Source: a virus
DNA: 64,000 nucleotides
Virus record (IMG/VR): IMGVR_UViG_3300050015_000481
Coordinates: 1-64,000 of that record
Reading direction: 5' to 3' (one strand)
Part shown: positions 1-64,000 of the stretch, in pieces
How the letters are laid out: every line of letters begins with the position of its first letter
Numbering within the stretch: position 1 is the first letter of the stretch
Made by a program: the position numbers and the translations under genes
The notes under the pieces: generated by a model
What the model was told of the DNA's origin: nothing
Seen by the model: only the letters and a program-made list of their open reading frames with translations
Databases searched by the model: none

Positions 1-696
1 GAGTTTCAAAATACTCAAAAAAATGATAAAAAATATGGTAAGTTTGTTGATTATTCGGTTAAATGTATTTCATGTGCTAAAATTTTTATTGTAAATGAAC
101 GTGAAAAACTACACCCACAAAAGAAAAAATATTATTGTTCACGAAGTTGTGCTAATAAAAGAAAGCATTCACAAGGAACTAAAGATAAAATTTCATTAAA
201 ATTAAAAACCAAAAAAAGATTAACTGTTAATTGTGAATATTGTGGAAACAGTTTCGAGCAGAAAAGAGAAACACAAAGATTTTGCGGAAATTCATGTTCG
301 ACTAAATTTAGAATGCCGTTAAGGGGTTATGAAAGAATTGGTGGTTTATGTTCAGTAAAGTCACAAAACAAAAGAGGTAAAAATGAAATATTTTTTGCAA
401 AACTATGTTGTGATAAATTTAAATCAGTTCTTTGTAATGAACAAATTTTTAATGGATGGGATGCAGACGTAATTATTGAAGATTATAAAATTGCAGTATT
501 ATGGAATGGTGTTTGGCATTATAAAAAAATATCGAAAAATCATTCATTATTACAAACAGAGAATAGAGATAAATTAAAAATTAAAGAAATTGTTAATTGT
601 GGATATGAACCATATGTTATAAAAGATTTAGGAAAATTTAATAAAACCTTTGTTATTAAGGAATTTGAAAATTTTAAGAAATATTGCGGGGTGTGA
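1..696 (+). CDS. Homing-type endonuclease, zinc fingers plus VSR/EDxHD-like nuclease (5' end cut off)
   Basis: The frame is open from base 1 to the TGA at 694-696, so the start lies left of the window; the first internal ATG (313) would miss half the protein. The visible part has two treble-clef-like zinc modules (CISC...CSRSC and CEYC...CGNSC), then a PD-(D/E)XK/VSR-like core with DADVII, a hydrophobic strand and the WNGVWHYKK segment, followed by a QxxxxDxxK helix and a GYxPYVI strand. This layout is typical of free-standing phage homing endonucleases that cut DNA and spread by repair. The last codons overlap the start of the tRNA-Met-like gene, so the element abuts a tRNA. Family is fairly sure; exact specificity is unknown. 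Confidence 0.75.
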   Translation, partial: EFQNTQKNDKKYGKFVDYSVKCISCAKIFIVNEREKLHPQKKKYYCSRSCANKRKHSQGTKDKISLKLKTKKRLTVNCEYCGNSFEQKRETQRFCGNSCSTKFRMPLRGYERIGGLCSVKSQNKRGKNEIFFAKLCCDKFKSVLCNEQIFNGWDADVIIEDYKIAVLWNGVWHYKKISKNHSLLQTENRDKLKIKEIVNCGYEPYVIKDLGKFNKTFVIKEFENFKKYCGV

Positions 697-768
697 GAAG
701 TGGTATCTCAGTGGGCTCATAACCCACCGCTTAACAGCCTCGAAGGTTCAAATCCTTCTCCCGCTACA
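685..768 (+). tRNA. tRNA-Met-like (anticodon CAU), no encoded CCA
   Basis: A cloverleaf can be drawn by eye: acceptor 685-691 with 759-765 (six pairs, outermost T-T mismatch), D stem TGAG/CTCA with a loop containing GG, anticodon stem GTGGG/CCCAC around loop CTCATAA (CAU at 718-720), and T stem GAAGG/CCTTC around TTCAAAT. The variable region is about 14 nt, long for tRNA-Met, and position 26 seems absent. The 3' end reads ACA, so CCA must be added after transcription, which fits the CCA-adding-type domain encoded at 32155. CAU could also mean a lysidine-modified tRNA-Ile. The 5' end overlaps the stop codon of the preceding endonuclease gene. Confidence 0.65.
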
Positions 769-956
769 ATGAAATTGAAAGGTCACGGCATACACTCCGT
801 TGAAAGCAAGTCACAGGAAGACTGCGCCAGTCGATTTCGAGAAATAATGAAGAACTGGTGGTTTTTACAGTATCAATTTGACGGTAAATCAAACTAAAAA
901 CGAAAACAAGACCAACGAATTTCTTCAAAACTTTTAACGTTCTTTAAAATAAAATA
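769..956 (+). other. Gene-poor spacer with small hairpins
   Basis: No convincing gene is seen. An open frame over 700-897 runs through the tRNA and looks non-coding. Short helices can be drawn (for example CCAGT...ACTGG around a CGATTTCG hairpin at about 817-860), so part of a structured RNA may lie here, but I cannot assign a family. Confidence 0.3.
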
Positions 957-1082
957 CGGGAAGATAGTAAAAAGAAATACTATCTCAATATTCTCTTCAA
1001 TGAGAAAACTAATAGTGTTTTCAGTAAATACAAATTGTTTTGAAAACAAAAATTTGAGGCTCGAAACCTCATCTTCCCGCTA
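957..1082 (+). ncRNA. tRNA-like structured RNA, about 125 nt
   Basis: The ends pair perfectly over nine bases (957-965 with 1071-1079). Directly before the 3' strand sits a T-arm (stem TGAGG/CCTCA, seven-base loop CTCGAAA), as in tRNA. Between them, instead of normal D and anticodon arms, are about 90 nt with further hairpins: ATAGTA/TACTAT, TTCTC/GAGAA, GAAAAC/GTTTTC and TTGTTT/AAACAA. It could be a tRNA with an insertion or intron, or a tRNA mimic; bacterial Y RNAs (YrlA) carry such a tRNA-like module, and a Ro60-like gene lies 1.4 kb downstream. No anticodon can be assigned with confidence. Confidence 0.4.
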
Positions 1083-1088
1083 ACTTAT

Positions 1089-1126
1089 ACGCAGACAAGC
1101 CTCTTGCGAAAGCAAAGTAACTGCGT
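1089..1126 (+). ncRNA. Hairpin with GNRA tetraloop
   Basis: An outer helix ACGCAG/CTGCGT (1089-1094 with 1121-1126) encloses TTGC-GAAA-GCAA (1104-1115), a classic GNRA tetraloop hairpin. It lies between the two tRNA-like units and may belong to either transcript or to an intron-like element. Confidence 0.4.
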
Positions 1127-1167
1127 GATTGAATACGGGAAAACTGAAAGTGTTTACAGTAATATAC

Positions 1168-1256
1168 GGAGGTTCGAATCCTTCTATCCCCACAAATTAA
1201 TAAAAATTTGGGGATATAGACAAGTGGTAAAGTCAATAGTCAGTTAAACTATGAAC
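1168..1256 (+). tRNA. Possible circularly permuted tRNA (3' half before 5' half)
   Basis: At 1168-1194 is a tRNA 3' half: T stem GGAGG/CCTTC, loop TTCGAAT, acceptor strand TATCCCC and ACA end. No partner for that acceptor strand is seen upstream. Fifteen bases downstream, 1210-1252 is a tRNA 5' half whose first seven bases GGGGATA are the exact complement, followed by D arm GAC/GTC with GG in the loop and a perfect five-pair anticodon stem ATAGT/ACTAT around CAGTTAA. The loop would place GTT as anticodon but has A instead of the near-universal U at position 33. No T-arm follows downstream within 400 nt. Alternatives are two broken tRNAs or a decayed one. Confidence 0.35.
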
Positions 1257-1625
1257 AAAAAAAGCAACAAATACTTTTGAATTATTCCCTAAATTTATAA
1301 AACGGCATGGGTCGTGTCAACGCTAATCGGACAATATTAAACCCAACCCGTTTAAAGTTTTTGGTTGTTGGTATCAGAGTTTTTAAATAAAAACGGGGCA
1401 TACCACCTAACATTTGACGATCTGCTCTTATGGATAAGCGTAGTGACAAGGTTAAGAATGGTTTTTCATCGTAGAAGTACGGTGTTTTTTCAAAAAAAGA
1501 AATAAAGAAGAACTTGTTGTGAATACAGTAATTGAAATTTGCCCTCCATGTGAGAGGGGGCACAAACTACCAAATTACAACTAAACTTCTTCTCTTATTT
1601 GAGAAGAGTAGTTATTCTTTAAAAA
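1257..1625 (+). other. Non-coding stretch with hairpins before the terminator
   Basis: I see no gene. A leftward frame of 93 codons (1282-1563) has biased composition and no family features. Hairpins such as GCCCTC/GAGGGGGC (about 1541-1562) and CTTCTC/GAGAAG (about 1588-1608) suggest this is the 3' part of an RNA transcript ending at the terminator. Confidence 0.35.
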
Positions 1626-1678
1626 ATGGGTGGAGACTTGATGTAGAAATATATCACCTCACCCATTTTTATTTTTTA
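1622..1678 (+). terminator. Rho-independent terminator of the RNA region
   Basis: A ten-pair stem AAAATGGGTG/CACCCATTTT (1623-1632 with 1660-1669) is followed by a T-rich tract. It closes the tRNA-like RNA region before the GIY-YIG gene. Confidence 0.7.
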
Positions 1679-1735
1679 TTCTAAATTATTTTTGTTTTTT
1701 TATTCTAATTTATTTTTTATATTGATTTATTATTA

Positions 1736-1743
1736 TATATTTG
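1736..1743 (+). promoter_or_regulatory. Bacteroidota-type -7 element (TATATTTG)
   Basis: TATATTTG fits the TAnnTTTG consensus and ends eight bases before the ATG at 1752. No well-spaced -33 TTG is visible, so this is tentative. Confidence 0.3.
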
Positions 1744-1751
1744 CACATTAA

Positions 1752-2462
1752 ATGGAAAATGAAGTAAAAATATATACATTATCACACCCAATAACTAATG
1801 AAGTTAGATATGTGGGTAAAACGGTTGAATCTTTGGAAGAAAGATTACGTAAACACATATCAAGAAGAGATAATACATATAAAAGTAATTGGATTATTTC
1901 TTTGAAAAAGGAAGGCTTAACTCCAAATATTGAGTTACTTGATGAATGTTCTTTGGTTGATTGGCATTGGCTTGAAAAATATTGGATTTTACAATTTAAA
2001 TGTTGGAATTTTAAATTAACGAATATTTGTGAGGGTGGTAAAGGAAGTGATGGATTGAAACATTCTATTGAAAGTAAAGAAAAAATGAGTCAACGACAAA
2101 AAGGTAAACAATGGAGATTAGGTGCTGTTCTTACTGATGAAACCAAAGAAAAAATTAGATTAGGTAATTTAAATAAAAAAAGAAATCCTGATTCAGTAAA
2201 AAAAATGATAATAACAAAAACTGGCATGTCAACTGGCGTTGGAAGAAAACATACTATGACACATATAAACAATATTAGTAATGGTATGATTAAAATAAAA
2301 GGAAAATCAGTGTCACAATATGATTTAAATATGAATTTTATTAAAGATTGGGCATCAATATCAACTGCCTCAAAAACACTAAAAATACCTAATAGTAATA
2401 TTGTTAATGTTTGTAAGGGTAATAGAAAAACGGCAAAAAATTTTATTTGGATATATAATTAA
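1752..2462 (+). CDS. GIY-YIG homing endonuclease with NUMOD DNA-binding repeats
   Basis: 236 residues. The N-terminal GIY-YIG nuclease is clear: IYTLSHP, then RYVGKT (the YIG strand), the R/H helix, and a Glu in LEKYWI. It is followed by NUMOD3-like repeats (KEKMSQRQKGK and TKEKIRLGN) and a C-terminal NUMOD1-like domain (VSQYDLNMNFIKDWASI...ASKTL), which binds DNA. Such proteins nick or cut specific sites and copy themselves into them. It sits between the RNA region and the Ro60-like gene, whose start is only 14 nt downstream, so it may be a later insertion splitting an RNA-protein module. Confidence 0.88.
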   Translation: MENEVKIYTLSHPITNEVRYVGKTVESLEERLRKHISRRDNTYKSNWIISLKKEGLTPNIELLDECSLVDWHWLEKYWILQFKCWNFKLTNICEGGKGSDGLKHSIESKEKMSQRQKGKQWRLGAVLTDETKEKIRLGNLNKKRNPDSVKKMIITKTGMSTGVGRKHTMTHINNISNGMIKIKGKSVSQYDLNMNFIKDWASISTASKTLKIPNSNIVNVCKGNRKTAKNFIWIYN

Positions 2463-2475
2463 AAATTGTAAAATT

Positions 2476-4110
2476 ATGGAAAATTTAGTACTAACAAAAT
2501 CAAGTTTAGATTTAATTAAATCTTCAATTATTCAAGGACTTGAAACAGCGAGTGGAAGTCGTAGTTCTGCAACTTACTACCACAGCAGAGACGAACAAAT
2601 GAAAGCTATAAGGACTCAGGTTGGGAACTTATATAAACTTTCAAAAGAACTCCCATTGATCATAGCCTCACAAAAAGGTGCTACAGGTCAATTCGTATCG
2701 GAAGTACTGTTCAATGAGTTGAAAAATACTCTAAGGGGTGGAGCATGTAATATTGTTAATCCAATTGACTGGTATGATAATGGTATCAGCGATAAGGCAG
2801 TTCTTACTGCATTGAATAACCTTGGTGAAAATGGTTTACCATATGTTCTGCGTTTATTCGTATCATTGAAAGACGCAAAAGTAAATAACGAAAGAACAAG
2901 AAAAATCATATTGGGTTACATTTGGGGTCAGCCTAACTTGGAATTTTATGCAATGAAATACAGAAACAAAATTGCTGAAATTCTGACTCATGTATATGGT
3001 CAGAAGAAAACCAGCATATTGCTTTCTATTGCACAGAAGCAAGTTGCAATCAACAACACTGTTCTTTTCAACAATGTTTACAGCGAAAAGGAAGCAAAGA
3101 TTGTCAATGATTGTATTGTAAAGTACTTCAATGGCGATGCTACTAAAGCATTCAAATTACTGCTGTTCTTATTTAAAAAGGATGCTGGTGTTGATTTCTT
3201 CGAATTTCCTCTTTTGGCTGAATACCAGAAGGCAAAGGTTGATATCAAAGGTATTAAGAATGTTCCAGAAGAAGTTCTGCTTGGCTTAATTTCATCTGTA
3301 AGACATCCACAGTACCACTCAATGTGGTCAAGTGATATTCAGAAGGAAGCAACTAAGGCTATGATCAGATCAACTGTTCAGGTAACTTCTGTGAACCAGC
3401 AGGTTCGTCAAACCAAATCAACCGCAAAGTTGGGTGTTGAAAAACACGTTGATCTTGAAAAAGCAACTGACTTCTTGGCACTTTACAAGACTGGTTATGA
3501 AACTACTTTCACTGATGGAATTTGGGACGCAATCAACAAACTTGCAGAGAAGAAGAAAATTCAAGGATTCTTCTACCAGAACATCGGTATTATTCTTGAT
3601 AATAGTGCATCAATGACTGGCGACAAGGCTGAGTCAAAGAACACACCAAGATCAATTGCTAATTTCACAGCAATGGTATTGGGTAAATCAGCAAGAATTT
3701 CAACATTGGTGACTTCAGATGAATTTGTAAGTGACATGGGTTCATTATTCATCAACTTACTTAAACTTGAAGGTACAAACAAGTATGATGCGATTTTCAT
3801 CATAACTGATGGATACGAAAACGCATATGATGGTTTGACTAACGAAGTAATTCAAATCTGGAGAGCAGAAACTCAGAGTGTAACACCTATCTTCCAGATT
3901 TCTCCAACTACTGGTGCTGAAATGGGTGGTAACGTAAGACCTTTGAGTCCAAATGTTGTAACTATGGCAATCAATAATCCAGTTGCAATTCAGCCACAGA
4001 TTCAGGCAAGGCTGTTGGAAATCGACACTCCACGTTGGCTTGAAAATCAGGTTCGTGCTTTAGAAGCTGCTCCTGTTAAGAGAACAAAAAAAATAAATGT
4101 AAACGCTTAA
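2476..4110 (+). CDS. Ro60/TROVE-like RNA-binding protein with vWA domain
   Basis: The start at 2476 was chosen because the frame upstream (from 2401) overlaps the endonuclease; this gives 544 residues, close to Ro60/Rsr (about 530-540). The N-terminal two thirds are helical and repeat-like, as in the TROVE ring. The C-terminal third is a von Willebrand A domain with MIDAS motif DNSASM, then TSDEF and a TDGYEN strand end, in the same order as Ro60's DVSASM, FSDEM and TDNETF; an ALYKTGY segment before it also matches Ro60. Ro proteins bind Y RNAs and misfolded RNA and, in bacteria, tether them to nucleases. tRNA-like RNAs lie just upstream. A generic vWA protein is the main alternative. Confidence 0.65.
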   Translation: MENLVLTKSSLDLIKSSIIQGLETASGSRSSATYYHSRDEQMKAIRTQVGNLYKLSKELPLIIASQKGATGQFVSEVLFNELKNTLRGGACNIVNPIDWYDNGISDKAVLTALNNLGENGLPYVLRLFVSLKDAKVNNERTRKIILGYIWGQPNLEFYAMKYRNKIAEILTHVYGQKKTSILLSIAQKQVAINNTVLFNNVYSEKEAKIVNDCIVKYFNGDATKAFKLLLFLFKKDAGVDFFEFPLLAEYQKAKVDIKGIKNVPEEVLLGLISSVRHPQYHSMWSSDIQKEATKAMIRSTVQVTSVNQQVRQTKSTAKLGVEKHVDLEKATDFLALYKTGYETTFTDGIWDAINKLAEKKKIQGFFYQNIGIILDNSASMTGDKAESKNTPRSIANFTAMVLGKSARISTLVTSDEFVSDMGSLFINLLKLEGTNKYDAIFIITDGYENAYDGLTNEVIQIWRAETQSVTPIFQISPTTGAEMGGNVRPLSPNVVTMAINNPVAIQPQIQARLLEIDTPRWLENQVRALEAAPVKRTKKINVNA

Positions 4111-4121
4111 AATATCATACT

Positions 4122-5219
4122 ATGAACAAAAGAGAACTTACAGAAATGTTAAAAGGTTGCCGACCAGTCAAAGACAAGGACGGAAACATCGTAGTTCAGT
4201 CAATTATGAACATGCAGCTTGTTTGCTTAACTGCAGACGCTGAATTCTCATTGGATACTCGCTTTGCGAACCCCTTGACTTCATTAGTATCAAGTAATAG
4301 CACTTATGGTGAGATCACTTTTACTAATAAGGAAAAGAAGGAAGTAATACTTCCTGTTCAAATGGCTGTATTGACTAAACAAAGTGCTCAGAACCACGGT
4401 ATGGTTAAAGCAGGTTACGTTGAACCTAATTCAAGCACCACATATCATGATGCTGGTTGCGTACAGGGTGGACAAACTGGTTACTTCCGTGGTACTCAGG
4501 AATTTCGTATGATTCCCGTATCTATGCGTGAAATGTTATTTGAAAAAGTAGGTTATACTTCTGGCTACCAGAACATTTATCCTGCAATTCAGAAGCTCGG
4601 CTTAGAAACTAAGTCTGGTACTGGTAACTATTTGAACATATACTTTGAAAAATTCGACAAGAAACTCGAACAGTTTATTGCACATTTCGAACGTCCAAAG
4701 AATCTTATTGGTATCATTGTATTGATTGATGGTGAAATTGTTGCAATAGACAAATTCCCTTCATTTACATACGCTGAACAGGTATGGGAAATGATGATCA
4801 GAGACTGTTATGGTTCTTTGGCAATTATTAGTGAAGTGCAGAACAAAACTACTGGTCATCCATTTACTGAAACTTATACTGAGCTTAAAAAGACTCATCA
4901 GACTAATGTTATTGATTTGCTTGAAAAGGCAATGAAAAAGACTAAAAAGTCTATGACTGATGACGTTCAGGAAAGGATTCAGGAAGTTCTTGATTTACAG
5001 TTTGACGCAGTACTTGATACTGAAGGTCAGCCAATAGGAAAGTCTGCTCCAAAGAGTTATGTCTTGAGAGCCGAAGGTTATATTGGACAGGTAATTACCG
5101 AAAATGATTTTAACCATTTGGTATCAATCATCAAAAGGGAGAGATTCAACCCTAATGCTTTCAGGGAAGTAAATGAACTAAGAAAGAAAGCAAAGAAACA
5201 AGAAAGATTCAGTCTTTAA
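4122..5219 (+). CDS. ARPP-1/DUF6569-like protein, partner of the Ro60-like gene
   Basis: 365 residues, starting 11 nt after the Ro60-like stop, so almost surely cotranscribed. The central part resembles the ARPP-1 domain (named from association with ADP-ribosylglycohydrolases and rhodanese-phosphatases): a strand-rich core with a Cys/Gly-rich turn (AGCVQGGQTGYFRGTQEF), then IIVLIDGEIVAIDKFPS followed by an EQVWEMMIRDCYG helix. The C-terminal 120 residues are charged and helical. No catalytic activity is established for the family as far as I know. The operon pairing suggests a joint role with the vWA/TROVE protein. Family call is by eye only. Confidence 0.5.
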   Translation: MNKRELTEMLKGCRPVKDKDGNIVVQSIMNMQLVCLTADAEFSLDTRFANPLTSLVSSNSTYGEITFTNKEKKEVILPVQMAVLTKQSAQNHGMVKAGYVEPNSSTTYHDAGCVQGGQTGYFRGTQEFRMIPVSMREMLFEKVGYTSGYQNIYPAIQKLGLETKSGTGNYLNIYFEKFDKKLEQFIAHFERPKNLIGIIVLIDGEIVAIDKFPSFTYAEQVWEMMIRDCYGSLAIISEVQNKTTGHPFTETYTELKKTHQTNVIDLLEKAMKKTKKSMTDDVQERIQEVLDLQFDAVLDTEGQPIGKSAPKSYVLRAEGYIGQVITENDFNHLVSIIKRERFNPNAFREVNELRKKAKKQERFSL

Positions 5220-5254
5220 TCAGGCTTGGCAAGCAGTCGCTTATTTAAATAGTT

Positions 5255-5288
5255 AAAACCCCGCAGGAGAAATCTTGTGGGGTTTTTC
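5255..5288 (+). terminator. Rho-independent terminator after the Ro60-like operon
   Basis: Stem AAAACCCCGCA/TGTGGGGTTTT (one G-T pair) with a ten-base loop and T tract, 36 nt after the stop at 5219. Confidence 0.85.
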
Positions 5289-5318
5289 ATTTTATGATGT
5301 TTTTAAATAAATTCTTTT

Positions 5319-5326
5319 GTATTTAT
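5319..5326 (+). promoter_or_regulatory. GTATTTAT promoter-like element
   Basis: Lies 21 nt before the ATG at 5348, in the usual range for this window, and directly after a terminator. It argues for the 5348 start rather than 5294. Confidence 0.6.
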
Positions 5327-5347
5327 TGTAAAGTAAACCGATCAGAA

Positions 5348-6016
5348 ATGGTCGGATTGCTAATTAAGGGTACGGCTTATAAGTTACGAGTTTTTATGAA
5401 AGAAATGTACACATATAATAAAAATTATAATTCATTTTTTGATGGTGAATTAAATGTTCTTGAAATTAATCGAGAAAAAAAGAACAAATCTTTAACTACA
5501 AATGAATTTATAAAAAAAGCAAAAGAAGTTCATGGAAATAAATATGATTATTCGTCATGCTCTTATATTGCTTTTTCAAAAAAAGTATGTATTTTTTGTA
5601 ATAAACACAAGTCTTTTTTTTGGCAAACACCTACAAATCATTTAAGTGGATATGGCTGTCCTGATTGTGGATATCATAGAACAAATTTTTCTTCTGCGGA
5701 AGAAGAAATAAAAGAATATTTAATTAAAAACAATATTGAATTTATTCATCAAAAAAGATTTGATGATTGTAAAGCACAAAAGAAACTAATTTTTGATTTT
5801 TATTTACCAAGGCATAATACATTAATTGAATATGATGGAGAACAACATTATATTGAAGTTTCAATTTGGGGTGGGAAACTTGGATTAGAAAAAAGACAAT
5901 TTAACGATAAAATTAAAACAGAATATGCAACAAGTAAGGGTTATAAATTATTGCGTATTCCATATACTGAAAGATTATTTCTTTCTGAAGTGTTAAAAAA
6001 TAATATAGCAATTTAA
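5348..6016 (+). CDS. Homing-type endonuclease, zinc-ribbon plus EDxHD/VSR-like nuclease
   Basis: 222 residues from 5348; 5294 is upstream of the promoter element and 5396 is a possible later start. A DUF723-like zinc module (EVHGNKYDYSS...CIFCNKH...HLSGYGCPDCG) precedes a PD-(D/E)XK-like nuclease: FDFYLP, LIEYDGEQHY, a Q/D-K helix and LLRIPY. This domain pair also occurs at 41536 and 61688. These are mobile genes; this one sits between a promoter element and the first fibre gene (6030), which has no promoter element of its own, so it may have inserted into that leader. Confidence 0.8.
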   Translation: MVGLLIKGTAYKLRVFMKEMYTYNKNYNSFFDGELNVLEINREKKNKSLTTNEFIKKAKEVHGNKYDYSSCSYIAFSKKVCIFCNKHKSFFWQTPTNHLSGYGCPDCGYHRTNFSSAEEEIKEYLIKNNIEFIHQKRFDDCKAQKKLIFDFYLPRHNTLIEYDGEQHYIEVSIWGGKLGLEKRQFNDKIKTEYATSKGYKLLRIPYTERLFLSEVLKNNIAI

Positions 6017-6029
6017 TAAATAAAAACAT

Positions 6030-7151
6030 ATGGCATTTTTCGCACGTCCAAATTTAGAAGACCTACAATTTAAGCAATTAGGCGAAAGCACATTGACACT
6101 ATCTGGTCAAACAAGAATATCAACACCGACTGGTTTAACGTTAACCGATGGCATTGGAGGTTATAGACCAATAGTTGCTACAGGGGGAACACAGTATGAT
6201 GTATTGACCTTAGTTGGTAGTAATATCGTATTAAAACCATCAAGTGCATCTGGTGGCACTGGTGTATATTTATGTGCCTCACCAACAACCTGCACTGTGG
6301 GTGGATTACCTGCAGGTACTGCAATTAGTGGTTGTACACTTAGCTACATTCTCCAAAAAATATTAGTTCCAACAGTACCACCAGCAGTAACACCACCTTC
6401 ACATAGTGCATTTATTGTCAGTCCGTCAACAGCAGTTTATGAAGTGGGTACATCAATTTCACTTTGTGTTACTTCTTGTTTTGATAGAGGTTGTATTTCA
6501 CCACAATATTGTGGAGCTTGCTGTTTCAGAAGTGGATTACCAACTTCTTATTGTTATACAGATTTTGGTGTTCCAACAGGTATTACGTCATCGGCTTGTT
6601 GTAATTGTCATGTATTAACTCCACATGCAGTTACTAATGGTAATAATTTAGTATCAGGTTCAGTTAGTTTTGCTTCTGGAGCAACACCAGCTTATGATAG
6701 TACTGGTGGTACATTCTGTACAACCTTACCTGCAGGTACAACTACTCCTGCCAGAACATGTACTATTTGTGGTTTATATCCATACTTTTATGGCAGTAGT
6801 GTCGGTGCACCAGTTGTAGGTCAAGCACTTATTAACAGTGGTACTAAAGTAGTTTTCGATACTAATAACGACATTGCAGTAAACTTTAATGTTTCAGGCA
6901 CAACTAAATATTTATGGTTAGCTGTTCCATCGGGTTCGACATTAACAATTAAACACAAATGGGTCGGTTCAAATGCACCATCAACAAACACCGAACCTAT
7001 ACCGGGTGGATTATTTAATGCACCAACTACATGTGTTATTAATGAACCAACCAGTTTATGGGTTACTTATCCATATAGATTTTACGTTAGTAATTACGCA
7101 ACAAATACTTATTCTTCAGGATTTTACTCATTAACATTTAAAAACAGTTAA
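6030..7151 (+). CDS. Fibre/appendage structural protein, copy A1
   Basis: 373 residues, Cys-rich, Gly/Thr/Ser-rich and strand-forming. It is a paralogue of the protein at 11614: both share a QLxxxTLxLSGxT N-terminus, a YILQKILVP-type segment, an FxRGxISPQYC motif, an xYPYxxG segment and a WLAxP segment near the end. It begins the series of virion-type genes 6030-9770, with the next ATG only 2 nt after its stop. The role is most likely in a tail fibre or surface appendage; no enzymatic motif is seen. Confidence 0.6.
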   Translation: MAFFARPNLEDLQFKQLGESTLTLSGQTRISTPTGLTLTDGIGGYRPIVATGGTQYDVLTLVGSNIVLKPSSASGGTGVYLCASPTTCTVGGLPAGTAISGCTLSYILQKILVPTVPPAVTPPSHSAFIVSPSTAVYEVGTSISLCVTSCFDRGCISPQYCGACCFRSGLPTSYCYTDFGVPTGITSSACCNCHVLTPHAVTNGNNLVSGSVSFASGATPAYDSTGGTFCTTLPAGTTTPARTCTICGLYPYFYGSSVGAPVVGQALINSGTKVVFDTNNDIAVNFNVSGTTKYLWLAVPSGSTLTIKHKWVGSNAPSTNTEPIPGGLFNAPTTCVINEPTSLWVTYPYRFYVSNYATNTYSSGFYSLTFKNS

Positions 7152-7153
7152 TT

Positions 7154-8881
7154 ATGTCAATACAATTAAACTCAAATTTAAAAATAGCTGCACCTGCTTC
7201 CGCAGATAAGCGTTATCTAAGTGAAAGAACATTAAGTGGTTCTCCATTGCCATATTCAGCAACGACTGAAGTATTTTCTACAATTCCATTAAGTGAGAGA
7301 CACAGTGGATTAACTGTTTTTATTACCACAGGTGGAACAAATCTTGAATTTTGGTTTAAGGATGGTGTTAGTAATGGCAGTTTAATTCAAAAGAAATATG
7401 ATTCAGTTATCCAAACGGCTTCTTTTGTTACTGGTGCAACAAACTTAGGATTTTTTACTGGACAGACAGGTATACAGGTATTACCGATTACTCATTTAAC
7501 GCTTCCTGCACAATATAGTGGTAACTATGCTTTATTATATAATTTTTATTACAGGGGAACTGATGGTATAATTCATATTGGCGTTCCAGCAGATAATATT
7601 CCCAAAAGAGGTTATGTTAAAACAACAGCACCTGTTCAATCATGGCTTTGGAATGACGATACAAGTGGTTCATTACAAGTTGGGTGGCTTTTAGTTAATG
7701 GTGATATTTCTTTGGAAATCGGACAGGCAATAAGTGGTGTAGCATATTATCCACCAGCAACTGCATATGTAAACACTTCTTGGACAAATATTTCATATAA
7801 TAATGGCTCAAATGTTGTTATAGGCACTGTTCTTGGTAGTTTAACTACTGGTAGTACAATTTCTATAGGTGGACCTCATTTTGCATTCAAAGAACATAAT
7901 AATCTACACCTTAGAACATTAATGACAAAAACTCCGAACTTAATTGCCATTTCTTATGATGAGGCATTTATTTATTTATCTGGAACTACCGCAAATGCTG
8001 TTATTAATGCAAGCAATGGTCTGAACAAAATAGGCACTACTGTAAGACTTGGCGGTACATTAACTGGTACAACCACAATAACTGATGCACGTATTGCTTC
8101 TGGACGAACAGGTATTGAATATGGCGGTGATTATAGTGCATCATATACTGATCGTTCACTCGTTGATAGAGGCTATGTTAAGTCAGTTACCTCAACTAGT
8201 ACTTCAGGTCAAAGGGTAACTAAATTCATTTGTCAGGTTGCTCATGGTTTCAACGTACAAAATGTTGTTGGTTGGAGTGGTGGAACATATAATAAAGCGA
8301 TTGCTAATGGTTTATATGATGGTGAGGTTATTGGTTTGGTAACTAAATGTTATAATGCCGATTGTTTTGATTTAACACAAGAAGGCTATGTTACGGGTTT
8401 AACTGGATTAGCTACAAGCACCACATACTTTTTAAGTGATGTTACAGCAGGATTAATGACTTCTACACAACCAGTAGTCAATGGTCATATTGTTAAATCA
8501 GTTATGATTGCAGATTCAGCAGTAAGTGGCTGGGTATTACCATATGCTGGCTACATAATATCAAGTGGTACAGGCGGTCCACTCGTTAAGAGCGTTTGTA
8601 ATCCAACAGGTGCAACATATCAAATGTTACAAAATGACTTTTATGTTGGTGCATGTTGTGGTACTCTTATTATATTACCATTAGCACCGCCAACTGGTAT
8701 GGTAGCGGTAGTCGCTGACATTAGTTGTTTAGCTGCAGCAAATCCAATTACTATTGCAGGTCCGCTCAGTAATGGTCAGGTGCAATCACAAATTAATAGT
8801 AACTCAGGTTCATTATCGTATATCTTTAATGGTAATAAATGGAGCGTATTTGCATTTGTTGATACACCAGTACCTGTTTAA
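7154..8881 (+). CDS. Fibre/appendage structural protein, copy B1
   Basis: 575 residues. The N-terminus (IQLNSNLKIAAPAS...KRYL, then GLTVFI and EFWFKDG) matches the start of the protein at 12849, so A1-B1 and A2-B2 are duplicated pairs. The middle carries the fibre repeat seen across this region: NGLNKIGTTVRLGGTLTG followed by EYGGDYSASYTDRSLVDRGYV. The C-terminal part is strand-rich. No chaperone or enzyme motif is visible. Likely a trimeric fibre or baseplate-attached protein. Confidence 0.6.
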   Translation: MSIQLNSNLKIAAPASADKRYLSERTLSGSPLPYSATTEVFSTIPLSERHSGLTVFITTGGTNLEFWFKDGVSNGSLIQKKYDSVIQTASFVTGATNLGFFTGQTGIQVLPITHLTLPAQYSGNYALLYNFYYRGTDGIIHIGVPADNIPKRGYVKTTAPVQSWLWNDDTSGSLQVGWLLVNGDISLEIGQAISGVAYYPPATAYVNTSWTNISYNNGSNVVIGTVLGSLTTGSTISIGGPHFAFKEHNNLHLRTLMTKTPNLIAISYDEAFIYLSGTTANAVINASNGLNKIGTTVRLGGTLTGTTTITDARIASGRTGIEYGGDYSASYTDRSLVDRGYVKSVTSTSTSGQRVTKFICQVAHGFNVQNVVGWSGGTYNKAIANGLYDGEVIGLVTKCYNADCFDLTQEGYVTGLTGLATSTTYFLSDVTAGLMTSTQPVVNGHIVKSVMIADSAVSGWVLPYAGYIISSGTGGPLVKSVCNPTGATYQMLQNDFYVGACCGTLIILPLAPPTGMVAVVADISCLAAANPITIAGPLSNGQVQSQINSNSGSLSYIFNGNKWSVFAFVDTPVPV

Positions 8882-8900
8882 TATTAATTAATGTGATAAT

Positions 8901-9770
8901 ATGCCACCACTAATATTTAAAACATTACAGACTCTAGCTAATGCTGGATTTACACAGTTATCGGGTCAGACATTATCATTATCTGGTACTACGATAATTG
9001 GTAATTCAGGTAGATTCAAATATGCAACTGATCAGCACAGTATATATACTGCTCGTTCGATTGTTGACGCTTCTTATGTAACAGGGCAGACAGCAATTAT
9101 TAAAAATATTGGGGCAAATCAACAAATAATCTTCAGAGATACTGGTGGAATTACTGGTGCTACGCATTTTCTATATAATAAAGTCTTACCGAGTTTGAGC
9201 TTTGGTAGCAATAATTGTGCACATGCAATTGATTCTGCAGTTATTGGTGGTAGAAATAATATCATTACTTCAGGAAATACTGGTTCAACGATCTTTGGGG
9301 GTAGTGATATTGTCCTGAGTGCTGCAACTTATTGCCGAACAGTTGTTGTGCCAAATCTGGTGATCTGGGAAACTCCACAAGGTTCTGGAACATTACTTAA
9401 TTGGAATTCCCTAACCAAAAAAGTTTATCTTGCAAATTCAAGCGGTGGAACGGGTGGAGATAAAAACAATGTTTATTCAAAAACAATAATTAGTGGTTCA
9501 ACAGGATTGACCTCTGGAAGTACTTATGTAATTCTGGTCTCAGGAATTACTTCAACTACCATTACATTACCCACAACCCCAATGCCTGATCAGGCATTTA
9601 AGATCAAAGATGCTTGTGGTAATGCATTAATTAATAACATTATAATCGATGCTGGTGTCGGTAGAACTATTGATGATTCACGATGTGCGGTAATCAATAC
9701 TGATTATGGTGCTGTTGAACTAATGTTAGGTAGTACTTGTAAATGGTTCACTCTGGGCTTTCTTAATTAA
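8901..9770 (+). CDS. Fibre/appendage structural protein with SGQTLSLSG N-terminus
   Basis: 289 residues. The N-terminus repeats the QLSGQTLSLSG motif of copies A1/A2 and is followed by a YATDQHSIYTARSIVDASYV segment, the shared fibre repeat. The middle has AVIGGRNNIITSGN, like one turn of a YadA-head beta-roll. The C-terminal 100 residues (ISGSTGLTSGSTYVILVSG...IDDSRC) resemble the tip domains of phage fibres. It closes the first fibre cluster. Confidence 0.55.
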   Translation: MPPLIFKTLQTLANAGFTQLSGQTLSLSGTTIIGNSGRFKYATDQHSIYTARSIVDASYVTGQTAIIKNIGANQQIIFRDTGGITGATHFLYNKVLPSLSFGSNNCAHAIDSAVIGGRNNIITSGNTGSTIFGGSDIVLSAATYCRTVVVPNLVIWETPQGSGTLLNWNSLTKKVYLANSSGGTGGDKNNVYSKTIISGSTGLTSGSTYVILVSGITSTTITLPTTPMPDQAFKIKDACGNALINNIIIDAGVGRTIDDSRCAVINTDYGAVELMLGSTCKWFTLGFLN

Positions 9771-9833
9771 AAATTAAATTCAGAAATATTTTTTATTTTT
9801 TCCTTTTTATTTTGGTTTTTTACGTTTATATTA

Positions 9834-9841
9834 GTATTTAT
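9834..9841 (+). promoter_or_regulatory. GTATTTAT promoter-like element
   Basis: 23 nt before the GIY-YIG gene at 9865; the next gene (10588) has no element, so both probably depend on it. Confidence 0.6.
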
Positions 9842-9864
9842 AAAAAAATATAAAAAATTATAAT

Positions 9865-10569
9865 ATGGCTGTTGTTTATATTTACGGATTAATTGACCCC
9901 AGAAATAAATTAACTATTGAAAATGTTCGATATGTTGGAAAAACAAAGAATGAAATTAATCGTAGATTATCAAAACATGTTGAAGACAGTAAAACAGGAA
10001 TCGCACCAATTCATAAATGGATTCGTAAAATGAAATTGGATGATCAAAGACCCGTTTATATTATACTCGAAGAATGTGACGAAAATACTTGGAAGAATAG
10101 TGAGAGAAAATATATTGAGTTGTTGCGTAAAACAAATCGTTTATTAAACGTTAGTGACGGTGGAGAAGAGGCTGGAAATTATTATCACCCTTCGATTGAA
10201 TTATATTGTTATGATGAAAATGGTGACTTTAAAATAAAATATTTGTCAATGACAGAAGCATGTAATGATGTTCATGTTAGTATGTCTAAAATATCATTGG
10301 CTTTAAATCAAAAAACAAATAAAAGTTCCGCAGGTTATTATTGGTTTACAACACCACAAGAAAAAGAAAACATAGTATTTAGAAAAGCAGCAAGAAGAAA
10401 TATACCAATTGTTCAAAAAACATTAAATGGTGAATTTATTGCTGACTTTAGTGGTCAAGGCGAAGCAGAAAAATTAACAGGTATAAGTTCAAAATTAATA
10501 AATAAGTGTTTAAGAATACCAACATATTCACAAACTAATGGGTATGTGTGGGAATATAAAAATAATTAA
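9865..10569 (+). CDS. GIY-YIG homing endonuclease with NUMOD1-type DNA-binding repeats
   Basis: 234 residues. GIY-YIG core: VYIYGLIDP, RYVGKTKNEINRRLSKH, the HKWIRKM helix and RKYIELL carrying the Glu, ending in LLNVSDGGE. Two C-terminal helix-turn-helix-type units follow (IELYCYDENGDFKIKY...TEACNDV and VQKTLNGEFIADFSG...EAEKL), typical of intron and free-standing homing enzymes. It lies between a promoter element and a glycosyltransferase gene, interrupting the fibre region. Confidence 0.88.
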   Translation: MAVVYIYGLIDPRNKLTIENVRYVGKTKNEINRRLSKHVEDSKTGIAPIHKWIRKMKLDDQRPVYIILEECDENTWKNSERKYIELLRKTNRLLNVSDGGEEAGNYYHPSIELYCYDENGDFKIKYLSMTEACNDVHVSMSKISLALNQKTNKSSAGYYWFTTPQEKENIVFRKAARRNIPIVQKTLNGEFIADFSGQGEAEKLTGISSKLINKCLRIPTYSQTNGYVWEYKNN

Positions 10570-10587
10570 AATAAATAAATTCGCATT

Positions 10588-11499
10588 ATGAAAAATGATG
10601 GTTCAATAAAAGAAGGTGATAAATTTTGTGTATTTCATTCAGAAGGTGGTCATGGTAAGCAAGTTGCAGCAACTGCTGTTTGCAGAGCAATAAAAAAAGC
10701 ATATCCAGATAGAAAATTAATAGTGGTAACGGCTTGGGACGGACCGTTCTTTTATAATCCTGATGTATGGCGTTTTTATACATTTGGACAAATGCAGTAC
10801 TTTTTTGATGATTATGTTAATGCAGATACAAAAATATTCAGACAGGAAGTTTACTTCAGCGAAGATCATATATTACAAAGAAAACATCTTACACAATCTT
10901 GGTGTGATATGTATGGTATACCTTATGATGGTTATAAGCCAAAAATCTATTTGAATGCAAGAGAGCTTGAAATAGCAAGAGATAAGATAAAACCAGATAA
11001 CAGACCCATAATGTTATTACAAACGCATGGTGGCAGTCCTACGGGGCAATACAGCAAAAAATCATGGTACAGGGATATGCCAATTGAAATAGCACAGAAA
11101 CTCGTGAACTATTTCAGTAAATCATATAGAATATTACATGTTAAATCACCTGAACAACCGATCTTACAAGGCGTTGAACCTCTGACATTACCATATAGAG
11201 AACTTTATGCTTGTTTTCCTCTTTCAACCAAAAGACTTTTCATTGATAGTTTTGCACAACACGTAGCTGCTGCACTTGATCTTCAATCAACCGTTGTATG
11301 GATTGGAAATAAACCCGAAGTATTTGGTTATCCAGAACATATAAATGTACAGCCAAGCGCAAATTATATTCGTGAACTCAATAAATTCAGTTATCTCGAA
11401 CAATTCGATATTTCAGGACAGATACAGCAATTTCCTTATGATACTGTAAATGTTTTTGATATTAATAAGATTATCGAAGCCGTTAACAAACAAAAATAG
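10588..11499 (+). CDS. Glycosyltransferase, GT9/heptosyltransferase-like
   Basis: 303 residues. The fold suggests a GT-B enzyme: an N-terminal CVFHSEGGHGKQVAATAVCRAI nucleotide-fold start, a central IMLLQTHGGS strand-turn, then the C-terminal RLFIDSFAQHVAAAL and STVVWIGNKPEVFGY segments. The latter resembles the ADP-heptose-transferase family signature (SxxxHxAAAL, then a GPT-like strand). The likely role is sugar transfer to virion proteins or host surface glycans, given the flanking fibre genes. Donor and acceptor are unknown. Confidence 0.6.
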   Translation: MKNDGSIKEGDKFCVFHSEGGHGKQVAATAVCRAIKKAYPDRKLIVVTAWDGPFFYNPDVWRFYTFGQMQYFFDDYVNADTKIFRQEVYFSEDHILQRKHLTQSWCDMYGIPYDGYKPKIYLNARELEIARDKIKPDNRPIMLLQTHGGSPTGQYSKKSWYRDMPIEIAQKLVNYFSKSYRILHVKSPEQPILQGVEPLTLPYRELYACFPLSTKRLFIDSFAQHVAAALDLQSTVVWIGNKPEVFGYPEHINVQPSANYIRELNKFSYLEQFDISGQIQQFPYDTVNVFDINKIIEAVNKQK

Positions 11500-11525
11500 T
11501 AGCCATATTTTTATTGTTTTTTTAG

Positions 11526-11551
11526 ACCCACCGAAATTCGGTGGGTTTTTC
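11526..11551 (+). terminator. Rho-independent terminator
   Basis: ACCCACCG/CGGTGGGT stem with a five-base loop and T tract, 26 nt after the glycosyltransferase stop. Confidence 0.9.
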
Positions 11552-11584
11552 TTTTGTACAGTACTAACTAACTTTATTTTAAAA

Positions 11585-11592
11585 GTATTTAT
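11585..11592 (+). promoter_or_regulatory. GTATTTAT promoter-like element
   Basis: 21 nt before the fibre gene at 11614 and just after a terminator. Confidence 0.65.
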
Positions 11593-11613
11593 CAATAATA
11601 CATATAAGATAAA

Positions 11614-12837
11614 ATGGCATTTGGTACAAAAATTAATCTAAACGATAGTAAATCGCAACAACTTTCAGGTCAAACACTGAGTTTATCTGGCATAACACAT
11701 ACCTATGGTCAATTAATTGTAAATAGTGGTGCAACATTAACCATATTACCAAATCACGCAGTAGGTAAAGTGCTGACTTCAGATGCTCTGGGTGTTGCTA
11801 CTTGGGAGATTTTAACTATACCATTTAGTGGAATTACTGGTGCAATTTCAGGTAATACAACATTACAGAATGAATTTAACACCAAAACAAACACAAGTAC
11901 ATTTAACACCTATACAGGCACAACTGCACCGAACACTTATGTATGTAAGGCAGATTATAACGCATTCACTGGTGTGACATATAAATATAATCTCGATAGT
12001 CCTTCGGTGTGTACCGTTGGTGGTTTATTGGCTGGAAGTATATTAACGGGCAAAACAGCATTTGAAATACTCTCAGCAATATTAGTTCCTGAATTATTTG
12101 GAGTATTAACGAATCCTTCAAGTTCAATAAGCGCAAGTCCATCAGGTACTTTTGAAATTGGTTGCACAATTGCTACATTATGTATTACTGGTAGCTTTAA
12201 TAGAGGTTCAATAACTCCACAATATTGTAGTGCATCTCCTTTCAGAAGTGGTGCTGCAAACACATATTGTTTCAGTGGTTGCCAAATTGTTGGTTCGTAT
12301 TCATGCAGCACGTCACCAGTAATTAAATGTGCAACAAACTATGTTATATGTGCAACCCAAACTTGGGGAGTATGTGTGGCTTATGACTGTGGTGTACAAC
12401 CTAAAGGAAGTAAAGGTACAAACTTTAACTCACCATTAATCGCTGGTACATCAAATACTGCAGGTGTAACACTTTCAGGTATTTATCCATATTATTGGGG
12501 TAAACTTACAAGTGGTAGTCGTCCAGCAGTAACAAATAGTCTTGTGACAGGTGGAACTAAAGTAGTTGCTGTCAGTACAGGCGTGCTTCCAATTAATTAC
12601 AATAGTGCATCAAACGAATATACATGGCTTGCAATACCAGCTACAACAGCATCAAAGACCTGTTGGTTTGTAAATGCCCTTGATAATGGTAGAGTAAATA
12701 ATTCTCCAAGTGATAAGTATCCAGATGAATGTCAATTATGTATTAGTTCTGGTCAGGGATGCTGGACAAATATATGTTATAAAGTTTATATGAGTGGAAC
12801 TGTTGGTGCAATAAGTGCCACATTATGTTTTAGTTAA
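11614..12837 (+). CDS. Fibre/appendage structural protein, copy A2
   Basis: 407 residues, paralogue of 6030. Shared features are QQLSGQTLSLSG near the start, TVGGLLAGSIL, AFEILSAILVP, FNRGSITPQYC, GIYPYYWG and WLAIP. It differs by an extra N-terminal segment with TYTGTTAPNTYVCK, a motif repeated in the fibre at 19919. Cys residues are frequent, unusual for a cytoplasmically assembled virion protein. First gene of the second fibre cassette. Confidence 0.6.
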   Translation: MAFGTKINLNDSKSQQLSGQTLSLSGITHTYGQLIVNSGATLTILPNHAVGKVLTSDALGVATWEILTIPFSGITGAISGNTTLQNEFNTKTNTSTFNTYTGTTAPNTYVCKADYNAFTGVTYKYNLDSPSVCTVGGLLAGSILTGKTAFEILSAILVPELFGVLTNPSSSISASPSGTFEIGCTIATLCITGSFNRGSITPQYCSASPFRSGAANTYCFSGCQIVGSYSCSTSPVIKCATNYVICATQTWGVCVAYDCGVQPKGSKGTNFNSPLIAGTSNTAGVTLSGIYPYYWGKLTSGSRPAVTNSLVTGGTKVVAVSTGVLPINYNSASNEYTWLAIPATTASKTCWFVNALDNGRVNNSPSDKYPDECQLCISSGQGCWTNICYKVYMSGTVGAISATLCFS

Positions 12838-12848
12838 AAGAATAAAAA

Positions 12849-14414
12849 ATGGCAATTAATTTAAGTGATAATATTCATGTTAGTGCTCCAAAGCCAGTTG
12901 AGAGTAAATATTTAAATATTACTCTTCCATATAGTACTTGTACTCAAGTTAATACATGTATTCCAGCAGGTGAAAGATACACTGGTTTAACTGTTAATAT
13001 ATTAGGAAGTGAATATTGGTATAAGAACGGTACTACAGATGCTTGTTTAGTTAGTAAATCTGGCGGTGGCGGTACAATAACTGGTGCAACAAATGGTTTG
13101 AGCACATCAGGTATGAATATTGCATTGGGTGGTGTATTAACTTGTCATACAAGTATTGATGGTAATTCAGGTACTTATAACTTGAATATTTGTAATTTAA
13201 ATGCTTTCAACCTTGGATTCGATAACGTATCGTTAATAACTGATAATGGAAATAATGGTGGTATAAGATATGCTGCAGATTATAGTGTATTTTATACTGA
13301 TCGTTCACTTGTTGATAAAGCCTATGTTAATAGTGTTGCAACTGGATTGAATATTCACGCAGCAGTAGAAGTTGCAACAACAACAGGTATTACTTTAAGT
13401 GGTACTTCTCAAACAATTGATGGCATTCCAGTTACTTCAATTATTGCCGTAAATAATAGAATTTTAGTTAAAAATCAAGTAAGTGGTCAAACCAATGGTA
13501 TATATAGTGCTTCAACAGGTATGTGGGGTCGTACAAGTGATTATTATACCAATACTCAGGTAACAAATGGTGACTTGATTCCCGTTACAAGTGGTAATAC
13601 TCAAAATAGCAGTATTTGGGCATTAACAACACTTGAACCAATTACGGTAGGTGTTACTCCGTTAATGTTTACGCAATTCTCAACCGTTATTGATGTTCAA
13701 GAAGGACAGGGTATTGCTGTTACCCAAGTAGGCGGTGTGCATACAGTTTGTGTAAAATTAGGTACATGCACTGGAAGTGGTTGTGGTTTGGCTGTTGATG
13801 GAAATGGACTATGTGTAAGTGCAAGTATTGCTGGTACTGGATTAACATATAGTGGTGGTAAACTTAATATCAATGCTGCAAACTGTGGTGCTGTCAGTGC
13901 AATCCCCGTGGGATATAATGTCGGTAATTGTCTCGTAGTTGCCAGTACGGACATCGCTACAGTTATTGATACTGAATGTTATATTTGTTCAGCAGTAAAT
14001 GGATTGTCAAAAATAGATAATCATACTGTATCGCTTGGTGGCACAATAACAGGCATAACCCAAATATGTGATTCACGTCTTTCACCAGCAGGTATTGAAT
14101 ATGGTGCTGATTATAGTGCCACATATACTGCTCGATCATTGGTTGACTGTGGATTTGTATTTTCAAAAACATCTGGTGTTACTGGTTGTGCTTCAGTATC
14201 AGTGCTTACAATTACTGGTAATAGTACTAATACTGGATTTACAGTTACACATAATAAAAATAAAACATTTGTTGCTGTTGAGGTTGTGAAGAATACCAGT
14301 CCATATCCAACTATTTATACAAGTGTAAGCCGACCAACAACAAATACCGTTTGTGTAATGTTTGATACTGCACCATTGGCAGGTCAGCAATATAAAATAT
14401 TAATAACGGGTTAA
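12849..14414 (+). CDS. Fibre/appendage structural protein, copy B2
   Basis: 521 residues; N-terminus parallels 7154 (INLSDNIHVSAPKP...SKYL, then GLTVNI and EYWYKNG). It carries two copies of the fibre repeat (NGLSTSGMNIALGG...YAADYSVFYTDRSLVDKAYV and a second near residue 400). Between them lies a domain common in phage tail fibres: RILVKNQVSGQTNGIYSAS, then MWGRTSDYY and an IWALTT strand. The C-terminal 80 residues form a separate strand-rich tip. Twelve bases separate it from A2. Confidence 0.62.
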   Translation: MAINLSDNIHVSAPKPVESKYLNITLPYSTCTQVNTCIPAGERYTGLTVNILGSEYWYKNGTTDACLVSKSGGGGTITGATNGLSTSGMNIALGGVLTCHTSIDGNSGTYNLNICNLNAFNLGFDNVSLITDNGNNGGIRYAADYSVFYTDRSLVDKAYVNSVATGLNIHAAVEVATTTGITLSGTSQTIDGIPVTSIIAVNNRILVKNQVSGQTNGIYSASTGMWGRTSDYYTNTQVTNGDLIPVTSGNTQNSSIWALTTLEPITVGVTPLMFTQFSTVIDVQEGQGIAVTQVGGVHTVCVKLGTCTGSGCGLAVDGNGLCVSASIAGTGLTYSGGKLNINAANCGAVSAIPVGYNVGNCLVVASTDIATVIDTECYICSAVNGLSKIDNHTVSLGGTITGITQICDSRLSPAGIEYGADYSATYTARSLVDCGFVFSKTSGVTGCASVSVLTITGNSTNTGFTVTHNKNKTFVAVEVVKNTSPYPTIYTSVSRPTTNTVCVMFDTAPLAGQQYKILITG

Positions 14415-14438
14415 TTAAAAACTAAGACAGATATTATA

Positions 14439-14446
14439 GTATTTAT
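14439..14446 (+). promoter_or_regulatory. GTATTTAT promoter-like element
   Basis: 17 nt before the large fibre gene at 14464. Confidence 0.65.
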
Positions 14447-14463
14447 ATAAAAACGAAACAAAA

Positions 14464-16905
14464 ATGTCAAACAGATCAAACATAAATATCACTGGTAGTG
14501 CCGTAACTGGTGAAAATATTGGCGGTGGAATTAGCATATTCGCAGGTAAAACTTGTGGAACAAACATGCAATTCAAATCAATTTTTGCAACAGGTAGCTT
14601 ATCTGTAATTAGTGGTGCAACAAGTCTGACTCTTCATGGGTCTGCATCAGGTGATACTGTAATAACTGGTGCTACAAATGGTTTAAGTACTTTTGGTACA
14701 TTCATTGGTGGCTTAAATGTTGGTTTAGGTGGTACGTTAACTGGTGACACAATTTTTGATGGTACAGCATCAAAATTTCATTTACAATATGCTGGCGATT
14801 ATAGTTCAAACTTTACGGCACGTAGTATTCCAGACGTTGGTTGGGTAACTGGTAATACGGGCGGTGGTACAATAACTGGTGCAACAAATGGCTTAAGTAC
14901 TTCAGGTGCAAATATTGCTTTAGGTGGTGAATTGACTGGTGATACTACAATTGGCGGTGGTGGTGGTTTATATGGTTTACATCTTGGTGGTGCAAGTATG
15001 TTAAGTGGATTAACTGCTTGTGTGTTATCTTGTATTAATTTTCAAACAGCAAGTAATCAAAGTATATGTATTGCTCCTTCTGGCATGTATATCTTGGATA
15101 ATCTTAATAATAAAGGTTTTGAATATGTTAGTGATTATGATGCTAATTTTACATGTCGTTCACTTGTTGATGCTCAATATGTAACAGGTAAGACATCACA
15201 AGCAGATTGTGCAATAGCAATAGCACCTGTTGCAATAACTGGTGCAACAAATGGTTTAAGTAAAACAGATTGTCATAATGTTGGTCTTGGTGGTTGTTTA
15301 TGCTGTAGTACAACAATTGATTTATTTGGAAATATACTCACAATATGTGGAGTACCCGGTTCTGCATTCATTCAATTAGATGACCCGACAACTTCTGCAT
15401 GTTTTGGCACTAATGTTGCTGGTTCTTCTACAGAACTTAGAAATGATATATATAACCTTAGTTTTTCACTTGCTGGTGGTGCAACATTTAGTGATTGTAA
15501 TTGTGTTGGTTTATGTTATGCTGGTGATTATAGTGCAAATTACCAATGTTTATCAATACCTAATGCTGGGTGGGTAACAGGTAATACGGGTGGCGGTACA
15601 ATAACTGGTGGAACAAATGGTTTACATGTGGAGGGAAAAAATATTACATTAGGTGGTGCATTAACAGGTGACACAGCATTAACAGGTGTGTTTACATTAA
15701 ATATTTGTAATGGTGCTCAATTAAACACAACATATGGTTATCAAATTAGTGGACAAACAATATTAAGAACATCTTCACAAAGTATAAATAATTTATTTAT
15801 TGGTAATGGTGCGGGTTCAACCGCAATTAATTTTGGCGATTTGAACATTGCAATTGGTATTCAAACATTACAATCAACTACAGATGGTACTGGTAATATT
15901 GCAATTGGTACAACAGTAATGCCATTAAATACAGTTGGTGGTAATAACATTGCAATTGGTTCAAATTTATTATATCAAAACACATCTGGTAACACCAATA
16001 TTGCTATTGGTAATCAAACAATGTTTCTGAATACAGTTGGTAGTAGTAACCTTGCAATGGGACAGAATGCAATGTATAGTAATATGACTGGTTCATTTAA
16101 TATTGCTTTGGGTGATACTGCATTATATTGTAACGTGAATGGTGATAATAACATTGCAATTGGATGTCGTGCTGGTTATTTATCAAGCGGTAGTTCAAAT
16201 ATTTTTATTGGTAAATGTGCTGGCTATTCTGAAGGTGGTTCAAATAAATTATACATTAGTAATTCATCTACTGCTCGTCCGTTGATTCATGGTGACTTTA
16301 GTGCAAAATGTATAACAATTAACGGTCAATTAGCAATAACTGGCGTAACGACCTGCAATACTGCTAACACCGCATTAATATGGAATTCTGGTACATCAGT
16401 AGTACACGGATTTCCAATAATTGATGAGTGGGTGGGTTCAGAGGTTGAATTACTTTTTGCTGGACAAAAATTTGCATATCCCACACAAACAATTATGCAA
16501 ACCGATGTAAGCACATGCATTACAATACCAAATTATATTCAGATTTGTAACATTAACCTACAGAACGTTGGTGATACTGCAATATTTACAATACCAAGTG
16601 GTAAAACCGCATTACTTAATCGTGCTAAACTGATTATTTTAAATAATGCATCACCAACATGTTTTTCTATAAGTATTGGAAACAATGCATGTATACCAGT
16701 ACCTAATTGCTCATATAATAATTTAGCAAACTTACAGCAAATCAGTGATGTATTACAAAATGAAACATATGAATTGGATTTAAGCACAAGACATCAAGCC
16801 GTTCCTGCGACTTCTGGCTCAACGGTATTCTTCCGTGTGGGAAGCGGTTCAACAAGTATATGTAATTTATGTGCGCATTTATTAATTGAAGGATTTGTTT
16901 ATTAA
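14464..16905 (+). CDS. Large fibre protein with YadA-head-like beta-roll
   Basis: 813 residues. The first half has at least four copies of the NGLSxxGxNIALGGxLTGDT repeat alternating with YAGDYSxNxxxRSIPDVGWV-type segments. Residues about 440-610 form a run of NIAIG-type repeats of roughly 24 residues, the signature of the left-handed beta-roll head of trimeric autotransporter adhesins and of some phage fibres. The C-terminal 170 residues are a separate strand-rich domain. The architecture predicts a trimeric receptor-binding fibre. Confidence 0.68.
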   Translation: MSNRSNINITGSAVTGENIGGGISIFAGKTCGTNMQFKSIFATGSLSVISGATSLTLHGSASGDTVITGATNGLSTFGTFIGGLNVGLGGTLTGDTIFDGTASKFHLQYAGDYSSNFTARSIPDVGWVTGNTGGGTITGATNGLSTSGANIALGGELTGDTTIGGGGGLYGLHLGGASMLSGLTACVLSCINFQTASNQSICIAPSGMYILDNLNNKGFEYVSDYDANFTCRSLVDAQYVTGKTSQADCAIAIAPVAITGATNGLSKTDCHNVGLGGCLCCSTTIDLFGNILTICGVPGSAFIQLDDPTTSACFGTNVAGSSTELRNDIYNLSFSLAGGATFSDCNCVGLCYAGDYSANYQCLSIPNAGWVTGNTGGGTITGGTNGLHVEGKNITLGGALTGDTALTGVFTLNICNGAQLNTTYGYQISGQTILRTSSQSINNLFIGNGAGSTAINFGDLNIAIGIQTLQSTTDGTGNIAIGTTVMPLNTVGGNNIAIGSNLLYQNTSGNTNIAIGNQTMFLNTVGSSNLAMGQNAMYSNMTGSFNIALGDTALYCNVNGDNNIAIGCRAGYLSSGSSNIFIGKCAGYSEGGSNKLYISNSSTARPLIHGDFSAKCITINGQLAITGVTTCNTANTALIWNSGTSVVHGFPIIDEWVGSEVELLFAGQKFAYPTQTIMQTDVSTCITIPNYIQICNINLQNVGDTAIFTIPSGKTALLNRAKLIILNNASPTCFSISIGNNACIPVPNCSYNNLANLQQISDVLQNETYELDLSTRHQAVPATSGSTVFFRVGSGSTSICNLCAHLLIEGFVY

Positions 16906-16914
16906 GAATTTTAT

Positions 16915-19224
16915 ATGATAGTCAATAACGGTAGAATATTAGGAAATGGTGGTAGAATATTTAGGGCACAAATCGTTCAGTCATTTGTTCAACTTGATTC
17001 ACCATATAATAACAATGTACTTTTTACTCTTAGTGGTGTAACTGGAGCTAATCCATTTCACCTATATCATGAAACGCCTACGGGTTTAACAATATATACA
17101 TATACCACTGATGGTAGTTATAATGTATTTTTTGGTGCAACTGGCGAATATAGTTTTAAAGAATTTTATTTTGCTGGTGATGTAACTTCACTTAGATCAC
17201 TTGAATTTTATAATCAATATGTCGGTTATGGCTTTGCATATAAAGGAGATTTAAGGAGATTATTAGATCAATTTCCGAATTTGCGTTCATTGAAAATGAA
17301 TCAAACAAATAATACTTCATATAATTATTCACAATTTAATCAGGACATGGGCGGGACAACGTTTCCACAAAATATTGATATATTCAGAATAGCCGATGGT
17401 ACTATAACTGGTGACATTAATACAATGACAAATCTTGATAAGGTTAGTGATTTGGAATTAGTTCAACCACAATTTACTGGAAATCTTGACAGTGGTTTTA
17501 CAAATGTAATTAGACTATCCTTAGATTATTTAAATTATCTTAATGGTAATATTAATACTATTTTTACGAATAATCCAAATTTAAACCACTTAAATTTAAC
17601 CCAATGTCCATTAATGGTTTGTAGTGCAACAACTTTGGATGTTCAGAGACTAAATTATTTATATCTGTACTTAATAAGTATGCCAAACGTAACAGGCAAT
17701 ATTAGCGGTTGGACATTTAATACTGGCTTAACGACACTTAGTATATATAATAACCCATATGTTGAAGGCGATTTAACTAATTGGAATATTGGTAATACCA
17801 AACTAAATTATTTCTTTATATATGATAATCAAAGTAGTTTTCCATTAAATACTAAATTCACTGGAAGCCTTTCTGGATGGACGTTGCCAAGCACACTTAC
17901 TGATTTTTCATTATATTTTTCAAGTGGTATAACATCAGTACCAATAAGTTTTAGCGGTTGTAGTAATCTTACTTCAATTACATTTTATTCAATGATTAGT
18001 GCAAATCAAGATATTAATGATTTTAAATTTAACAATCATCTTCAAAATCTCAGTATATATAATTTTTATGGAAAAGCAAAACTTTATGGAAATCTTAATA
18101 CGGTTATGCTACCAACAAGTTTAGCTTCATTTTATATTCAAAATTCAAAAATAACTGGAGATATAGCATTAATAATATTTAGCGGTAGTACTAATCTTCA
18201 ACAGGTTGATTTAAGCCAAAATTATCTTACTGGTAACGTGGTTGATATGTTCATTCCAAATACAATGAATTATTTTATTGTAGGCGGTAACACAGGTATG
18301 ACAGCGAATTTTAGCAATACGCCATTTGTAAGCGGTAATACTGTTGGAGTTTTTCATACAAAAAATCTTACTCAATTAAATTTTAGTAATTTGAGTGGAA
18401 TAACTGGTAATTTATCAAATTTTATTGTTGATAATCCATTTGGTCAGTTATATATAAATAGCAATAGTAATTTTAATTGTGATTTATCCAAACTGGATTT
18501 AACTAAAGTACAATTTTTTAATGCGGTTCAATGTCCGAATCTATATGGCGATTTAACCAACTGGCTTACTGGTACAACTGCACTTTATGAATTGGATTTA
18601 AGTAATGACTCTATGCTTTCTGGTGATACAACTGGTTGGAATGTGAATGGAATTAGCTCAATGAGAATCGAGTATACGAATTTAAGTGGTAAATTAAAAT
18701 TAAATAATGTAAATTGGTTAATAGCAAACAACACTAAAATAAGCAGTAATATTGAAACAGATTTTAATTTTAGTAATCAAGGATATTATGTTGATTTACA
18801 TAACTGTGGTTACGTAACAGGAAATTTATCGGGTGTAACATTAGGTCATTTACAATATCAATTTGTTCTTGCAAATTGTACTGGCATTACTGGCTCAAAT
18901 AGCTTTATTAATTATTTATTTATTAATAGAAAAAATTTCGGACAAAATGCATTATATGTTGATCTACAAAACACTGGAGAAGCAGTTACTGGTGGAACAA
19001 AAATGCTTGGTGACACAGGGACATTTCCAATTGGCACTGGTGGTACTGATCAATGGAATTTAACAGAATCTCAGGTTAATTTCTTAGTTGCTGGTCTTGA
19101 TTATACTGGCACTGGCACAAGTATACCTTGGACAAATGGACAAAAAGCATATTGGATGGAAAATGCTGCAATTAGTAGTATTAACTATAATCGAAGATAC
19201 ATATACTATCAAATATATTATTAA
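16915..19224 (+). CDS. Leucine-rich-repeat appendage protein
   Basis: 769 residues, beginning 9 nt after the previous stop. After a short N-terminal region (YTTDGSYNVFFGATGEYSF) the protein is built from repeats of about 22-30 residues with LxxLxLxxN-like spacing, for example LRSLKMNQTN, LTTLSIYNNP, LQQVDLSQN and LYELDLSND, with insertions containing G-DLTNW or GNLSG. This resembles BspA-type and plant-type LRR solenoids. In a fibre cluster it is probably a receptor-binding module recognising protein or glycan on the host surface. Confidence 0.68.
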   Translation: MIVNNGRILGNGGRIFRAQIVQSFVQLDSPYNNNVLFTLSGVTGANPFHLYHETPTGLTIYTYTTDGSYNVFFGATGEYSFKEFYFAGDVTSLRSLEFYNQYVGYGFAYKGDLRRLLDQFPNLRSLKMNQTNNTSYNYSQFNQDMGGTTFPQNIDIFRIADGTITGDINTMTNLDKVSDLELVQPQFTGNLDSGFTNVIRLSLDYLNYLNGNINTIFTNNPNLNHLNLTQCPLMVCSATTLDVQRLNYLYLYLISMPNVTGNISGWTFNTGLTTLSIYNNPYVEGDLTNWNIGNTKLNYFFIYDNQSSFPLNTKFTGSLSGWTLPSTLTDFSLYFSSGITSVPISFSGCSNLTSITFYSMISANQDINDFKFNNHLQNLSIYNFYGKAKLYGNLNTVMLPTSLASFYIQNSKITGDIALIIFSGSTNLQQVDLSQNYLTGNVVDMFIPNTMNYFIVGGNTGMTANFSNTPFVSGNTVGVFHTKNLTQLNFSNLSGITGNLSNFIVDNPFGQLYINSNSNFNCDLSKLDLTKVQFFNAVQCPNLYGDLTNWLTGTTALYELDLSNDSMLSGDTTGWNVNGISSMRIEYTNLSGKLKLNNVNWLIANNTKISSNIETDFNFSNQGYYVDLHNCGYVTGNLSGVTLGHLQYQFVLANCTGITGSNSFINYLFINRKNFGQNALYVDLQNTGEAVTGGTKMLGDTGTFPIGTGGTDQWNLTESQVNFLVAGLDYTGTGTSIPWTNGQKAYWMENAAISSINYNRRYIYYQIYY

Positions 19225-19248
19225 CGGGCAATAATTGAAAATTAATTA

Positions 19249-19256
19249 GTATTTAT
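19249..19256 (+). promoter_or_regulatory. GTATTTAT promoter-like element
   Basis: 15 nt before the ATG at 19272. Confidence 0.6.
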
Positions 19257-19271
19257 GATAAATGAACAGAT

Positions 19272-19520
19272 ATGAGTGATTTCAATAACTTTAATGATAG
19301 TATCAAATTTTATAATCCTGAACCATATATATTAATCAGTGGTATAACAGGAGATACAAGATATACTGGTATTTCATTAATCTTTGGCGACACAAGTAAG
19401 CCAACGTGGAGAATAAAAAAGGAATGGGTAAGTGGGAATGTTAAATTAATGGGTTTTCCGAATGGTGATCAGTCGTATTCATATATTTGGAACAGTGGTG
19501 GAACATACACTTATTATTAA
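19272..19520 (+). CDS. Small virion-type protein, tandem copy 1
   Basis: 82 residues. MSDFNNFNDS at the start, WRIKKEW in the middle and FPNGDQSYSYIW near the end are shared with the next gene, so this is a tandem duplication. Rich in aromatic residues and strands; no known domain recognised. Location suggests a small fibre or decoration component. Confidence 0.6.
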   Translation: MSDFNNFNDSIKFYNPEPYILISGITGDTRYTGISLIFGDTSKPTWRIKKEWVSGNVKLMGFPNGDQSYSYIWNSGGTYTYY

Positions 19521-19544
19521 TATTTTTATTTAAAAACTACAACA

Positions 19545-19805
19545 ATGAGCGATTTTAATAATTTTAACGACAGTTATAATGGTCAACCACCAGCAGCAAT
19601 TGAGCCGATTATGTTGGTTGATCAATTTTCACCCGGTGAGATATACATTGGAATTTCTGTAAATGGAAATGACGGTGCAGCACCTGTTTGGAAAATAAAA
19701 AAGATTCTGCTTGATGGCACTGTGTGGAAATTTCAATTTCCTAACGGTGATCAATCATATTCTTTTGTTTGGGATGACAGAATTAGTGGATATACATATC
19801 AATAA
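19545..19805 (+). CDS. Small virion-type protein, tandem copy 2
   Basis: 86 residues, paralogue of 19272: same MSDFNNFNDS start, WKIKKI, and FPNGDQSYSFVW. It is separated from copy 1 by 24 nt and followed by a terminator, so the two form a short transcript. The middle segments have diverged, suggesting different partners or an old duplication. Confidence 0.6.
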   Translation: MSDFNNFNDSYNGQPPAAIEPIMLVDQFSPGEIYIGISVNGNDGAAPVWKIKKILLDGTVWKFQFPNGDQSYSFVWDDRISGYTYQ

Positions 19806-19831
19806 CCTGCTGTTATTTAAAAGATAATATT

Positions 19832-19862
19832 AAAAAGGATGAATTTATTTTCATCCTTTTTT
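19832..19862 (+). terminator. Rho-independent terminator
   Basis: AAAAAGGATGAA/TTCATCCTTTTTT stem with a short loop, 26 nt after the stop at 19805. Confidence 0.88.
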
Positions 19863-19895
19863 GTTTATAACCGATATTTAATTAGCTATTGTTTA

Positions 19896-19903
19896 GTATT
19901 TAT
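19896..19903 (+). promoter_or_regulatory. GTATTTAT promoter-like element
   Basis: 15 nt before the ATG at 19919. Confidence 0.62.
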
Positions 19904-19918
19904 TAAAAATGGTATAAT

Positions 19919-21178
19919 ATGTCAACATTCGCAATAGATTTAATTACAGGCAAACAGTTTCTATTCAACGAAACTTTTATTAATAGCGGTACTACTGTCT
20001 TTTCAGGTATTACTTCAGGAAATAACGGCTTAAGCTGTGGTGCTCCATTTCAACTTAAGCTCGGTGGTACATTAACTTGTTCTACAGTATTAACCAGAGG
20101 CGTTGGAAACACTGCAGGTGTTGAATATGGTGGAGATTATTCTGCAAGTTATAGCAGCCGTTCTTTGGTGGATAAGGGGTATGCAGATACCAAATTAAAA
20201 ATATCTGTATTTACTGGCTACAGTGCCAGCACATTAGTTAACATTAATACCAGAGCATTAAAAACAAGCATTGCAACATACACTGGTACTACAGCAGTAG
20301 CAACTTATGTCTTAAAATCAAGTATCAATACTTATACTGGTACGACAGCACCGAATTTATATGTTTGTAAAACTAATTTCAATACATATACTGGTGCAAC
20401 TCATACTTGTATGGACAGACATGCTTATTTAAGCGGTGCAACATTTACAGGTGTAGTTCGTGGTGTAACTCCTGCAATAAATGATAACACCACATGTTTT
20501 GCAACAACAGCATATTACATTGGTCAGGCAGGTACTGCAAATCCACTTATGAATGCTGGTGTTTGTGTGGGTACATCAAATTTATTTGCACGTCAAGATC
20601 ACGTACATCCAAAAGACAGTACAAAATTATCACTGAGTGGTGGTACAATGACAGGTGCATTAGTAATCGATTCAAATCTTACAGTAACTGGTACAACTAT
20701 TCTTCGTGGAACAACTTGTTTAGGAACTCCAGCAGCAGGTAGTATTGTAACAGATAGAACATTATTTTGGAATCCTACTACATGTGCAGTTCATGCAGTT
20801 CATTTAACTGGTGGTAGTGATTCATATTTTTATACAGAAAAAACAACTACTGCAACTATTGCTGCAGGAGTTACAGTAACACCATATTTATCAGGAACAC
20901 CTTGGACTTTTCTCGCTGGTAGATATGAAATTTATTTTAACGCACAATTTGGTAATAGTGCTGCTGGTGGTACTTGCCTACAATTTTTGTGTGACAATAC
21001 AATAATTGGTACTCGTTATTTAAATGGTGGACAAACAGGAGGTTGGGTGTCAAGTGCATCATTATCAAGGGACGTTACAATGACAGCAGGTTGTCACTGT
21101 TTAGAAATTAGATTTTCTCGTGATGCAAACACAGCATGTGTAACATATGGTATGATTAGAGCAAAGAGAATTTGTTAA
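19919..21178 (+). CDS. Tail-fibre protein with repeat shaft and jelly-roll-like tip
   Basis: 419 residues. The shaft contains the VEYGGDYSASYSSRSLVDKGYA fibre repeat core and three short repeats of the form TYTGTTAxxxYVxK. A conserved segment (NPLMNAGVCVGTSNLFARQDHVHPKDSTKLSLSGG) is the well-known phage fibre motif with RQDHVHP. The last 120 residues, including LAGRYEIYFNAQFG and CLEIRFSRD, look like a C1q-like or jelly-roll tip. Probably a receptor-binding fibre. Confidence 0.65.
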   Translation: MSTFAIDLITGKQFLFNETFINSGTTVFSGITSGNNGLSCGAPFQLKLGGTLTCSTVLTRGVGNTAGVEYGGDYSASYSSRSLVDKGYADTKLKISVFTGYSASTLVNINTRALKTSIATYTGTTAVATYVLKSSINTYTGTTAPNLYVCKTNFNTYTGATHTCMDRHAYLSGATFTGVVRGVTPAINDNTTCFATTAYYIGQAGTANPLMNAGVCVGTSNLFARQDHVHPKDSTKLSLSGGTMTGALVIDSNLTVTGTTILRGTTCLGTPAAGSIVTDRTLFWNPTTCAVHAVHLTGGSDSYFYTEKTTTATIAAGVTVTPYLSGTPWTFLAGRYEIYFNAQFGNSAAGGTCLQFLCDNTIIGTRYLNGGQTGGWVSSASLSRDVTMTAGCHCLEIRFSRDANTACVTYGMIRAKRIC

Positions 21179-21182
21179 TATA

Positions 21183-21190
21183 GTATTTAT
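21183..21190 (+). promoter_or_regulatory. GTATTTAT promoter-like element
   Basis: 14 nt before the ATG at 21205. Confidence 0.62.
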
Positions 21191-21204
21191 ATAAAAATAT
21201 TATC

Positions 21205-21651
21205 ATGGGTGAGTTTTTTAATACAATTTTTGGAGAATATAGTACAGTTCAATTATTGGGATATTTGTGGTTCTTTGTTATTGGATATATTATTTATTTT
21301 TTAACCGAAGTAAGTGGTAGGGATGTTCATAGCTCACACACACCAATTAAATGGAGTTGGAAATTCTGGTTTTTTGATAACTGGCGCAGATATTTAGCAA
21401 CAATTTTATGTACATATATACTTTTTAGATTTTATATTGAAATAAATGGTCATCCGTTCGGTAATTTTGATGCGGTTACATTGGGTCTTCTTGGTGATGG
21501 AATTGCAGCAACCGCTAAGAGAAGAATTGGTGGAATTGGTGGAGATCGAGATGAATTAATGAGAGAATATCATACAGATGAATTCAGATCAGATCAAAAA
21601 CAAATTGTAGATGAAGTTAAAGCTAATAGTAAAGAAGAACAAACAACATAA
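21205..21651 (+). CDS. Small membrane protein, possible holin
   Basis: 148 residues with two clear membrane segments (about residues 12-32, YLWFFVIGYIIYFL, and 58-75, YLATILCTYILFRFY), a weak third (about 88-102) and a charged soluble tail (RDELMREYHTDEFRSDQK). Position after the fibre genes and topology would suit a holin or a lysis-associated protein, but no lysin is recognised next to it. The function is inferred only from shape and place. Confidence 0.45.
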   Translation: MGEFFNTIFGEYSTVQLLGYLWFFVIGYIIYFLTEVSGRDVHSSHTPIKWSWKFWFFDNWRRYLATILCTYILFRFYIEINGHPFGNFDAVTLGLLGDGIAATAKRRIGGIGGDRDELMREYHTDEFRSDQKQIVDEVKANSKEEQTT

Positions 21652-21653
21652 TT

Positions 21654-22073
21654 ATGAATTATAGTACATTTGATATTAACAATTTTTTTATTAAGAAAGA
21701 CAGTACACTTCCCGAATTAGAATATCCACTTGTTCAACAAGTAATGGAAATGTATAATATTACGGAAGATATGCTTGAAAATGTAGCTGTTACATTTTCT
21801 ATGATCGATGCTCAAACTGGTTTATATCGCATTGCAAACGTACCCGCAAGTCTTGTTATTAGAAATGACAGACCAGCTTTTCCTGCAGATGAAAAATATA
21901 CCTTCACATATAGATTTACATTAAGAGATACAAAAAAAGCTGGTAGATACAATGCAGAATTTGTCATCGATTTTTTAGGTGAGCAAATTGGTTGCGGAAA
22001 AATTAAATTACCTGTAAATGGTTATATCAATGTATTAATAAGTGATTCAATTACTAAAACCACTGTCGTCTAA
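21654..22073 (+). CDS. Hypothetical structural-type protein
   Basis: 139 residues, starting 2 nt after the membrane protein. A predicted Ig-like or baseplate-upper-protein-like strand pattern is seen (TFSMIDAQTGLYRIANV, then YTFTYRFTLRDTKKAGRYNAEF and an INVLISDSI end). Its stop overlaps the last codon of the leftward endonuclease at 22070. I do not recognise a family. Confidence 0.5.
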   Translation: MNYSTFDINNFFIKKDSTLPELEYPLVQQVMEMYNITEDMLENVAVTFSMIDAQTGLYRIANVPASLVIRNDRPAFPADEKYTFTYRFTLRDTKKAGRYNAEFVIDFLGEQIGCGKIKLPVNGYINVLISDSITKTTVV

Positions 22074-22813
22074 CCAATTAACATATGTGAACATATTGTA
22101 TCAAGCCAATTCTTTTTAAATGCAGCAGAATAAGCACTAACTGATTTTTTTTGAAATTCATATCTTGTATTATACTTAAGTGCTTCGGTTTGACATTTTT
22201 CAATACTCCAATAACCAGTAGGTTTTTGAGTTTTAATCATGTGTGTTGTAATTATATCAAGCCAATTATTTTTTAGTGCCGAATTATATGCAGAACCAGA
22301 GGTTTTTTCAAATTTATATTTCGTATTGTATTTTAATGCTTCTTCTTTACATTTTTCAAAAGTCCAATATATCTTATTTCCACCTAAAGCACCAGTTTTT
22401 GCTTTATTTAAAAGTTTCCATCCATTTGTTTTATAATTATTATACCAATAATTTTCTAATATTTTTGCTTCATCAATATCGACAAATTCATTAACTAATA
22501 TTTTATGCGTTGGTATTATGTTAGTTTTTAAAATGTGTTTATAAACAGGACTTTTAATATCGGTTATATGTTCCCAATTTCTTTTTATAATATTATATGT
22601 TAAACCAACATATACATAATTATCTGAAAATTCATATGAATATATTAATTTTTTATGTTGATTACCCAAAGGTATCATATGTGTACATATTTCATTTAAA
22701 AAATTTTTTCTTCTTGCTGTTTGATATGCTGAACTTGATTGATTTTTAAAATCAATTTTCGTTATATATTTTAATGCTTCTTTTTTGCATGTTTCAAAAT
22801 TCCATTTATTCAT
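22070..22813 (-). CDS. GIY-YIG endonuclease with three flanking DNA-binding-type repeats
   Basis: 247 residues on the minus strand. The GIY-YIG core is central: LIYSYEFSDNYVYVGLTYNIIKRNWEH, then a KHILKT segment and the ILENYWYNNYK helix with Glu. It is flanked by one N-terminal and two C-terminal copies of a repeat of about 50 residues (WxxExCxxEALKYxTKxxFxxxSxSAYxxAxxxNWLDxIxTHM), presumably binding DNA. It has its own GTATTTAT element on the minus strand. Mobile endonuclease, inserted convergently at the end of 21654. Confidence 0.8.
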   Translation of the reverse strand: MNKWNFETCKKEALKYITKIDFKNQSSSAYQTARRKNFLNEICTHMIPLGNQHKKLIYSYEFSDNYVYVGLTYNIIKRNWEHITDIKSPVYKHILKTNIIPTHKILVNEFVDIDEAKILENYWYNNYKTNGWKLLNKAKTGALGGNKIYWTFEKCKEEALKYNTKYKFEKTSGSAYNSALKNNWLDIITTHMIKTQKPTGYWSIEKCQTEALKYNTRYEFQKKSVSAYSAAFKKNWLDTICSHMLIG

Positions 22814-22830
22814 AGCAGATACAATTTATT

Positions 22831-22838
22831 ATAAATAC
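22831..22838 (-). promoter_or_regulatory. GTATTTAT promoter-like element (minus strand)
   Basis: ATAAATAC on the plus strand, 17 nt upstream of the leftward start at 22813, the same spacing as for rightward genes. Confidence 0.62.
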
Positions 22839-22859
22839 AGGGATATGTTTTAATAATCG

Positions 22860-22890
22860 TTGCAATTGAATTATTTATTATATATATTTG
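22860..22890 (+). promoter_or_regulatory. Bacteroidota-type host promoter
   Basis: TTG (22860-22862), 20 nt, TATATTTG (22883-22890), matching the Bacteroidota -33/-7 consensus, 18 nt before the helicase start. No GTATTTAT element is present, which suggests early transcription of the replication genes by the host polymerase. Confidence 0.6.
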
Positions 22891-22908
22891 TAAAAATTTT
22901 AAAATTTT

Positions 22909-24702
22909 ATGTCAGAACCAGTTTTTATTGTTCATTGTTTAAGAGTTCGCAAGACATCCTTATATCAGTTAAGATTTCCAATTAACGACCAACTTACTAA
23001 TAGAATCAAAGAATTGCCACACGCTTCAAGAAGATGGGTTGCATTAGAATATGCATGGGAAGTTAATAGTGCAGGACTGCTCAGTTTAATTAAAAGATAC
23101 AAAGGCTCAAATAAAATTCATTTTGATTTTGGTAATGACGAAAGTAAAAAAATTTTTATTAATCAAATTAAAAAGGTTGAAGCTGCCGAAGAAGAAAAAC
23201 GTAAATTTATAGCCGATCTTAATATTAAAAAGGAGCATTGGGTTAAATATAAACAGGAGTTAGAAGCAACATACGAGAAGTATAGCGATCAGTTACATGC
23301 ATTGTTAAAACCAGAGATAAAACTTTATCCTCACCAAATTCAAGCAGCCTTATTTGCAAATGCTACACGTAATACGCTGATCTCTCACGAGATGGGACTC
23401 GGAAAAACTGCCGTTTCCATACTTTATGTTGAAATGAATAAATTTGAAAAAGTAATTGTAGTTACTCCTAATTCATTAAAATTTAACTACTATAATGAAA
23501 TTGAAAAATTTACAAATAGTAATGCACACATTATTGGTTGGAGAAAAAATAAATGTGGTATTCAGGATGCTAAGTATGTGATTGTTAATTATGATTTCTT
23601 TAATCCAAGTAGTAAAGATAAGTTTTTAAAGAAGTGGCAAAAACTAAAGATTGAAGAAATTGATGCAGTTATTTGTGACGAAAGCCAGAAGTTAAAAAAT
23701 ACAAAAGCAAACACATATAAAAATTTCAACAGAACATTCAATAAACTTTTATTTAAAAGTGGTAAAATCAGCAAGATTTTCCTCTCTGGTACTCCTGCAC
23801 CGAATAGAGCATATGAACTTTATACTGTCCTGAACCAGATATCTCCTGCAGATTTTGCAACAAAAGAATATTTTTATGAATATTATTGTGGTATGATTTA
23901 TGACCATGATAGTGGTTGGGGTTATGTTACAAATAGTGCAGAAGCAAAACTTGAAGAACTTTATCATAAAGCAGCACCATATACTCACAGAAAACGTAAA
24001 TTCGAAGTATTGACCGATCTTCCTGATAAAATTTATCAGAAGATTATGTTTGAAATGGATGATGACGAATATGCAGTTTATGATGAAATTGAAGAAGGTG
24101 TTGCAAATGAATTTGTTGCACATCCAAATGGAAATCCGTTGACAACGATGTTGCGATTAAGACAATACACAGCTTCATTAAAGATTAAGCATGTTATTGA
24201 ATTGGTTGAAAATATTCTTGAAACAGGCGAAAAGGTTGTAATTGTTGATTATTTTAAAGATGCATTATATGAATTGAAAGAAAAACTTGGTGATGTTGCT
24301 GCACTTCATACTGGCGATCAAAAGGATGATGAAAGAGCAGAGATTGTAAAGAAATTTCAAGACCCAAATAGTGATTTAAAAGTATTTTTAGGTACAGTAC
24401 AGACATGTGGATACGGATTAACCCTTACAGCAGCCAGCAAATTGTTTTTTCTGACACTTCCTTATTCGGTAGGTGAATATGATCAGGTAAGTGACAGACT
24501 TCATAGGATTGGTCAAAAAGCAGTTGTAAACATATATCCTTTGATGTTCAGGGATACTATTGATGATTATGTATTTAGTTCAATTGAAAATAAAAGAAAA
24601 GAAATCGTGAAAGTGATTGATAATGAAGATTACAAATCTGATGTCAGCGAATCAGTGCTGAGTGAGGTTATTGCTAAAATTAAAGAAAAACATGGGAAGT
24701 GA
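22909..24702 (+). CDS. SNF2/SMARCAL1-like DNA helicase
   Basis: 597 residues. Superfamily 2 motifs in order: Walker A HEMGLGKTAVS (about 161-170), VVTPNSL (Ia), DESQ (257-260, motif II), LSGTPAPN (III), the C-terminal HTGDQ, GTVQTCGYGLTLTAA (V) and QVSDRLHRIGQK (VI). The last is diagnostic of SNF2-type ATPases. An N-terminal 130-residue region with a charged coiled coil precedes the motor. The role is probably fork remodelling or recombination, comparable to T4 UvsW. Driven by a host-type promoter; overlaps the next gene. Confidence 0.88.
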   Translation: MSEPVFIVHCLRVRKTSLYQLRFPINDQLTNRIKELPHASRRWVALEYAWEVNSAGLLSLIKRYKGSNKIHFDFGNDESKKIFINQIKKVEAAEEEKRKFIADLNIKKEHWVKYKQELEATYEKYSDQLHALLKPEIKLYPHQIQAALFANATRNTLISHEMGLGKTAVSILYVEMNKFEKVIVVTPNSLKFNYYNEIEKFTNSNAHIIGWRKNKCGIQDAKYVIVNYDFFNPSSKDKFLKKWQKLKIEEIDAVICDESQKLKNTKANTYKNFNRTFNKLLFKSGKISKIFLSGTPAPNRAYELYTVLNQISPADFATKEYFYEYYCGMIYDHDSGWGYVTNSAEAKLEELYHKAAPYTHRKRKFEVLTDLPDKIYQKIMFEMDDDEYAVYDEIEEGVANEFVAHPNGNPLTTMLRLRQYTASLKIKHVIELVENILETGEKVVIVDYFKDALYELKEKLGDVAALHTGDQKDDERAEIVKKFQDPNSDLKVFLGTVQTCGYGLTLTAASKLFFLTLPYSVGEYDQVSDRLHRIGQKAVVNIYPLMFRDTIDDYVFSSIENKRKEIVKVIDNEDYKSDVSESVLSEVIAKIKEKHGK

Positions 24703-25063
24703 GTATATTTACGGGAGAAATCCGTTTAGAGATTTTTTGCTTGAGTCAATTATGACTGATGTTGATATATCAACAAAAGAAGCAAAAAGGGATATTGATA
24801 GTGCATTTAAATATATTTTAGGAAACATTTTGATTAATCGTGACGAGGTAGTATATTTGGATTTTGAAATAAAGAAAAATGAAGAGCATTATAAACTTCA
24901 CGGAAAGAATTCAATAAGTGCCTTATGGTTAAGTGGATTTTTCCCAAGTGATGCTACATTGATTGTAAAAAGTACAACATTTTTAATTGGAAACAGAAAA
25001 TATGTTTTCAATAAAGAAACAAATGAGTTAACATATACAGTGGTTTATGAGCAAAATGAATAA
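24692..25063 (+). CDS. Hypothetical protein between helicase and polymerase
   Basis: 123 residues from the ATG at 24692, which overlaps the helicase stop by 11 nt; the 24662 ATG would overlap it more and is less likely. It ends inside the polymerase start (17-nt overlap), so the three genes look translationally coupled. Mixed alpha/beta, acidic, no recognised domain. Its place suggests a replication accessory protein. Confidence 0.55.
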   Translation: MGSEYIYGRNPFRDFLLESIMTDVDISTKEAKRDIDSAFKYILGNILINRDEVVYLDFEIKKNEEHYKLHGKNSISALWLSGFFPSDATLIVKSTTFLIGNRKYVFNKETNELTYTVVYEQNE

Positions 25064-28000
25064 GTTACAGGTTTTAGCTGAAATCAAAGGATTTCTTGAA
25101 GGCTATAATAATGACCTCAAGTATCTTGTAAATGTCGAGACCGACCCGACAACAAATATTGCCGATTGTATTATACACGAACCTAATAAGGAAAAGAAAA
25201 TCGTTAAAATGCGATACGAACCTTTCGTGTATGTTAAGGACTTGGAAAAACTTGGTCGTACATTGTATGAAGGCTATTCTCAAGAATATATTGAAAGTAA
25301 AAAAATAAAATACGGAATAACAATTACCAAATTAAAAACTGGTAATCAAAAAAGACTCGTTGATGGTTATTGTTATAAAGTAACAAGTAGTAAATCAAAT
25401 AATGCCATTATTAATTATTTTAAAGATGGTGGTATCGACACATTCTTAAAAGTTGTTGATGCTGATGGTAATATAGTTAAGGATAAAAAAACTGGTAAAC
25501 CGAAGTATGTTAATCGTGAATTATTTCAGTCACCAAGCACAACAGAACAATTCTTTATTTCAACACAATCAAGGCTTTATAAGGGTTTTGAAGAATACAA
25601 ACAAGTACATAAACTGACCTTTGACTGTGAAACAACTGGTTTGCGTTATGCAATGGCAAGATTATTTGCTATTGGTGTAAGAGATAACAGAGGTTTTGAA
25701 ACAATTCTGGAAGTCGAGAAGATTAACGATAATGATGCTGAGATTAAGTTAATCCAGATGTTTTTTAATCTTATACATGAATTAAAACCAGCAGTAATTG
25801 CAGGATTCAACTCAGAAATGTTTGACTTTGAATTTATTCTTGGTAGAGCAAAATTATTGGGAATGGATTTAACTCTGCTTCCAACAGGACTTAAAGCTGA
25901 TGTATCATTAAAAAGAAGACCAAACACCAGTGTAAAATACGGTAATACTGCCGACAAATACACCGCAACTCAAATGTGGGGTTATTCTGTTATTGACATT
26001 CTGCATGCTGTAAGACGAACTGCTGCAGTTAATAGCGAGATAAAAGAAAACAAGTTAAAGTATATTGCAAAACTTGAAAAGATCGCCAAACCCAACAGAA
26101 CATATATTGCAGGGGAAGACAATCAAATCGGTAGGTTTTACAGTGAGAATAAAGTATTTGTTATTGATGAAAATAATAATTACTGTCAAATACCCAATGA
26201 ATATCAGGAAGTAGCAAAGAATCTCTATAAATTACAAGCAAATCGTGCTAAATTAACTGATGATGAATATAAAGCATACAGGACTACATATTTAACTGGT
26301 TCTGAAAAGTTTATTAAGTGGTTCAGAGAAGAAGCATTAGTGAAAAAAATGAACAAGTTCATTGGTGGTAAAACACTTTTGAGACAATATCTTCTTGATG
26401 ACCTTTGGGAAACTGAACAGGTTGATGAACTTTACAATCAATCATCATTCATGTTAGCGAAGATAGTACCAACGACTTATCAGAGGATTTGTACAATGGG
26501 AACTGCTGCTATTTGGAATTTACTTATGACTGCTTGGAGTTATGAAAATGATATTGCCATACCCCATTGTGATGTCAACATGAAATTCTCTGGTGGTCTG
26601 GCAAGATGTTATAAATCTGGCTTTTCAAAGCGTATAATTAAGATTGACTATGCCAGTCTTTACCCAATGCTTCAATTAACATGGGACATCTTTCCAATAT
26701 TTGATATCACTGGTGTTATGAAGAAAATTTTGTTGTATTTAACAACAACTCGTAATATCTATAAGAAATTAGCAAACATTACTGACCTGAATACTGAAGA
26801 GGTTGACTTATTAAGACAAATCGACCCTGAAATGTACGTGAAGTATGTACAAAAGGCATTTACACCTGAAGACATTGCAATGTTCAAGATTAAACAGTTG
26901 CCTATAAAGATTTTGAACAACTCATTATTTGGTGCTTTGGGTTCAGGTATATCGTTCAACTGGTCAGATAACGTTTGTGCTGCACGTATCACCTGCTGTG
27001 GACGTATTGAGTTACGTCATGCTATTAATTGGTTTAGTAAATATAAGTGTGTGGCATTACTTGCCGTAACTGATGGTATAAACTTTCAATATCCTGAAAC
27101 CACAAATATCGGATTTAATGATAGTGGTGAAGTACCTGTGGGTGTTGATACTCCAATTGAGCAAGCATGGCAATATGGTGGAAAGACTGGTATAAATGCA
27201 CTTATTTTAAAGTTCAATAAAGAAGAAATGCGTGCTCCTTATATGTCGGTTGATAATGACGGTGAATCAATTAGTTGTTTGAACCTTTCAAGAATAAACT
27301 ATGCTACACTTGCATTGGCTAAAGATAAGAAGAGTGGTGAAATGAAAGAGAAAATCAAATTAACTGGTAACACAATCAAATCGAAGGTCATGCCCGGGTA
27401 CATACAGGAATTTATTGATAAAGGTTTGGAATTAATTCTTCACGATAAAGGTAAAGAATTTGTAGATTATTATAACGAATATGCTAAATTATTATATTAT
27501 CGACAGATTCCCTTGAGAAAAATTGCAAGTAAGAGCAGGATAAAATCAACCATTAATCAATACAAAAAAAGAGGCAATGATAAGAATGGTAGAGCAAAAG
27601 GAAAACAAGCTCACATGGAACTTCTGATAGCTAAAAGAAATAAAATTGCTGAAGAAGTATTTCAAAAGTACAAAGGCAGTTTATTATTTGTTAAGGCTGA
27701 AGAAAAACTGACCATTGAGGATAAGTTAAAACTCGTTAATGACTATATGCCACCAGAACCTGAACTTGATAGTGTTGTTTATTTTGTAAACACTGGAACT
27801 AAAATATCTGATAGTAATTCAGGTATTATGAAAGACAAGGTTACTGGCGAAGAAAAATTCTGTGCTGCAATTATTACTGCCGATGATATGTTGGAGAATC
27901 CCGATATGAAGGGTGAATATAATATTGCTAAGTATTTGAATGCTTTTAATAAAAGGGTTAAATCATTACTGGTCGGCTTCGAACCTGAAGTAAGCAAAGC

Positions 28001-28739
28001 AATACTTGCAAAGATCGTTAAGGATAAGAAAACCAAAGAAGTTGACTTGAAATGTGGTGGTGAGAACTACGCATCATATGATTTAAAACTTAAGAATTTC
28101 GATTTAAATGATTTGGATGAATCAATGTATTTGGAAACCAAAGAGGTTGAATTCTGGAATAGAACGGGTTATGACCCAAGAAAAGTCTGGACAGGTTTTA
28201 AGATGTATGATGACAATAGGGTTTATTATGAAATTTACGATCATGCACTCAATCATCTGAATACTTTAATGGCAGCAAAGAATCTTCCAAAGATCAAGTC
28301 AATTAATGAAGAATATGGTGAAGGTGATATGGTCTTAATTAAAAATGAAAAGATTTTTAGTGTTGGAAAGCATAATGGAACATTCATTGAAATCATCAGA
28401 CCAGTGGTTGAGATACCAAAATGTGAACTGGAACTCGAACTCGATAAGAAAAAAGCCGAAGAAGAAGAGAAAATCAGAAATCTTGAAATGACGTTGATCG
28501 CCAAAACAGAGGAAGAGAAAAAAATCGAATTACAGAAGTTAAAACGTGAACAGTATTTTGATAGGTTCAAGAGACGAATGAACGCACCTGAATTAATGAC
28601 AATTGATGATTTTTTCCGTGATGAATCAGAAGCAGGTGATATGTTGGATTACTATATAAGTCAAATGGAAGGAGAGGATGAGGATGATTCAGAAAATCCT
28701 GACGATGAAAATGATGATGGCGGTGACGGTGCATATTAA
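25047..28739 (+). CDS. Family-B DNA polymerase with 3'-5' exonuclease, extended
   Basis: 1230 residues, larger than T4 gp43 (898). Exonuclease motifs: FDCETTG (D193, E195), GFNSEMFDFE and YSVID. Polymerase motifs: KIDYASLYPM (motif A, near 533), KILNNSLFGALGSG (motif B, near 625) and AVTDGINF (motif C, near 675). Motif C is TDG rather than the usual DTD, keeping one Asp. The C-terminal part (after about 900) contains a Lys/Glu-rich coiled coil and an acidic tail (EDEDDSENPDDE), possibly for partner or clamp binding. Replicative enzyme of the phage. Confidence 0.9.
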   Translation: MSKMNKLQVLAEIKGFLEGYNNDLKYLVNVETDPTTNIADCIIHEPNKEKKIVKMRYEPFVYVKDLEKLGRTLYEGYSQEYIESKKIKYGITITKLKTGNQKRLVDGYCYKVTSSKSNNAIINYFKDGGIDTFLKVVDADGNIVKDKKTGKPKYVNRELFQSPSTTEQFFISTQSRLYKGFEEYKQVHKLTFDCETTGLRYAMARLFAIGVRDNRGFETILEVEKINDNDAEIKLIQMFFNLIHELKPAVIAGFNSEMFDFEFILGRAKLLGMDLTLLPTGLKADVSLKRRPNTSVKYGNTADKYTATQMWGYSVIDILHAVRRTAAVNSEIKENKLKYIAKLEKIAKPNRTYIAGEDNQIGRFYSENKVFVIDENNNYCQIPNEYQEVAKNLYKLQANRAKLTDDEYKAYRTTYLTGSEKFIKWFREEALVKKMNKFIGGKTLLRQYLLDDLWETEQVDELYNQSSFMLAKIVPTTYQRICTMGTAAIWNLLMTAWSYENDIAIPHCDVNMKFSGGLARCYKSGFSKRIIKIDYASLYPMLQLTWDIFPIFDITGVMKKILLYLTTTRNIYKKLANITDLNTEEVDLLRQIDPEMYVKYVQKAFTPEDIAMFKIKQLPIKILNNSLFGALGSGISFNWSDNVCAARITCCGRIELRHAINWFSKYKCVALLAVTDGINFQYPETTNIGFNDSGEVPVGVDTPIEQAWQYGGKTGINALILKFNKEEMRAPYMSVDNDGESISCLNLSRINYATLALAKDKKSGEMKEKIKLTGNTIKSKVMPGYIQEFIDKGLELILHDKGKEFVDYYNEYAKLLYYRQIPLRKIASKSRIKSTINQYKKRGNDKNGRAKGKQAHMELLIAKRNKIAEEVFQKYKGSLLFVKAEEKLTIEDKLKLVNDYMPPEPELDSVVYFVNTGTKISDSNSGIMKDKVTGEEKFCAAIITADDMLENPDMKGEYNIAKYLNAFNKRVKSLLVGFEPEVSKAILAKIVKDKKTKEVDLKCGGENYASYDLKLKNFDLNDLDESMYLETKEVEFWNRTGYDPRKVWTGFKMYDDNRVYYEIYDHALNHLNTLMAAKNLPKIKSINEEYGEGDMVLIKNEKIFSVGKHNGTFIEIIRPVVEIPKCELELELDKKKAEEEEKIRNLEMTLIAKTEEEKKIELQKLKREQYFDRFKRRMNAPELMTIDDFFRDESEAGDMLDYYISQMEGEDEDDSENPDDENDDGGDGAY

Positions 28740-28748
28740 TATTTAATA

Positions 28749-28756
28749 GTATTTAT
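28749..28756 (+). promoter_or_regulatory. GTATTTAT promoter-like element
   Basis: 16 nt before the ATG at 28773; marks a switch from the replication genes to a new transcript. Confidence 0.62.
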
Positions 28757-28772
28757 ATGAAAATATGTACTA

Positions 28773-29393
28773 ATGAAATTTACAAAAGCTCAGATAAATG
28801 AGATCATCGATTCAAACGGTGAGCTAATTGGTAAAAATGACGTACCATCAACTGGTAGCGACTTAGAGTCAGCAGCAAATAATACAACAGACTATAACCA
28901 AAAAATTGGTCAGCAACCATTTAGGTATGACATGTTGGGTCGTTTCGGCTTCACAATGATGCCGTTTATGGAAGGTAAGGAAAGTCAGGAACAGCTTGAA
29001 TTAGTGAAAGACCTGAAAGAACTTATGCATCAGAGATTTATGGATATCGCTGGATATTATTACAAAAATCCTGAGAAATTGAAATCAGATTATAGAAGAC
29101 AAGACGGTGGTGAACACACCAAAGAATGTGAAAAACTCGATGCGGAATACGCAAATAAGATTATGGCTGTAATACGCAAACATTTCGAGAAAGCATTTGA
29201 ACCTAACAATATTGATGAATCTGCTGTTGTTGAAGACAAGGTTGTTGACAAGAAAACTGAAGACGAAATGTCCAGCAAAGCTGAAGATAAAGAAGTACAG
29301 GAAAAAAAACTTGAAAAGATCGCTGGTTTAATTAGTAAACTCGATCAAGAAGCTAAAGATAAACTTAAAAACCTACTGGAAAGAAATGGCTAA
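28773..29393 (+). CDS. Hypothetical acidic protein
   Basis: 206 residues. A Gly/Phe-containing middle (PFRYDMLGRFGFTMMPFMEG) precedes a helical, strongly charged C-terminal half (DKVVDKKTEDEMSSKAEDKE...KLDQEAKDKLKNLL). The stop overlaps the Nudix gene by 8 nt, so the two are coupled. No family recognised. Confidence 0.5.
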   Translation: MKFTKAQINEIIDSNGELIGKNDVPSTGSDLESAANNTTDYNQKIGQQPFRYDMLGRFGFTMMPFMEGKESQEQLELVKDLKELMHQRFMDIAGYYYKNPEKLKSDYRRQDGGEHTKECEKLDAEYANKIMAVIRKHFEKAFEPNNIDESAVVEDKVVDKKTEDEMSSKAEDKEVQEKKLEKIAGLISKLDQEAKDKLKNLLERNG

Positions 29394-30162
29394 TCAACAA
29401 TTGTACGATAAAACGTATACAATACCCCCAGAAGTGCTTAATGGCATACAGGTGGCAAAAGCATCGAGTTCTAATGGAAATGGTCTTAAACGAGCTAATT
29501 TCATCCTTAAAAACGGTGCAATGCCTTATACTGCATTGGTGAAACTCAAACATGATTTTGATAATAATAATTTTACGGATGCTAAACAATATGCTCTTGC
29601 TGGCGGTGATCAGATGAAAGCATTTATTGAAAAAACTCTTGCTGCAGATCGAAATGCTGTTGAACAGTCGAAAACAATTAAACAGGACATGACTACTGAC
29701 CCGAATTCAGAATTAGCACCATACCAAACGCCCAGACTGAATGAGGAAGATAAAAAGAAAAAGGAATTAACGAAGAATGTTTGTGCTGTAATTGTTGATA
29801 AAGACGATAAGATATTATTACTCAAACGTGCATCTACTCCAAAAATCTGGATGCCTTCGAAATGGGCATTAGTTGGTGGTGGCATTGAAAAAGATGAAAC
29901 ACCTTTACAGGCAATCAAAAGAGAGATAATGGAAGAGATTGGTCTGGAGATCGATAAGTTTGTTAAAACCTTCACAATACAAAGACATGAAAGCAGTGTC
30001 GAACACATATTTGCATGTCGTTATGAGGGTGAACCAACTGATATTAAATTAAATGAAGAGAATACTAACTATGGATGGTATGATGTGGATGAAATGCAGT
30101 ATTTGGATACTGTACCGCATTTATTGGAATATATTACATTAACATTTGTAAAATACGATTAA
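29386..30162 (+). CDS. Nudix hydrolase with N-terminal extension
   Basis: 258 residues. The C-terminal half (about 130-258) is a Nudix domain with the full box GxxxxxExxxxAxxREIMEEIGL: GGGIEKDETPLQAIKREIMEE. Such enzymes hydrolyse nucleoside diphosphates linked to another group: (d)NTPs, NAD, ADP-ribose or RNA caps. The N-terminal 110 residues (PPEVLNGIQVAKASSSNGNGLKR) are a separate domain, also fused or adjacent in other phage proteins in my judgement, function unknown. Substrate cannot be told by eye. Confidence 0.82.
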   Translation: MANQQLYDKTYTIPPEVLNGIQVAKASSSNGNGLKRANFILKNGAMPYTALVKLKHDFDNNNFTDAKQYALAGGDQMKAFIEKTLAADRNAVEQSKTIKQDMTTDPNSELAPYQTPRLNEEDKKKKELTKNVCAVIVDKDDKILLLKRASTPKIWMPSKWALVGGGIEKDETPLQAIKREIMEEIGLEIDKFVKTFTIQRHESSVEHIFACRYEGEPTDIKLNEENTNYGWYDVDEMQYLDTVPHLLEYITLTFVKYD

Positions 30163-30165
30163 TTC

Positions 30166-30173
30166 GTATTTAT
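30166..30173 (+). promoter_or_regulatory. GTATTTAT promoter-like element
   Basis: 37 nt before the ATG at 30211, a longer leader than most. Confidence 0.55.
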
Positions 30174-30210
30174 ATATAAATAATATTAACAAAATTAAAA
30201 ACAAAATAAA

Positions 30211-30471
30211 ATGGCAGATAATACAACAGACCCAAGCAGACTTCTTGCTAATAGTGTACAGTTCAGAGATAAAAATGTTGCGAAGAATCGTTACAAAACC
30301 AACAACGAATATGTTGCTGGTCATCCAGACGCATTATCCACAGGTGATGAATTGGGTAAAGACGAATTAAATGGTAATACTGGTAGTGCAACTGATATTA
30401 AAGAAAGACAAAAAGAAATTGTCAAAAACAAATTTAATTCAAACAGAACATATAACGCAAGCAACGCATAA
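30211..30471 (+). CDS. Small hydrophilic hypothetical protein
   Basis: 86 residues, Asn/Lys-rich, low in hydrophobic residues (for example RYKTNNEYVAGHPDAL and KFNSNRTYNASNA). Two RYxTNNEY/KFNSNRTY-like segments hint at an internal duplication. The last base is shared with the next ATG, so translation is coupled. Possibly a virion or binding protein; unknown. Confidence 0.5.
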   Translation: MADNTTDPSRLLANSVQFRDKNVAKNRYKTNNEYVAGHPDALSTGDELGKDELNGNTGSATDIKERQKEIVKNKFNSNRTYNASNA

Positions 30472-31397
30472 TGTTGAGTGAGGCTAAAATACTGTTCGAG
30501 AATATCAGACATTTTCGCCAGCTTCTTAGCGAAGCTGTTAGCGATAGTGTAATCGTTGATGCAATTAACGAGCATAAATATCTTTATATTTATTATGAAG
30601 GTGAGACAACTCAAGAAACTGGTTATCGAACAATCAGACCATTCGTTTTAGGTAAATTGAAAAACGGTAATTTAGCACTGAGAGCTTGGCAGGATAAGGG
30701 TAGAAGTGATAGTCTCAGGGCAGATTCTCCAAGAAACAGATTACATCACGAACATGAATTTGATGAAGGCAAAACAAAACCGGGTTGGCGTTTATTCCTT
30801 GTTGATAACATTAAATCAGCATATCCTACTGGTGTGAAATTTAATAAAAAAGATGGTAGCGTAATGATACCGACTGGTTATAAAGAGCATGATAAGTCAA
30901 TGACTGGTGGAATCGTTGCATTTATTTCGGCAAATGGTAGAGAAGAAATGCAAGCAAGTGGTACAACAGGTACAACTACACAAAAAATTCCGAGATACGA
31001 GAAGTTCAAGAATGCCGATATTAATAAGAGGAAACTCACGAAAGCTGATGTCATTGGTTTATACGATATTGCTACACGTGTTATGAAAAAATCAATTAAT
31101 AGGTTCTTTGTATCAATTGATGATCAGAATTATTATTACTTACAGGATAAGAATATTAAAGCCAGATTTCCACAGAATGCAATTGTTGGTGATCTTGATG
31201 TATTATATGATCAGTTTGTAAGAAAACAGCCACAAGAGCCACAGCAATTGAGCCAGACTGATGCTTATATGAAACAGGAATTGGATAAACTTGCTAAGAG
31301 TACAGCAGCAAATAATGCAAAAACACCTGAAGAACAAAAAATGATGAAAGAAAATGAAAAATTCCCTGTTGACAAAAGGACCTTTTTCAAAATCTAA
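30471..31397 (+). CDS. Hypothetical protein with WYL-like segment
   Basis: 308 residues. Residues about 25-130 (VIVDAINEHKYLYIYYEG, GYRTIRPFVLGKL, GNLALRAWQ, GWRLFLVDNIKSA) resemble the WYL fold, a ligand- or nucleic-acid-binding module found in many phage-defence regulators; no helix-turn-helix is visible. The C-terminal part contains a Gln/Pro-rich linker and a charged tail. The WYL call is tentative. Confidence 0.45.
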   Translation: MLSEAKILFENIRHFRQLLSEAVSDSVIVDAINEHKYLYIYYEGETTQETGYRTIRPFVLGKLKNGNLALRAWQDKGRSDSLRADSPRNRLHHEHEFDEGKTKPGWRLFLVDNIKSAYPTGVKFNKKDGSVMIPTGYKEHDKSMTGGIVAFISANGREEMQASGTTGTTTQKIPRYEKFKNADINKRKLTKADVIGLYDIATRVMKKSINRFFVSIDDQNYYYLQDKNIKARFPQNAIVGDLDVLYDQFVRKQPQEPQQLSQTDAYMKQELDKLAKSTAANNAKTPEEQKMMKENEKFPVDKRTFFKI

Positions 31398-31398
31398 C

Positions 31399-31406
31399 GT
31401 ATTTAT
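31399..31406 (+). promoter_or_regulatory. GTATTTAT promoter-like element
   Basis: 23 nt before the ATG at 31430, abutting the upstream stop at 31397. Confidence 0.62.
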
Positions 31407-31429
31407 AAAAAAATATAAAATTTTATAAA

Positions 31430-32095
31430 ATGGCAAAACCCGATTTAAATAAACTAAAAAACGAAATTGATAGTCGTAAAAGGGAAAGAAATACTACCTT
31501 AACACCTAATGGTGAAAATATTGCACCACGTGATGTATTTCTTAACGGCTTGCTTGAATCATATAAGACTGGTAGAGAAACTACTGCAAGTGCATTAGTT
31601 AAGACCGTTAATAACAAAGCTGCTGCAAAGAGTGGTGAAAAAAATCTTCAAATTACTGAAGCACCAGTACAACAGCCACAGCAACCACAAGGCACTCCAA
31701 GAAGAATAACTGATGTTGATATGTCACCTGAAAGGGATGAATTATTATGGGCAGAAGTTGAAAGAAAGAAAAAAATGACATTGGCTGAACAGATTGGTGA
31801 TTTCAGGAATACACCACCAGTGGGCGCACCAATGAATAACAATGTTAAACAGCCATCTGCTCTCAATGAGGTATATTTAACAGAGAACATGAAGAAATAC
31901 ATGGATAATTATCTGGTTGAAAATCTGGGTCCTGTTTTCGAAGAAGCTATTAAAGGTACAATAATTGAAATGTACGCTGCAGAACGAATCAAAGAAGTTC
32001 TGGCAGAGAATAAAGATATGATAAAAGAATTGGTCAAAGAAACCATTCGAGAAATTCAAAAAGCTAACGCAGATAAAAAGAAAGCACAATCTTAA
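31430..32095 (+). CDS. Hypothetical helical protein
   Basis: 221 residues with a basic N-terminus, a Gln/Pro linker (VQQPQQPQGTPRR) and a C-terminal amphipathic helical region (NMKKYMDNYLVENLG...IKEVLAENKDMIKELVKE) ending in a Lys-rich tail. The stop codon lies in the terminator loop. No family recognised; could be scaffold- or capsid-associated. Confidence 0.5.
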   Translation: MAKPDLNKLKNEIDSRKRERNTTLTPNGENIAPRDVFLNGLLESYKTGRETTASALVKTVNNKAAAKSGEKNLQITEAPVQQPQQPQGTPRRITDVDMSPERDELLWAEVERKKKMTLAEQIGDFRNTPPVGAPMNNNVKQPSALNEVYLTENMKKYMDNYLVENLGPVFEEAIKGTIIEMYAAERIKEVLAENKDMIKELVKETIREIQKANADKKKAQS

Positions 32096-32112
32096 TTGTG
32101 CTTTCTTTTTTG
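32079..32112 (+). terminator. Rho-independent terminator overlapping a stop codon
   Basis: Twelve-pair stem AGAAAGCACAAT/ATTGTGCTTTCT with a four-base loop and T tract; the TAA of 31430 sits in the loop. Confidence 0.88.
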
Positions 32113-32123
32113 ATAGTAAGTTT

Positions 32124-32131
32124 GTATTTAT
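32124..32131 (+). promoter_or_regulatory. GTATTTAT promoter-like element
   Basis: 23 nt before the ATG at 32155, right after a terminator. Confidence 0.62.
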
Positions 32132-32154
32132 GAATATAGTATAAATCTTCGATA

Positions 32155-35100
32155 ATGGTTAAACTAAAAATATTCGAATTATACAACAATGCCGATGGAA
32201 ATGACGATATGCTTTCTGATATCGGTAATGTTGGCATGGAAGTAAGACAAGGCATGTGGACATTTATGCCTGATAGAGTTGGCGATAATAGTCCAGCAAT
32301 TCAAGAAGACGAAAATTTTAAATCTCCACAGGTAGACCAAGGTGTGTTAAAAAATCACGCATATGCCAGAGAATTAGCATATACTTTTGCAAGAAAAATT
32401 GGCATACAAATAACAAAAGATTTGGGTGGCGGTGGAAATGGACGTGCATTCGAAATTAGTCCAGAAGTTGTGCTAAAATTAACTACCGATGTCAGTGAAG
32501 TAGATGCTGCAATTAAAACGCTTAGAGAAGAACCAAAACATCTTGCTGAGATTTATGGAATTTATAAACTCATTGATACTGAGAAAAATGCATCGTTATA
32601 TGCCATACTTCAAGAGCACATTCAAGAAAAACCATTGGAAAAATTCAGGGAATATAATAAAATAATAAATGCTATTATGCCAAGTGGTCTGGGACTTGAA
32701 GATTTTTTTGGTTTAATGAGATTACCTAAAAAATTTAATTATAGTGATTTAGCTGAAAAAGCAAAATTACTTCTTACAGATACTCCAGAAGCGAACATTA
32801 ATGAACAAGATAGAAAGGAAGCATATAATTATCTTATTGCATTACTTGATATAAGACAGGAATTAATTGATTATGGTATTAAATCAACTGACTATTGGAC
32901 TATTGCAAATCTTGGATATGATAAAGGTATATTAAAATATTTTGATGTCGGTGGATATGTTGCACCAAAACCAGAAATTCCAAAAGATCATGTGGTAACG
33001 TTGCCTGAAGATGGTAGCGCAAAATTTAGCACAGATAATGGTATTGGTCAAGATGATGAACCACCATATGATAACAATGACACTTCACCCTCAATAGAAA
33101 ATGATCTCAATGCAAATTTAAATATGCGTGAAGATTTGGAATACAATCACGTTAGTGATGCAACACAAGATCAATACGAGCTTGATGAAAGACAATTATC
33201 TTCAATGGCTGGAAGCAGTACTGTTGAAGTTAAACAGAAATGCAGATTAGCTGGAAATGGCAATACTTCAACCGCTTGCAATCAGGGTGATATAAGAAAT
33301 CTGAATATCAAGCCATTGCATGAAAGTGCAAGTCTTAATATACCCGAAAATCTCAGTGGATATGATTCACTTAAAATAATGAATGGTGATCAGACTGTAG
33401 GTGAGGTTGGAATTATGGACAGAGGTGTACATGGTGGAAATCATTATATTGCAATTGACAAAATCTTTATTAATAAGGAATTTAGGGGTAACGATTATGC
33501 AAATGATGCAATGAAATTGATTTTTGCTTATGCTGATAAAAATAATTTAATTGTTACCTTGACACCAGATAATATCTGGGGTGCAAGTGTACCAAAGTTA
33601 AAAGCATGGTATAAATCACTGGGATTTATTGAAAATAAAGGCAAGAAAAAAGATTTCCAGACTATGCAGTTAATGTATAGATTACCAAAAACTCCTACAA
33701 ATCTCAATGAAGACATTGACCCTAAAACAATTAATACAAACAGAAGGGCAATATATTCCGTAATTACTGGCAAAAGAAAATTGGCATTTGGTGAAGTTGA
33801 TAAGCCATTAGGACAGGCAATTGAGAAAAGAGGTTTTGGTATAATACCAGTGAGAATGACTTCACGTCATGGTATGATGAGCATAGTTTATAATAAAGAT
33901 TCATATGAAAATGCAAGAAAACTTTATGAAATAGCTAAGACGCATGGTGATTATCTTACAGATAATACGGCAAGTGAAGCTCGTGAAATAGGTAGATTAT
34001 TAGAATATAAAGAAGAAAGTATTGCAGAATATATAAAACAGAAATATGGTGACAGAGCATTATCTACACATGAAAAATCACCAGAAGACTTCGATGATCT
34101 TTCTGAAGATATGGATTTTTGGGATTTGAATGATTTAAATGAAGAGAACTTTCCAGCATTCGAAAAACAAATCGAAAAAGATGAAATTACTCACGGTCTT
34201 GATAAAAAAGTTCTTTATGAACAAGATGATTTTAAAGTATGTGTAGTTAATGGCGATGCTGTCAGAGGTAATGGTTTTGATGAATGGGTAGATGGTGGTC
34301 ATCATTATGTAGATGCTGATTTACCGAAAGACGAACAAAAATACGCTAAATTTATTCCAGAGGATGAAATTTGGATTGATGACGTATTTTTATCAAAACC
34401 AAATGATATGGCAGCAATTATACTTCATGAAAAACTCGAAAGATATTTAATGAAGAATTATGGTATTGAATACGAAAATGCACACACAGATTATGCAAAT
34501 AAAGCAGAAGTTGTCTTCAGAAAATTAGTTAAGGATGGTACTGGCTCACTTATAAGCCAGAAAATTTTCGATGCATTTGTAAATAAATTTATACAAGACC
34601 ATTCCGATAAAAAAGTTCATGAAGGAGTAGCAGATGTAGCTGCAGATAAACAGTTTGGTATACAACAACCACATGCGGGTTTTGAAGACAAATTCAACAG
34701 GGAAGAAAATGAAGAAGATGTAGTCTTTGCTGGTGATACTGATGGTATGATAATAATAAGAAATCCCAAATCATGGAAAAACATATATGGCTATGTTAGG
34801 GGAATTATTGACCCAGAAGGTAATCTTTATATTCAACAAAAACCCGTAGGCATTCACTTTGAAATGCTTGAGGAATTGAATAAATTAGGACTTGTTGACA
34901 ATGAAGCAGATTGGGATGAAAAATTACCAACGAACTTTCTTACAGTACAACGATATTTAAGGTCGAATAAAATTTTACTCGGTGAATCAAACTCACCAAG
35001 ATATCCAGAACCAAGAGACCCAAATTCTATGTTTTGGAGCAAAATTCCACCAGTTGAGGTAGCTATCCCATATTATCAGGCTTTCTTAGATAAGGCTAAA

Positions 35101-36480
35101 AAGAAAAATCCCAGCATGGATTTTATTAATGAGATAATAAGTACATATAGGAAACAGCATGAGAATGATGAAACGTTTGGTGGTAATGATTTTAATGAAA
35201 ATTTAAAAAATTCTGATAATCATAATGATTTATATGTAGAAAATGTTAACTTTGCAAAAAATGATTCGATGAATGAGAATGAAATAATGTCATTAGATGA
35301 TTTGCCTTTCAAAGATGATGTTGAACGTCAAGGCGGTAAGGTATATAGTGTTGGTGGTGCAGTAAGGGATAAATTTTTAGGTAAAGAATCTAAGGACTTG
35401 GATGTTATTGTTACTGGCATTCCACTTGATAAATTGGAGAGAATCATATCGAGATATGGTGTTGTTAACTCAGTTGGTAAATCATATGGTGTGTTGAAGT
35501 TCAAGCCACGTGGTGCTCCTGAAGACAGTGAAGATATTGATATTGTTATTCCACGTACAGATACCCCAACAGGCGGTGGTGGATATCAGGATTTTGATAT
35601 TCAATCAGATCATACCATACCACTTGAAAAAGATTTGGAACGTAGGGACTTTACCATTAATGCAATGGCAAGAGATAGAAATGGCGAAATAATTGACCCT
35701 TATGGTGGTCAGGAAGACCTGAAGAATAAAATTATTCGTGCAGTTAATCCCGAAGCATTTAGTGATGACCCACTGAGAATGTTACGTGCTGTGCAATTTG
35801 CATGCCGTTTCGGTTTTACTATTGAGCCACACACAATGAAAATGATCAAAGACAATGTTGCGGAAATCAAACGTATTTCTGCTGAAAGATACTTAATTGA
35901 ATTTGATAAGATCATTAAAAAGGGCAATATAGTAATGGGTGTTGAACTACTTATGGAAACAGGCTTGTTTTCACAGATATTTAATGCACAGCCAAAAAAT
36001 GTTACTCCTTTATTTGCCAAAGTTAAGACAATGGCTGAATTTCTTTATTTGCTTATGACTGGTTCTGTAAATAATCCTGCAGAATTCTATTTGGAACATT
36101 TTGCAAGTGATGAAGATGCAAAAAGAAGTAAGAACTACAAAGAGATTCGTGCACTTGAAACAGGATTTGAAAGCGGTGAAGCAACAAACTTAATCGAAGC
36201 ACGTTCAATTGCACATAATATGTATCTTATATTTCCACAAGTGTTGGAAAGCCAGATATTACCAAACATAATCAGGGTTGCATCGCAGGAATTACTTCAA
36301 GGTAAATATCCTAAGACTGTGAATGAATTGGCGGTTAATGGTAATGATTTAATGGAACTTGGTTTACAAGGTAAAGCAGTTGGTGATATGCAAAAATCAT
36401 TATTATTGAAGATTTATTCAAATAAAGTTATGAATAATAAAGAAGATTTACTATCTTTGGCGGGTCAAAATGGAAAATAA
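32155..36480 (+). CDS. Multidomain fusion: kinase-like, GNAT, zincin-like and CCA-adding nucleotidyltransferase
   Basis: 1441 residues. Domain order by eye: residues about 60-250, protein-kinase-like lobe (LGGGGNGRAFEI loop, VVLKLT strand, LYAILQEHI hinge); about 390-512, GNAT acetyltransferase (VGEVGIMDRG, IDKIFINKEFRGNDYA, LKAWYKSLGF); about 690-790, possible zincin (ILHEKLER and a downstream His/Glu); 1050-1300, class II nucleotidyltransferase of the tRNA CCA-adding/poly(A)-polymerase family with GGAVRDKFLG, DLDVIV, RRDFTINAMA and DPYGGQEDL, followed by helical body to the end. The last domain is very clear and fits the CCA-less tRNA in this window. The others are tentative. No stop or frameshift separates them. 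Confidence 0.75.
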   Translation: MVKLKIFELYNNADGNDDMLSDIGNVGMEVRQGMWTFMPDRVGDNSPAIQEDENFKSPQVDQGVLKNHAYARELAYTFARKIGIQITKDLGGGGNGRAFEISPEVVLKLTTDVSEVDAAIKTLREEPKHLAEIYGIYKLIDTEKNASLYAILQEHIQEKPLEKFREYNKIINAIMPSGLGLEDFFGLMRLPKKFNYSDLAEKAKLLLTDTPEANINEQDRKEAYNYLIALLDIRQELIDYGIKSTDYWTIANLGYDKGILKYFDVGGYVAPKPEIPKDHVVTLPEDGSAKFSTDNGIGQDDEPPYDNNDTSPSIENDLNANLNMREDLEYNHVSDATQDQYELDERQLSSMAGSSTVEVKQKCRLAGNGNTSTACNQGDIRNLNIKPLHESASLNIPENLSGYDSLKIMNGDQTVGEVGIMDRGVHGGNHYIAIDKIFINKEFRGNDYANDAMKLIFAYADKNNLIVTLTPDNIWGASVPKLKAWYKSLGFIENKGKKKDFQTMQLMYRLPKTPTNLNEDIDPKTINTNRRAIYSVITGKRKLAFGEVDKPLGQAIEKRGFGIIPVRMTSRHGMMSIVYNKDSYENARKLYEIAKTHGDYLTDNTASEAREIGRLLEYKEESIAEYIKQKYGDRALSTHEKSPEDFDDLSEDMDFWDLNDLNEENFPAFEKQIEKDEITHGLDKKVLYEQDDFKVCVVNGDAVRGNGFDEWVDGGHHYVDADLPKDEQKYAKFIPEDEIWIDDVFLSKPNDMAAIILHEKLERYLMKNYGIEYENAHTDYANKAEVVFRKLVKDGTGSLISQKIFDAFVNKFIQDHSDKKVHEGVADVAADKQFGIQQPHAGFEDKFNREENEEDVVFAGDTDGMIIIRNPKSWKNIYGYVRGIIDPEGNLYIQQKPVGIHFEMLEELNKLGLVDNEADWDEKLPTNFLTVQRYLRSNKILLGESNSPRYPEPRDPNSMFWSKIPPVEVAIPYYQAFLDKAKKKNPSMDFINEIISTYRKQHENDETFGGNDFNENLKNSDNHNDLYVENVNFAKNDSMNENEIMSLDDLPFKDDVERQGGKVYSVGGAVRDKFLGKESKDLDVIVTGIPLDKLERIISRYGVVNSVGKSYGVLKFKPRGAPEDSEDIDIVIPRTDTPTGGGGYQDFDIQSDHTIPLEKDLERRDFTINAMARDRNGEIIDPYGGQEDLKNKIIRAVNPEAFSDDPLRMLRAVQFACRFGFTIEPHTMKMIKDNVAEIKRISAERYLIEFDKIIKKGNIVMGVELLMETGLFSQIFNAQPKNVTPLFAKVKTMAEFLYLLMTGSVNNPAEFYLEHFASDEDAKRSKNYKEIRALETGFESGEATNLIEARSIAHNMYLIFPQVLESQILPNIIRVASQELLQGKYPKTVNELAVNGNDLMELGLQGKAVGDMQKSLLLKIYSNKVMNNKEDLLSLAGQNGK

Positions 36481-37411
36481 TAGAAAAGAAATATTGATTT
36501 GTAATGAATGTAATAAAGAATTTAATTCATTAAAAGGATTGAAAAATCATAATAGATACGGATGTAGTACCAAATTACATTCAAATTATTTTAAATATTG
36601 CCCAATATGTAATGAAATAATACATTATGAAAGTAAAACTAAATATGATTATGCAATTAAAAATGATTCAAAATGCCATAAATGTGGTAATATTGGTAGA
36701 GAAGTGTCTGAAAACACAAAAATTAAAACATCTAAAACATTAAAAGAAAAATATGATAATGGCACACTAATTCCAAACATGATAGGCGCACATTCAAATG
36801 AATCAAGAAAAAAACAATCTGCAAAGAGAAAGAATTGTAAGTTAACTGAATCGCATAAATTAAATATTTCGATTGGTTTAAATAAATCTGAAAATTTTAA
36901 AATATCCGTACATTCAAAAGAAAGAGGTAATAAAATTTCAAAAAAATTAACAAATAAAAAATTTTCAAAAGAACATATCATTAAACTTTCTGAATCACAT
37001 GCAAATGTTGCGAACGAAAATAATCCGTTTTATAATAAAAGTCATACTAATGAAGCTAAGAATAAAATGAGAATTAGTGCCATTGAAAGAATTAGATTAA
37101 ATAAGTTTGAAAATAATCAAATAGTGCCGTTTTATAACAAAAGAGGTTGTGAATATTTTAATAATCTAATGAAAATCAATAATTGTTTCATACAACACGC
37201 TGAAAATGGTGGTGAATTTTATATTAAGAAATTAGGATATTTTGTTGATGGATATGACGAAAAAAACAATATTGTTTATGAATGGGATGAAAAACGTCAT
37301 TTTCAAAAAGGTAAATTAATTGAAAGGGATATTATTAGAGAAAATGAAATTACCAATTTACTAAAATGTGCTTTTATTAGAATTAAAGAAAGTGAGGTAA
37401 ATAATGATTAA
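36470..37411 (+). CDS. Homing-type endonuclease with zinc fingers and NUMOD3-like repeats
   Basis: 313 residues. N-terminal zinc modules (CNECNKEF...H, then CPIC...CHKCG), a central run of NUMOD3-like units (TKIKTSKTLKEKYDNG, SRKKQSAKRKN, AKNKMRISAIERI), and a C-terminal EDxHD/PD-(D/E)XK-like nuclease (GYFVDGYDEKNNIVYEWDEKRHF, then an ERDIIRENEI helix and CAFIRIKE). The start overlaps the fusion gene's stop by 11 nt and the end overlaps the next start by 8 nt, so it is embedded in an operon without disrupting neighbours. Confidence 0.78.
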   Translation: MENNRKEILICNECNKEFNSLKGLKNHNRYGCSTKLHSNYFKYCPICNEIIHYESKTKYDYAIKNDSKCHKCGNIGREVSENTKIKTSKTLKEKYDNGTLIPNMIGAHSNESRKKQSAKRKNCKLTESHKLNISIGLNKSENFKISVHSKERGNKISKKLTNKKFSKEHIIKLSESHANVANENNPFYNKSHTNEAKNKMRISAIERIRLNKFENNQIVPFYNKRGCEYFNNLMKINNCFIQHAENGGEFYIKKLGYFVDGYDEKNNIVYEWDEKRHFQKGKLIERDIIRENEITNLLKCAFIRIKESEVNND

Positions 37412-38009
37412 GAAAATTATAGTTGAGGAAATTAAAAAATTTTTCTTAAATGAATTTGCTTATCCTGAAATGAGACCAGAAGAAAAGAATACTTGGGACA
37501 TAAATGGAGAAAATGTTGACATTAATTTCTTTGTACATAAATATGATGAATGGAATCATCAGGGTGGTGAAAATAGTGGTTATAAAGACCCTTCAGAAGC
37601 ATCAGTGTTAGAATTTATAGAGAATAACTATGAAGATTTTACACATGATGAAAAATTAAAAAAAGAGTTGCTTTGGGCATTGACAGATCGAGAAGTTTTA
37701 AATGAGAATGAATCTAAATATAATAAAGAAAAAGAAGCATTAATGAAATCAAAAAGTATTGATGCTGAAATGAAAGAAAAGATTCTAAAATATTTTACTG
37801 CTGGTTCAACATATAAAGAAGGTGGACATGTACATGGTTTAAGCAAGCCAAAAGAATTAATGGACAAAACATCTAAAACAGAAGGTGTTAGTATGGGTGC
37901 AGATAAAGACGGATTCTTTGTATATACACATCGTCAAAGGTCTAAGTCATATGAATCACCCGAAAAAATATCAATAAAAGACATTGAATTTACTGAAAGT
38001 ACTGGCTAA
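37404..38009 (+). CDS. Hypothetical protein
   Basis: 201 residues, acidic, mixed helical. A Gly/His patch (GSTYKEGGHVHGLSKPKELM) and a C-terminal DGFFVYTHRQRSKSYESPEKI strand pair are the only distinctive parts; the latter recalls small domains that end phage fusion proteins. It shares its last base with the next ATG. Family not recognised. Confidence 0.5.
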   Translation: MIKKIIVEEIKKFFLNEFAYPEMRPEEKNTWDINGENVDINFFVHKYDEWNHQGGENSGYKDPSEASVLEFIENNYEDFTHDEKLKKELLWALTDREVLNENESKYNKEKEALMKSKSIDAEMKEKILKYFTAGSTYKEGGHVHGLSKPKELMDKTSKTEGVSMGADKDGFFVYTHRQRSKSYESPEKISIKDIEFTESTG

Positions 38010-38665
38010 TGAAAAAAGAAAAATTACTTAAAGAACAACAACGCAATAAATTACTCGAAGATTCGGGCATAAATCTTGTTCAAAATGCAAATTTATTGTC
38101 AATTGATATTCAACCAGAATATCAAAATGCATTTAATTTTCAATTGAGTAATTATATACGATTTTTAAATAGAAATTTTGATACTATGAATTCTCTTACA
38201 TTTTTATATAATGGTGAGAATACTGTTGGTGGCGTAAGTGAAGGAGAATATAAAATGTGGTTAATAGAAAATGGTATTAAAGAATCAATACTTGATTATG
38301 CCAGATTTTACGATAAAGGTTATGCATTTTTCAGAAGCTGTATGGATGATGGTCATGATGAAAAAGAAATTGTTAACTTAGTAAAATATATGATTAAACA
38401 TGACATTAACGATAGTAGAGACATTGATGAAGAAATGTGGCAAGGTTTTATGACAGAATATGGATATGATTCAAGTGATGTTCGTGATTTTCTTGAACCA
38501 GCACAGGATTGCATTAATATACCAGATTTAATGGATTACTTACAAAAATTTTCTGGAAAAATAGTTATATGTGGCGGTGGAATAAACCAATGCTTTAAAG
38601 AAGTAGAAATTGCTTTAAATGCATTGGAAAAAATTTATAATGTTTTAACAAAATTTACTTATTAA
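38009..38665 (+). CDS. Hypothetical protein, isochorismatase-like strand pattern
   Basis: 218 residues. LLSIDIQPEYQNAF near the start and KIVICGGGINQCFKEVEIAL near the end are spaced and shaped like the first strand Asp and the Cys-containing strand-helix of cysteine hydrolases (isochorismatase fold), and IDxQxEY fits that family's catalytic Asp strand. The middle is unlike the family. I offer it as a weak similarity; it could be an unrelated alpha/beta protein. Confidence 0.45.
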   Translation: MKKEKLLKEQQRNKLLEDSGINLVQNANLLSIDIQPEYQNAFNFQLSNYIRFLNRNFDTMNSLTFLYNGENTVGGVSEGEYKMWLIENGIKESILDYARFYDKGYAFFRSCMDDGHDEKEIVNLVKYMIKHDINDSRDIDEEMWQGFMTEYGYDSSDVRDFLEPAQDCINIPDLMDYLQKFSGKIVICGGGINQCFKEVEIALNALEKIYNVLTKFTY

Positions 38666-38705
38666 TTTTATTATTGTATAAGTGTGAGTTACTAAATCCT
38701 ATAAA

Positions 38706-38713
38706 GTATTTAT
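38706..38713 (+). promoter_or_regulatory. GTATTTAT promoter-like element
   Basis: Ends only 1 nt before the ATG at 38715 but 37 nt before the in-frame ATG at 38751, favouring the later start or a leaderless message. Confidence 0.5.
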
Positions 38714-38714
38714 T

Positions 38715-38858
38715 ATGAAAAGCAAAGACAAAACAAAAACAGTTACACCAATGGATGTAGCAAGATTTGTTGGTGCTGAAAAAGACTATCAAGATGTTTT
38801 AAATAAGAATAGGGGTGCTTTGGTTGAAAATTTTTATAGCTTATTGAAAAAATTATGA
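38715..38858 (+). CDS. Small basic protein (47 residues, or 35 from 38751)
   Basis: A short open frame that begins right after the promoter element and ends in a 4-nt ATGA overlap with the 2H phosphoesterase gene, a typical coupled arrangement. The sequence starts MKSKDKTKTVTPMDVARFVG and ends in a FYSLLKKL helix. Because the promoter core would lie almost on the first ATG, the internal Met at 38751 is the better start. No homologue recognised. Confidence 0.5.
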   Translation: MKSKDKTKTVTPMDVARFVGAEKDYQDVLNKNRGALVENFYSLLKKL

Positions 38859-39238
38859 GTAATATTTCTTATAGTGCAGTAGTTCTTGATGAAAGTTCAA
38901 GAAACCGATTAATCAGAAGATTCGAGTCATTAATACCCGAAGGCTGGGAAGTTGTTGCACATCATGCCACAATAAAGTTGGGCGAACTTGACCCAAATGA
39001 AAAATGGATGATTAATGAAGAAATTACATTGAGTGTAAATGATTTTGCAATGGATGATAAGGTTATGGCAGTTGGTGTTAGTGGCTCTGAAAGCCACAAT
39101 GCCAAGCCACATATAACCATTGCTGTAAATCGACAAGCGGGTGGTAAACCAATGATGTCGAATAAATTAATTGACTGGAAAAAAATAAGAGTTCCCTTGG
39201 TGATAAGAGGAATCGTGACTGAAGTTGAATATAAGTAA
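38855..39238 (+). CDS. 2H phosphoesterase (LigT/tRNA-ligase-CPD-like)
   Basis: 127 residues with two HxT motifs: HATIKLGE (about residue 32) and HITIAVN (about 88), preceded by strands as in the 2H phosphoesterase fold. Members hydrolyse 2',3'-cyclic phosphates at RNA ends, act on 2'-5' bonds, or in phages (Acb1) cleave cyclic oligonucleotide signals of CBASS immunity. The short length matches a minimal tRNA-ligase phosphodiesterase domain. Neighbouring genes encode a nuclease-like and a HAD repair-type protein, so RNA end repair is the simplest reading; anti-defence is the alternative. Confidence 0.68.
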   Translation: MSNISYSAVVLDESSRNRLIRRFESLIPEGWEVVAHHATIKLGELDPNEKWMINEEITLSVNDFAMDDKVMAVGVSGSESHNAKPHITIAVNRQAGGKPMMSNKLIDWKKIRVPLVIRGIVTEVEYK

Positions 39239-39239
39239 A

Positions 39240-39836
39240 ATGAGTAATGATGAGTATGTTGCAAAAAAACAGCAAAAAGATTTTGAAGAAGGTAAAAAAC
39301 CACAAAAATTATTCGCAGATTTAATGCAGAAGAACGGGTTTCGCTGTTATAGCGCAACCAGTTATCAAGATAAATATGAACATTGGGATATCCTGACTGT
39401 TGAAGACCTTGGAAATGGTACGAAAGTTTTTGAACGTTCGGACATAAAAGGTCTAAAGAACTGTGTAAAAGAAGGTTTCGAATGGATGGAATTACAAACA
39501 ATCGATGGAAGAATGGGTTGGTTGTATTCGGAATTTACAGATAATATAATATTTGAAATTGAAGATTGCTTTCTTTTCATAAAAAGAGCAGAATTACTTC
39601 CAATCATTGTAGCAAATGTAGCAAAGATGGACAAATTGGATGAAGAAGATGGGGAACGTCCACCAGTAGTTCATGTGATAAAAGACGGTCTTAAATATTA
39701 TCAGAGGTACTGTAGAATATTGTGGGGTAATACAGATATAACTGTTATGTCACCATTTACGGATTTTCAGCATTTAATTTATATGAAACTATATAAAGCA
39801 GACGGTAAAATAGAAAAATTTAATAGAAAACAATGA
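39240..39836 (+). CDS. PD-(D/E)XK-like nuclease candidate
   Basis: 198 residues from 39240, chosen because the ATG at 39225 lies inside the upstream gene. KLFADLMQKNGF, then HWDILTVEDLG, ERSDIKGLK and WMELQTIDGRMGWLY suggest a restriction-like fold with acidic residues before an IKG strand, but a full E/D-EXK set is not certain. Starts 1 nt after the 2H gene and its TGA overlaps the ATG of the split HAD gene, so the original operon was 2H, nuclease, HAD. Confidence 0.45.
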   Translation: MSNDEYVAKKQQKDFEEGKKPQKLFADLMQKNGFRCYSATSYQDKYEHWDILTVEDLGNGTKVFERSDIKGLKNCVKEGFEWMELQTIDGRMGWLYSEFTDNIIFEIEDCFLFIKRAELLPIIVANVAKMDKLDEEDGERPPVVHVIKDGLKYYQRYCRILWGNTDITVMSPFTDFQHLIYMKLYKADGKIEKFNRKQ

Positions 39837-39855
39837 AAAGATTGGCAGTATTTGA
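39833..39855 (+). pseudogene. Orphan 5' stub of the HAD gene
   Basis: ATG at 39833, overlapping the upstream stop as ATGA, encodes MKRLAVFD and then runs into the 3' end of the leftward endonuclease, whose stop codon begins at 39856. The same KRLxVFD segment reappears, recoded, at the start of the intact gene at 40915. This is the left junction of an insertion that separated a gene from its original start. Confidence 0.7.
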
Positions 39856-40866
39856 TTATATGTACTTAAAAGAATATCCTTTACAATGTTTTCTATCCCC
39901 CCTAGTAACTCTTTGTATACTTTCATATTTTACATTAATTTTATTGGATGCTTCATGTATATTATTAAATGTTTTAATATAATTATTTGATATATAATCA
40001 TACATTTCTATTTTACGTAAATTTGGGGTTCTATCATACGTTCCTATTTTATATTCTTTAAGTGTTTGGAATAAATTATATTTTCTTGTAAGTCTAAGAT
40101 TTTCGGAATCTTCGTAAATATTATTTTTTAATATTAAAAGGTCTTTATATGAATTATATTTTAGTACTACAAGCCTATTATTATTTGAAGAATATTTGGT
40201 GATACTTACTTTAGTGTTTGATAAACCATATAAATTAAAACTTTTCTTTATCTCAGTAATTAAATTTTCTGAACCGATAATTGAAAAACATAATGCACCA
40301 TTCTTTCTCTTTTTTTCTTTATTAATTGATCCATCCCCATCGAAAACACCACGTATGAAGTGCCAAAAATATTCTTGAGGTATGTCAGGCATTATACAAT
40401 TAAATGACTTATTTGAGTGAACACCTAATTTATTGAGATCATTAACAATTTCTTTAGATGCTATTTGTAGAGAATAGCGTGTATATGTTTTATTGGTTCT
40501 TTTATCAAAGACATTATATTTGGCTAATTTATGCTCGGATTTAATTTCCCTTTTTAACATATCAACTAACTCGATGTCTCTTGAAGTTAAAACTAACTTA
40601 TATCGGTTATCAACATATCCATCAGATATAATCAAGCCCAATAAATATGCTTTATTTTTAGCATTAATAATTTTGAAAAATTCGGTATTAATTTTATATC
40701 TTCTATTATTACCGTCATGTGATTTATTGTTTATTGTGTATCCATGCTTTTTTAATTGATATTTAATGGTTGAATACGAAACATTAATAATTTTTGAAAT
40801 TTTTGTTATTGTATAATTTTCATTAAAATAATAATGAGCAATTTGATTAATATCATATTTATTCAT
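39856..40866 (-). CDS. LAGLIDADG homing endonuclease with helix-turn-helix
   Basis: 336 residues on the minus strand; the start MNKYDINQ (40866) is preferred over 40932 because the promoter element lies between them. An N-terminal HTH (ITKISKIINVSYSTIKYQLKKHG) is followed by two LAGLIDADG motifs, YLLGLIISDGYVD and HFIRGVFDGDGSIN, whose Asp residues bind metal. The C-terminal NUMOD1-like unit ends with GYSFKYI. A single-chain enzyme that cuts a long site. It has split the HAD gene between codon 8 and the new start at 40915. Confidence 0.88.
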   Translation of the reverse strand: MNKYDINQIAHYYFNENYTITKISKIINVSYSTIKYQLKKHGYTINNKSHDGNNRRYKINTEFFKIINAKNKAYLLGLIISDGYVDNRYKLVLTSRDIELVDMLKREIKSEHKLAKYNVFDKRTNKTYTRYSLQIASKEIVNDLNKLGVHSNKSFNCIMPDIPQEYFWHFIRGVFDGDGSINKEKKRKNGALCFSIIGSENLITEIKKSFNLYGLSNTKVSITKYSSNNNRLVVLKYNSYKDLLILKNNIYEDSENLRLTRKYNLFQTLKEYKIGTYDRTPNLRKIEMYDYISNNYIKTFNNIHEASNKINVKYESIQRVTRGDRKHCKGYSFKYI

Positions 40867-40872
40867 ATCTTT

Positions 40873-40889
40873 GTATTTATAATAAATAC
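40873..40889. promoter_or_regulatory. Bidirectional palindromic GTATTTAT element
   Basis: GTATTTATaATAAATAC is a perfect inverted repeat with one central base. The right-facing half is 34 nt before the HAD ATG at 40915 and the left-facing half 15 nt before the endonuclease start at 40866, so one site could fire both ways, or the two halves exclude each other. Confidence 0.6.
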
Positions 40890-40914
40890 TTATAATTTCG
40901 AATAATATAACCTT

Positions 40915-41511
40915 ATGACTACGGAAAAACACAAAAATACAATTAAACGCCTCAGTGTCTTTGATCTGGATGCGACAATTCTTGACACTCCAACACCAGA
41001 AGAAGGAAAAAAAATATGGGAAAAATATTACAAAAAGCCATTTTCATATAAGGGTTGGTGGAGTAAGCCAGAGAGCCTTGATACTGAAGTATTCGATATT
41101 AAACCTTTTCCAGCAGTTCTGGCAGAACTTAATAAAGAAAAAGCAACACCTGACACTGCTGTTATTATCTTAACATCAAGAGTGGAAAGATTACGTCCAC
41201 AGGTTGAGAACGTGCTTAAACTCAATAATATTTCCGTAGATGATGTTCTATTGAAAAATAGTAATGAAGATAAGGGTGATATTATTTTAAAAATCTCAGT
41301 TTATAATCCAGACCTTCGAGAAATCGTAGTGTATGATGACTTTATGGAAAAAAATGAAGCTAAGATTCAGGAATATACGAAAATCATCGGTGAATTATCA
41401 CCAGAGATTCAATATACTTTGTATTATGTTGACAACGGTAGGATTACTTTACTGGAATCCACTAATATAATATTGAAAATGATATCAGATGAAATTCGAA
41501 AATTAATTTAA
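40915..41511 (+). CDS. HAD phosphatase, Swiss-Army-Knife RNA-repair type
   Basis: 198 residues. HAD motif I FDLDATILDTP near residue 20, a GWWSKPESLD segment typical of the HAD_SAK family, motif II strand IILTSR, and an acidic motif IV (VVYDDFMEKN). These domains occur in multi-enzyme RNA end-repair proteins, where they are thought to remove phosphates. The first 15 codons (MTTEKHKNTI) replace the original start; KRLSVFD matches the stub KRLAVFD at 39836. Motif residues are intact, so the gene should still work after the endonuclease insertion. Confidence 0.78.
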   Translation: MTTEKHKNTIKRLSVFDLDATILDTPTPEEGKKIWEKYYKKPFSYKGWWSKPESLDTEVFDIKPFPAVLAELNKEKATPDTAVIILTSRVERLRPQVENVLKLNNISVDDVLLKNSNEDKGDIILKISVYNPDLREIVVYDDFMEKNEAKIQEYTKIIGELSPEIQYTLYYVDNGRITLLESTNIILKMISDEIRKLI

Positions 41512-41513
41512 AC

Positions 41514-41521
41514 GTATTTAT
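41514..41521 (+). promoter_or_regulatory. GTATTTAT promoter-like element
   Basis: 14 nt before the endonuclease ATG at 41536; the next gene (42267) lacks its own element. Confidence 0.6.
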
Positions 41522-41535
41522 AGTAAAATATTTGA

Positions 41536-42270
41536 ATGGGACTATGCTCAAATAAGGAAAAATTTATTATTGCTGCACAAATAAAGCATAATAGCAAATA
41601 TGACTATTCCAAAGTAGTATATGTTGGTAACAAAGATAAAATAACAATTATTTGTCCTAAACATGGTGAATTTTCACAGAGACCAAATGATCATTTAACT
41701 GGATATGGCTGTAAGAAATGCCAATACGAAAAAATCTCAAAAGAAAATAAATTTACAAATAATATTTTTATTGAAAAGGCAAATAAAAAACATAATAATA
41801 CATATGATTATTCATTAGTTAAATATAATGGATATGAAAATAAAATTACTATTATTTGTAAAAAGCATGGTGAGTTTAATCAATCGCCACATGCACATTT
41901 GGGTGGCGCAGGATGCCCTAAATGTAAAGAATCTTTTGGTGAGAAAAAAATTGCAGAAATCTTATTAAAATATAATATTCAATTTGAAAGAGAGAAAACA
42001 TTTAAAGATTTAAAATACAGAGCTAACTTATATTATGATTTTTATTTACCAAATCATAAAGTATTTATTGAATATCATGGAATACAACATTTTGCGCCAG
42101 TAAAATTTTTTGGCGGTAAAAATGCGCTTATTGAAACAAGAAAACGTGATATAATTAAATTGAAGTATGCTATAAATAATAATTATTTGTTAATTTCATT
42201 ATATAATATTCCAATAAAACATATGGATGAATTATTAACGAAAGCATTAAACTATAAATCAATAATATGA
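41536..42270 (+). CDS. Homing-type endonuclease, two DUF723-like zinc modules plus EDxHD nuclease
   Basis: 244 residues. Two tandem zinc modules of the type KHNxKYDYSxVxYxGxxxKITIICxKHGEF...HLxGxGCxKC, followed by a VSR-like nuclease (YYDFYLPNHKVFIEYHGIQHF, then the RDIIKLKYA helix). In the catalytic strand, EYHG replaces the EYDG seen in the relatives at 5348 and 61688, so Asp is changed to His; activity may be altered. It overlaps the next ATG by 4 nt. Confidence 0.8.
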   Translation: MGLCSNKEKFIIAAQIKHNSKYDYSKVVYVGNKDKITIICPKHGEFSQRPNDHLTGYGCKKCQYEKISKENKFTNNIFIEKANKKHNNTYDYSLVKYNGYENKITIICKKHGEFNQSPHAHLGGAGCPKCKESFGEKKIAEILLKYNIQFEREKTFKDLKYRANLYYDFYLPNHKVFIEYHGIQHFAPVKFFGGKNALIETRKRDIIKLKYAINNNYLLISLYNIPIKHMDELLTKALNYKSII

Positions 42271-43091
42271 GCAGGATATCACCAAAATATTTACCACAAG
42301 TGGGTGCACCAATTGATTTAATTTTTGAAAAACTTATTGAAAATGACTGTGAGTATATGAACATTCAAATGAATCCTAATGAACTACAATCATCGCAACC
42401 ATTTACATTATCCGATGATGTTCACACTGCAGTAAACGATGATATGCATCCTATATGGATTGATAATGAAATGAAAATTATTGACGGTCATCATAAATGG
42501 GTTAAAGCACTACTTGATAACACACCAATATTTGTTGTTAAATTAAGTATGGATTTTAAAAATGCTGCAAGACTTTTAAATAAGATTCAAGATATATATG
42601 AATATGAACAGCATCAAGGAATGGAAGAAGTGGAAGCACAAGATGCAATCAACATGGATAATCAAGCAGATTCAGGCATTAGTGATAGTGAATTTCTTAA
42701 TACATTAGAAGAAGATAATCTCAATGCACAATCAGGAGATACTTCAACTAACGGACAGGTAATCATTGGCTATAGAAAAGACCCAATAAAAGAAAATTCA
42801 GTTATTGGTAATTTTTTTATGTTGAAACCCGTTGAGGGTTTTGATAAATATGAAATTGAATTTGATAATTTACTTGATGTACATTCTCTGGGAGTCGTAT
42901 ACAAAGATGGTCAGAATCCCATAGACATTCTTTCAAAGGTTTGGTTTCCACATGTGAATTTTGAAAAATTAAGTCAACAATATAATATGCCAGTAGAAAA
43001 CCTGAAGTGTAAAGCAATTGCAGAAAAAGCAGTTAAAATGGGCTATGATGGCATTAAATATGGCGATACATTAGTACAAGGATTAAAATAA
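42267..43091 (+). CDS. ParB-like nuclease-fold protein with C-terminal ART-like domain
   Basis: 274 residues. The N-terminal half has the ParB/Srx pattern: a start strand, then HPIWIDNEMKIIDGHHKWVKALLD, where the G-H-H/K-x-A helix contacts DNA or nucleotide. The C-terminal half (VIIGYRKDPIKENSVIGNFFML ... EKAVKMGYDGIKYGD) ends in an A-x-x-x-GYDGI strand that recalls ADP-ribosyltransferase-fold proteins, but no full catalytic triad is seen. The first part is moderately sure, the second speculative. Confidence 0.5.
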   Translation: MSRISPKYLPQVGAPIDLIFEKLIENDCEYMNIQMNPNELQSSQPFTLSDDVHTAVNDDMHPIWIDNEMKIIDGHHKWVKALLDNTPIFVVKLSMDFKNAARLLNKIQDIYEYEQHQGMEEVEAQDAINMDNQADSGISDSEFLNTLEEDNLNAQSGDTSTNGQVIIGYRKDPIKENSVIGNFFMLKPVEGFDKYEIEFDNLLDVHSLGVVYKDGQNPIDILSKVWFPHVNFEKLSQQYNMPVENLKCKAIAEKAVKMGYDGIKYGDTLVQGLK

Positions 43092-43097
43092 AAAACT

Positions 43098-43451
43098 ATG
43101 AATACATACAAAATTACAAACATAACAAATTTCGCAGGTAAGCGTGATTATAAATTCAATTCCGATTTGGATATTGAGTACGTTGATAACATGATGAAAA
43201 AAACAGTTAAGGTTAAACCTAATCAAACAGTTTTCTTAACAGTTGAATCTCTTCCATTGTCTGTACACAGACTTAGGGTAAAAAATTTAGTAACAGTTAC
43301 TGAAGTCAGCAAAAACGAATTGGCTGGATTGATGGCAGAACAGAAAAAGCCTGTGCCAGTAGCAGCAGTAGTTCAGGTGGAAGTTCCTGAAGAAATGTCA
43401 GCAAATGAGATAAAGCCTATAAAGAGAAAGAAAAAAGATAACGAAGAGTAA
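43098..43451 (+). CDS. Hypothetical small structural-type protein
   Basis: 117 residues. Strands at the start (KITNITNFAGKRDYKFNSDL and TVFLTVESLPLSVHRLRVKNLVTV) suggest a small beta-barrel; the tail is Pro/Ala/Val-rich and ends in a basic-acidic stretch (KPIKRKKKDNEE). A terminator follows. Unknown. Confidence 0.45.
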   Translation: MNTYKITNITNFAGKRDYKFNSDLDIEYVDNMMKKTVKVKPNQTVFLTVESLPLSVHRLRVKNLVTVTEVSKNELAGLMAEQKKPVPVAAVVQVEVPEEMSANEIKPIKRKKKDNEE

Positions 43452-43480
43452 ATCTTTGATTTTCTATATTTTAATTAATT

Positions 43481-43509
43481 GGTCGATATTTTTATCGACC
43501 TTTTTTTTA
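43481..43509 (+). terminator. Rho-independent terminator
   Basis: GGTCGATA/TATCGACC stem with a short T-rich loop and long T tract, 30 nt after the stop at 43451. Confidence 0.9.
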
Positions 43510-43539
43510 TTTATTATAGCTATTTTGATAATTATGCAG

Positions 43540-43547
43540 TATATTTG
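43540..43547 (+). promoter_or_regulatory. Bacteroidota-type -7 element (TATATTTG)
   Basis: Matches TAnnTTTG; no well-spaced TTG at -33. Together with the element at 43603 it may give dual control of the glycosyltransferase. Confidence 0.25.
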
Positions 43548-43602
43548 TTCCAATAAATATTGTATATTTTCATGGCAAGATTGACTTTTGCAAAAATAAT
43601 TC

Positions 43603-43610
43603 GTATTTAT
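43603..43610 (+). promoter_or_regulatory. GTATTTAT promoter-like element
   Basis: 43 nt before the glycosyltransferase ATG at 43654, the longest leader but one in the set. Confidence 0.55.
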
Positions 43611-43653
43611 TTATAATTAATTACATAATTTTATAATAATTTATAAAGACAGT

Positions 43654-45036
43654 ATGAACGGAAAGATTAGAATTTTATTCTACAACCTTGATTCAGCGGG
43701 AGTAAACTACTTCAGAACATTAACACCAGCACAAGAACTTCAAAGAAATCATTCAGACGAATTTTTCGTTGAAATTAATCCACAAATTGATTTTAATGAC
43801 CCAAAGTATATTGATTACTTAAGATCATTTCATATTATACATTATCATCGTCAATTTCTTGGTGAAACAAAGGACATGATAAACTTAGCTACTGAATTAA
43901 GAAAATCGGGAACTATATTAATAGTGGATATTGATGACTACTGGCAGTTACATAAGAAACATCCGTTCTACACACTGAACCTTGAAAAGAAAATGCATAT
44001 TCCAATAATGGAAAATCTTAAGATCGCTGATTACGTTACCACTACAACCGATTTATTTGCTGAAGAAATTCGCAAAGTAACTGGTAGAGATAATGTTGGG
44101 GTGTTTTATAACAGCATTGACCCTACATGGATGAAACAATTTCAGAATAACAGGAAGCCTGACCCTGATGGACTTGTAAGAATTACATACATGGCTGGTT
44201 CTTCTCACATGGGCGACATGGAACAACTTGATGGCGTATTCAACGTATTATCAAATGACTCAGACCTTAAGGACAAATTTAAAGTAATACTTGCTGGTTG
44301 GGATACTGAAGGTAACACGACTGATATCACATTCAATCAGGAATTTGGAACAATACTTCAAAAGAAAGGCTTATGGACACCACAGACTGTTAAGGCAATT
44401 AATAGATCGAGGGGTGATGTTGATAAAATTCCTAAATTACCAGAAGATTTAAAAGAAAAATTCAGAGGCAAAATATTTGATCAGAAACAACGTGATATCA
44501 AATCAACAGAAAGCGTATACCTTGTATATGAAAAAATCTTGACTGATAATCATCACATGATCAATAATCCCGACTATATTGAGTGGCTTAATAATTTTGA
44601 AAGAAATATTAAGTACGATAACGAAGGTAACTTTGCTCGTAGATGGACACAGAAAGCCAACACATATGCACAAGTTCTTGATGAAACTGATATAGTGATT
44701 GCACCGCTTGCTGACAATTCATTCAACTGGATGAAATCGAATTTGAAACAAGTAGAGTGTTGGACAAGAAAACTTCCAATTGTTTGTTCAGATATTCCAC
44801 CATATAATGTTGATGGTAAGCATATGGAAAATTGTGTGTTGATTCCTGCAGAAAAGAATGCAAGAAAATACTGGCAGAAATACTTAAAGAAACTCATACT
44901 TGATGCTGATCTCCGTAAACAACTTGGCGAACAACTATATGAAGACTTTAAAGATGAATATAACTTAGCAACGGTTACAAAAAAACGTGCTGACTTTTAT
45001 AAAGCAGCAGTTGCAAAAACATTAGCAGTAGTTTAA
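43654..45036 (+). CDS. Glycosyltransferase, GT4-like
   Basis: 460 residues. GT-B pattern: N-terminal ILFYNLDSAGVNYFRTLTPAQEL, HIIHYHRQF, IVDIDDYW and ADYVTTTT; C-terminal VRITYMAGSSHMGD, KVILAGWDTEG and the donor-side VECWTRKLPIVCSDIPPY with a downstream Glu-containing helix. An insertion of about 100 residues lies in the middle. Similar proteins in phages are thought to glycosylate virion or host targets. It heads the tail operon, so modification of tail proteins is plausible. Sugar unknown. Confidence 0.72.
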   Translation: MNGKIRILFYNLDSAGVNYFRTLTPAQELQRNHSDEFFVEINPQIDFNDPKYIDYLRSFHIIHYHRQFLGETKDMINLATELRKSGTILIVDIDDYWQLHKKHPFYTLNLEKKMHIPIMENLKIADYVTTTTDLFAEEIRKVTGRDNVGVFYNSIDPTWMKQFQNNRKPDPDGLVRITYMAGSSHMGDMEQLDGVFNVLSNDSDLKDKFKVILAGWDTEGNTTDITFNQEFGTILQKKGLWTPQTVKAINRSRGDVDKIPKLPEDLKEKFRGKIFDQKQRDIKSTESVYLVYEKILTDNHHMINNPDYIEWLNNFERNIKYDNEGNFARRWTQKANTYAQVLDETDIVIAPLADNSFNWMKSNLKQVECWTRKLPIVCSDIPPYNVDGKHMENCVLIPAEKNARKYWQKYLKKLILDADLRKQLGEQLYEDFKDEYNLATVTKKRADFYKAAVAKTLAVV

Positions 45037-45048
45037 TATAAAAACAAA

Positions 45049-45462
45049 ATGAAAAAATCAAAAAAAGAGCAGAAGAAAGCTCGTAAAGAAGAAAAACAAG
45101 TTCGCTCAACAGTAATAGAAGCATTTGCTGGAAGAAATACCGAAAACGCAGATAAATTACAAAAAGCGAATAGGAAAAATAAAAAGATCGATAACGTCTT
45201 GATTCAAAGTTTAACTCAATCAGTTTTATTTAACAAGAGTATGATAAAAAGAGACAGAAATCAAACAAAAAAATGGCAAGAATCTTATTATCAGCATTTA
45301 TTTACTGAATTCAAGACCTTCATTGATAAATATAACGAAGGACTTCAGGTTAAGGGTGATAAATTATCTACCAGAGTGAACGACTTAAAAATAACGAAGA
45401 GAAATCTTCAAAATGAAATTGATAAACTTGAATTAAAGAAGAAAGTGTTAGCCAATGTTTAA
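45049..45462 (+). CDS. Coiled-coil hypothetical protein
   Basis: 137 residues, very Lys-rich N-terminus (MKKSKKEQKKARKEEKQVR) and a long heptad-like helix at the C-terminus (VNDLKITKRNLQNEIDKLELKKKVL). Overlaps the next gene by 8 nt. Likely a structural or chaperone component of tail assembly. Confidence 0.5.
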   Translation: MKKSKKEQKKARKEEKQVRSTVIEAFAGRNTENADKLQKANRKNKKIDNVLIQSLTQSVLFNKSMIKRDRNQTKKWQESYYQHLFTEFKTFIDKYNEGLQVKGDKLSTRVNDLKITKRNLQNEIDKLELKKKVLANV

Positions 45463-46435
45463 TTTTTTAAAGAAAGCATATTTCTGGTGTTATATTAAGA
45501 TACATACTATTTTAATAAGTATTAGCATTGCTTTGTATAATACTGAACAGGATATACTTAAAGCAGACCCTAATGATCTGACCGAAAAAGATAAAAGAAC
45601 CACAAGAAAACTTCATAGGAATCCTACTCTTGAAAAATTTTACGCAGGTAAAACTGATGAAAAGTACGTACAGGAATATTATGAAATCCTGAAGAAAGCT
45701 GATAAATTCATGCGTACTGCAACGCCACATCAAATGGCACTCGCAGCAGATAAACGTGGTACTAATTACGGTATGAAAGATCAATATGGTAGAAGATATG
45801 AGCATTATGGTTTCTATGACGACAAGCACAAACACGCAGGTAAAACAGTTGGTGAAATACTCGTAGCAGAATTTGAAGAAAGACGTACTAAAGATGATGA
45901 TTATGAAATTCTGCATATCTTTAACAATAAACCAATTGAAGTCGGTTTAGGAAGAATTTTTGATGTGGTTAAGAAAACCGACAAGGTTGAAACAGTACCA
46001 GTGATTTCGAGTATAACCAAAACTGAAAGTGCTGAGATAGCCAATGTTACTGATTATCAACAACAGAATGTATATGAGGTAAATGATATGCTTGAGAGAT
46101 CAAAGTCATTTGAATTTCCAATAAAAGTTTTGAGAGAAAATTATAGTAGTAAAAACAAAATCGAACAACTTACTGAATTTCTTCATGTAAAAAAGATTGG
46201 TTTTGAATACAGGCAATTGGAATTTTTTATACCTTTGAAATTTAAATCAACTGAGCTTACCGAAGACAGCGACATATTTAAAGAACTTATTGACATTAAA
46301 GAAGTTTATTTACATGGTGATTATGGTGAGCTTATTGGGTATGGAGTAATTAAATACATAAAAAGAATAACACATAATGAAACTCACGATGTGCTGAAAT
46401 TCGAAGCAATCGAAATGCAGAACGTGAGAACCTAA
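45455..46435 (+). CDS. Hypothetical protein with N-terminal hydrophobic segment
   Basis: 326 residues. Residues 5-30 (FLKKAYFWCYIKIHTILISISIALY) form a possible membrane helix. The middle has a Gly/Tyr-rich acidic segment (GMKDQYGRRYEHYGFYDDKHKH), and the C-terminal part is alternating strand and helix. No known domain. It belongs to the operon between the glycosyltransferase and baseplate genes. Confidence 0.45.
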   Translation: MFNFLKKAYFWCYIKIHTILISISIALYNTEQDILKADPNDLTEKDKRTTRKLHRNPTLEKFYAGKTDEKYVQEYYEILKKADKFMRTATPHQMALAADKRGTNYGMKDQYGRRYEHYGFYDDKHKHAGKTVGEILVAEFEERRTKDDDYEILHIFNNKPIEVGLGRIFDVVKKTDKVETVPVISSITKTESAEIANVTDYQQQNVYEVNDMLERSKSFEFPIKVLRENYSSKNKIEQLTEFLHVKKIGFEYRQLEFFIPLKFKSTELTEDSDIFKELIDIKEVYLHGDYGELIGYGVIKYIKRITHNETHDVLKFEAIEMQNVRT

Positions 46436-46448
46436 TAATCAAATTAAT

Positions 46449-46916
46449 ATGGGAAATTTTTTGGAAGACTTAAAAAAATCTGTAGAAACTGGTGAATTTA
46501 ATTCCGAAGCAGCTAAAAAAATAATCGAAGTGAGTAAACTCGCTGACGAAAAAGCAAAAGGAAATGCTTTTAAGATGGTTCAAGATCGTCTTGAAAAAGC
46601 TGGATACAATGATGCAATTCCTGAAGAAGAAAGGATTGAACTTAATTCAGAATACGAACAGGAAATGGAAAAGATTAAAAAACAGGATGCTGAAAATAAA
46701 CGAATTGCGGATTTAACAAATTTAGCCGATAAACAAATTGCATTACTGATAGAAATGAACGACATGGTGATGGCAAGTATTACCGATATGATGTCATTTG
46801 TTACTGAACTTGAAGAAAAATTCAAGAAAGAAATTGAAGATAAAAACCCGATTTTTATCAGCCTTACACAAGAAATAGCAAAAATCAAAAACAAATATAA
46901 TATTACTAACAATTAA
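46449..46916 (+). CDS. Helical hypothetical protein
   Basis: 155 residues, almost entirely charged amphipathic helix (for example EEERIELNSEYEQEMEKIKKQDAEN, then MNDMVMASITDMMSFVTELEEKFKKE). May be a tail chaperone, tape-measure partner or scaffold. No family recognised. Confidence 0.45.
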   Translation: MGNFLEDLKKSVETGEFNSEAAKKIIEVSKLADEKAKGNAFKMVQDRLEKAGYNDAIPEEERIELNSEYEQEMEKIKKQDAENKRIADLTNLADKQIALLIEMNDMVMASITDMMSFVTELEEKFKKEIEDKNPIFISLTQEIAKIKNKYNITNN

Positions 46917-46929
46917 AAATTAATTATTT

Positions 46930-47409
46930 ATGGCAAAAATTCAAAAAGCATCTGAAGAGATGGAAAACCTTTTCGATGAGGTAAAAGACACTACAACAGT
47001 GAAAGAATGGCTTAAATTCGAAGTTCTTTGTAATAATAAACAAAAAGAACTGTACAAAATCGTCAAAGCAAATGAAATCGTTGAAATCCTTACTGATGGA
47101 GTAAACTTCGCAGTGATATTCAATGAAGAAATCTTTGATCAACTCCCTGAAGATATGAAAAGAATGGCAATTACTGAATGCCTTGCAGGTGTTTGTGTAA
47201 ACGAAAATGATGTTGTATCATTGGAGAAGCCAAATTTCAGTACTTACAGAGGCATCTTACAGAAGTTCGGTCACGACCCGATAATTGTACTGCATGAAAG
47301 CATTAAGAGTCTCTATGACGCTCAAAAGCAGAAAGCAGACGAAGAAAAGGCACAGAAGAAAGAAAAGAAAGGCAAAAAGGGTGCTTTTGCTAAAGCATTC
47401 GAAGAGTAA
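46930..47409 (+). CDS. Hypothetical, phage metallopeptidase-like without HExxH
   Basis: 159 residues. The central region (GVNFAVIFNEEIFDQLPEDMKRMAITECLAGVCVNEND) has the order of strand, Phe/Ile-Asn-x-x-x-F-x, then a helix where phage-encoded minimal zincins have HExxH; here the helix reads MAITECLAGV, lacking the His pair. The C-terminal 30 residues are Lys/Glu-rich. It may be an inactive derivative or an unrelated structural protein. Confidence 0.4.
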   Translation: MAKIQKASEEMENLFDEVKDTTTVKEWLKFEVLCNNKQKELYKIVKANEIVEILTDGVNFAVIFNEEIFDQLPEDMKRMAITECLAGVCVNENDVVSLEKPNFSTYRGILQKFGHDPIIVLHESIKSLYDAQKQKADEEKAQKKEKKGKKGAFAKAFEE

Positions 47410-47427
47410 TTCATATTATTTTATTTG

Positions 47428-47460
47428 AAATCCCGATAATCACTTGTCGGGATTTTTTAT
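47428..47460 (+). terminator. Rho-independent terminator
   Basis: AAATCCCGA/TCGGGATTT stem and T tract, 19 nt after the stop at 47409. Confidence 0.88.
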
Positions 47461-47466
47461 TTATAA

Positions 47467-47474
47467 GTATTTAT
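47467..47474 (+). promoter_or_regulatory. GTATTTAT promoter-like element of the baseplate operon
   Basis: 16 nt before the gp25-like ATG at 47491. Confidence 0.65.
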
Positions 47475-47490
47475 AGAAAAATCTTTTATA

Positions 47491-47889
47491 ATGCAATCAT
47501 ATAATATCAAATATCCGCTTCAAGATAACGTAGAGACAAATACTTATTTTAAAATGACTCAGGTAACTAAGGATGCATTTAGTTCTGACTTGCTTTTATT
47601 ACTACTGACTCAAAAGGGTGAAAGATATTACGAACCAGATTATGGCACTGACTTACTAAAATACATATTTGAACCCAATGATAATTTAACTGCAACTGAT
47701 GTAGAACAAGATATAAAAAAAACTGTTTCGCTTTACATACCTGCACTTAAAATTACAAATGTTACATTTAATCAGAATACAGATGATCAAGGACAACCAA
47801 TCGATGCAAATCAATTGAATGTCAACATTAAATTCACATATAATGAAGATGCATTTACCGAAGCTGGTGAGATTGATTTAAACTTTTAA
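47491..47889 (+). CDS. Baseplate wedge protein, T4 gp25-like
   Basis: 132 residues, exactly the length of T4 gp25. The core pattern is typical of the gp25/GpW family: a mid-protein LLLLLLTQKGERYYEPDYGTDLLKYIFEP, where the ERY/PDxGxxLxxxLFE motif is the family hallmark, followed by a helix and an IPALKITNVTF strand. It joins the wedge to the inner baseplate. The gp6-like gene follows 3 nt later, the same pairing as in other contractile phages. Confidence 0.88.
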   Translation: MQSYNIKYPLQDNVETNTYFKMTQVTKDAFSSDLLLLLLTQKGERYYEPDYGTDLLKYIFEPNDNLTATDVEQDIKKTVSLYIPALKITNVTFNQNTDDQGQPIDANQLNVNIKFTYNEDAFTEAGEIDLNF

Positions 47890-47892
47890 AAT

Positions 47893-49734
47893 ATGGCAAC
47901 AGATACAACAACAAACGTGATAAGATATGGTTCACGAACATTTGGCGAAATTCGCACAGACTTAATTTCATTAATTAAACAAACCTACCCAGAAGTTCTT
48001 TCAGACTTTACGGATTCAAGCGTTGGTGCAATGCTTATTGATGTGAATGCAGGTATTGGTAACAACTTGGCAATTAATACCGACAGAGCATTCCAAGAAA
48101 CTCAATTGGAATACGCACAGCAACGTGCATCAATACTGAATATTGCAAAGAACATGGGTTTCAATATCCCAGCAAAACGTCCTTCAGTTACGGTAGTTGA
48201 CTTCACAGTTACAGTGCCAGTACTTGGTGATGCTCCAGATGCAAGTTATTTTCCTGTATTAGCTGCTGGTGCACAGGTTATTGGTGGTGGTAAAATATTT
48301 GAAACAACAGATAAGATTGACTTCAGCACACCATTGAGTAATTTAGGCACACCAAATCGTGCATGGTATCCAAATAAAGACCCTAACGGTATAATTGTTA
48401 GTTACAGGGTGGTAAAAAGAGAAGTGGTGGTTAATGGTTCAAGCAATATATTTAAAAGAACAATTGCCAGCACAGACGTAGTTCCATTTTTTCAAGTAAC
48501 ACTGCCTGACCCAGATGTATTGGAAGTCAGTAATATTATCTTAATGGAAGGTACGAATTTTAGTTCAAACCCAACCGATGGCGATTTTAATAATCCCAGC
48601 CTTCAGTATTATGAAGTTGATGCACTTGCACAACAGAGAGTTTTCACTATTGACCCTAACAACTCCAAACCAAATGCTGATGGTATCAAAGCAGCTACTT
48701 GGATAGACGTAACGAAGAAATTCATAAAAGAATTTACACCAAATGGTTTCTGTCGTATAACCTTCGGCTCTGGAGATTCTGATGTTAATGCATTTAAACA
48801 AGGATTCTTAAAAGCAGGTGTTAGTAATATTTCATTTCTTGATAATTTCTTAAATAATACAGCTTTAGGTGAAAAGCTCAAAGCAAACTACACATTATTC
48901 ATTAAATATAAAACTGGTGGTGGTAGCAATTCAAACGTTGGTGCTGCAACATTAACACAACTTGGCAATTATAATTTAACTGTTCAAGGTTCTCGTCAGG
49001 ATTATAATCAATCAGTACAAAGGAGTTTAATTGTTAATAATCCAATACCTGCTATTGGTGGTAATGATGGTCTGAGCACAGAGCAAATCAGACAATTAAT
49101 TAAATACAATTTTGCTAGTCAGAACAGGGATGTTACGTTAACTGACTATCTTCTACAGCTTTACAAGATGCCCGGGCAGTTTGGTTCACCATTTCGTGCA
49201 AATGCATTTAAATTAAATAATAAAGTTGTTATTTCAATGTTAGGTATTGGTGATGATGGTAAGTTGTCAAATACCAGCAACACATTATTACTGAGCAATA
49301 TCAGCGAATATCTTAGTTATTATCGAATGATTAATGATTATGTTGAAATAAAAAATGGCAAAATATTCAATTTGGGATTTGATATTGATGTATACGTGCA
49401 GAATATCACGGATAATCAGATTGCCAATAGCATTATTAGTATAGTCAGGAACTATTTTGATATTAACAATTACGAAATGAATCAGGATATTTTCTTGGGT
49501 CCGCTTCAAAAGCAGATTCTGTCAGCAAATGGCGTTATTAACGTTATTAATATTGTTGCATATAATAAAGTCGGTGGTTTGTATTCAAATAATGCAATTT
49601 CTCAGGCTGTTGACCCAAATACTGGTCAAATAACATTGATTAACAATACGATTTACTCAACAGATGATTCGATGTTTGAAATAAAATTTCCAGAAAAGGA
49701 TATAAGAGTATTTTTAAGAAAGAATGTTAGTTAA
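47893..49734 (+). CDS. Baseplate wedge protein, T4 gp6/GpJ-like
   Basis: 613 residues (T4 gp6 has 660). N-terminal IRTDLISLIKQTYPEVLSDFTDSSVGAMLIDVNAGIGNNL and the following ETQLEYAQQRASILNIAKNMGFNIP are the recognisable opening of baseplate J/gp6 proteins. A strand-rich middle and a C-terminal DVYVQNITDNQIANSIISIVRNYFD domain complete it. It forms the iris ring of the baseplate. Its stop overlaps the next start. Confidence 0.88.
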   Translation: MATDTTTNVIRYGSRTFGEIRTDLISLIKQTYPEVLSDFTDSSVGAMLIDVNAGIGNNLAINTDRAFQETQLEYAQQRASILNIAKNMGFNIPAKRPSVTVVDFTVTVPVLGDAPDASYFPVLAAGAQVIGGGKIFETTDKIDFSTPLSNLGTPNRAWYPNKDPNGIIVSYRVVKREVVVNGSSNIFKRTIASTDVVPFFQVTLPDPDVLEVSNIILMEGTNFSSNPTDGDFNNPSLQYYEVDALAQQRVFTIDPNNSKPNADGIKAATWIDVTKKFIKEFTPNGFCRITFGSGDSDVNAFKQGFLKAGVSNISFLDNFLNNTALGEKLKANYTLFIKYKTGGGSNSNVGAATLTQLGNYNLTVQGSRQDYNQSVQRSLIVNNPIPAIGGNDGLSTEQIRQLIKYNFASQNRDVTLTDYLLQLYKMPGQFGSPFRANAFKLNNKVVISMLGIGDDGKLSNTSNTLLLSNISEYLSYYRMINDYVEIKNGKIFNLGFDIDVYVQNITDNQIANSIISIVRNYFDINNYEMNQDIFLGPLQKQILSANGVINVINIVAYNKVGGLYSNNAISQAVDPNTGQITLINNTIYSTDDSMFEIKFPEKDIRVFLRKNVS

Positions 49735-50567
49735 TGGAATTCATAAAGAAAAAAATACTGCGCATAATGACGACAGGAACTACCACTGGTTGTACCGTTA
49801 CTGGTATGACTACATATCAAGTTCCCAGCGAAAATCTTTATTATACTAAATTTGGTTGTACAAAGAATACAATTATTCCAGTAACAAATTCAGGCTTTAC
49901 ATATGGCTTTCAGATTTTATTAACACAAAATATCACAGATATTGGATTTCTTGATGCATATCTGGTAGATGCTCCATATGATTACATCAATATTGCAGCA
50001 ACACCTGATGGTTTGAACAAATTTAAAAAGTTCCTCAGTGGTGGTACAACACTTGCTGCAAGTGGATTAATAATCAGTCATTCGAATGGCAATATTACTG
50101 GCACAACAGTACCAAACATTCCATATACAGTAACTGGTGTTTCTTCAAGCCGTTTACCTGAATTACGTAAATATAGTACAAGTCCAGTTTTCACCAATCA
50201 ATATTTTGGTGGTGGAAGTCCAACAGTTGATGGTGTTGATTTTCCTAATTCAAATCCCCTCACACGAATTGTTTATTATCTCGGTGGAATTCAATATGTT
50301 GATTTATTAACTGGTTTTACTTCTGGCACAACATATAGTTTTGCTGGTGTAGGATATAATAGTCCGAATTTTATTAATAAACCTCTTTATAAGAATCCTA
50401 ACAAAGAAAATATTATCAGCAACCCAAAAATTAACGATGATGTATTTATAGTAAGACAAGAAGTATCAGCATTTGATTCGAATTACAGATTGGAGTACAT
50501 AAAAAACATGATTGATTTGGAAACATATGCTGGTGGTAATTTCTTTAAAATAGTAAAAAATAGTTAA
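49734..50567 (+). CDS. Baseplate/tail-associated structural protein
   Basis: 277 residues starting at the last base of gp6-like. Strand-rich, Gly/Thr-rich N-terminal half (ENLYYTKFGCTKNTIIPV) and a helical C-terminal end (EYIKNMIDLETYAGGNFFKI). Possibly the wedge connector, equivalent in place to gp7/gp53, but I see no motif for either. Confidence 0.5.
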   Translation: MEFIKKKILRIMTTGTTTGCTVTGMTTYQVPSENLYYTKFGCTKNTIIPVTNSGFTYGFQILLTQNITDIGFLDAYLVDAPYDYINIAATPDGLNKFKKFLSGGTTLAASGLIISHSNGNITGTTVPNIPYTVTGVSSSRLPELRKYSTSPVFTNQYFGGGSPTVDGVDFPNSNPLTRIVYYLGGIQYVDLLTGFTSGTTYSFAGVGYNSPNFINKPLYKNPNKENIISNPKINDDVFIVRQEVSAFDSNYRLEYIKNMIDLETYAGGNFFKIVKNS

Positions 50568-50569
50568 TT

Positions 50570-51505
50570 ATGACAAACCAATATTGTGAATCGGAAATTA
50601 ATGAAATAATATCATTATATTCATCTGGAATGTCATTATCAAAAATGCGTGAAATTTTAAAAAGAAAAAAGGATAACATAAAGAAAATACTTATTGAAAA
50701 TAACGTTTGGGTTGAAGAGAGAGATGTTCTAAAAAAATCATTTAATGAAAAGGAAATAATTTTAATTAAGAAAATGTATTTAAATGAAAATCTTAGCACA
50801 CAAAAAATAGCAAATAATTTTAATGTTAGTAAAGAACCAATAACACGAATATTGAAAGAACTACAGATATTAAGAAGAGGTAATAGTAGTGGTATTAAAA
50901 TTAATTTAACTGAAAAACAAAAAGAAAACATAAAAAATTTATATTTAAATGAATATAAAAGTGTAAAAGAAATTGGGAAAATTATTGGTTGTTCGGATAA
51001 TTTTATTAGTAAATATTTAGCAAAAAATAAATTATTAAGAAGTAGAGGTGAAGCAACCACATTATCAAAAACAGGAAAAAAACTTTCAGAAAAAACAATA
51101 AAAAATATGAAACAAGGACAAAGAAATTTAGTCCTTAGTGGTAAGAGAAAACAAACTGGAGGTGTCTGTAAAACGTTTATTGTTGAAAATTTAACTTGTA
51201 AAGGTACATATGAAAAATCATATATTGAGTATTTATTAAAAAATAATAAAATATTGCCAGAAAATTGTAATATGATTATGACTCCGCATGGTGGATATTA
51301 TCCAGATTTTAAATATCCTAATAAATTTATTGAAATAAAATCTCCATATACGTATGATATTTTATTGGGAATTAAAAAAAGTCGTTGGAGTAACCAATAT
51401 GATTATAAACAATTAAAAAAAATAAAATGGGTTAATGAAAATATTATGCCTGTTGAAATTGTAGTTTTTGTTAAAAATAATATTATGAAAATTAATACTC
51501 TATAA
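50570..51505 (+). CDS. Homing-type endonuclease with repeated HTH and PD-(D/E)XK-like end
   Basis: 311 residues. Three helix-turn-helix units of the resolvase/homeodomain-like type (EIISLYSSGMSLSKMREIL, LIKKMYLNENLSTQKIANNF and IKNLYLNEYKSVKEIGKII) bind DNA; the C-terminal part reads TPHGGYYPDFKYPNKFIEIKSPYTYD, a good PD-x(n)-ExK nuclease core. It interrupts the baseplate operon between two structural genes with 2 nt or less on each side. Different domain combination from the other endonucleases here. Confidence 0.72.
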   Translation: MTNQYCESEINEIISLYSSGMSLSKMREILKRKKDNIKKILIENNVWVEERDVLKKSFNEKEIILIKKMYLNENLSTQKIANNFNVSKEPITRILKELQILRRGNSSGIKINLTEKQKENIKNLYLNEYKSVKEIGKIIGCSDNFISKYLAKNKLLRSRGEATTLSKTGKKLSEKTIKNMKQGQRNLVLSGKRKQTGGVCKTFIVENLTCKGTYEKSYIEYLLKNNKILPENCNMIMTPHGGYYPDFKYPNKFIEIKSPYTYDILLGIKKSRWSNQYDYKQLKKIKWVNENIMPVEIVVFVKNNIMKINTL

Positions 51506-51506
51506 C

Positions 51507-52439
51507 GTGGCAGTTGGCACAATAGGCATAGTAAGACCCGCAGACGTTAGTATCGATGATATTGACATGTATTACAATTATACTCCGAACAGGCAAACAA
51601 GCAACACTGTAATGCTTCCATTGGTAGCAACAGAAATATTATCATATGCTTATTTACCAGATGCAGACCCTCTTCGTCAACCAGTAACTAACCAGAGTTT
51701 ACTTGAAAATTCCAACATATTGGAAGGAATTTATAATCTAAGATTGCCAGCATCAATTTTTAATCAATTGGGAATTTACACAATTTACATCAAACCCAAA
51801 ACATATAAATTACAAATTACCGATTGTAGCGTATTATCATCACTTCCAAGCGTTAATGGTATTACAATTAATGTGAATGATCTGCCTACGACCTTACAAG
51901 CCAATAATGCCTTACAGGGATTTAAGGTTGAATATCTTAATGCCGATGGTACTAAATTAAGAAATGTGGTTAGATATGTTGTTACTTCAAATAAAGTCGT
52001 TCCAGTAAATGAAAATATTGGTAATACTACGCAAAAAGCCACACGTTATCGTTTTGATGATACTGGTAGTCTGATATTTTTACAATTAACTCCAAGTAGT
52101 TCATCAGATGTGAAGCCTAATGTGTTGCCATTTATTGGCAATCCAACAGGAATTATTTTATTATCAAATACTTTCTTTTCACCACTTGCAGTTGAAGTTG
52201 AAATGGTTGATACAACTCTTGAAACACTTGCTGATATCGTTGCTGGTGAGCAAATGAAAGATGTTCAGAATGGTATTTTGACATACTATGATAAGAACAG
52301 AAATATAATCAAACAGTTCAATTTATTTGAAGCAAAAGATCAAGTTACGAACGTACCAGTATATGAATTAAAAGAATTACGAGACACTATTGATACAACA
52401 CAAGATATTACTACCGTATTGGGTGAAATACCACAATAA
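51507..52439 (+). CDS. Baseplate/tail structural protein
   Basis: 310 residues with a GTG start (51507), 1 nt after the endonuclease stop. Strand-rich with proline-containing turns (LPASIFNQLGIYTIYIKPKTYKLQITDC) and a late helix pair (TYYDKNRNIIKQFNLFEAKDQV). No known family. Context puts it in the baseplate. GTG starts occur here and at 52529. Confidence 0.5.
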   Translation: MAVGTIGIVRPADVSIDDIDMYYNYTPNRQTSNTVMLPLVATEILSYAYLPDADPLRQPVTNQSLLENSNILEGIYNLRLPASIFNQLGIYTIYIKPKTYKLQITDCSVLSSLPSVNGITINVNDLPTTLQANNALQGFKVEYLNADGTKLRNVVRYVVTSNKVVPVNENIGNTTQKATRYRFDDTGSLIFLQLTPSSSSDVKPNVLPFIGNPTGIILLSNTFFSPLAVEVEMVDTTLETLADIVAGEQMKDVQNGILTYYDKNRNIIKQFNLFEAKDQVTNVPVYELKELRDTIDTTQDITTVLGEIPQ

Positions 52440-52466
52440 TTTTCCGTTGCGCAATTCAAATGCTAA

Positions 52467-52500
52467 AAAATTCCAATTCATGAGATTGGGATTTTTTTTT
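52467..52500 (+). terminator. Probable rho-independent terminator
   Basis: AAAATTCCAAT/ATTGGGATTTT imperfect stem (one G-T pair) followed by a long T tract, before a new promoter element. Confidence 0.7.
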
Positions 52501-52503
52501 GTC

Positions 52504-52511
52504 GTATTTAT
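52504..52511 (+). promoter_or_regulatory. GTATTTAT promoter-like element
   Basis: 17 nt before the GTG start at 52529. Confidence 0.65.
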
Positions 52512-52528
52512 AGTAAAATGTAAATCTT

Positions 52529-55500
52529 GTGGCAAATTTAGTAAAGGTAGTAAATAACAATCTTGATCAGAACCTGAACGGAACGAATTTCACTCATACT
52601 GCATCAGAAACTATATTCACGTTTGGTGACTTTGCAGTTACATCGAACTTCGAAGGTAGAAAATTTATTGATTATACAAATACTCTTAGCTCATTTGTGC
52701 GTCCAGTTACTCTTGAAACTCTGGGCGTAACATCTGGACAATCTGCAATTATGGATTTATTTACTAATAATGCAGTGCTGAATCTCGATAGGTCTGACTT
52801 AAATACTTTTGTTAAATTTGGTAGTGCATATGAATTCCTTAGAGTGTCAATACAAAACATCATTGTAGCCTACCCGGGCAGCGTCTTCGCAAATTCTCAA
52901 ACCAATAAAGTAAAACAAGCAACATTTACTAATTTCACCTATGACGTTGTTACAAATGTTTCAACATTTAGAGTACCAACAGGAATGACAGTTAACACGT
53001 TTGGAATAATAACAAACTTTGGAAATATGAGTATTCCTGACGGACAGCAGATAAAGAACCTGAACGTTTCATATAATAATTATATTGTCTGGTCGGCTTT
53101 AGCACCAAGTGGAAACTCTTTTACTATAATTGGATATACAGGAAATACAGCAAGTAGAAAATATTTAACAATTAAAACAACTGGTAATCCATTTCCATAT
53201 AATACTGGAAGCACTGGTTCATTTGATTTTCACATCAAGCCAAGTAGTGCAGTATTTGAAGAGTTCAGAGCAACACTGAGTGATTATGAAAGATATATTG
53301 TTTCACAGAGAAATGGTACGGATGGCTTTATGTTTACCATGAAAGACCCAACATTACTCGATGATGGCTCAATTGTATATTCAGACACCCAGATTGTTTG
53401 GACAACTGGTGATAAATATAATATCGATACAAATACACCAAAGTATAGAAACTTTTTAAGTGCTGTTCTGGGCATTGGTAATAAGTATGATACAATAAAA
53501 ACAGATTTAATTGCAAGATTCCTGACTCCTGCATCACTCAAAACATATGACCTTACTGAAGAAGGTAAGATGACAAAATTATTGAGAATTTATGGTAGGG
53601 AATTTGATCAATTAAAGCAATTTATTGATTCTCTGGTTGATATTAATCGTGTAACATATGATAAGATTAACAACGTACCAGATCAGCTTATAAGTAATAT
53701 GGCAAGAACATTTGGATGGAATTACTTTTCATTGGTTAATGAAAATGAATTAGTTCAGAGCTTCTTAACCATTAGTGATGCTGAAAGAAATTTAAAACAA
53801 GATTTATTACCTGCGGAAATTGACATAGAACTTTGGAGAAGAATCTTATTGAATACCAGTTATTTCTGGAAGTCAAAGGGCACACGTGAAGCAATTAAAT
53901 CAATGTTCCTGCTTATTGGTATCCCCGAACCTTTTATAAACATTACCGAATATGTATATACAGTTGAAGGCAAGATTGACCCAAACACTGTTGGTCTGAC
54001 CCTTGCAGATTTTCCTTCAAATTCATTACCGTATGATACAGATGGTTATCCTCAAGCACCATTAGAAACTTCAGATTTTTTCTTTCAGATTAGTGGTGAT
54101 ACTGATGCTGGTCAGCATTACATGGATGTATTTCGTACTGCTGGTTTTGATTTAAGACAAAATGTTGATAATAGAAAATCTTGGGTACAAGCAGGTGCTG
54201 TTACAAGAGTTGATAGCACTACACCACAATATTTTCAACAGGATAGTAAATTGGTATTAAATACTAAAGAGGTTGATATTGCACTCGATACTGCACGTGG
54301 AATTGAATTTGATGTATACGATTATATTAATGGCATAGATTTTCCAGCTAACTCAAGCGGTTTTACATTGCCTTTTTCATATGTTAATATTTCTTTGGGA
54401 GTAAGTGCAACACAAAGTACATTTAATCTTCCAGCTAAAACACAGGGTGACTTTGAAGTTCGTTACAATGGTATTTTATTAAACGCACCAAAGACAGGGA
54501 GTACAACTGGTATTAGTACACAAGCTGATTATAGTATAAACTATATTGCTAATACCTTTACAATAACAAATCCAGCCATAAACACTGGCAATCGCAGGGA
54601 TGTAATTCAAGTAACATATATTTATTCGGGTAACACTCATCCAGTTAGTGGAATAACAGTTGAATATATTGTAACTCGTGTTAGTGCAAATCCAAGTGGT
54701 ACGGCTATTCCTTTACCAAGTTTTCCACGTGGTGACGTACAGGTAACAATTAATGGTATTGCTCTTACTAAAGGTACACCGCAATTCGCAGCAGATTATG
54801 TTGTTGACCCAGCAAACACAAGTGGTTCAAGCCAAATTATCATAACAAATACCGATTTAATTAATTATTTAACAATTAATCCCGATATTCAGGTAGCATA
54901 TGTTCAGGTGGTTGGCAGCAATGATATAAATGCAAGAAGTGAAGTCGTGAGAATTGATAGTTTTAATAGTAGTAAAATATATTTTAATAATAGTGCAAAT
55001 AAATATGTTTATAAGCTCAATTATAAAGCAAATAATGCATCTGAAATTAAGGTACTTATAGATGGTATTGCATTAGAGCCATATACGGACTACGATATAA
55101 ACATACAAAATCAATATGAAGTATTCCTACCAAAAGGTCTGAGGTATGGTACGATTATTAGTGTATATTATCTCGTTGCTCTTAGTTCATTTTTTACTCC
55201 AATTGTAGGAAACACATTTGGCGTTGGCGATATAAGTACTTTATCATTTTTGGAATTTATTGAATTGATTCAGAGAAAAATGATAAATGCAAGAACCAGA
55301 AAAACTGTTACGGATTTTAAAGGTGGTTGGTATCCTTCATTATTAAATGTTTATATTCAATATCTTAAAAGAGGTTTATTACCAGAAAGTGATCCCCTGC
55401 ATTCAAATGGTTATACTTTTGAAAATCTTTATGGTTTTCTTAGTAAATATAATTCTTTCTTTCAGAGATTTGTTGATAAATTACTTTCAGCAACGATTAT

Positions 55501-57070
55501 TTTAAAAGAAAGCGGACTTTTAATTAGAAATACTGTTTTCACAAAACAAAAATTCACATATAAAAGAGGTGTGAATCTTTATTCTGGTGGTTCTTCAACT
55601 ATTGATCTCAGAGGTAATGCAATGCTTCAGTATTTAGGTGATGATGGCAGCACATTTCAAATTTTACAAGGCGCACCAGCACCTTCAGCAACAATACCTA
55701 CTGTGATAACAAGTAATATAATAAATATAACTCAAACTGGAGCAACAGGCGGTGGTAATGTTACATCAAACGGTGGATCACTCGTAACTTCACGTGGAAT
55801 TTGCTGGGATACAGTACCAGCACCAACAATTGGTGATAGTAAAACAATTAACGGTAATGGGGTTGGTGTATTTACCAGTACATTAACTGGATTATTACCG
55901 AACACCAGATATTATGTGAGGGCATATGCAATAAATGTTATTGGCGTAGCATATGGTAACGAAATTAGTTTCTTAACTGCAGATATAGTACCAGCACCTA
56001 TGATTTTAACAAAACCTGCAAGTAGTTTTGCACAGACCACAATTACTAATACTGGTGGTTATGGTATTACTGGTTTTACTGGTATTGATTATTATGCAAT
56101 GCAATATGCATTTAGTTCAATTACACCTATATGGCAGTTGTCACCTCCAGCACCATTAGTAGGACCGCTCGGAGTTAATAATTTTACTTTGAGTATTAGT
56201 GCTTTAGCACCAAATACAGATTATATGTATCGTGCATATATGGTTGTAAACGGAAGTCCATTCTATGGAAATATATTAAACGTACATACTTTATCGTTCA
56301 CACCTACATTACCTGTAGTTACAACAGCAGCAGTAACATCTATAACAACAAGTGATGCAACTACTGGTGGTGATGTAACATCAAGCGGTACTGATGCATC
56401 TGGCAATCCTGAAACAGTTACTGAACGTGGTATTGTATATGGATTAGCACCAAACCCAACAACAGGAAATACAAAAATCATTAGTGGTAGTGGTTTAGGT
56501 GCATTTGTGGTTAATTTAACTGGATTAGTATCAAATACAACATATTTTGTAAGAGCATATGCTATTAATGGTGCTGGACTTGTATACGGAAATCAAATTA
56601 CTTTTACAACTGTGGCATTACCAGTATTTAATATTGGTATTGTTCGTACTGGTAGTGGCGGTACTGGCGGTGGCGCACAAAGCAATGGTACTATAAATCC
56701 AAGTCCAGCATTAAGTGCAGGTCAAACCATTACATTAAGTCTTAATATTTGTCATGTAATATTTGGTACAACTTTTGGTCAGAATTTAACAACAATTTAT
56801 TGTAGTACAAATAATGGAGCAACTTATAGTATTATAAGTCCGTCACCATTTACTACTAATTCTCCATCATCACCATATCCAAATAGAAATGTATCACAAC
56901 ACACTTTAGGTGTTACTTTACATCAGAATGAAAGATTGTGCTATGTTAATCAAGTAGGATCAGCAATGAACAGTACGGGCACTTGTGCTTGTTTGAGTAT
57001 ATCATCATACAGTAATAGTGGAAACATTAGTGTTATTGTAAGCAGTAATTGTGATTGTATTGTTATTTAA
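52529..57070 (+). CDS. Large baseplate/tail protein with FN3-like repeats
   Basis: 1513 residues, GTG start. The middle (about 345-510: YGREFDQLKQFIDSL ... VPDQLISNMARTFGW ... WRRILLNTSYFWKSKGTREAIKSMFLLIGIPE) resembles the tail-protein-I-like region found in large baseplate wedge proteins. Two FN3-like modules of the Bacteroidota type follow (about 1057-1150 and 1257-1363), with SRGICWDTVPAPT, TRYYVRAYAIN and YGNEISF motifs. The C-terminal 150 residues form a Cys-containing tip. Probably the host-facing wedge or short-fibre base. Confidence 0.65.
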   Translation: MANLVKVVNNNLDQNLNGTNFTHTASETIFTFGDFAVTSNFEGRKFIDYTNTLSSFVRPVTLETLGVTSGQSAIMDLFTNNAVLNLDRSDLNTFVKFGSAYEFLRVSIQNIIVAYPGSVFANSQTNKVKQATFTNFTYDVVTNVSTFRVPTGMTVNTFGIITNFGNMSIPDGQQIKNLNVSYNNYIVWSALAPSGNSFTIIGYTGNTASRKYLTIKTTGNPFPYNTGSTGSFDFHIKPSSAVFEEFRATLSDYERYIVSQRNGTDGFMFTMKDPTLLDDGSIVYSDTQIVWTTGDKYNIDTNTPKYRNFLSAVLGIGNKYDTIKTDLIARFLTPASLKTYDLTEEGKMTKLLRIYGREFDQLKQFIDSLVDINRVTYDKINNVPDQLISNMARTFGWNYFSLVNENELVQSFLTISDAERNLKQDLLPAEIDIELWRRILLNTSYFWKSKGTREAIKSMFLLIGIPEPFINITEYVYTVEGKIDPNTVGLTLADFPSNSLPYDTDGYPQAPLETSDFFFQISGDTDAGQHYMDVFRTAGFDLRQNVDNRKSWVQAGAVTRVDSTTPQYFQQDSKLVLNTKEVDIALDTARGIEFDVYDYINGIDFPANSSGFTLPFSYVNISLGVSATQSTFNLPAKTQGDFEVRYNGILLNAPKTGSTTGISTQADYSINYIANTFTITNPAINTGNRRDVIQVTYIYSGNTHPVSGITVEYIVTRVSANPSGTAIPLPSFPRGDVQVTINGIALTKGTPQFAADYVVDPANTSGSSQIIITNTDLINYLTINPDIQVAYVQVVGSNDINARSEVVRIDSFNSSKIYFNNSANKYVYKLNYKANNASEIKVLIDGIALEPYTDYDINIQNQYEVFLPKGLRYGTIISVYYLVALSSFFTPIVGNTFGVGDISTLSFLEFIELIQRKMINARTRKTVTDFKGGWYPSLLNVYIQYLKRGLLPESDPLHSNGYTFENLYGFLSKYNSFFQRFVDKLLSATIILKESGLLIRNTVFTKQKFTYKRGVNLYSGGSSTIDLRGNAMLQYLGDDGSTFQILQGAPAPSATIPTVITSNIINITQTGATGGGNVTSNGGSLVTSRGICWDTVPAPTIGDSKTINGNGVGVFTSTLTGLLPNTRYYVRAYAINVIGVAYGNEISFLTADIVPAPMILTKPASSFAQTTITNTGGYGITGFTGIDYYAMQYAFSSITPIWQLSPPAPLVGPLGVNNFTLSISALAPNTDYMYRAYMVVNGSPFYGNILNVHTLSFTPTLPVVTTAAVTSITTSDATTGGDVTSSGTDASGNPETVTERGIVYGLAPNPTTGNTKIISGSGLGAFVVNLTGLVSNTTYFVRAYAINGAGLVYGNQITFTTVALPVFNIGIVRTGSGGTGGGAQSNGTINPSPALSAGQTITLSLNICHVIFGTTFGQNLTTIYCSTNNGATYSIISPSPFTTNSPSSPYPNRNVSQHTLGVTLHQNERLCYVNQVGSAMNSTGTCACLSISSYSNSGNISVIVSSNCDCIVI

Positions 57071-57084
57071 AAATTATATTATTA

Positions 57085-57092
57085 GTATTTAT
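57085..57092 (+). promoter_or_regulatory. GTATTTAT promoter-like element
   Basis: 18 nt before the ATG at 57111. Confidence 0.62.
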
Positions 57093-57110
57093 ATTTAAAT
57101 TGTTGTAAAA

Positions 57111-59954
57111 ATGGCATTCATTGAGAAAAAAGACCCCGTAGTTTTAAATATTAAGCTGACCACAAAGGGTAGAGAATTACTTTCTACTGGTAATTTATCG
57201 TTTAAATATTATGCTATTGGTGATAGTGAAATTGATTATAAATTTAATAACGATACTGGATTTAATCCCTTCAACGCAAATATCTTAAGACCAGCAGATA
57301 ACAGTCCAAAGATTATATCATTTATACCAAGGAATATGTCTGGCAGTACATTCAATGCAATACCAAGCATCCCTAATACAACATATTTGGTCACTAATTC
57401 AACGCCAACAATTGGATTTTTTGACAGCACAACAGGTGCTACGTTTACATTTACAACCGATTCAAATCATGTTAAACAACCGAATGTTTATGTCGATATG
57501 AGTGGAGTTACTGGCGGGACAAAATTACATTTGAGACTGATTCAGCCATTTAATGGTCAAGAACCTGCAACTGGTGACACAGTATTAATTAAATGGACAT
57601 TTACTGTAGATACAACTGGATTTACAACACAAAAGAATAAGCCAGTAGCAATGTTGGTATATAAAATTCAAGCCAAAACAGGTACTTTGGCAGCAGATAA
57701 TTTATGGATTACTGTTGACAGACCATTGCCTAATTATACTGGTCTTGGTGCAACAGGTAGAGCAGGTGCGCTGGTTTATTATAATTTTATTAATTTTAGT
57801 GGTGACACGGTATTTAATATGAGTTCAACCGACTATATTGATCAGAGTGTAATAGATTTCTTTCAGAACAGTCAATGTCCGACAATAATATTCCCATTTT
57901 GGAATCTTTCGATTATATTTACTGACGAAATAGCTGGTGTCACTGGAAATAATAAGACATATGGTCAATTTAACACCAATGGATATGCTGGATTTGTTTC
58001 ATATATTCAGACTCAACGACCTTTATATAAAAAATTAGGTGTTATACATTATACAAATGATTCACCTGCTAACGTATATGCTGAAGGTTTTTATTTAAAT
58101 TCTGCAAAAATTGATATGCCAACAATAATGTGGCATAATAATAGTGGAACTACTATTGGTGCAAGTTTTATATCTGCCAGTGGAAATGGCTTTACATTGG
58201 TTGATCTGGGCATTCACTATTTTGATCTTGTTGATGTCAACAGACCCAATATAAAAGTAGGTAAAGTATTTGATGAATTAAAAATATTTCTTATTGAAGA
58301 TCAAGAATTATTATACGCAATGTCATATAAATCAAACAGGTCTTGGACTCTTCCACCATTTACAATAAATGGCGGTAGTGGTGGTTGTCCACCTTGCCCA
58401 TCTATATCAGACGGACAAACATTATTCGTACAAACAATAATTGGTACACCCGGTTCTATTAAAAACACTGGTGGTAGAAATATTGTTGGATATCAAAATG
58501 TTACAGAATATGGTGTAGAATATAAATTAACTGGTGCTACTGATTGGACACGTATAGTTATTGGTAATAGTTTAGCTGCCGATAACTTCACTTACACTAT
58601 TACTGGTACTACTCCAAGTGCATCATATAATTATCGTTCATATGTTAAAATCGGTAAGAACGAATTTATTGATCATTCAAATGATAATAATGTAATTACA
58701 ATGTTACCACCACCTGTAGTTCCACCTCCACCTCCACCTCCAATTATTCCTACTGTTGCAACAATTGTTGGTAATGCAGGTATTGGTAGAATTATTAATA
58801 CTGGTGGATTTAATATTGGTTGCACCAGTCCTATACCTCAAAGTGTATTTGTTGCTGTTGAAAAATACGGTATGCAATATAAATTACATACAGATAGTGC
58901 TTGGTCATGTTCACCAGCAGTACTGAATGCAGGACCACTGGCTGTTGATAATTTCTCAACAACAATTGCTGGATTAACTGAATGTGCTTGTTATGATTAT
59001 GCAGCACTTATTCAAGTAGCTGGAATAAAATATTGTGGTGCATGTAATTCTCTTACAACTTGTGCTTCACCAGCACCAGTACTTTTTGTTCCTACTGTTA
59101 CAACAGGTGTACCATTTAAATTACTTTCAACTTCTATGATTACCAAAAATAATTATGTTAATGATAATGGCGGTACTGCAATTCTGGAATATGGTGTACT
59201 TTATTCACAAAATCCAGCGACTCCATTAATTTATGGTAATGCTGGAGTAGGAAAAGCATCGATAGTTGGTGATTACCCAGACACATCGCTTCCATTTACG
59301 ATGACAATATCTCCGCTTACTGATTCATCTACTGTAAATTATAGAGCATTTGCAATAAACTCTGCTGGTATTGGATATGGTGATACAGCAAATACTACAA
59401 CACCAGCAATACCCGCACCACCACAACAGGCATTACTTTACATTACAAATTCAACACAGTTGGGAGCAAATACTGATGTAAGAAGTTGTATTTGTGGAAA
59501 ACTTGCAGTAACAGTACCTTTAACAGCAGGACAAACTGTTAGATTATGTTTTACCGATTGCGCATATTCACAATCAAGCAGTCCGTTACAACGTCAAATC
59601 AGTGCATGCTCATGGATAACAACAAGTGGTGGCGTTGGTGCAACACAATGCAATCCAATAAGTTCAGTGTTACCAATTAATTCTGTTGATAGTTGTTCTA
59701 ATGAAAGTACTTCATTTGTTGATATTACTTCTGATAACATTGCCAATATAACATTATGGACAGTAGCAACAAGTCATGCAAGTAATGTCAGTGTACAATA
59801 TCATAACGTTGCATCAGTTAATTTAGCTGCTGTGGTTAATTCTGGTGGTGCTAATTATACTATTGGAACATCACTTTTACAAGCATATAATACTTCATGC
59901 TGTGTAGGTGGCGGTGGTGGCGCAACAGGCGGTGGAACTTCAATGATACAATAA
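57111..59954 (+). CDS. Large tail/baseplate protein with FN3-like modules and proline linker
   Basis: 947 residues. N-terminus AFIEKKDPVVLNIKLTTKGRELLSTGNLSFKYYAIGDSEIDY resembles phage proteins that begin with a short ring-binding domain. Three FN3-like modules (about 430-527, 547-650, 660-763) are separated by a run of prolines near 535-545 (PPPPPPPIIP), a flexible hinge. The C-terminal domain resembles the one ending 52529, with many Cys residues and a Gly-rich end. Likely a tail-tip or fibre-adaptor protein. Confidence 0.6.
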   Translation: MAFIEKKDPVVLNIKLTTKGRELLSTGNLSFKYYAIGDSEIDYKFNNDTGFNPFNANILRPADNSPKIISFIPRNMSGSTFNAIPSIPNTTYLVTNSTPTIGFFDSTTGATFTFTTDSNHVKQPNVYVDMSGVTGGTKLHLRLIQPFNGQEPATGDTVLIKWTFTVDTTGFTTQKNKPVAMLVYKIQAKTGTLAADNLWITVDRPLPNYTGLGATGRAGALVYYNFINFSGDTVFNMSSTDYIDQSVIDFFQNSQCPTIIFPFWNLSIIFTDEIAGVTGNNKTYGQFNTNGYAGFVSYIQTQRPLYKKLGVIHYTNDSPANVYAEGFYLNSAKIDMPTIMWHNNSGTTIGASFISASGNGFTLVDLGIHYFDLVDVNRPNIKVGKVFDELKIFLIEDQELLYAMSYKSNRSWTLPPFTINGGSGGCPPCPSISDGQTLFVQTIIGTPGSIKNTGGRNIVGYQNVTEYGVEYKLTGATDWTRIVIGNSLAADNFTYTITGTTPSASYNYRSYVKIGKNEFIDHSNDNNVITMLPPPVVPPPPPPPIIPTVATIVGNAGIGRIINTGGFNIGCTSPIPQSVFVAVEKYGMQYKLHTDSAWSCSPAVLNAGPLAVDNFSTTIAGLTECACYDYAALIQVAGIKYCGACNSLTTCASPAPVLFVPTVTTGVPFKLLSTSMITKNNYVNDNGGTAILEYGVLYSQNPATPLIYGNAGVGKASIVGDYPDTSLPFTMTISPLTDSSTVNYRAFAINSAGIGYGDTANTTTPAIPAPPQQALLYITNSTQLGANTDVRSCICGKLAVTVPLTAGQTVRLCFTDCAYSQSSSPLQRQISACSWITTSGGVGATQCNPISSVLPINSVDSCSNESTSFVDITSDNIANITLWTVATSHASNVSVQYHNVASVNLAAVVNSGGANYTIGTSLLQAYNTSCCVGGGGGATGGGTSMIQ

Positions 59955-59974
59955 AAATTTAAATAAATAAAAGA

Positions 59975-60736
59975 ATGATACAAGATTTTTCAATATTTGC
60001 CACATACATTTTAGTACCAATAAGCGGTAACAGCGAAGCAATACACTGTAATTACATTCAGAGATTGCCAATTGAAACCGATAATCTTAGCATACAGGAA
60101 GTTCTTATGAATTTCTCTGGTGGAACTACTGGTGCAACTGCTGGTTTTAAATTTTTAAATAGCAGTATTACTGGTAGTACTGCAGGTACTGGATTTACTG
60201 CAAATAAAATATATGCACTGATTCAAACTGGATTAACTAATCTTACTGGCACTACCACACCAGACCCCGCTTTATGGAAAATGTATGATCTTACTTCCCA
60301 AATAACTAAGCCTACTCCACACATTGCAGGACAACCATTGACTGCAAAAGAATTAACACAGAATAATTTTAAAATTCCGTTAAGCGATTACAATACCACT
60401 GGTTTTACTGCATATACACTGACATATCTTAATTATCCTACAAATTTACCAGCCGATGCAGATAAATTATCATTTGGTGATGAAAAGTATTTTATGGGTA
60501 ATGTTTCAGGAGAAATTCATGCTGATGTATTCGTAACTGATCTTTCAATTGTATTAAATCTTAACGAATTTAATTCAAGCACAAATCTTACATGGGATGG
60601 AGTATCAAAAGTGGCAATAACAGAAATTGGTGTATATGATGCCAATATGAATTTAGTTGCTATTGGTAAACTAAATGACCCAATTGTAAAGGATTCAACT
60701 ATCTCAAGAACAATCGTTTTTGATATAGATTTTTAA
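59975..60736 (+). CDS. Hypothetical tail structural protein
   Basis: 253 residues. Strand-rich with FSGGTTGATAGFKFL and GTTTPDPALWKMYDLT segments and a clear C-terminal WDGVSKVAITEIGVYDANMNLVAIGKL pattern, which is often seen in phage baseplate or fibre-attachment proteins. Last of the tail operon before a new promoter element. Confidence 0.5.
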   Translation: MIQDFSIFATYILVPISGNSEAIHCNYIQRLPIETDNLSIQEVLMNFSGGTTGATAGFKFLNSSITGSTAGTGFTANKIYALIQTGLTNLTGTTTPDPALWKMYDLTSQITKPTPHIAGQPLTAKELTQNNFKIPLSDYNTTGFTAYTLTYLNYPTNLPADADKLSFGDEKYFMGNVSGEIHADVFVTDLSIVLNLNEFNSSTNLTWDGVSKVAITEIGVYDANMNLVAIGKLNDPIVKDSTISRTIVFDIDF

Positions 60737-60782
60737 TTGTTGAAAATAATCATAAAAATTTATATTTTTTTATAAATTCTTA

Positions 60783-60790
60783 GTATTTAT
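60783..60790 (+). promoter_or_regulatory. GTATTTAT promoter-like element
   Basis: 29 nt before the ATG at 60820. Confidence 0.58.
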
Positions 60791-60819
60791 TATAAATTGT
60801 ATAAAAATTTATAATATAT

Positions 60820-61056
60820 ATGGGAAATAATAATGAAACAAAGCCTAAGTCAATTATAATTGATGGCGAACTACATAATAGGTTCAAAATATTATGTAAG
60901 GGTAAAAGTATGAAGATTGGCGGTATTATCGAAGACCTAATCAGGTTATATCTAAGATATCCGAAAGAAACTCAAAAACAGATTGATGAAATTAAAGAAG
61001 AGGAATCTTCAAAATTACTTCGTGCTCAAATGTTTGAAGCAGTAACTAAAAAATAA
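60820..61056 (+). CDS. Ribbon-helix-helix-like small protein
   Basis: 78 residues. SIIIDGELHNRFKILCKGKSMKIGGIIEDLIRLYL has the strand-helix-helix spacing of Arc/MetJ-type DNA-binding proteins, followed by a charged helical tail (KQIDEIKEEESSKLLRAQMF). It lies 3 nt before the resolvase gene. May regulate its operon; target unknown. Confidence 0.58.
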   Translation: MGNNNETKPKSIIIDGELHNRFKILCKGKSMKIGGIIEDLIRLYLRYPKETQKQIDEIKEEESSKLLRAQMFEAVTKK

Positions 61057-61059
61057 TTT

Positions 61060-61707
61060 ATGGAAAAGTATATATGGTCGTTGGATATAAGCACCACCAA
61101 CATTGGTAGTGCATTGTGGAGTACAGATGGAAAGCTAATTGAATTAAAGCACCTTGAATTAAAACTCGGTAAAGATATTAATATTGATGATCGCATAATT
61201 CACAAATCAGAAATATTCAGAAAATATGTTGAAGATTTTAAAAAGAGAATATTGAATGAACTTAACGGTGAAATTAGTCATATTGTTGTGGAAGAACCTC
61301 TGGGTGGTAGTAATAACAGCAACACTGTTTCACTACTGTATGGTTTTAATGGCATATGTAGGTATATTCTCTTCAGAATATTCGACATTTACCCCAAAAA
61401 GATCAGCGTATACGATTCACGAAAGTTGTTCTGTACTGAATTGGTTCATACTTCAAAAAAGAAGAATAGAAAGACTGGCGAAATTGAGGTTGTTGAAACG
61501 CTCTCATTTCCACCAGAATATATAAAAGAAAAAAAGTTGTATATTTGGAAAAAAGTTTGTACCTTAGAACCCCAAATCGAGTGGTTTTATAAGAAAGACT
61601 CAAATGAACCTAAAGACATGTGTTTCGATCTAAGTGATTCATATGCAGTAGGTTACGCTGGTTTAAAATTATTGGGAATTATAAAAGATGGGAAAAAGAA
61701 TATATAA
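61060..61707 (+). CDS. RuvC-like Holliday junction resolvase
   Basis: 215 residues with an RNase H-like fold: LDISTTNIGSALW at the start (first Asp), HIVVEEPLGGSN (Glu), and FDLSDSYAVGYAGL at the end (paired Asp residues), the catalytic set of RuvC/poxvirus-type resolvases. Phages use such enzymes to resolve recombination intermediates before packaging. The end overlaps the next endonuclease gene by 20 nt. Confidence 0.8.
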   Translation: MEKYIWSLDISTTNIGSALWSTDGKLIELKHLELKLGKDINIDDRIIHKSEIFRKYVEDFKKRILNELNGEISHIVVEEPLGGSNNSNTVSLLYGFNGICRYILFRIFDIYPKKISVYDSRKLFCTELVHTSKKKNRKTGEIEVVETLSFPPEYIKEKKLYIWKKVCTLEPQIEWFYKKDSNEPKDMCFDLSDSYAVGYAGLKLLGIIKDGKKNI

Positions 61708-62581
61708 TTTAGAATTTTTTAAAAAATTGGCAATTAGTAAAAACGGTGAATGTTTATCAACAGAATACATTGCTTGTGATAAAAAATTAAAATTTAAATG
61801 TTCTTTTGGACATATCTGGGAAACAAAACCATACTATTTGGTTAACAACAATTCATGGTGTCCTCAATGTAACAAATCACATAAAGACAAGATTGAAACA
61901 TTTCAAAAAATTGCCATAGAAAATGGTGGTGAATGTTTATCTACAGAATATATTAATGCTAAAAATAAATTAAAATTTAAATGTGGTAAAGGACATATTT
62001 GGGAAACAACAGCAAATGATATTAAATATTCAAAAGTATGGTGTCCTTATTGTTCAAATAATGCTAAGTTAACTATTGAAGAAATGCAAGAAATTGCAAA
62101 TAAAAGAGGTGGTAAATGTTTATCTGAAACATATATTGATTCACACACTAAATTATTATGGGAATGTAAACATGGACATCAATGGATGGCTAAACCATGT
62201 CAAATAAAAAATTCAAATAATTGGTGTCCAATATGTAAAGAATCTTTAGGTGAAAGAACAATAAGTAATTATTTAAAACAAAATAATATTCTTTTTGAAA
62301 GAGAAAAGAAATTTAATGATTGTAAAGGAAAAAGACAAGTGCTTCCCTTTGATTTTTATCTTCCAGAGTATAGTATTTTAATTGAATTTGATGGCAGACA
62401 GCACTATGTGCCAGTTAATTTTTATGGATGTTCTGATGAACAAGCACAAAAAACACATATTGAATTAATTGAAAATGATAAATTAAAAAATAAATATTGT
62501 ATTGAGAATAATATTCAACTAATAAGAATACCATACACAGTAAAAAATGTTGAAGAACACTTAAATAACGTTTTAAGATAA
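61688..62581 (+). CDS. Homing-type endonuclease, three zinc-ribbon repeats plus EDxHD/VSR-like nuclease
   Basis: 297 residues. Three tandem zinc-ribbon modules (GECLSTEYI...KLKFKCSFGHIWETKP...WCPQC and two relatives, DUF4379-like) precede a nuclease core like that at 5348: FDFYLPEYSILIEFDGRQHY, the ENDKLKNKYC helix and IQLIRIPY. The number of modules differs between relatives (one at 5348, two at 41536, three here). Overlaps the resolvase upstream by 20 nt and the next gene by 1 nt. Confidence 0.82.
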   Translation: MGKRIYNLEFFKKLAISKNGECLSTEYIACDKKLKFKCSFGHIWETKPYYLVNNNSWCPQCNKSHKDKIETFQKIAIENGGECLSTEYINAKNKLKFKCGKGHIWETTANDIKYSKVWCPYCSNNAKLTIEEMQEIANKRGGKCLSETYIDSHTKLLWECKHGHQWMAKPCQIKNSNNWCPICKESLGERTISNYLKQNNILFEREKKFNDCKGKRQVLPFDFYLPEYSILIEFDGRQHYVPVNFYGCSDEQAQKTHIELIENDKLKNKYCIENNIQLIRIPYTVKNVEEHLNNVLR

Positions 62582-62889
62582 TGAAATATGTTTATTTAAT
62601 TCAATCACTGGAAAACGGATATTATAAGGTTGGTGTGTCAAAACACCCACAAAAGAGAATCGAACAGTTGCAAACAGGTAACAGTTCAGAATTAAAACTG
62701 GTTGAAATATATCAATCAGAAATTGCAAATAAAATTGAAAAAATTTTACAAAACAGACTATCCCCTTATCGCAAGACGGGGGAATGGTTTGATATGCCTA
62801 TGGAGAGTATTGCAAATTTTGGTCGTGAATGCCAGAGTATTGAGGAAATGATCGGCTTCCTTAAAAAAAATGATAATGTATTTATATAA
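62581..62889 (+). CDS. GIY-YIG-fold protein, T5orf172/MUG113-like
   Basis: 102 residues: YVYLIQSLENGYYKVGVSKHPQKRIEQLQTGN, then an EKILQNRLSPYRKTGEWFDMP segment, the compact T5orf172 version of the GIY-YIG fold. It lacks DNA-binding repeats, so it may be a phage nuclease with a resident job rather than a mobile element. Confidence 0.75.
   Translation: MKYVYLIQSLENGYYKVGVSKHPQKRIEQLQTGNSSELKLVEIYQSEIANKIEKILQNRLSPYRKTGEWFDMPMESIANFGRECQSIEEMIGFLKKNDNVFI
62878..62885 (+). promoter_or_regulatory. GTATTTAT element inside the end of 62581
   Basis: Lies within the last codons of the preceding gene and 75 nt before the ATG at 62961; spacing is atypical, so it may be chance. Confidence 0.3.
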
Positions 62890-62960
62890 AGTCTTGTCTT
62901 TATGACATTTTTGTTATAAGTTTGACGCAAAATTAAATAATTTTATCTAAGTTATGTAAT

Positions 62961-64000
62961 ATGGAAAGAAAACGAATTGAAAAAGCAGTAGAAATTATCG
63001 ATTATGCAATCAAAAATCAAATATCAGTTAAAGAGGCATCCAAACAATGCGGAATGGCTAATACGTATGTGAAAAACGTTAAAGCTCTCGTATATGAATT
63101 ATATTCAGAAGGTGAACTTGACAAAGAATTGTTCCAGTTATTCGATGAAGCATATAAACTCTATGTAGAGAATAAAGGTTTCGGGTATAAAGAAGATCAA
63201 ATAACCGAAACAAAAAAACCCTCAGACATTCCATCTGATACATCAAACGAAAAAACCGAATTTAGTGTTAATGGTAACACAGCCACAATTGAGTGGAAAA
63301 GCGGTTCAAATTATCCCGCAGATCACATTAGAACACTTAAGCAATTACTTAAACTTGCAGAAGTAGATCAAAACCTTTGGGATGTCGCACAGTATACAGT
63401 AAATAAATGGGATGTTACTGCAGTTATTGATAAAATGCCCAGAACATTTCAGAATTTTCAGGTTAAAGCACGTCTGGATAAGAAACTCGCAGTTGTTAAA
63501 GAAAGAGCAATTGGCGAAATGTTTCTTGATATGGTGAAAAACTACAAAGCACCAGTACTTGAAATTAATCCAAAAATTAGTTCTGTTGAAGGAAAAGAGA
63601 GTAGTAATCTCTTCGAAGTAACAATTTTTGACCTGCACTTAGGCAAACTTGCATGGGGTGGTGAAACTGGCGAGAACTACGATACGAAGATTGCTCGTGA
63701 GAGATTTTTAACTACAATCAAAACACTTATAAAGAATGCCAGTGGATTTCAATACAATAGAATTCTTTTTCCAATCGGTAGTGACTTCTTCAACAGTGAT
63801 ACCATATTCAATACAACAACCAAAGGTACTCCACAGGATGAAGACTTACGTTGGCAGAAAACATTCAATGTTGGTGTAAGACTTCTCATTGATGCAATCA
63901 GCTTATTGAAACAAACGGGTGTACCAATTGACGTGGTGAATATCCCGGGTAATCATGACTTTGAACGTAGTTTTTATTTGGGTTCATACCTTGAAGCATG
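62961..64000 (+). CDS. Calcineurin-like phosphoesterase with N-terminal helix-turn-helix-like region (3' end cut off)
   Basis: 346 complete codons are visible, with no stop before the window edge. Metallophosphoesterase motifs: FDLHLGKL (D-x-H), IGSDFFNSD (GD-type) and PGNHDFE (GNHD). The N-terminal 60 residues (ERKRIEKAVEIIDYAIKNQISVKEASKQCG) look like a HTH, as in other phage-encoded members. It may act as a nuclease in DNA processing, possibly SbcD/Mre11-like in role; the rest of the gene is needed. The start follows a 72-nt spacer from 62889. Confidence 0.78.
   Translation, partial: MERKRIEKAVEIIDYAIKNQISVKEASKQCGMANTYVKNVKALVYELYSEGELDKELFQLFDEAYKLYVENKGFGYKEDQITETKKPSDIPSDTSNEKTEFSVNGNTATIEWKSGSNYPADHIRTLKQLLKLAEVDQNLWDVAQYTVNKWDVTAVIDKMPRTFQNFQVKARLDKKLAVVKERAIGEMFLDMVKNYKAPVLEINPKISSVEGKESSNLFEVTIFDLHLGKLAWGGETGENYDTKIARERFLTTIKTLIKNASGFQYNRILFPIGSDFFNSDTIFNTTTKGTPQDEDLRWQKTFNVGVRLLIDAISLLKQTGVPIDVVNIPGNHDFERSFYLGSYLEA

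What the first reader, a model, noticed from the sequence alone, without database searches (positions are those of the whole stretch)
1168..1256. A tRNA with its halves in reversed order
The 3' half (T-arm and acceptor strand TATCCCC, 1168-1194) precedes the 5' half (GGGGATA, D arm and anticodon arm, 1210-1252) by about 15 nt, and the two acceptor strands are exact complements. Neither half has another partner nearby. This is the layout of circularly permuted tRNA genes, known from some archaea and algae and, as far as I know, not described in phages. The anticodon loop CAGTTAA lacks U33, which weakens the case or points to a special function.
Basis: partly seen in the sequence, partly recalled or inferred. 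Interest (0 to 1): 0.75.

Follow-up and report, generated by a model that had tools for sequence, protein, structure and literature searches.

The report
Phage Y RNA mimicking a tRNA
The back-to-front "tRNA" is real and conserved in dozens of large phages, but it is most likely not a tRNA gene: it is the tRNA-imitating half of a small regulatory RNA (a bacterial Y RNA) made next to a viral relative of the Ro60 RNA-binding protein.

Summary
At 1168-1252 a T arm and 3' acceptor strand precede the matching 5' acceptor strand, D arm and anticodon arm. The same layout lies upstream of one gene in dozens of diverged phage contigs. All 7 acceptor pairs covary across the permuted junction, and so does the tRNA tertiary pair 15-48.

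It is probably not a permuted tRNA gene. The anticodon loop is not conserved (20 loops in 36; U33 in 24), and in 10 of 36 the acceptor strands are joined by a 4-6 nt loop with no CCA. The unit sits inside two stacked stems with a UUUACAGUAA motif that recurs 3-5 times per locus. The gene downstream folds like Ro60: the 13 best Foldseek hits are all Ro60/Rsr/TROVE.

Bacterial Y RNA (YrlA) has exactly this order: terminal stem, T arm, closed acceptor hairpin, D arm. Other phages with permuted units match Rfam YrlA at up to 58 bits, below its cut-off, and many carry TROVE genes.

Best reading: the tRNA-mimic module of a phage-encoded, YrlA-like Y RNA, a new variant with a full anticodon arm and attachment through the variable loop, in an array of such units. 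Binding and function are inferred, not shown.

The parts
1137..1289 (+). whole Y-RNA-like unit (M3) holding the permuted tRNA-like module
   Evidence: conserved in 37 aligned relatives; structure; found by its model at 141 bits
1137..1141 (+). outer terminal stem, 5' strand (GGGAA), pairs with 1285-1289
   Evidence: 99.5% paired, almost invariant
1147..1155 (+). inner stem, 5' strand (AAAGTGTTT), pairs with 1269-1277; followed by ACAGTAA
   Evidence: 97.9% paired, 4 of 9 pairs covary
1168..1184 (+). T arm (GGAGG TTCGAAT CCTTC)
   Evidence: 99.5% paired, 3 of 5 pairs covary
1185..1191 (+). 3' acceptor strand TATCCCC
   Evidence: pairs with 1210-1216; all 7 pairs covary
1192..1209 (+). acceptor loop; 4-23 nt in relatives, with or without CCA
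1210..1216 (+). 5' acceptor strand GGGGATA
1219..1234 (+). D arm with A14, G15, G18G19
   Evidence: 100% paired; G15/A15 covaries with C48/U48 just before the T arm
1236..1252 (+). anticodon-type arm, loop CAGTTAA
   Evidence: stem 100% paired, 5 of 5 pairs covary; loop not conserved
1269..1277 (+). inner stem, 3' strand AAATACTTT
1285..1289 (+). outer terminal stem, 3' strand TTCCC
849..926 (+). related unit M1: same stem motif (GAAGAAC..TTTTTACAGTA ... TTCTTC) around a short insert
   Evidence: hit of model R1 at 848-927 (25 bits)
958..1078 (+). related unit M2: tRNA-like cloverleaf in normal order with the stem motif inserted in its D loop
   Evidence: sequence
1507..1592 (+). related unit M4: same stem motif around a hairpin
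1626..1675 (+). terminator-like hairpin plus T run ending the non-coding region
   Evidence: sequence, conserved in relatives
685..767 (+). tRNA-Met (CAT), initiator-like, first element of the locus
   Evidence: ARAGORN and Rfam, conserved in relatives
2476..4110 (+). Ro60-like protein (helical TROVE-like region plus vWA-like domain), presumed partner of the RNA
   Evidence: AlphaFold model, Foldseek top 13 hits all Ro60/Rsr/TROVE, E 1.8e-5; no sequence-level TROVE match
4122..5219 (+). ARPP-1 domain protein, conserved next gene
   Evidence: Pfam PF20208, 62.7 bits; in 9 of 9 related records of the window's family tested

Best explanation
The locus encodes several Y RNAs of a phage Ro60 ribonucleoprotein, and the permuted 'tRNA' is the tRNA-mimicking module of one of them (1137-1289). 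The RNA's own ends pair to form a two-part stem carrying the motif UUUACAGUAA. On top sits a complete tRNA fold entered through the variable loop, so the T arm comes first, the acceptor stem is a closed hairpin, and the D and anticodon arms follow. Shown: the structure, its conservation, its tRNA-type tertiary pairing, the Ro60-type fold of the neighbouring protein and their linkage. Inferred: that the stem binds this Ro60, and that the tRNA-like module tethers an effector such as PNPase or gates and decoys tRNA-binding enzymes, as known or proposed for bacterial Y RNAs. It need not be circularised, charged with an amino acid or used in decoding.
For: Structure: 99.0% of cells paired, 21 of 34 pairs covarying, same fold found by RNAalifold. 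Tertiary fold: 15-48 is G-C in 37, A-U in 6 and one parsing exception. Linkage: 106 of 109 stored stretches with the Ro60-like gene (stretches of one contig overlap) have the unit 264-2039 nt upstream, median 666; one exception starts too close to its contig end, one (L067) has a GIY-YIG-like gene in its place, one is a distant phage. Protein: Foldseek top 13 are all Ro60/Rsr/TROVE, including Ro60 of Thermus phage phiLo. Precedent: the Rfam YrlA consensus has the same order, stem - T arm - closed acceptor hairpin - D arm; YrlA is described as a 5'/3' stem binding Rsr plus a tRNA-like domain (PMC8394870). Bridge: permuted units of other phages match YrlA over its whole length at 34.8-58.4 bits, and 11 such records have TROVE genes over the Pfam cut-off (4, 7). 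The window-family model finds full-length matches among them (up to 80 bits). Not a decoding tRNA: random anticodons, closed acceptors.
Against: RF02553 (YrlA) gives no match in the window's record at E<=1, and all phage matches are below its gathering score. The Ro60-like protein has no Pfam TROVE match and no detectable profile similarity to the TROVE proteins of the other phages; the Foldseek TM-scores are low (about 0.35). YrlA lacks the full anticodon arm seen here. CCA sits at the right place in 20 of 36 units, which a pure mimic does not need. No expression or binding data.
Confidence: 0.8

Rival explanations
1. A true circularly permuted tRNA gene: the precursor is cut at the variable-loop junction, ligated to a circle, and opened by RNase P and a 3' processing enzyme to give a working tRNA.
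For: Perfect cloverleaf with covarying pairs; CCA at 74-76 in 20 of 36; a linear-order counterpart with the same stem inserted in the D loop; RNA ligases of family PF09414 in 6 of 8 related records; a known archaeal permuted tRNA has a 1-nt intervening sequence, so short loops do not exclude it.
Against: Anticodon and U33 not conserved; acceptor closed by a 4-6 nt loop without CCA in 10 of 36; no known junction type; RtcB not found above cut-off in 8 records; the same stem motif encloses simple hairpins (M1, M4) that cannot be exons.
Confidence: 0.1
2. A piece of a single giant ornate RNA of the GOLLD/ROOL kind that happens to contain tRNA-like domains.
For: GOLLD RNAs also lie near phage tRNAs, one downstream of Met-tRNA, and may carry tRNAs in a linker (PMC12286853); the non-coding stretch is about 900 nt with one terminator-like hairpin.
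Against: No GOLLD or ROOL match at E<=10 in 600-1760, nor at E<=1 in five relatives; units are modular, vary in number and order, and each has its own terminal stem.
Confidence: 0.05
3. A permuted (two-piece) tmRNA.
For: Weak Rfam matches to tmRNA_permuted over T arm and acceptor (18.3 bits here, 25.4 in L053).
Against: Far below the cut-off of 47 bits; a complete D arm and anticodon arm are present, which tmRNA lacks (general knowledge).
Confidence: 0.02
4. Decayed remains of two tandem tRNA genes, or chance.
For: The anticodon loop lacks U33 and the genome has other tRNA-like pieces.
Against: Covariation of all acceptor and anticodon-stem pairs and of 15-48 across many phages.
Confidence: 0.01

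Closest known systems
YrlA, bacterial Y RNA (Rfam RF02553)
   Same: Terminal stem from paired ends; inside it T arm, closed acceptor hairpin and D arm in permuted order; linked to a Ro60-type gene (PMC8394870).
   Different: Here the tRNA-like module keeps a whole anticodon arm and is entered through the variable loop; in the YrlA consensus the stem is entered through the anticodon-stem position. No RF02553 match in the window's record. Several units per locus, attached to tRNA-like modules at different points.
Circularly permuted tRNA genes of algae and archaea
   Same: 3' half before 5' half, short AT-rich intervening sequence, R15-Y48 pair kept (PMC3978253).
   Different: Different junction site, no BHB seen, anticodon not conserved, CCA often absent, no splicing endonuclease known in the host.
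Ro60 of phages, e.g. Thermus phage phiLo (PDB 9l5y), and TROVE proteins in jumbo phages (PMC7824862)
   Same: Phage-encoded Ro60 fold.
   Different: This protein family is not recognised by the TROVE profile, and its RNA partners are not annotated.
GOLLD and ROOL RNAs
   Same: Phage non-coding RNA beside tRNAs.
   Different: No Rfam match; separate small units instead of one large fold.

Membership tests
[quoted passage not shown]
   Outer and inner stems 99.5% and 97.9% paired; transcript ends themselves not known
YrlA / bacterial Y RNA | tRNA-like module with T arm, acceptor hairpin and D arm in that order | tested here: met
   compared with the RF02553 consensus
YrlA / bacterial Y RNA | score above the RF02553 gathering threshold | tested here: not met
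   no match in G000, G001 or G006 at E<=1; best in other phages 58.4 bits of 69
YrlA / bacterial Y RNA | next to a Ro60 (rsr) gene | tested here: met
   linkage in 106 of 109 stretches; Ro60 identity by fold only, Pfam TROVE not matched
YrlA / bacterial Y RNA | binds Ro60 and an effector such as PNPase | not testable with these tools
   needs biochemistry
Circularly permuted tRNA gene | 3' half encoded upstream of 5' half | tested here: met
Circularly permuted tRNA gene | junction at 20/21, 37/38, 50/51 or 59/60 with a bulge-helix-bulge | tested here: not met
   junction lies in the variable loop (44-48); leader and trailer form a 9-bp stem set off by unpaired linkers
Circularly permuted tRNA gene | conserved decoding features (U33, stable anticodon) | tested here: not met
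   U33 in 24 of 36, 12 different triplets, 20 loops
Circularly permuted tRNA gene | mature, charged tRNA with free 3' CCA | not testable with these tools
   CCA encoded in 20 of 36, tight closing loop in 10 of 36
GOLLD / ROOL | match to the Rfam model | tested here: not met
Permuted tmRNA (RF04321) | score above gathering threshold | tested here: not met
   18.3 bits of 47

The most novel reading that the evidence does not exclude
These phages display a set of tRNA mimics with freely varying anticodon loops on Ro60, attached at the ends, the D loop, the anticodon stem or the variable loop, as diversified decoys or gates against host tRNA-cutting defences or for tRNA repair. The stem motif UUUACAGYAA would mark a wider, so far unnamed class of Ro60-bound viral RNAs.
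Probability: 0.25. Interest if true: 0.82.

Novelty: new variant of a known kind. Interest (0 to 1): 0.6.

Why it matters
Apparent permuted or split tRNA genes in phages can be Y RNAs, so tRNA annotation of large phages needs that check. The finding gives a large, alignable set of phage Y-RNA-like units with a diverged Ro60 partner that profile searches miss, which makes it possible to test what Y RNAs do during infection. It also shows a tRNA fold kept in full, down to a tertiary pair, while connected to the rest of the RNA at a new point and with no decoding constraint. The function of bacterial Y RNAs is still open, and phage systems are convenient places to test it.

Tried and rejected
Permuted tmRNA: weak Rfam score only. 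GOLLD/ROOL: no match. Small self-splicing or enzyme-spliced intron giving functional tRNAs: considered seriously because the same stem motif interrupts a tRNA-like D loop in linear order and encloses permuted units elsewhere. Downgraded because it also encloses plain hairpins, acceptors are often closed, anticodons vary, and RtcB was not found above cut-off; ligases of PF09414 are common in these records and not specific. Occurrence in cellular genomes: the only genome-contig hit of the flank motif was a chance match (L109, no T arm follows). Named phage records: no DNA match for the window region; only a 26%-identical relative of the protein, in a 462-kb phage. Similarity of the window protein to the DUF2828 protein of Klebsiella phages: none.

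Full report
OBSERVATION. ARAGORN and Rfam report only tRNA-Met at 685-767. The window is the first 64 kb of an 83,398-base virus record. With the protein at 2476-4110 as bait, 62 loci were found in viral contigs, some in contigs of 300-365 kb. Nearly all carry the same arrangement upstream. To avoid selecting for pairing, units were then picked by the 5' flank motif alone. 45 unique units gave 36 non-redundant ones with 25 different acceptor helices. Pairing across the permuted junction is 97.2%, against 64.3 +/- 2.7% for swapped strands, and 32 of 36 pair 7/7. A 37-sequence alignment shows 99.0% paired cells and 21 of 34 pairs with changes on both sides, reached by none of 500 shuffles. RNAalifold returns the same structure without guidance.

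ANATOMY. From 5' to 3': outer stem GGGAA; AACNN; inner stem AAAGTGTTT; ACAGTAA; short linker; T arm; 3' acceptor strand; acceptor loop; 5' acceptor strand; U8 A9; D arm; anticodon-type arm; A-rich linker; inner stem AAATACTTT; linker; outer stem TTCCC. The base just before the T arm (position 48) and the D-loop base 15 form the tRNA Levitt pair. It is G-C in 37 units and A-U in 6; the one exception, L039, reads as G-C when its D arm is shifted by one base. So the module keeps tRNA tertiary structure although the chain enters and leaves through the variable loop.

NOT A DECODING tRNA. The anticodon-type stem is kept (5 of 5 pairs covary) but its loop is not: 20 different loops in 36, 12 different triplets at 34-36, U33 in 24 of 36. 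The acceptor loop is 4-23 nt long; CCA sits at 74-76 in 20 of 36, and in 10 of 36 the strands are closed by 4-6 nt, for example UUCG. In known permuted tRNA genes the breaks lie at 20/21, 37/38, 50/51 or 59/60 (PMC3978253).

THE LOCUS. The stem motif occurs four times in the window, around 849-926, 1004-1027, 1137-1289 and 1507-1592, and 3-5 times at one place in most related records. In relatives it surrounds a cloverleaf in ordinary order with varying anticodon, short inserts, and the permuted cloverleaf. In 958-1078 it sits inside the D loop of a cloverleaf in normal order.

THE PARTNER. The protein at 2476-4110 has no Pfam or PDB sequence match. Its AlphaFold model (pLDDT 75, pTM 0.69) was compared with the PDB. 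The 13 best hits are Ro60, Rsr or TROVE structures, best E 1.8e-5, probability 1.00, among them Ro60 of Thermus phage phiLo; TM-scores are low, about 0.35. The next gene is ARPP-1 (PF20208), present in all nine related records of this family tested. Of 109 stored stretches with the Ro60-like gene (overlapping stretches included) 106 have the unit 264-2039 nt upstream. In L067 a GIY-YIG-like gene stands in its place, so it is not indispensable.

LINK TO Y RNA. Reviews describe bacterial Y RNA YrlA as a stem formed by the RNA ends, bound by the Ro60 protein Rsr, plus a tRNA-like domain with D, T and acceptor arms, which binds PNPase (PMC8394870). A role as competitive inhibitor of an anticodon nuclease has been proposed (PMC7790460). 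The Rfam YrlA consensus shows T arm, closed acceptor hairpin and D arm in this order. A scan for T-arm-to-D-arm adjacency found 57 units pairing in permuted order among 85 matches, many in phages with other flank sequences. A general scan left 88 candidates without conventional partners; some of these break inside the anticodon stem (by eye, many at 29/30). Such units match RF02553 over its full length: 58.4 bits in G024, 39.6 in Klebsiella phage vB_KpM_FBKp34, 39.1 in G020, 34.8 in G017, all below the cut-off of 69. TROVE genes over the Pfam cut-off were found in 4 of 16 records of one test and 7 of 18 of another, in several cases within a few kb of the unit. A covariance model of the window family finds held-out relatives at 123-135 bits and full-length matches in the other classes at up to 80 bits; ordinary tRNA neighbours give partial matches of about 20-42 bits.

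CONCLUSION. The permuted cloverleaf is most likely the tRNA-mimic module of a phage Y RNA. It is not filed as a member of RF02553, whose score test fails; it works like YrlA and is a new variant with a full anticodon arm and a variable-loop connection. That the stem binds the neighbouring Ro60-like protein, and what the module recruits or blocks, is inference. A permuted tRNA gene processed through a circle remains possible at about 10%.

LIMITS. All phages of the window family are metagenomic. No RNA data were available. Related sequences inflate counts. The Ro60 assignment of the window protein rests on a predicted fold plus genomic context.

Noticed in passing
window 685-767: tRNA-Met looks like an initiator tRNA (first acceptor pair mismatched) and is conserved at the head of the locus in most relatives; a phage initiator tRNA would be unusual.
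   Followed up: partly
window 958-1078: A cloverleaf in normal order whose D loop is interrupted by the same stem motif; in most relatives its anticodon-type loop reads UGA with U33, but a long variable arm expected of tRNA-Ser is missing.
   Followed up: partly
window 1752-2462, 9865-10569 and 5294-6016: Two GIY-YIG homing endonuclease genes and a further endonuclease-like ORF; one lies between the RNA array and the Ro60-like gene. In L067 a GIY-YIG-like gene stands in place of the permuted unit and half of the next.
   Followed up: partly
L316 506-568 and 595-645 (Klebsiella phage vB_KpM_FBKp34): Hairpins with UUACAGCAA and a closing stem match Rfam Dictyostelium Class I RNA (RF01414) at 25 and 24 bits (E 0.017 and 0.043, below cut-off). 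Class I RNAs are held to be unique to social amoebas (PMC7919456); chance or convergence is not excluded.
   Followed up: partly
L316 977-1090: A tRNA-Asp-GTC annotated as 114 nt contains a roughly 40-nt insert with the motif UUUACAGCA between D arm and anticodon arm; an ordinary tRNA-Asp-GTC lies beside it, so the long one may be another Y-RNA-like unit.
   Followed up: partly
L330 1287-2726 (same Klebsiella phage): The gene just upstream of these units is DUF2828/DUF7788 with a weak vWA match; it may be another Ro60-like partner.
   Followed up: partly
L323, LR756500.1 about 103-106 kb: A 462-kb uncultured phage has a 26%-identical relative of the Ro60-like protein, followed by a protein resembling the ARPP-1 neighbour, and upstream a cloverleaf in ordinary order inside the same kind of stem motif.
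   Followed up: partly
window about 1090-1127; L028, L013 and L052 upstream of the permuted unit: Further small conserved modules between the units (for example ATTCCCCGTTGTCCCTGTGGCAACACAAACTTCGGGGTA, and GCAGACAAGCCTCTTGCGAAAGCAAAGTAACTGC) of unknown nature, present in different combinations.
   Followed up: no
L120, L131, L172, L280, L281 and similar loci: Permuted units broken inside the anticodon stem often have normal-looking anticodon loops with U33 (Asn GUU, Thr UGU, Asp GUC, Arg ACG), unlike the variable-loop class; whether any yields a working tRNA is open.
   Followed up: partly
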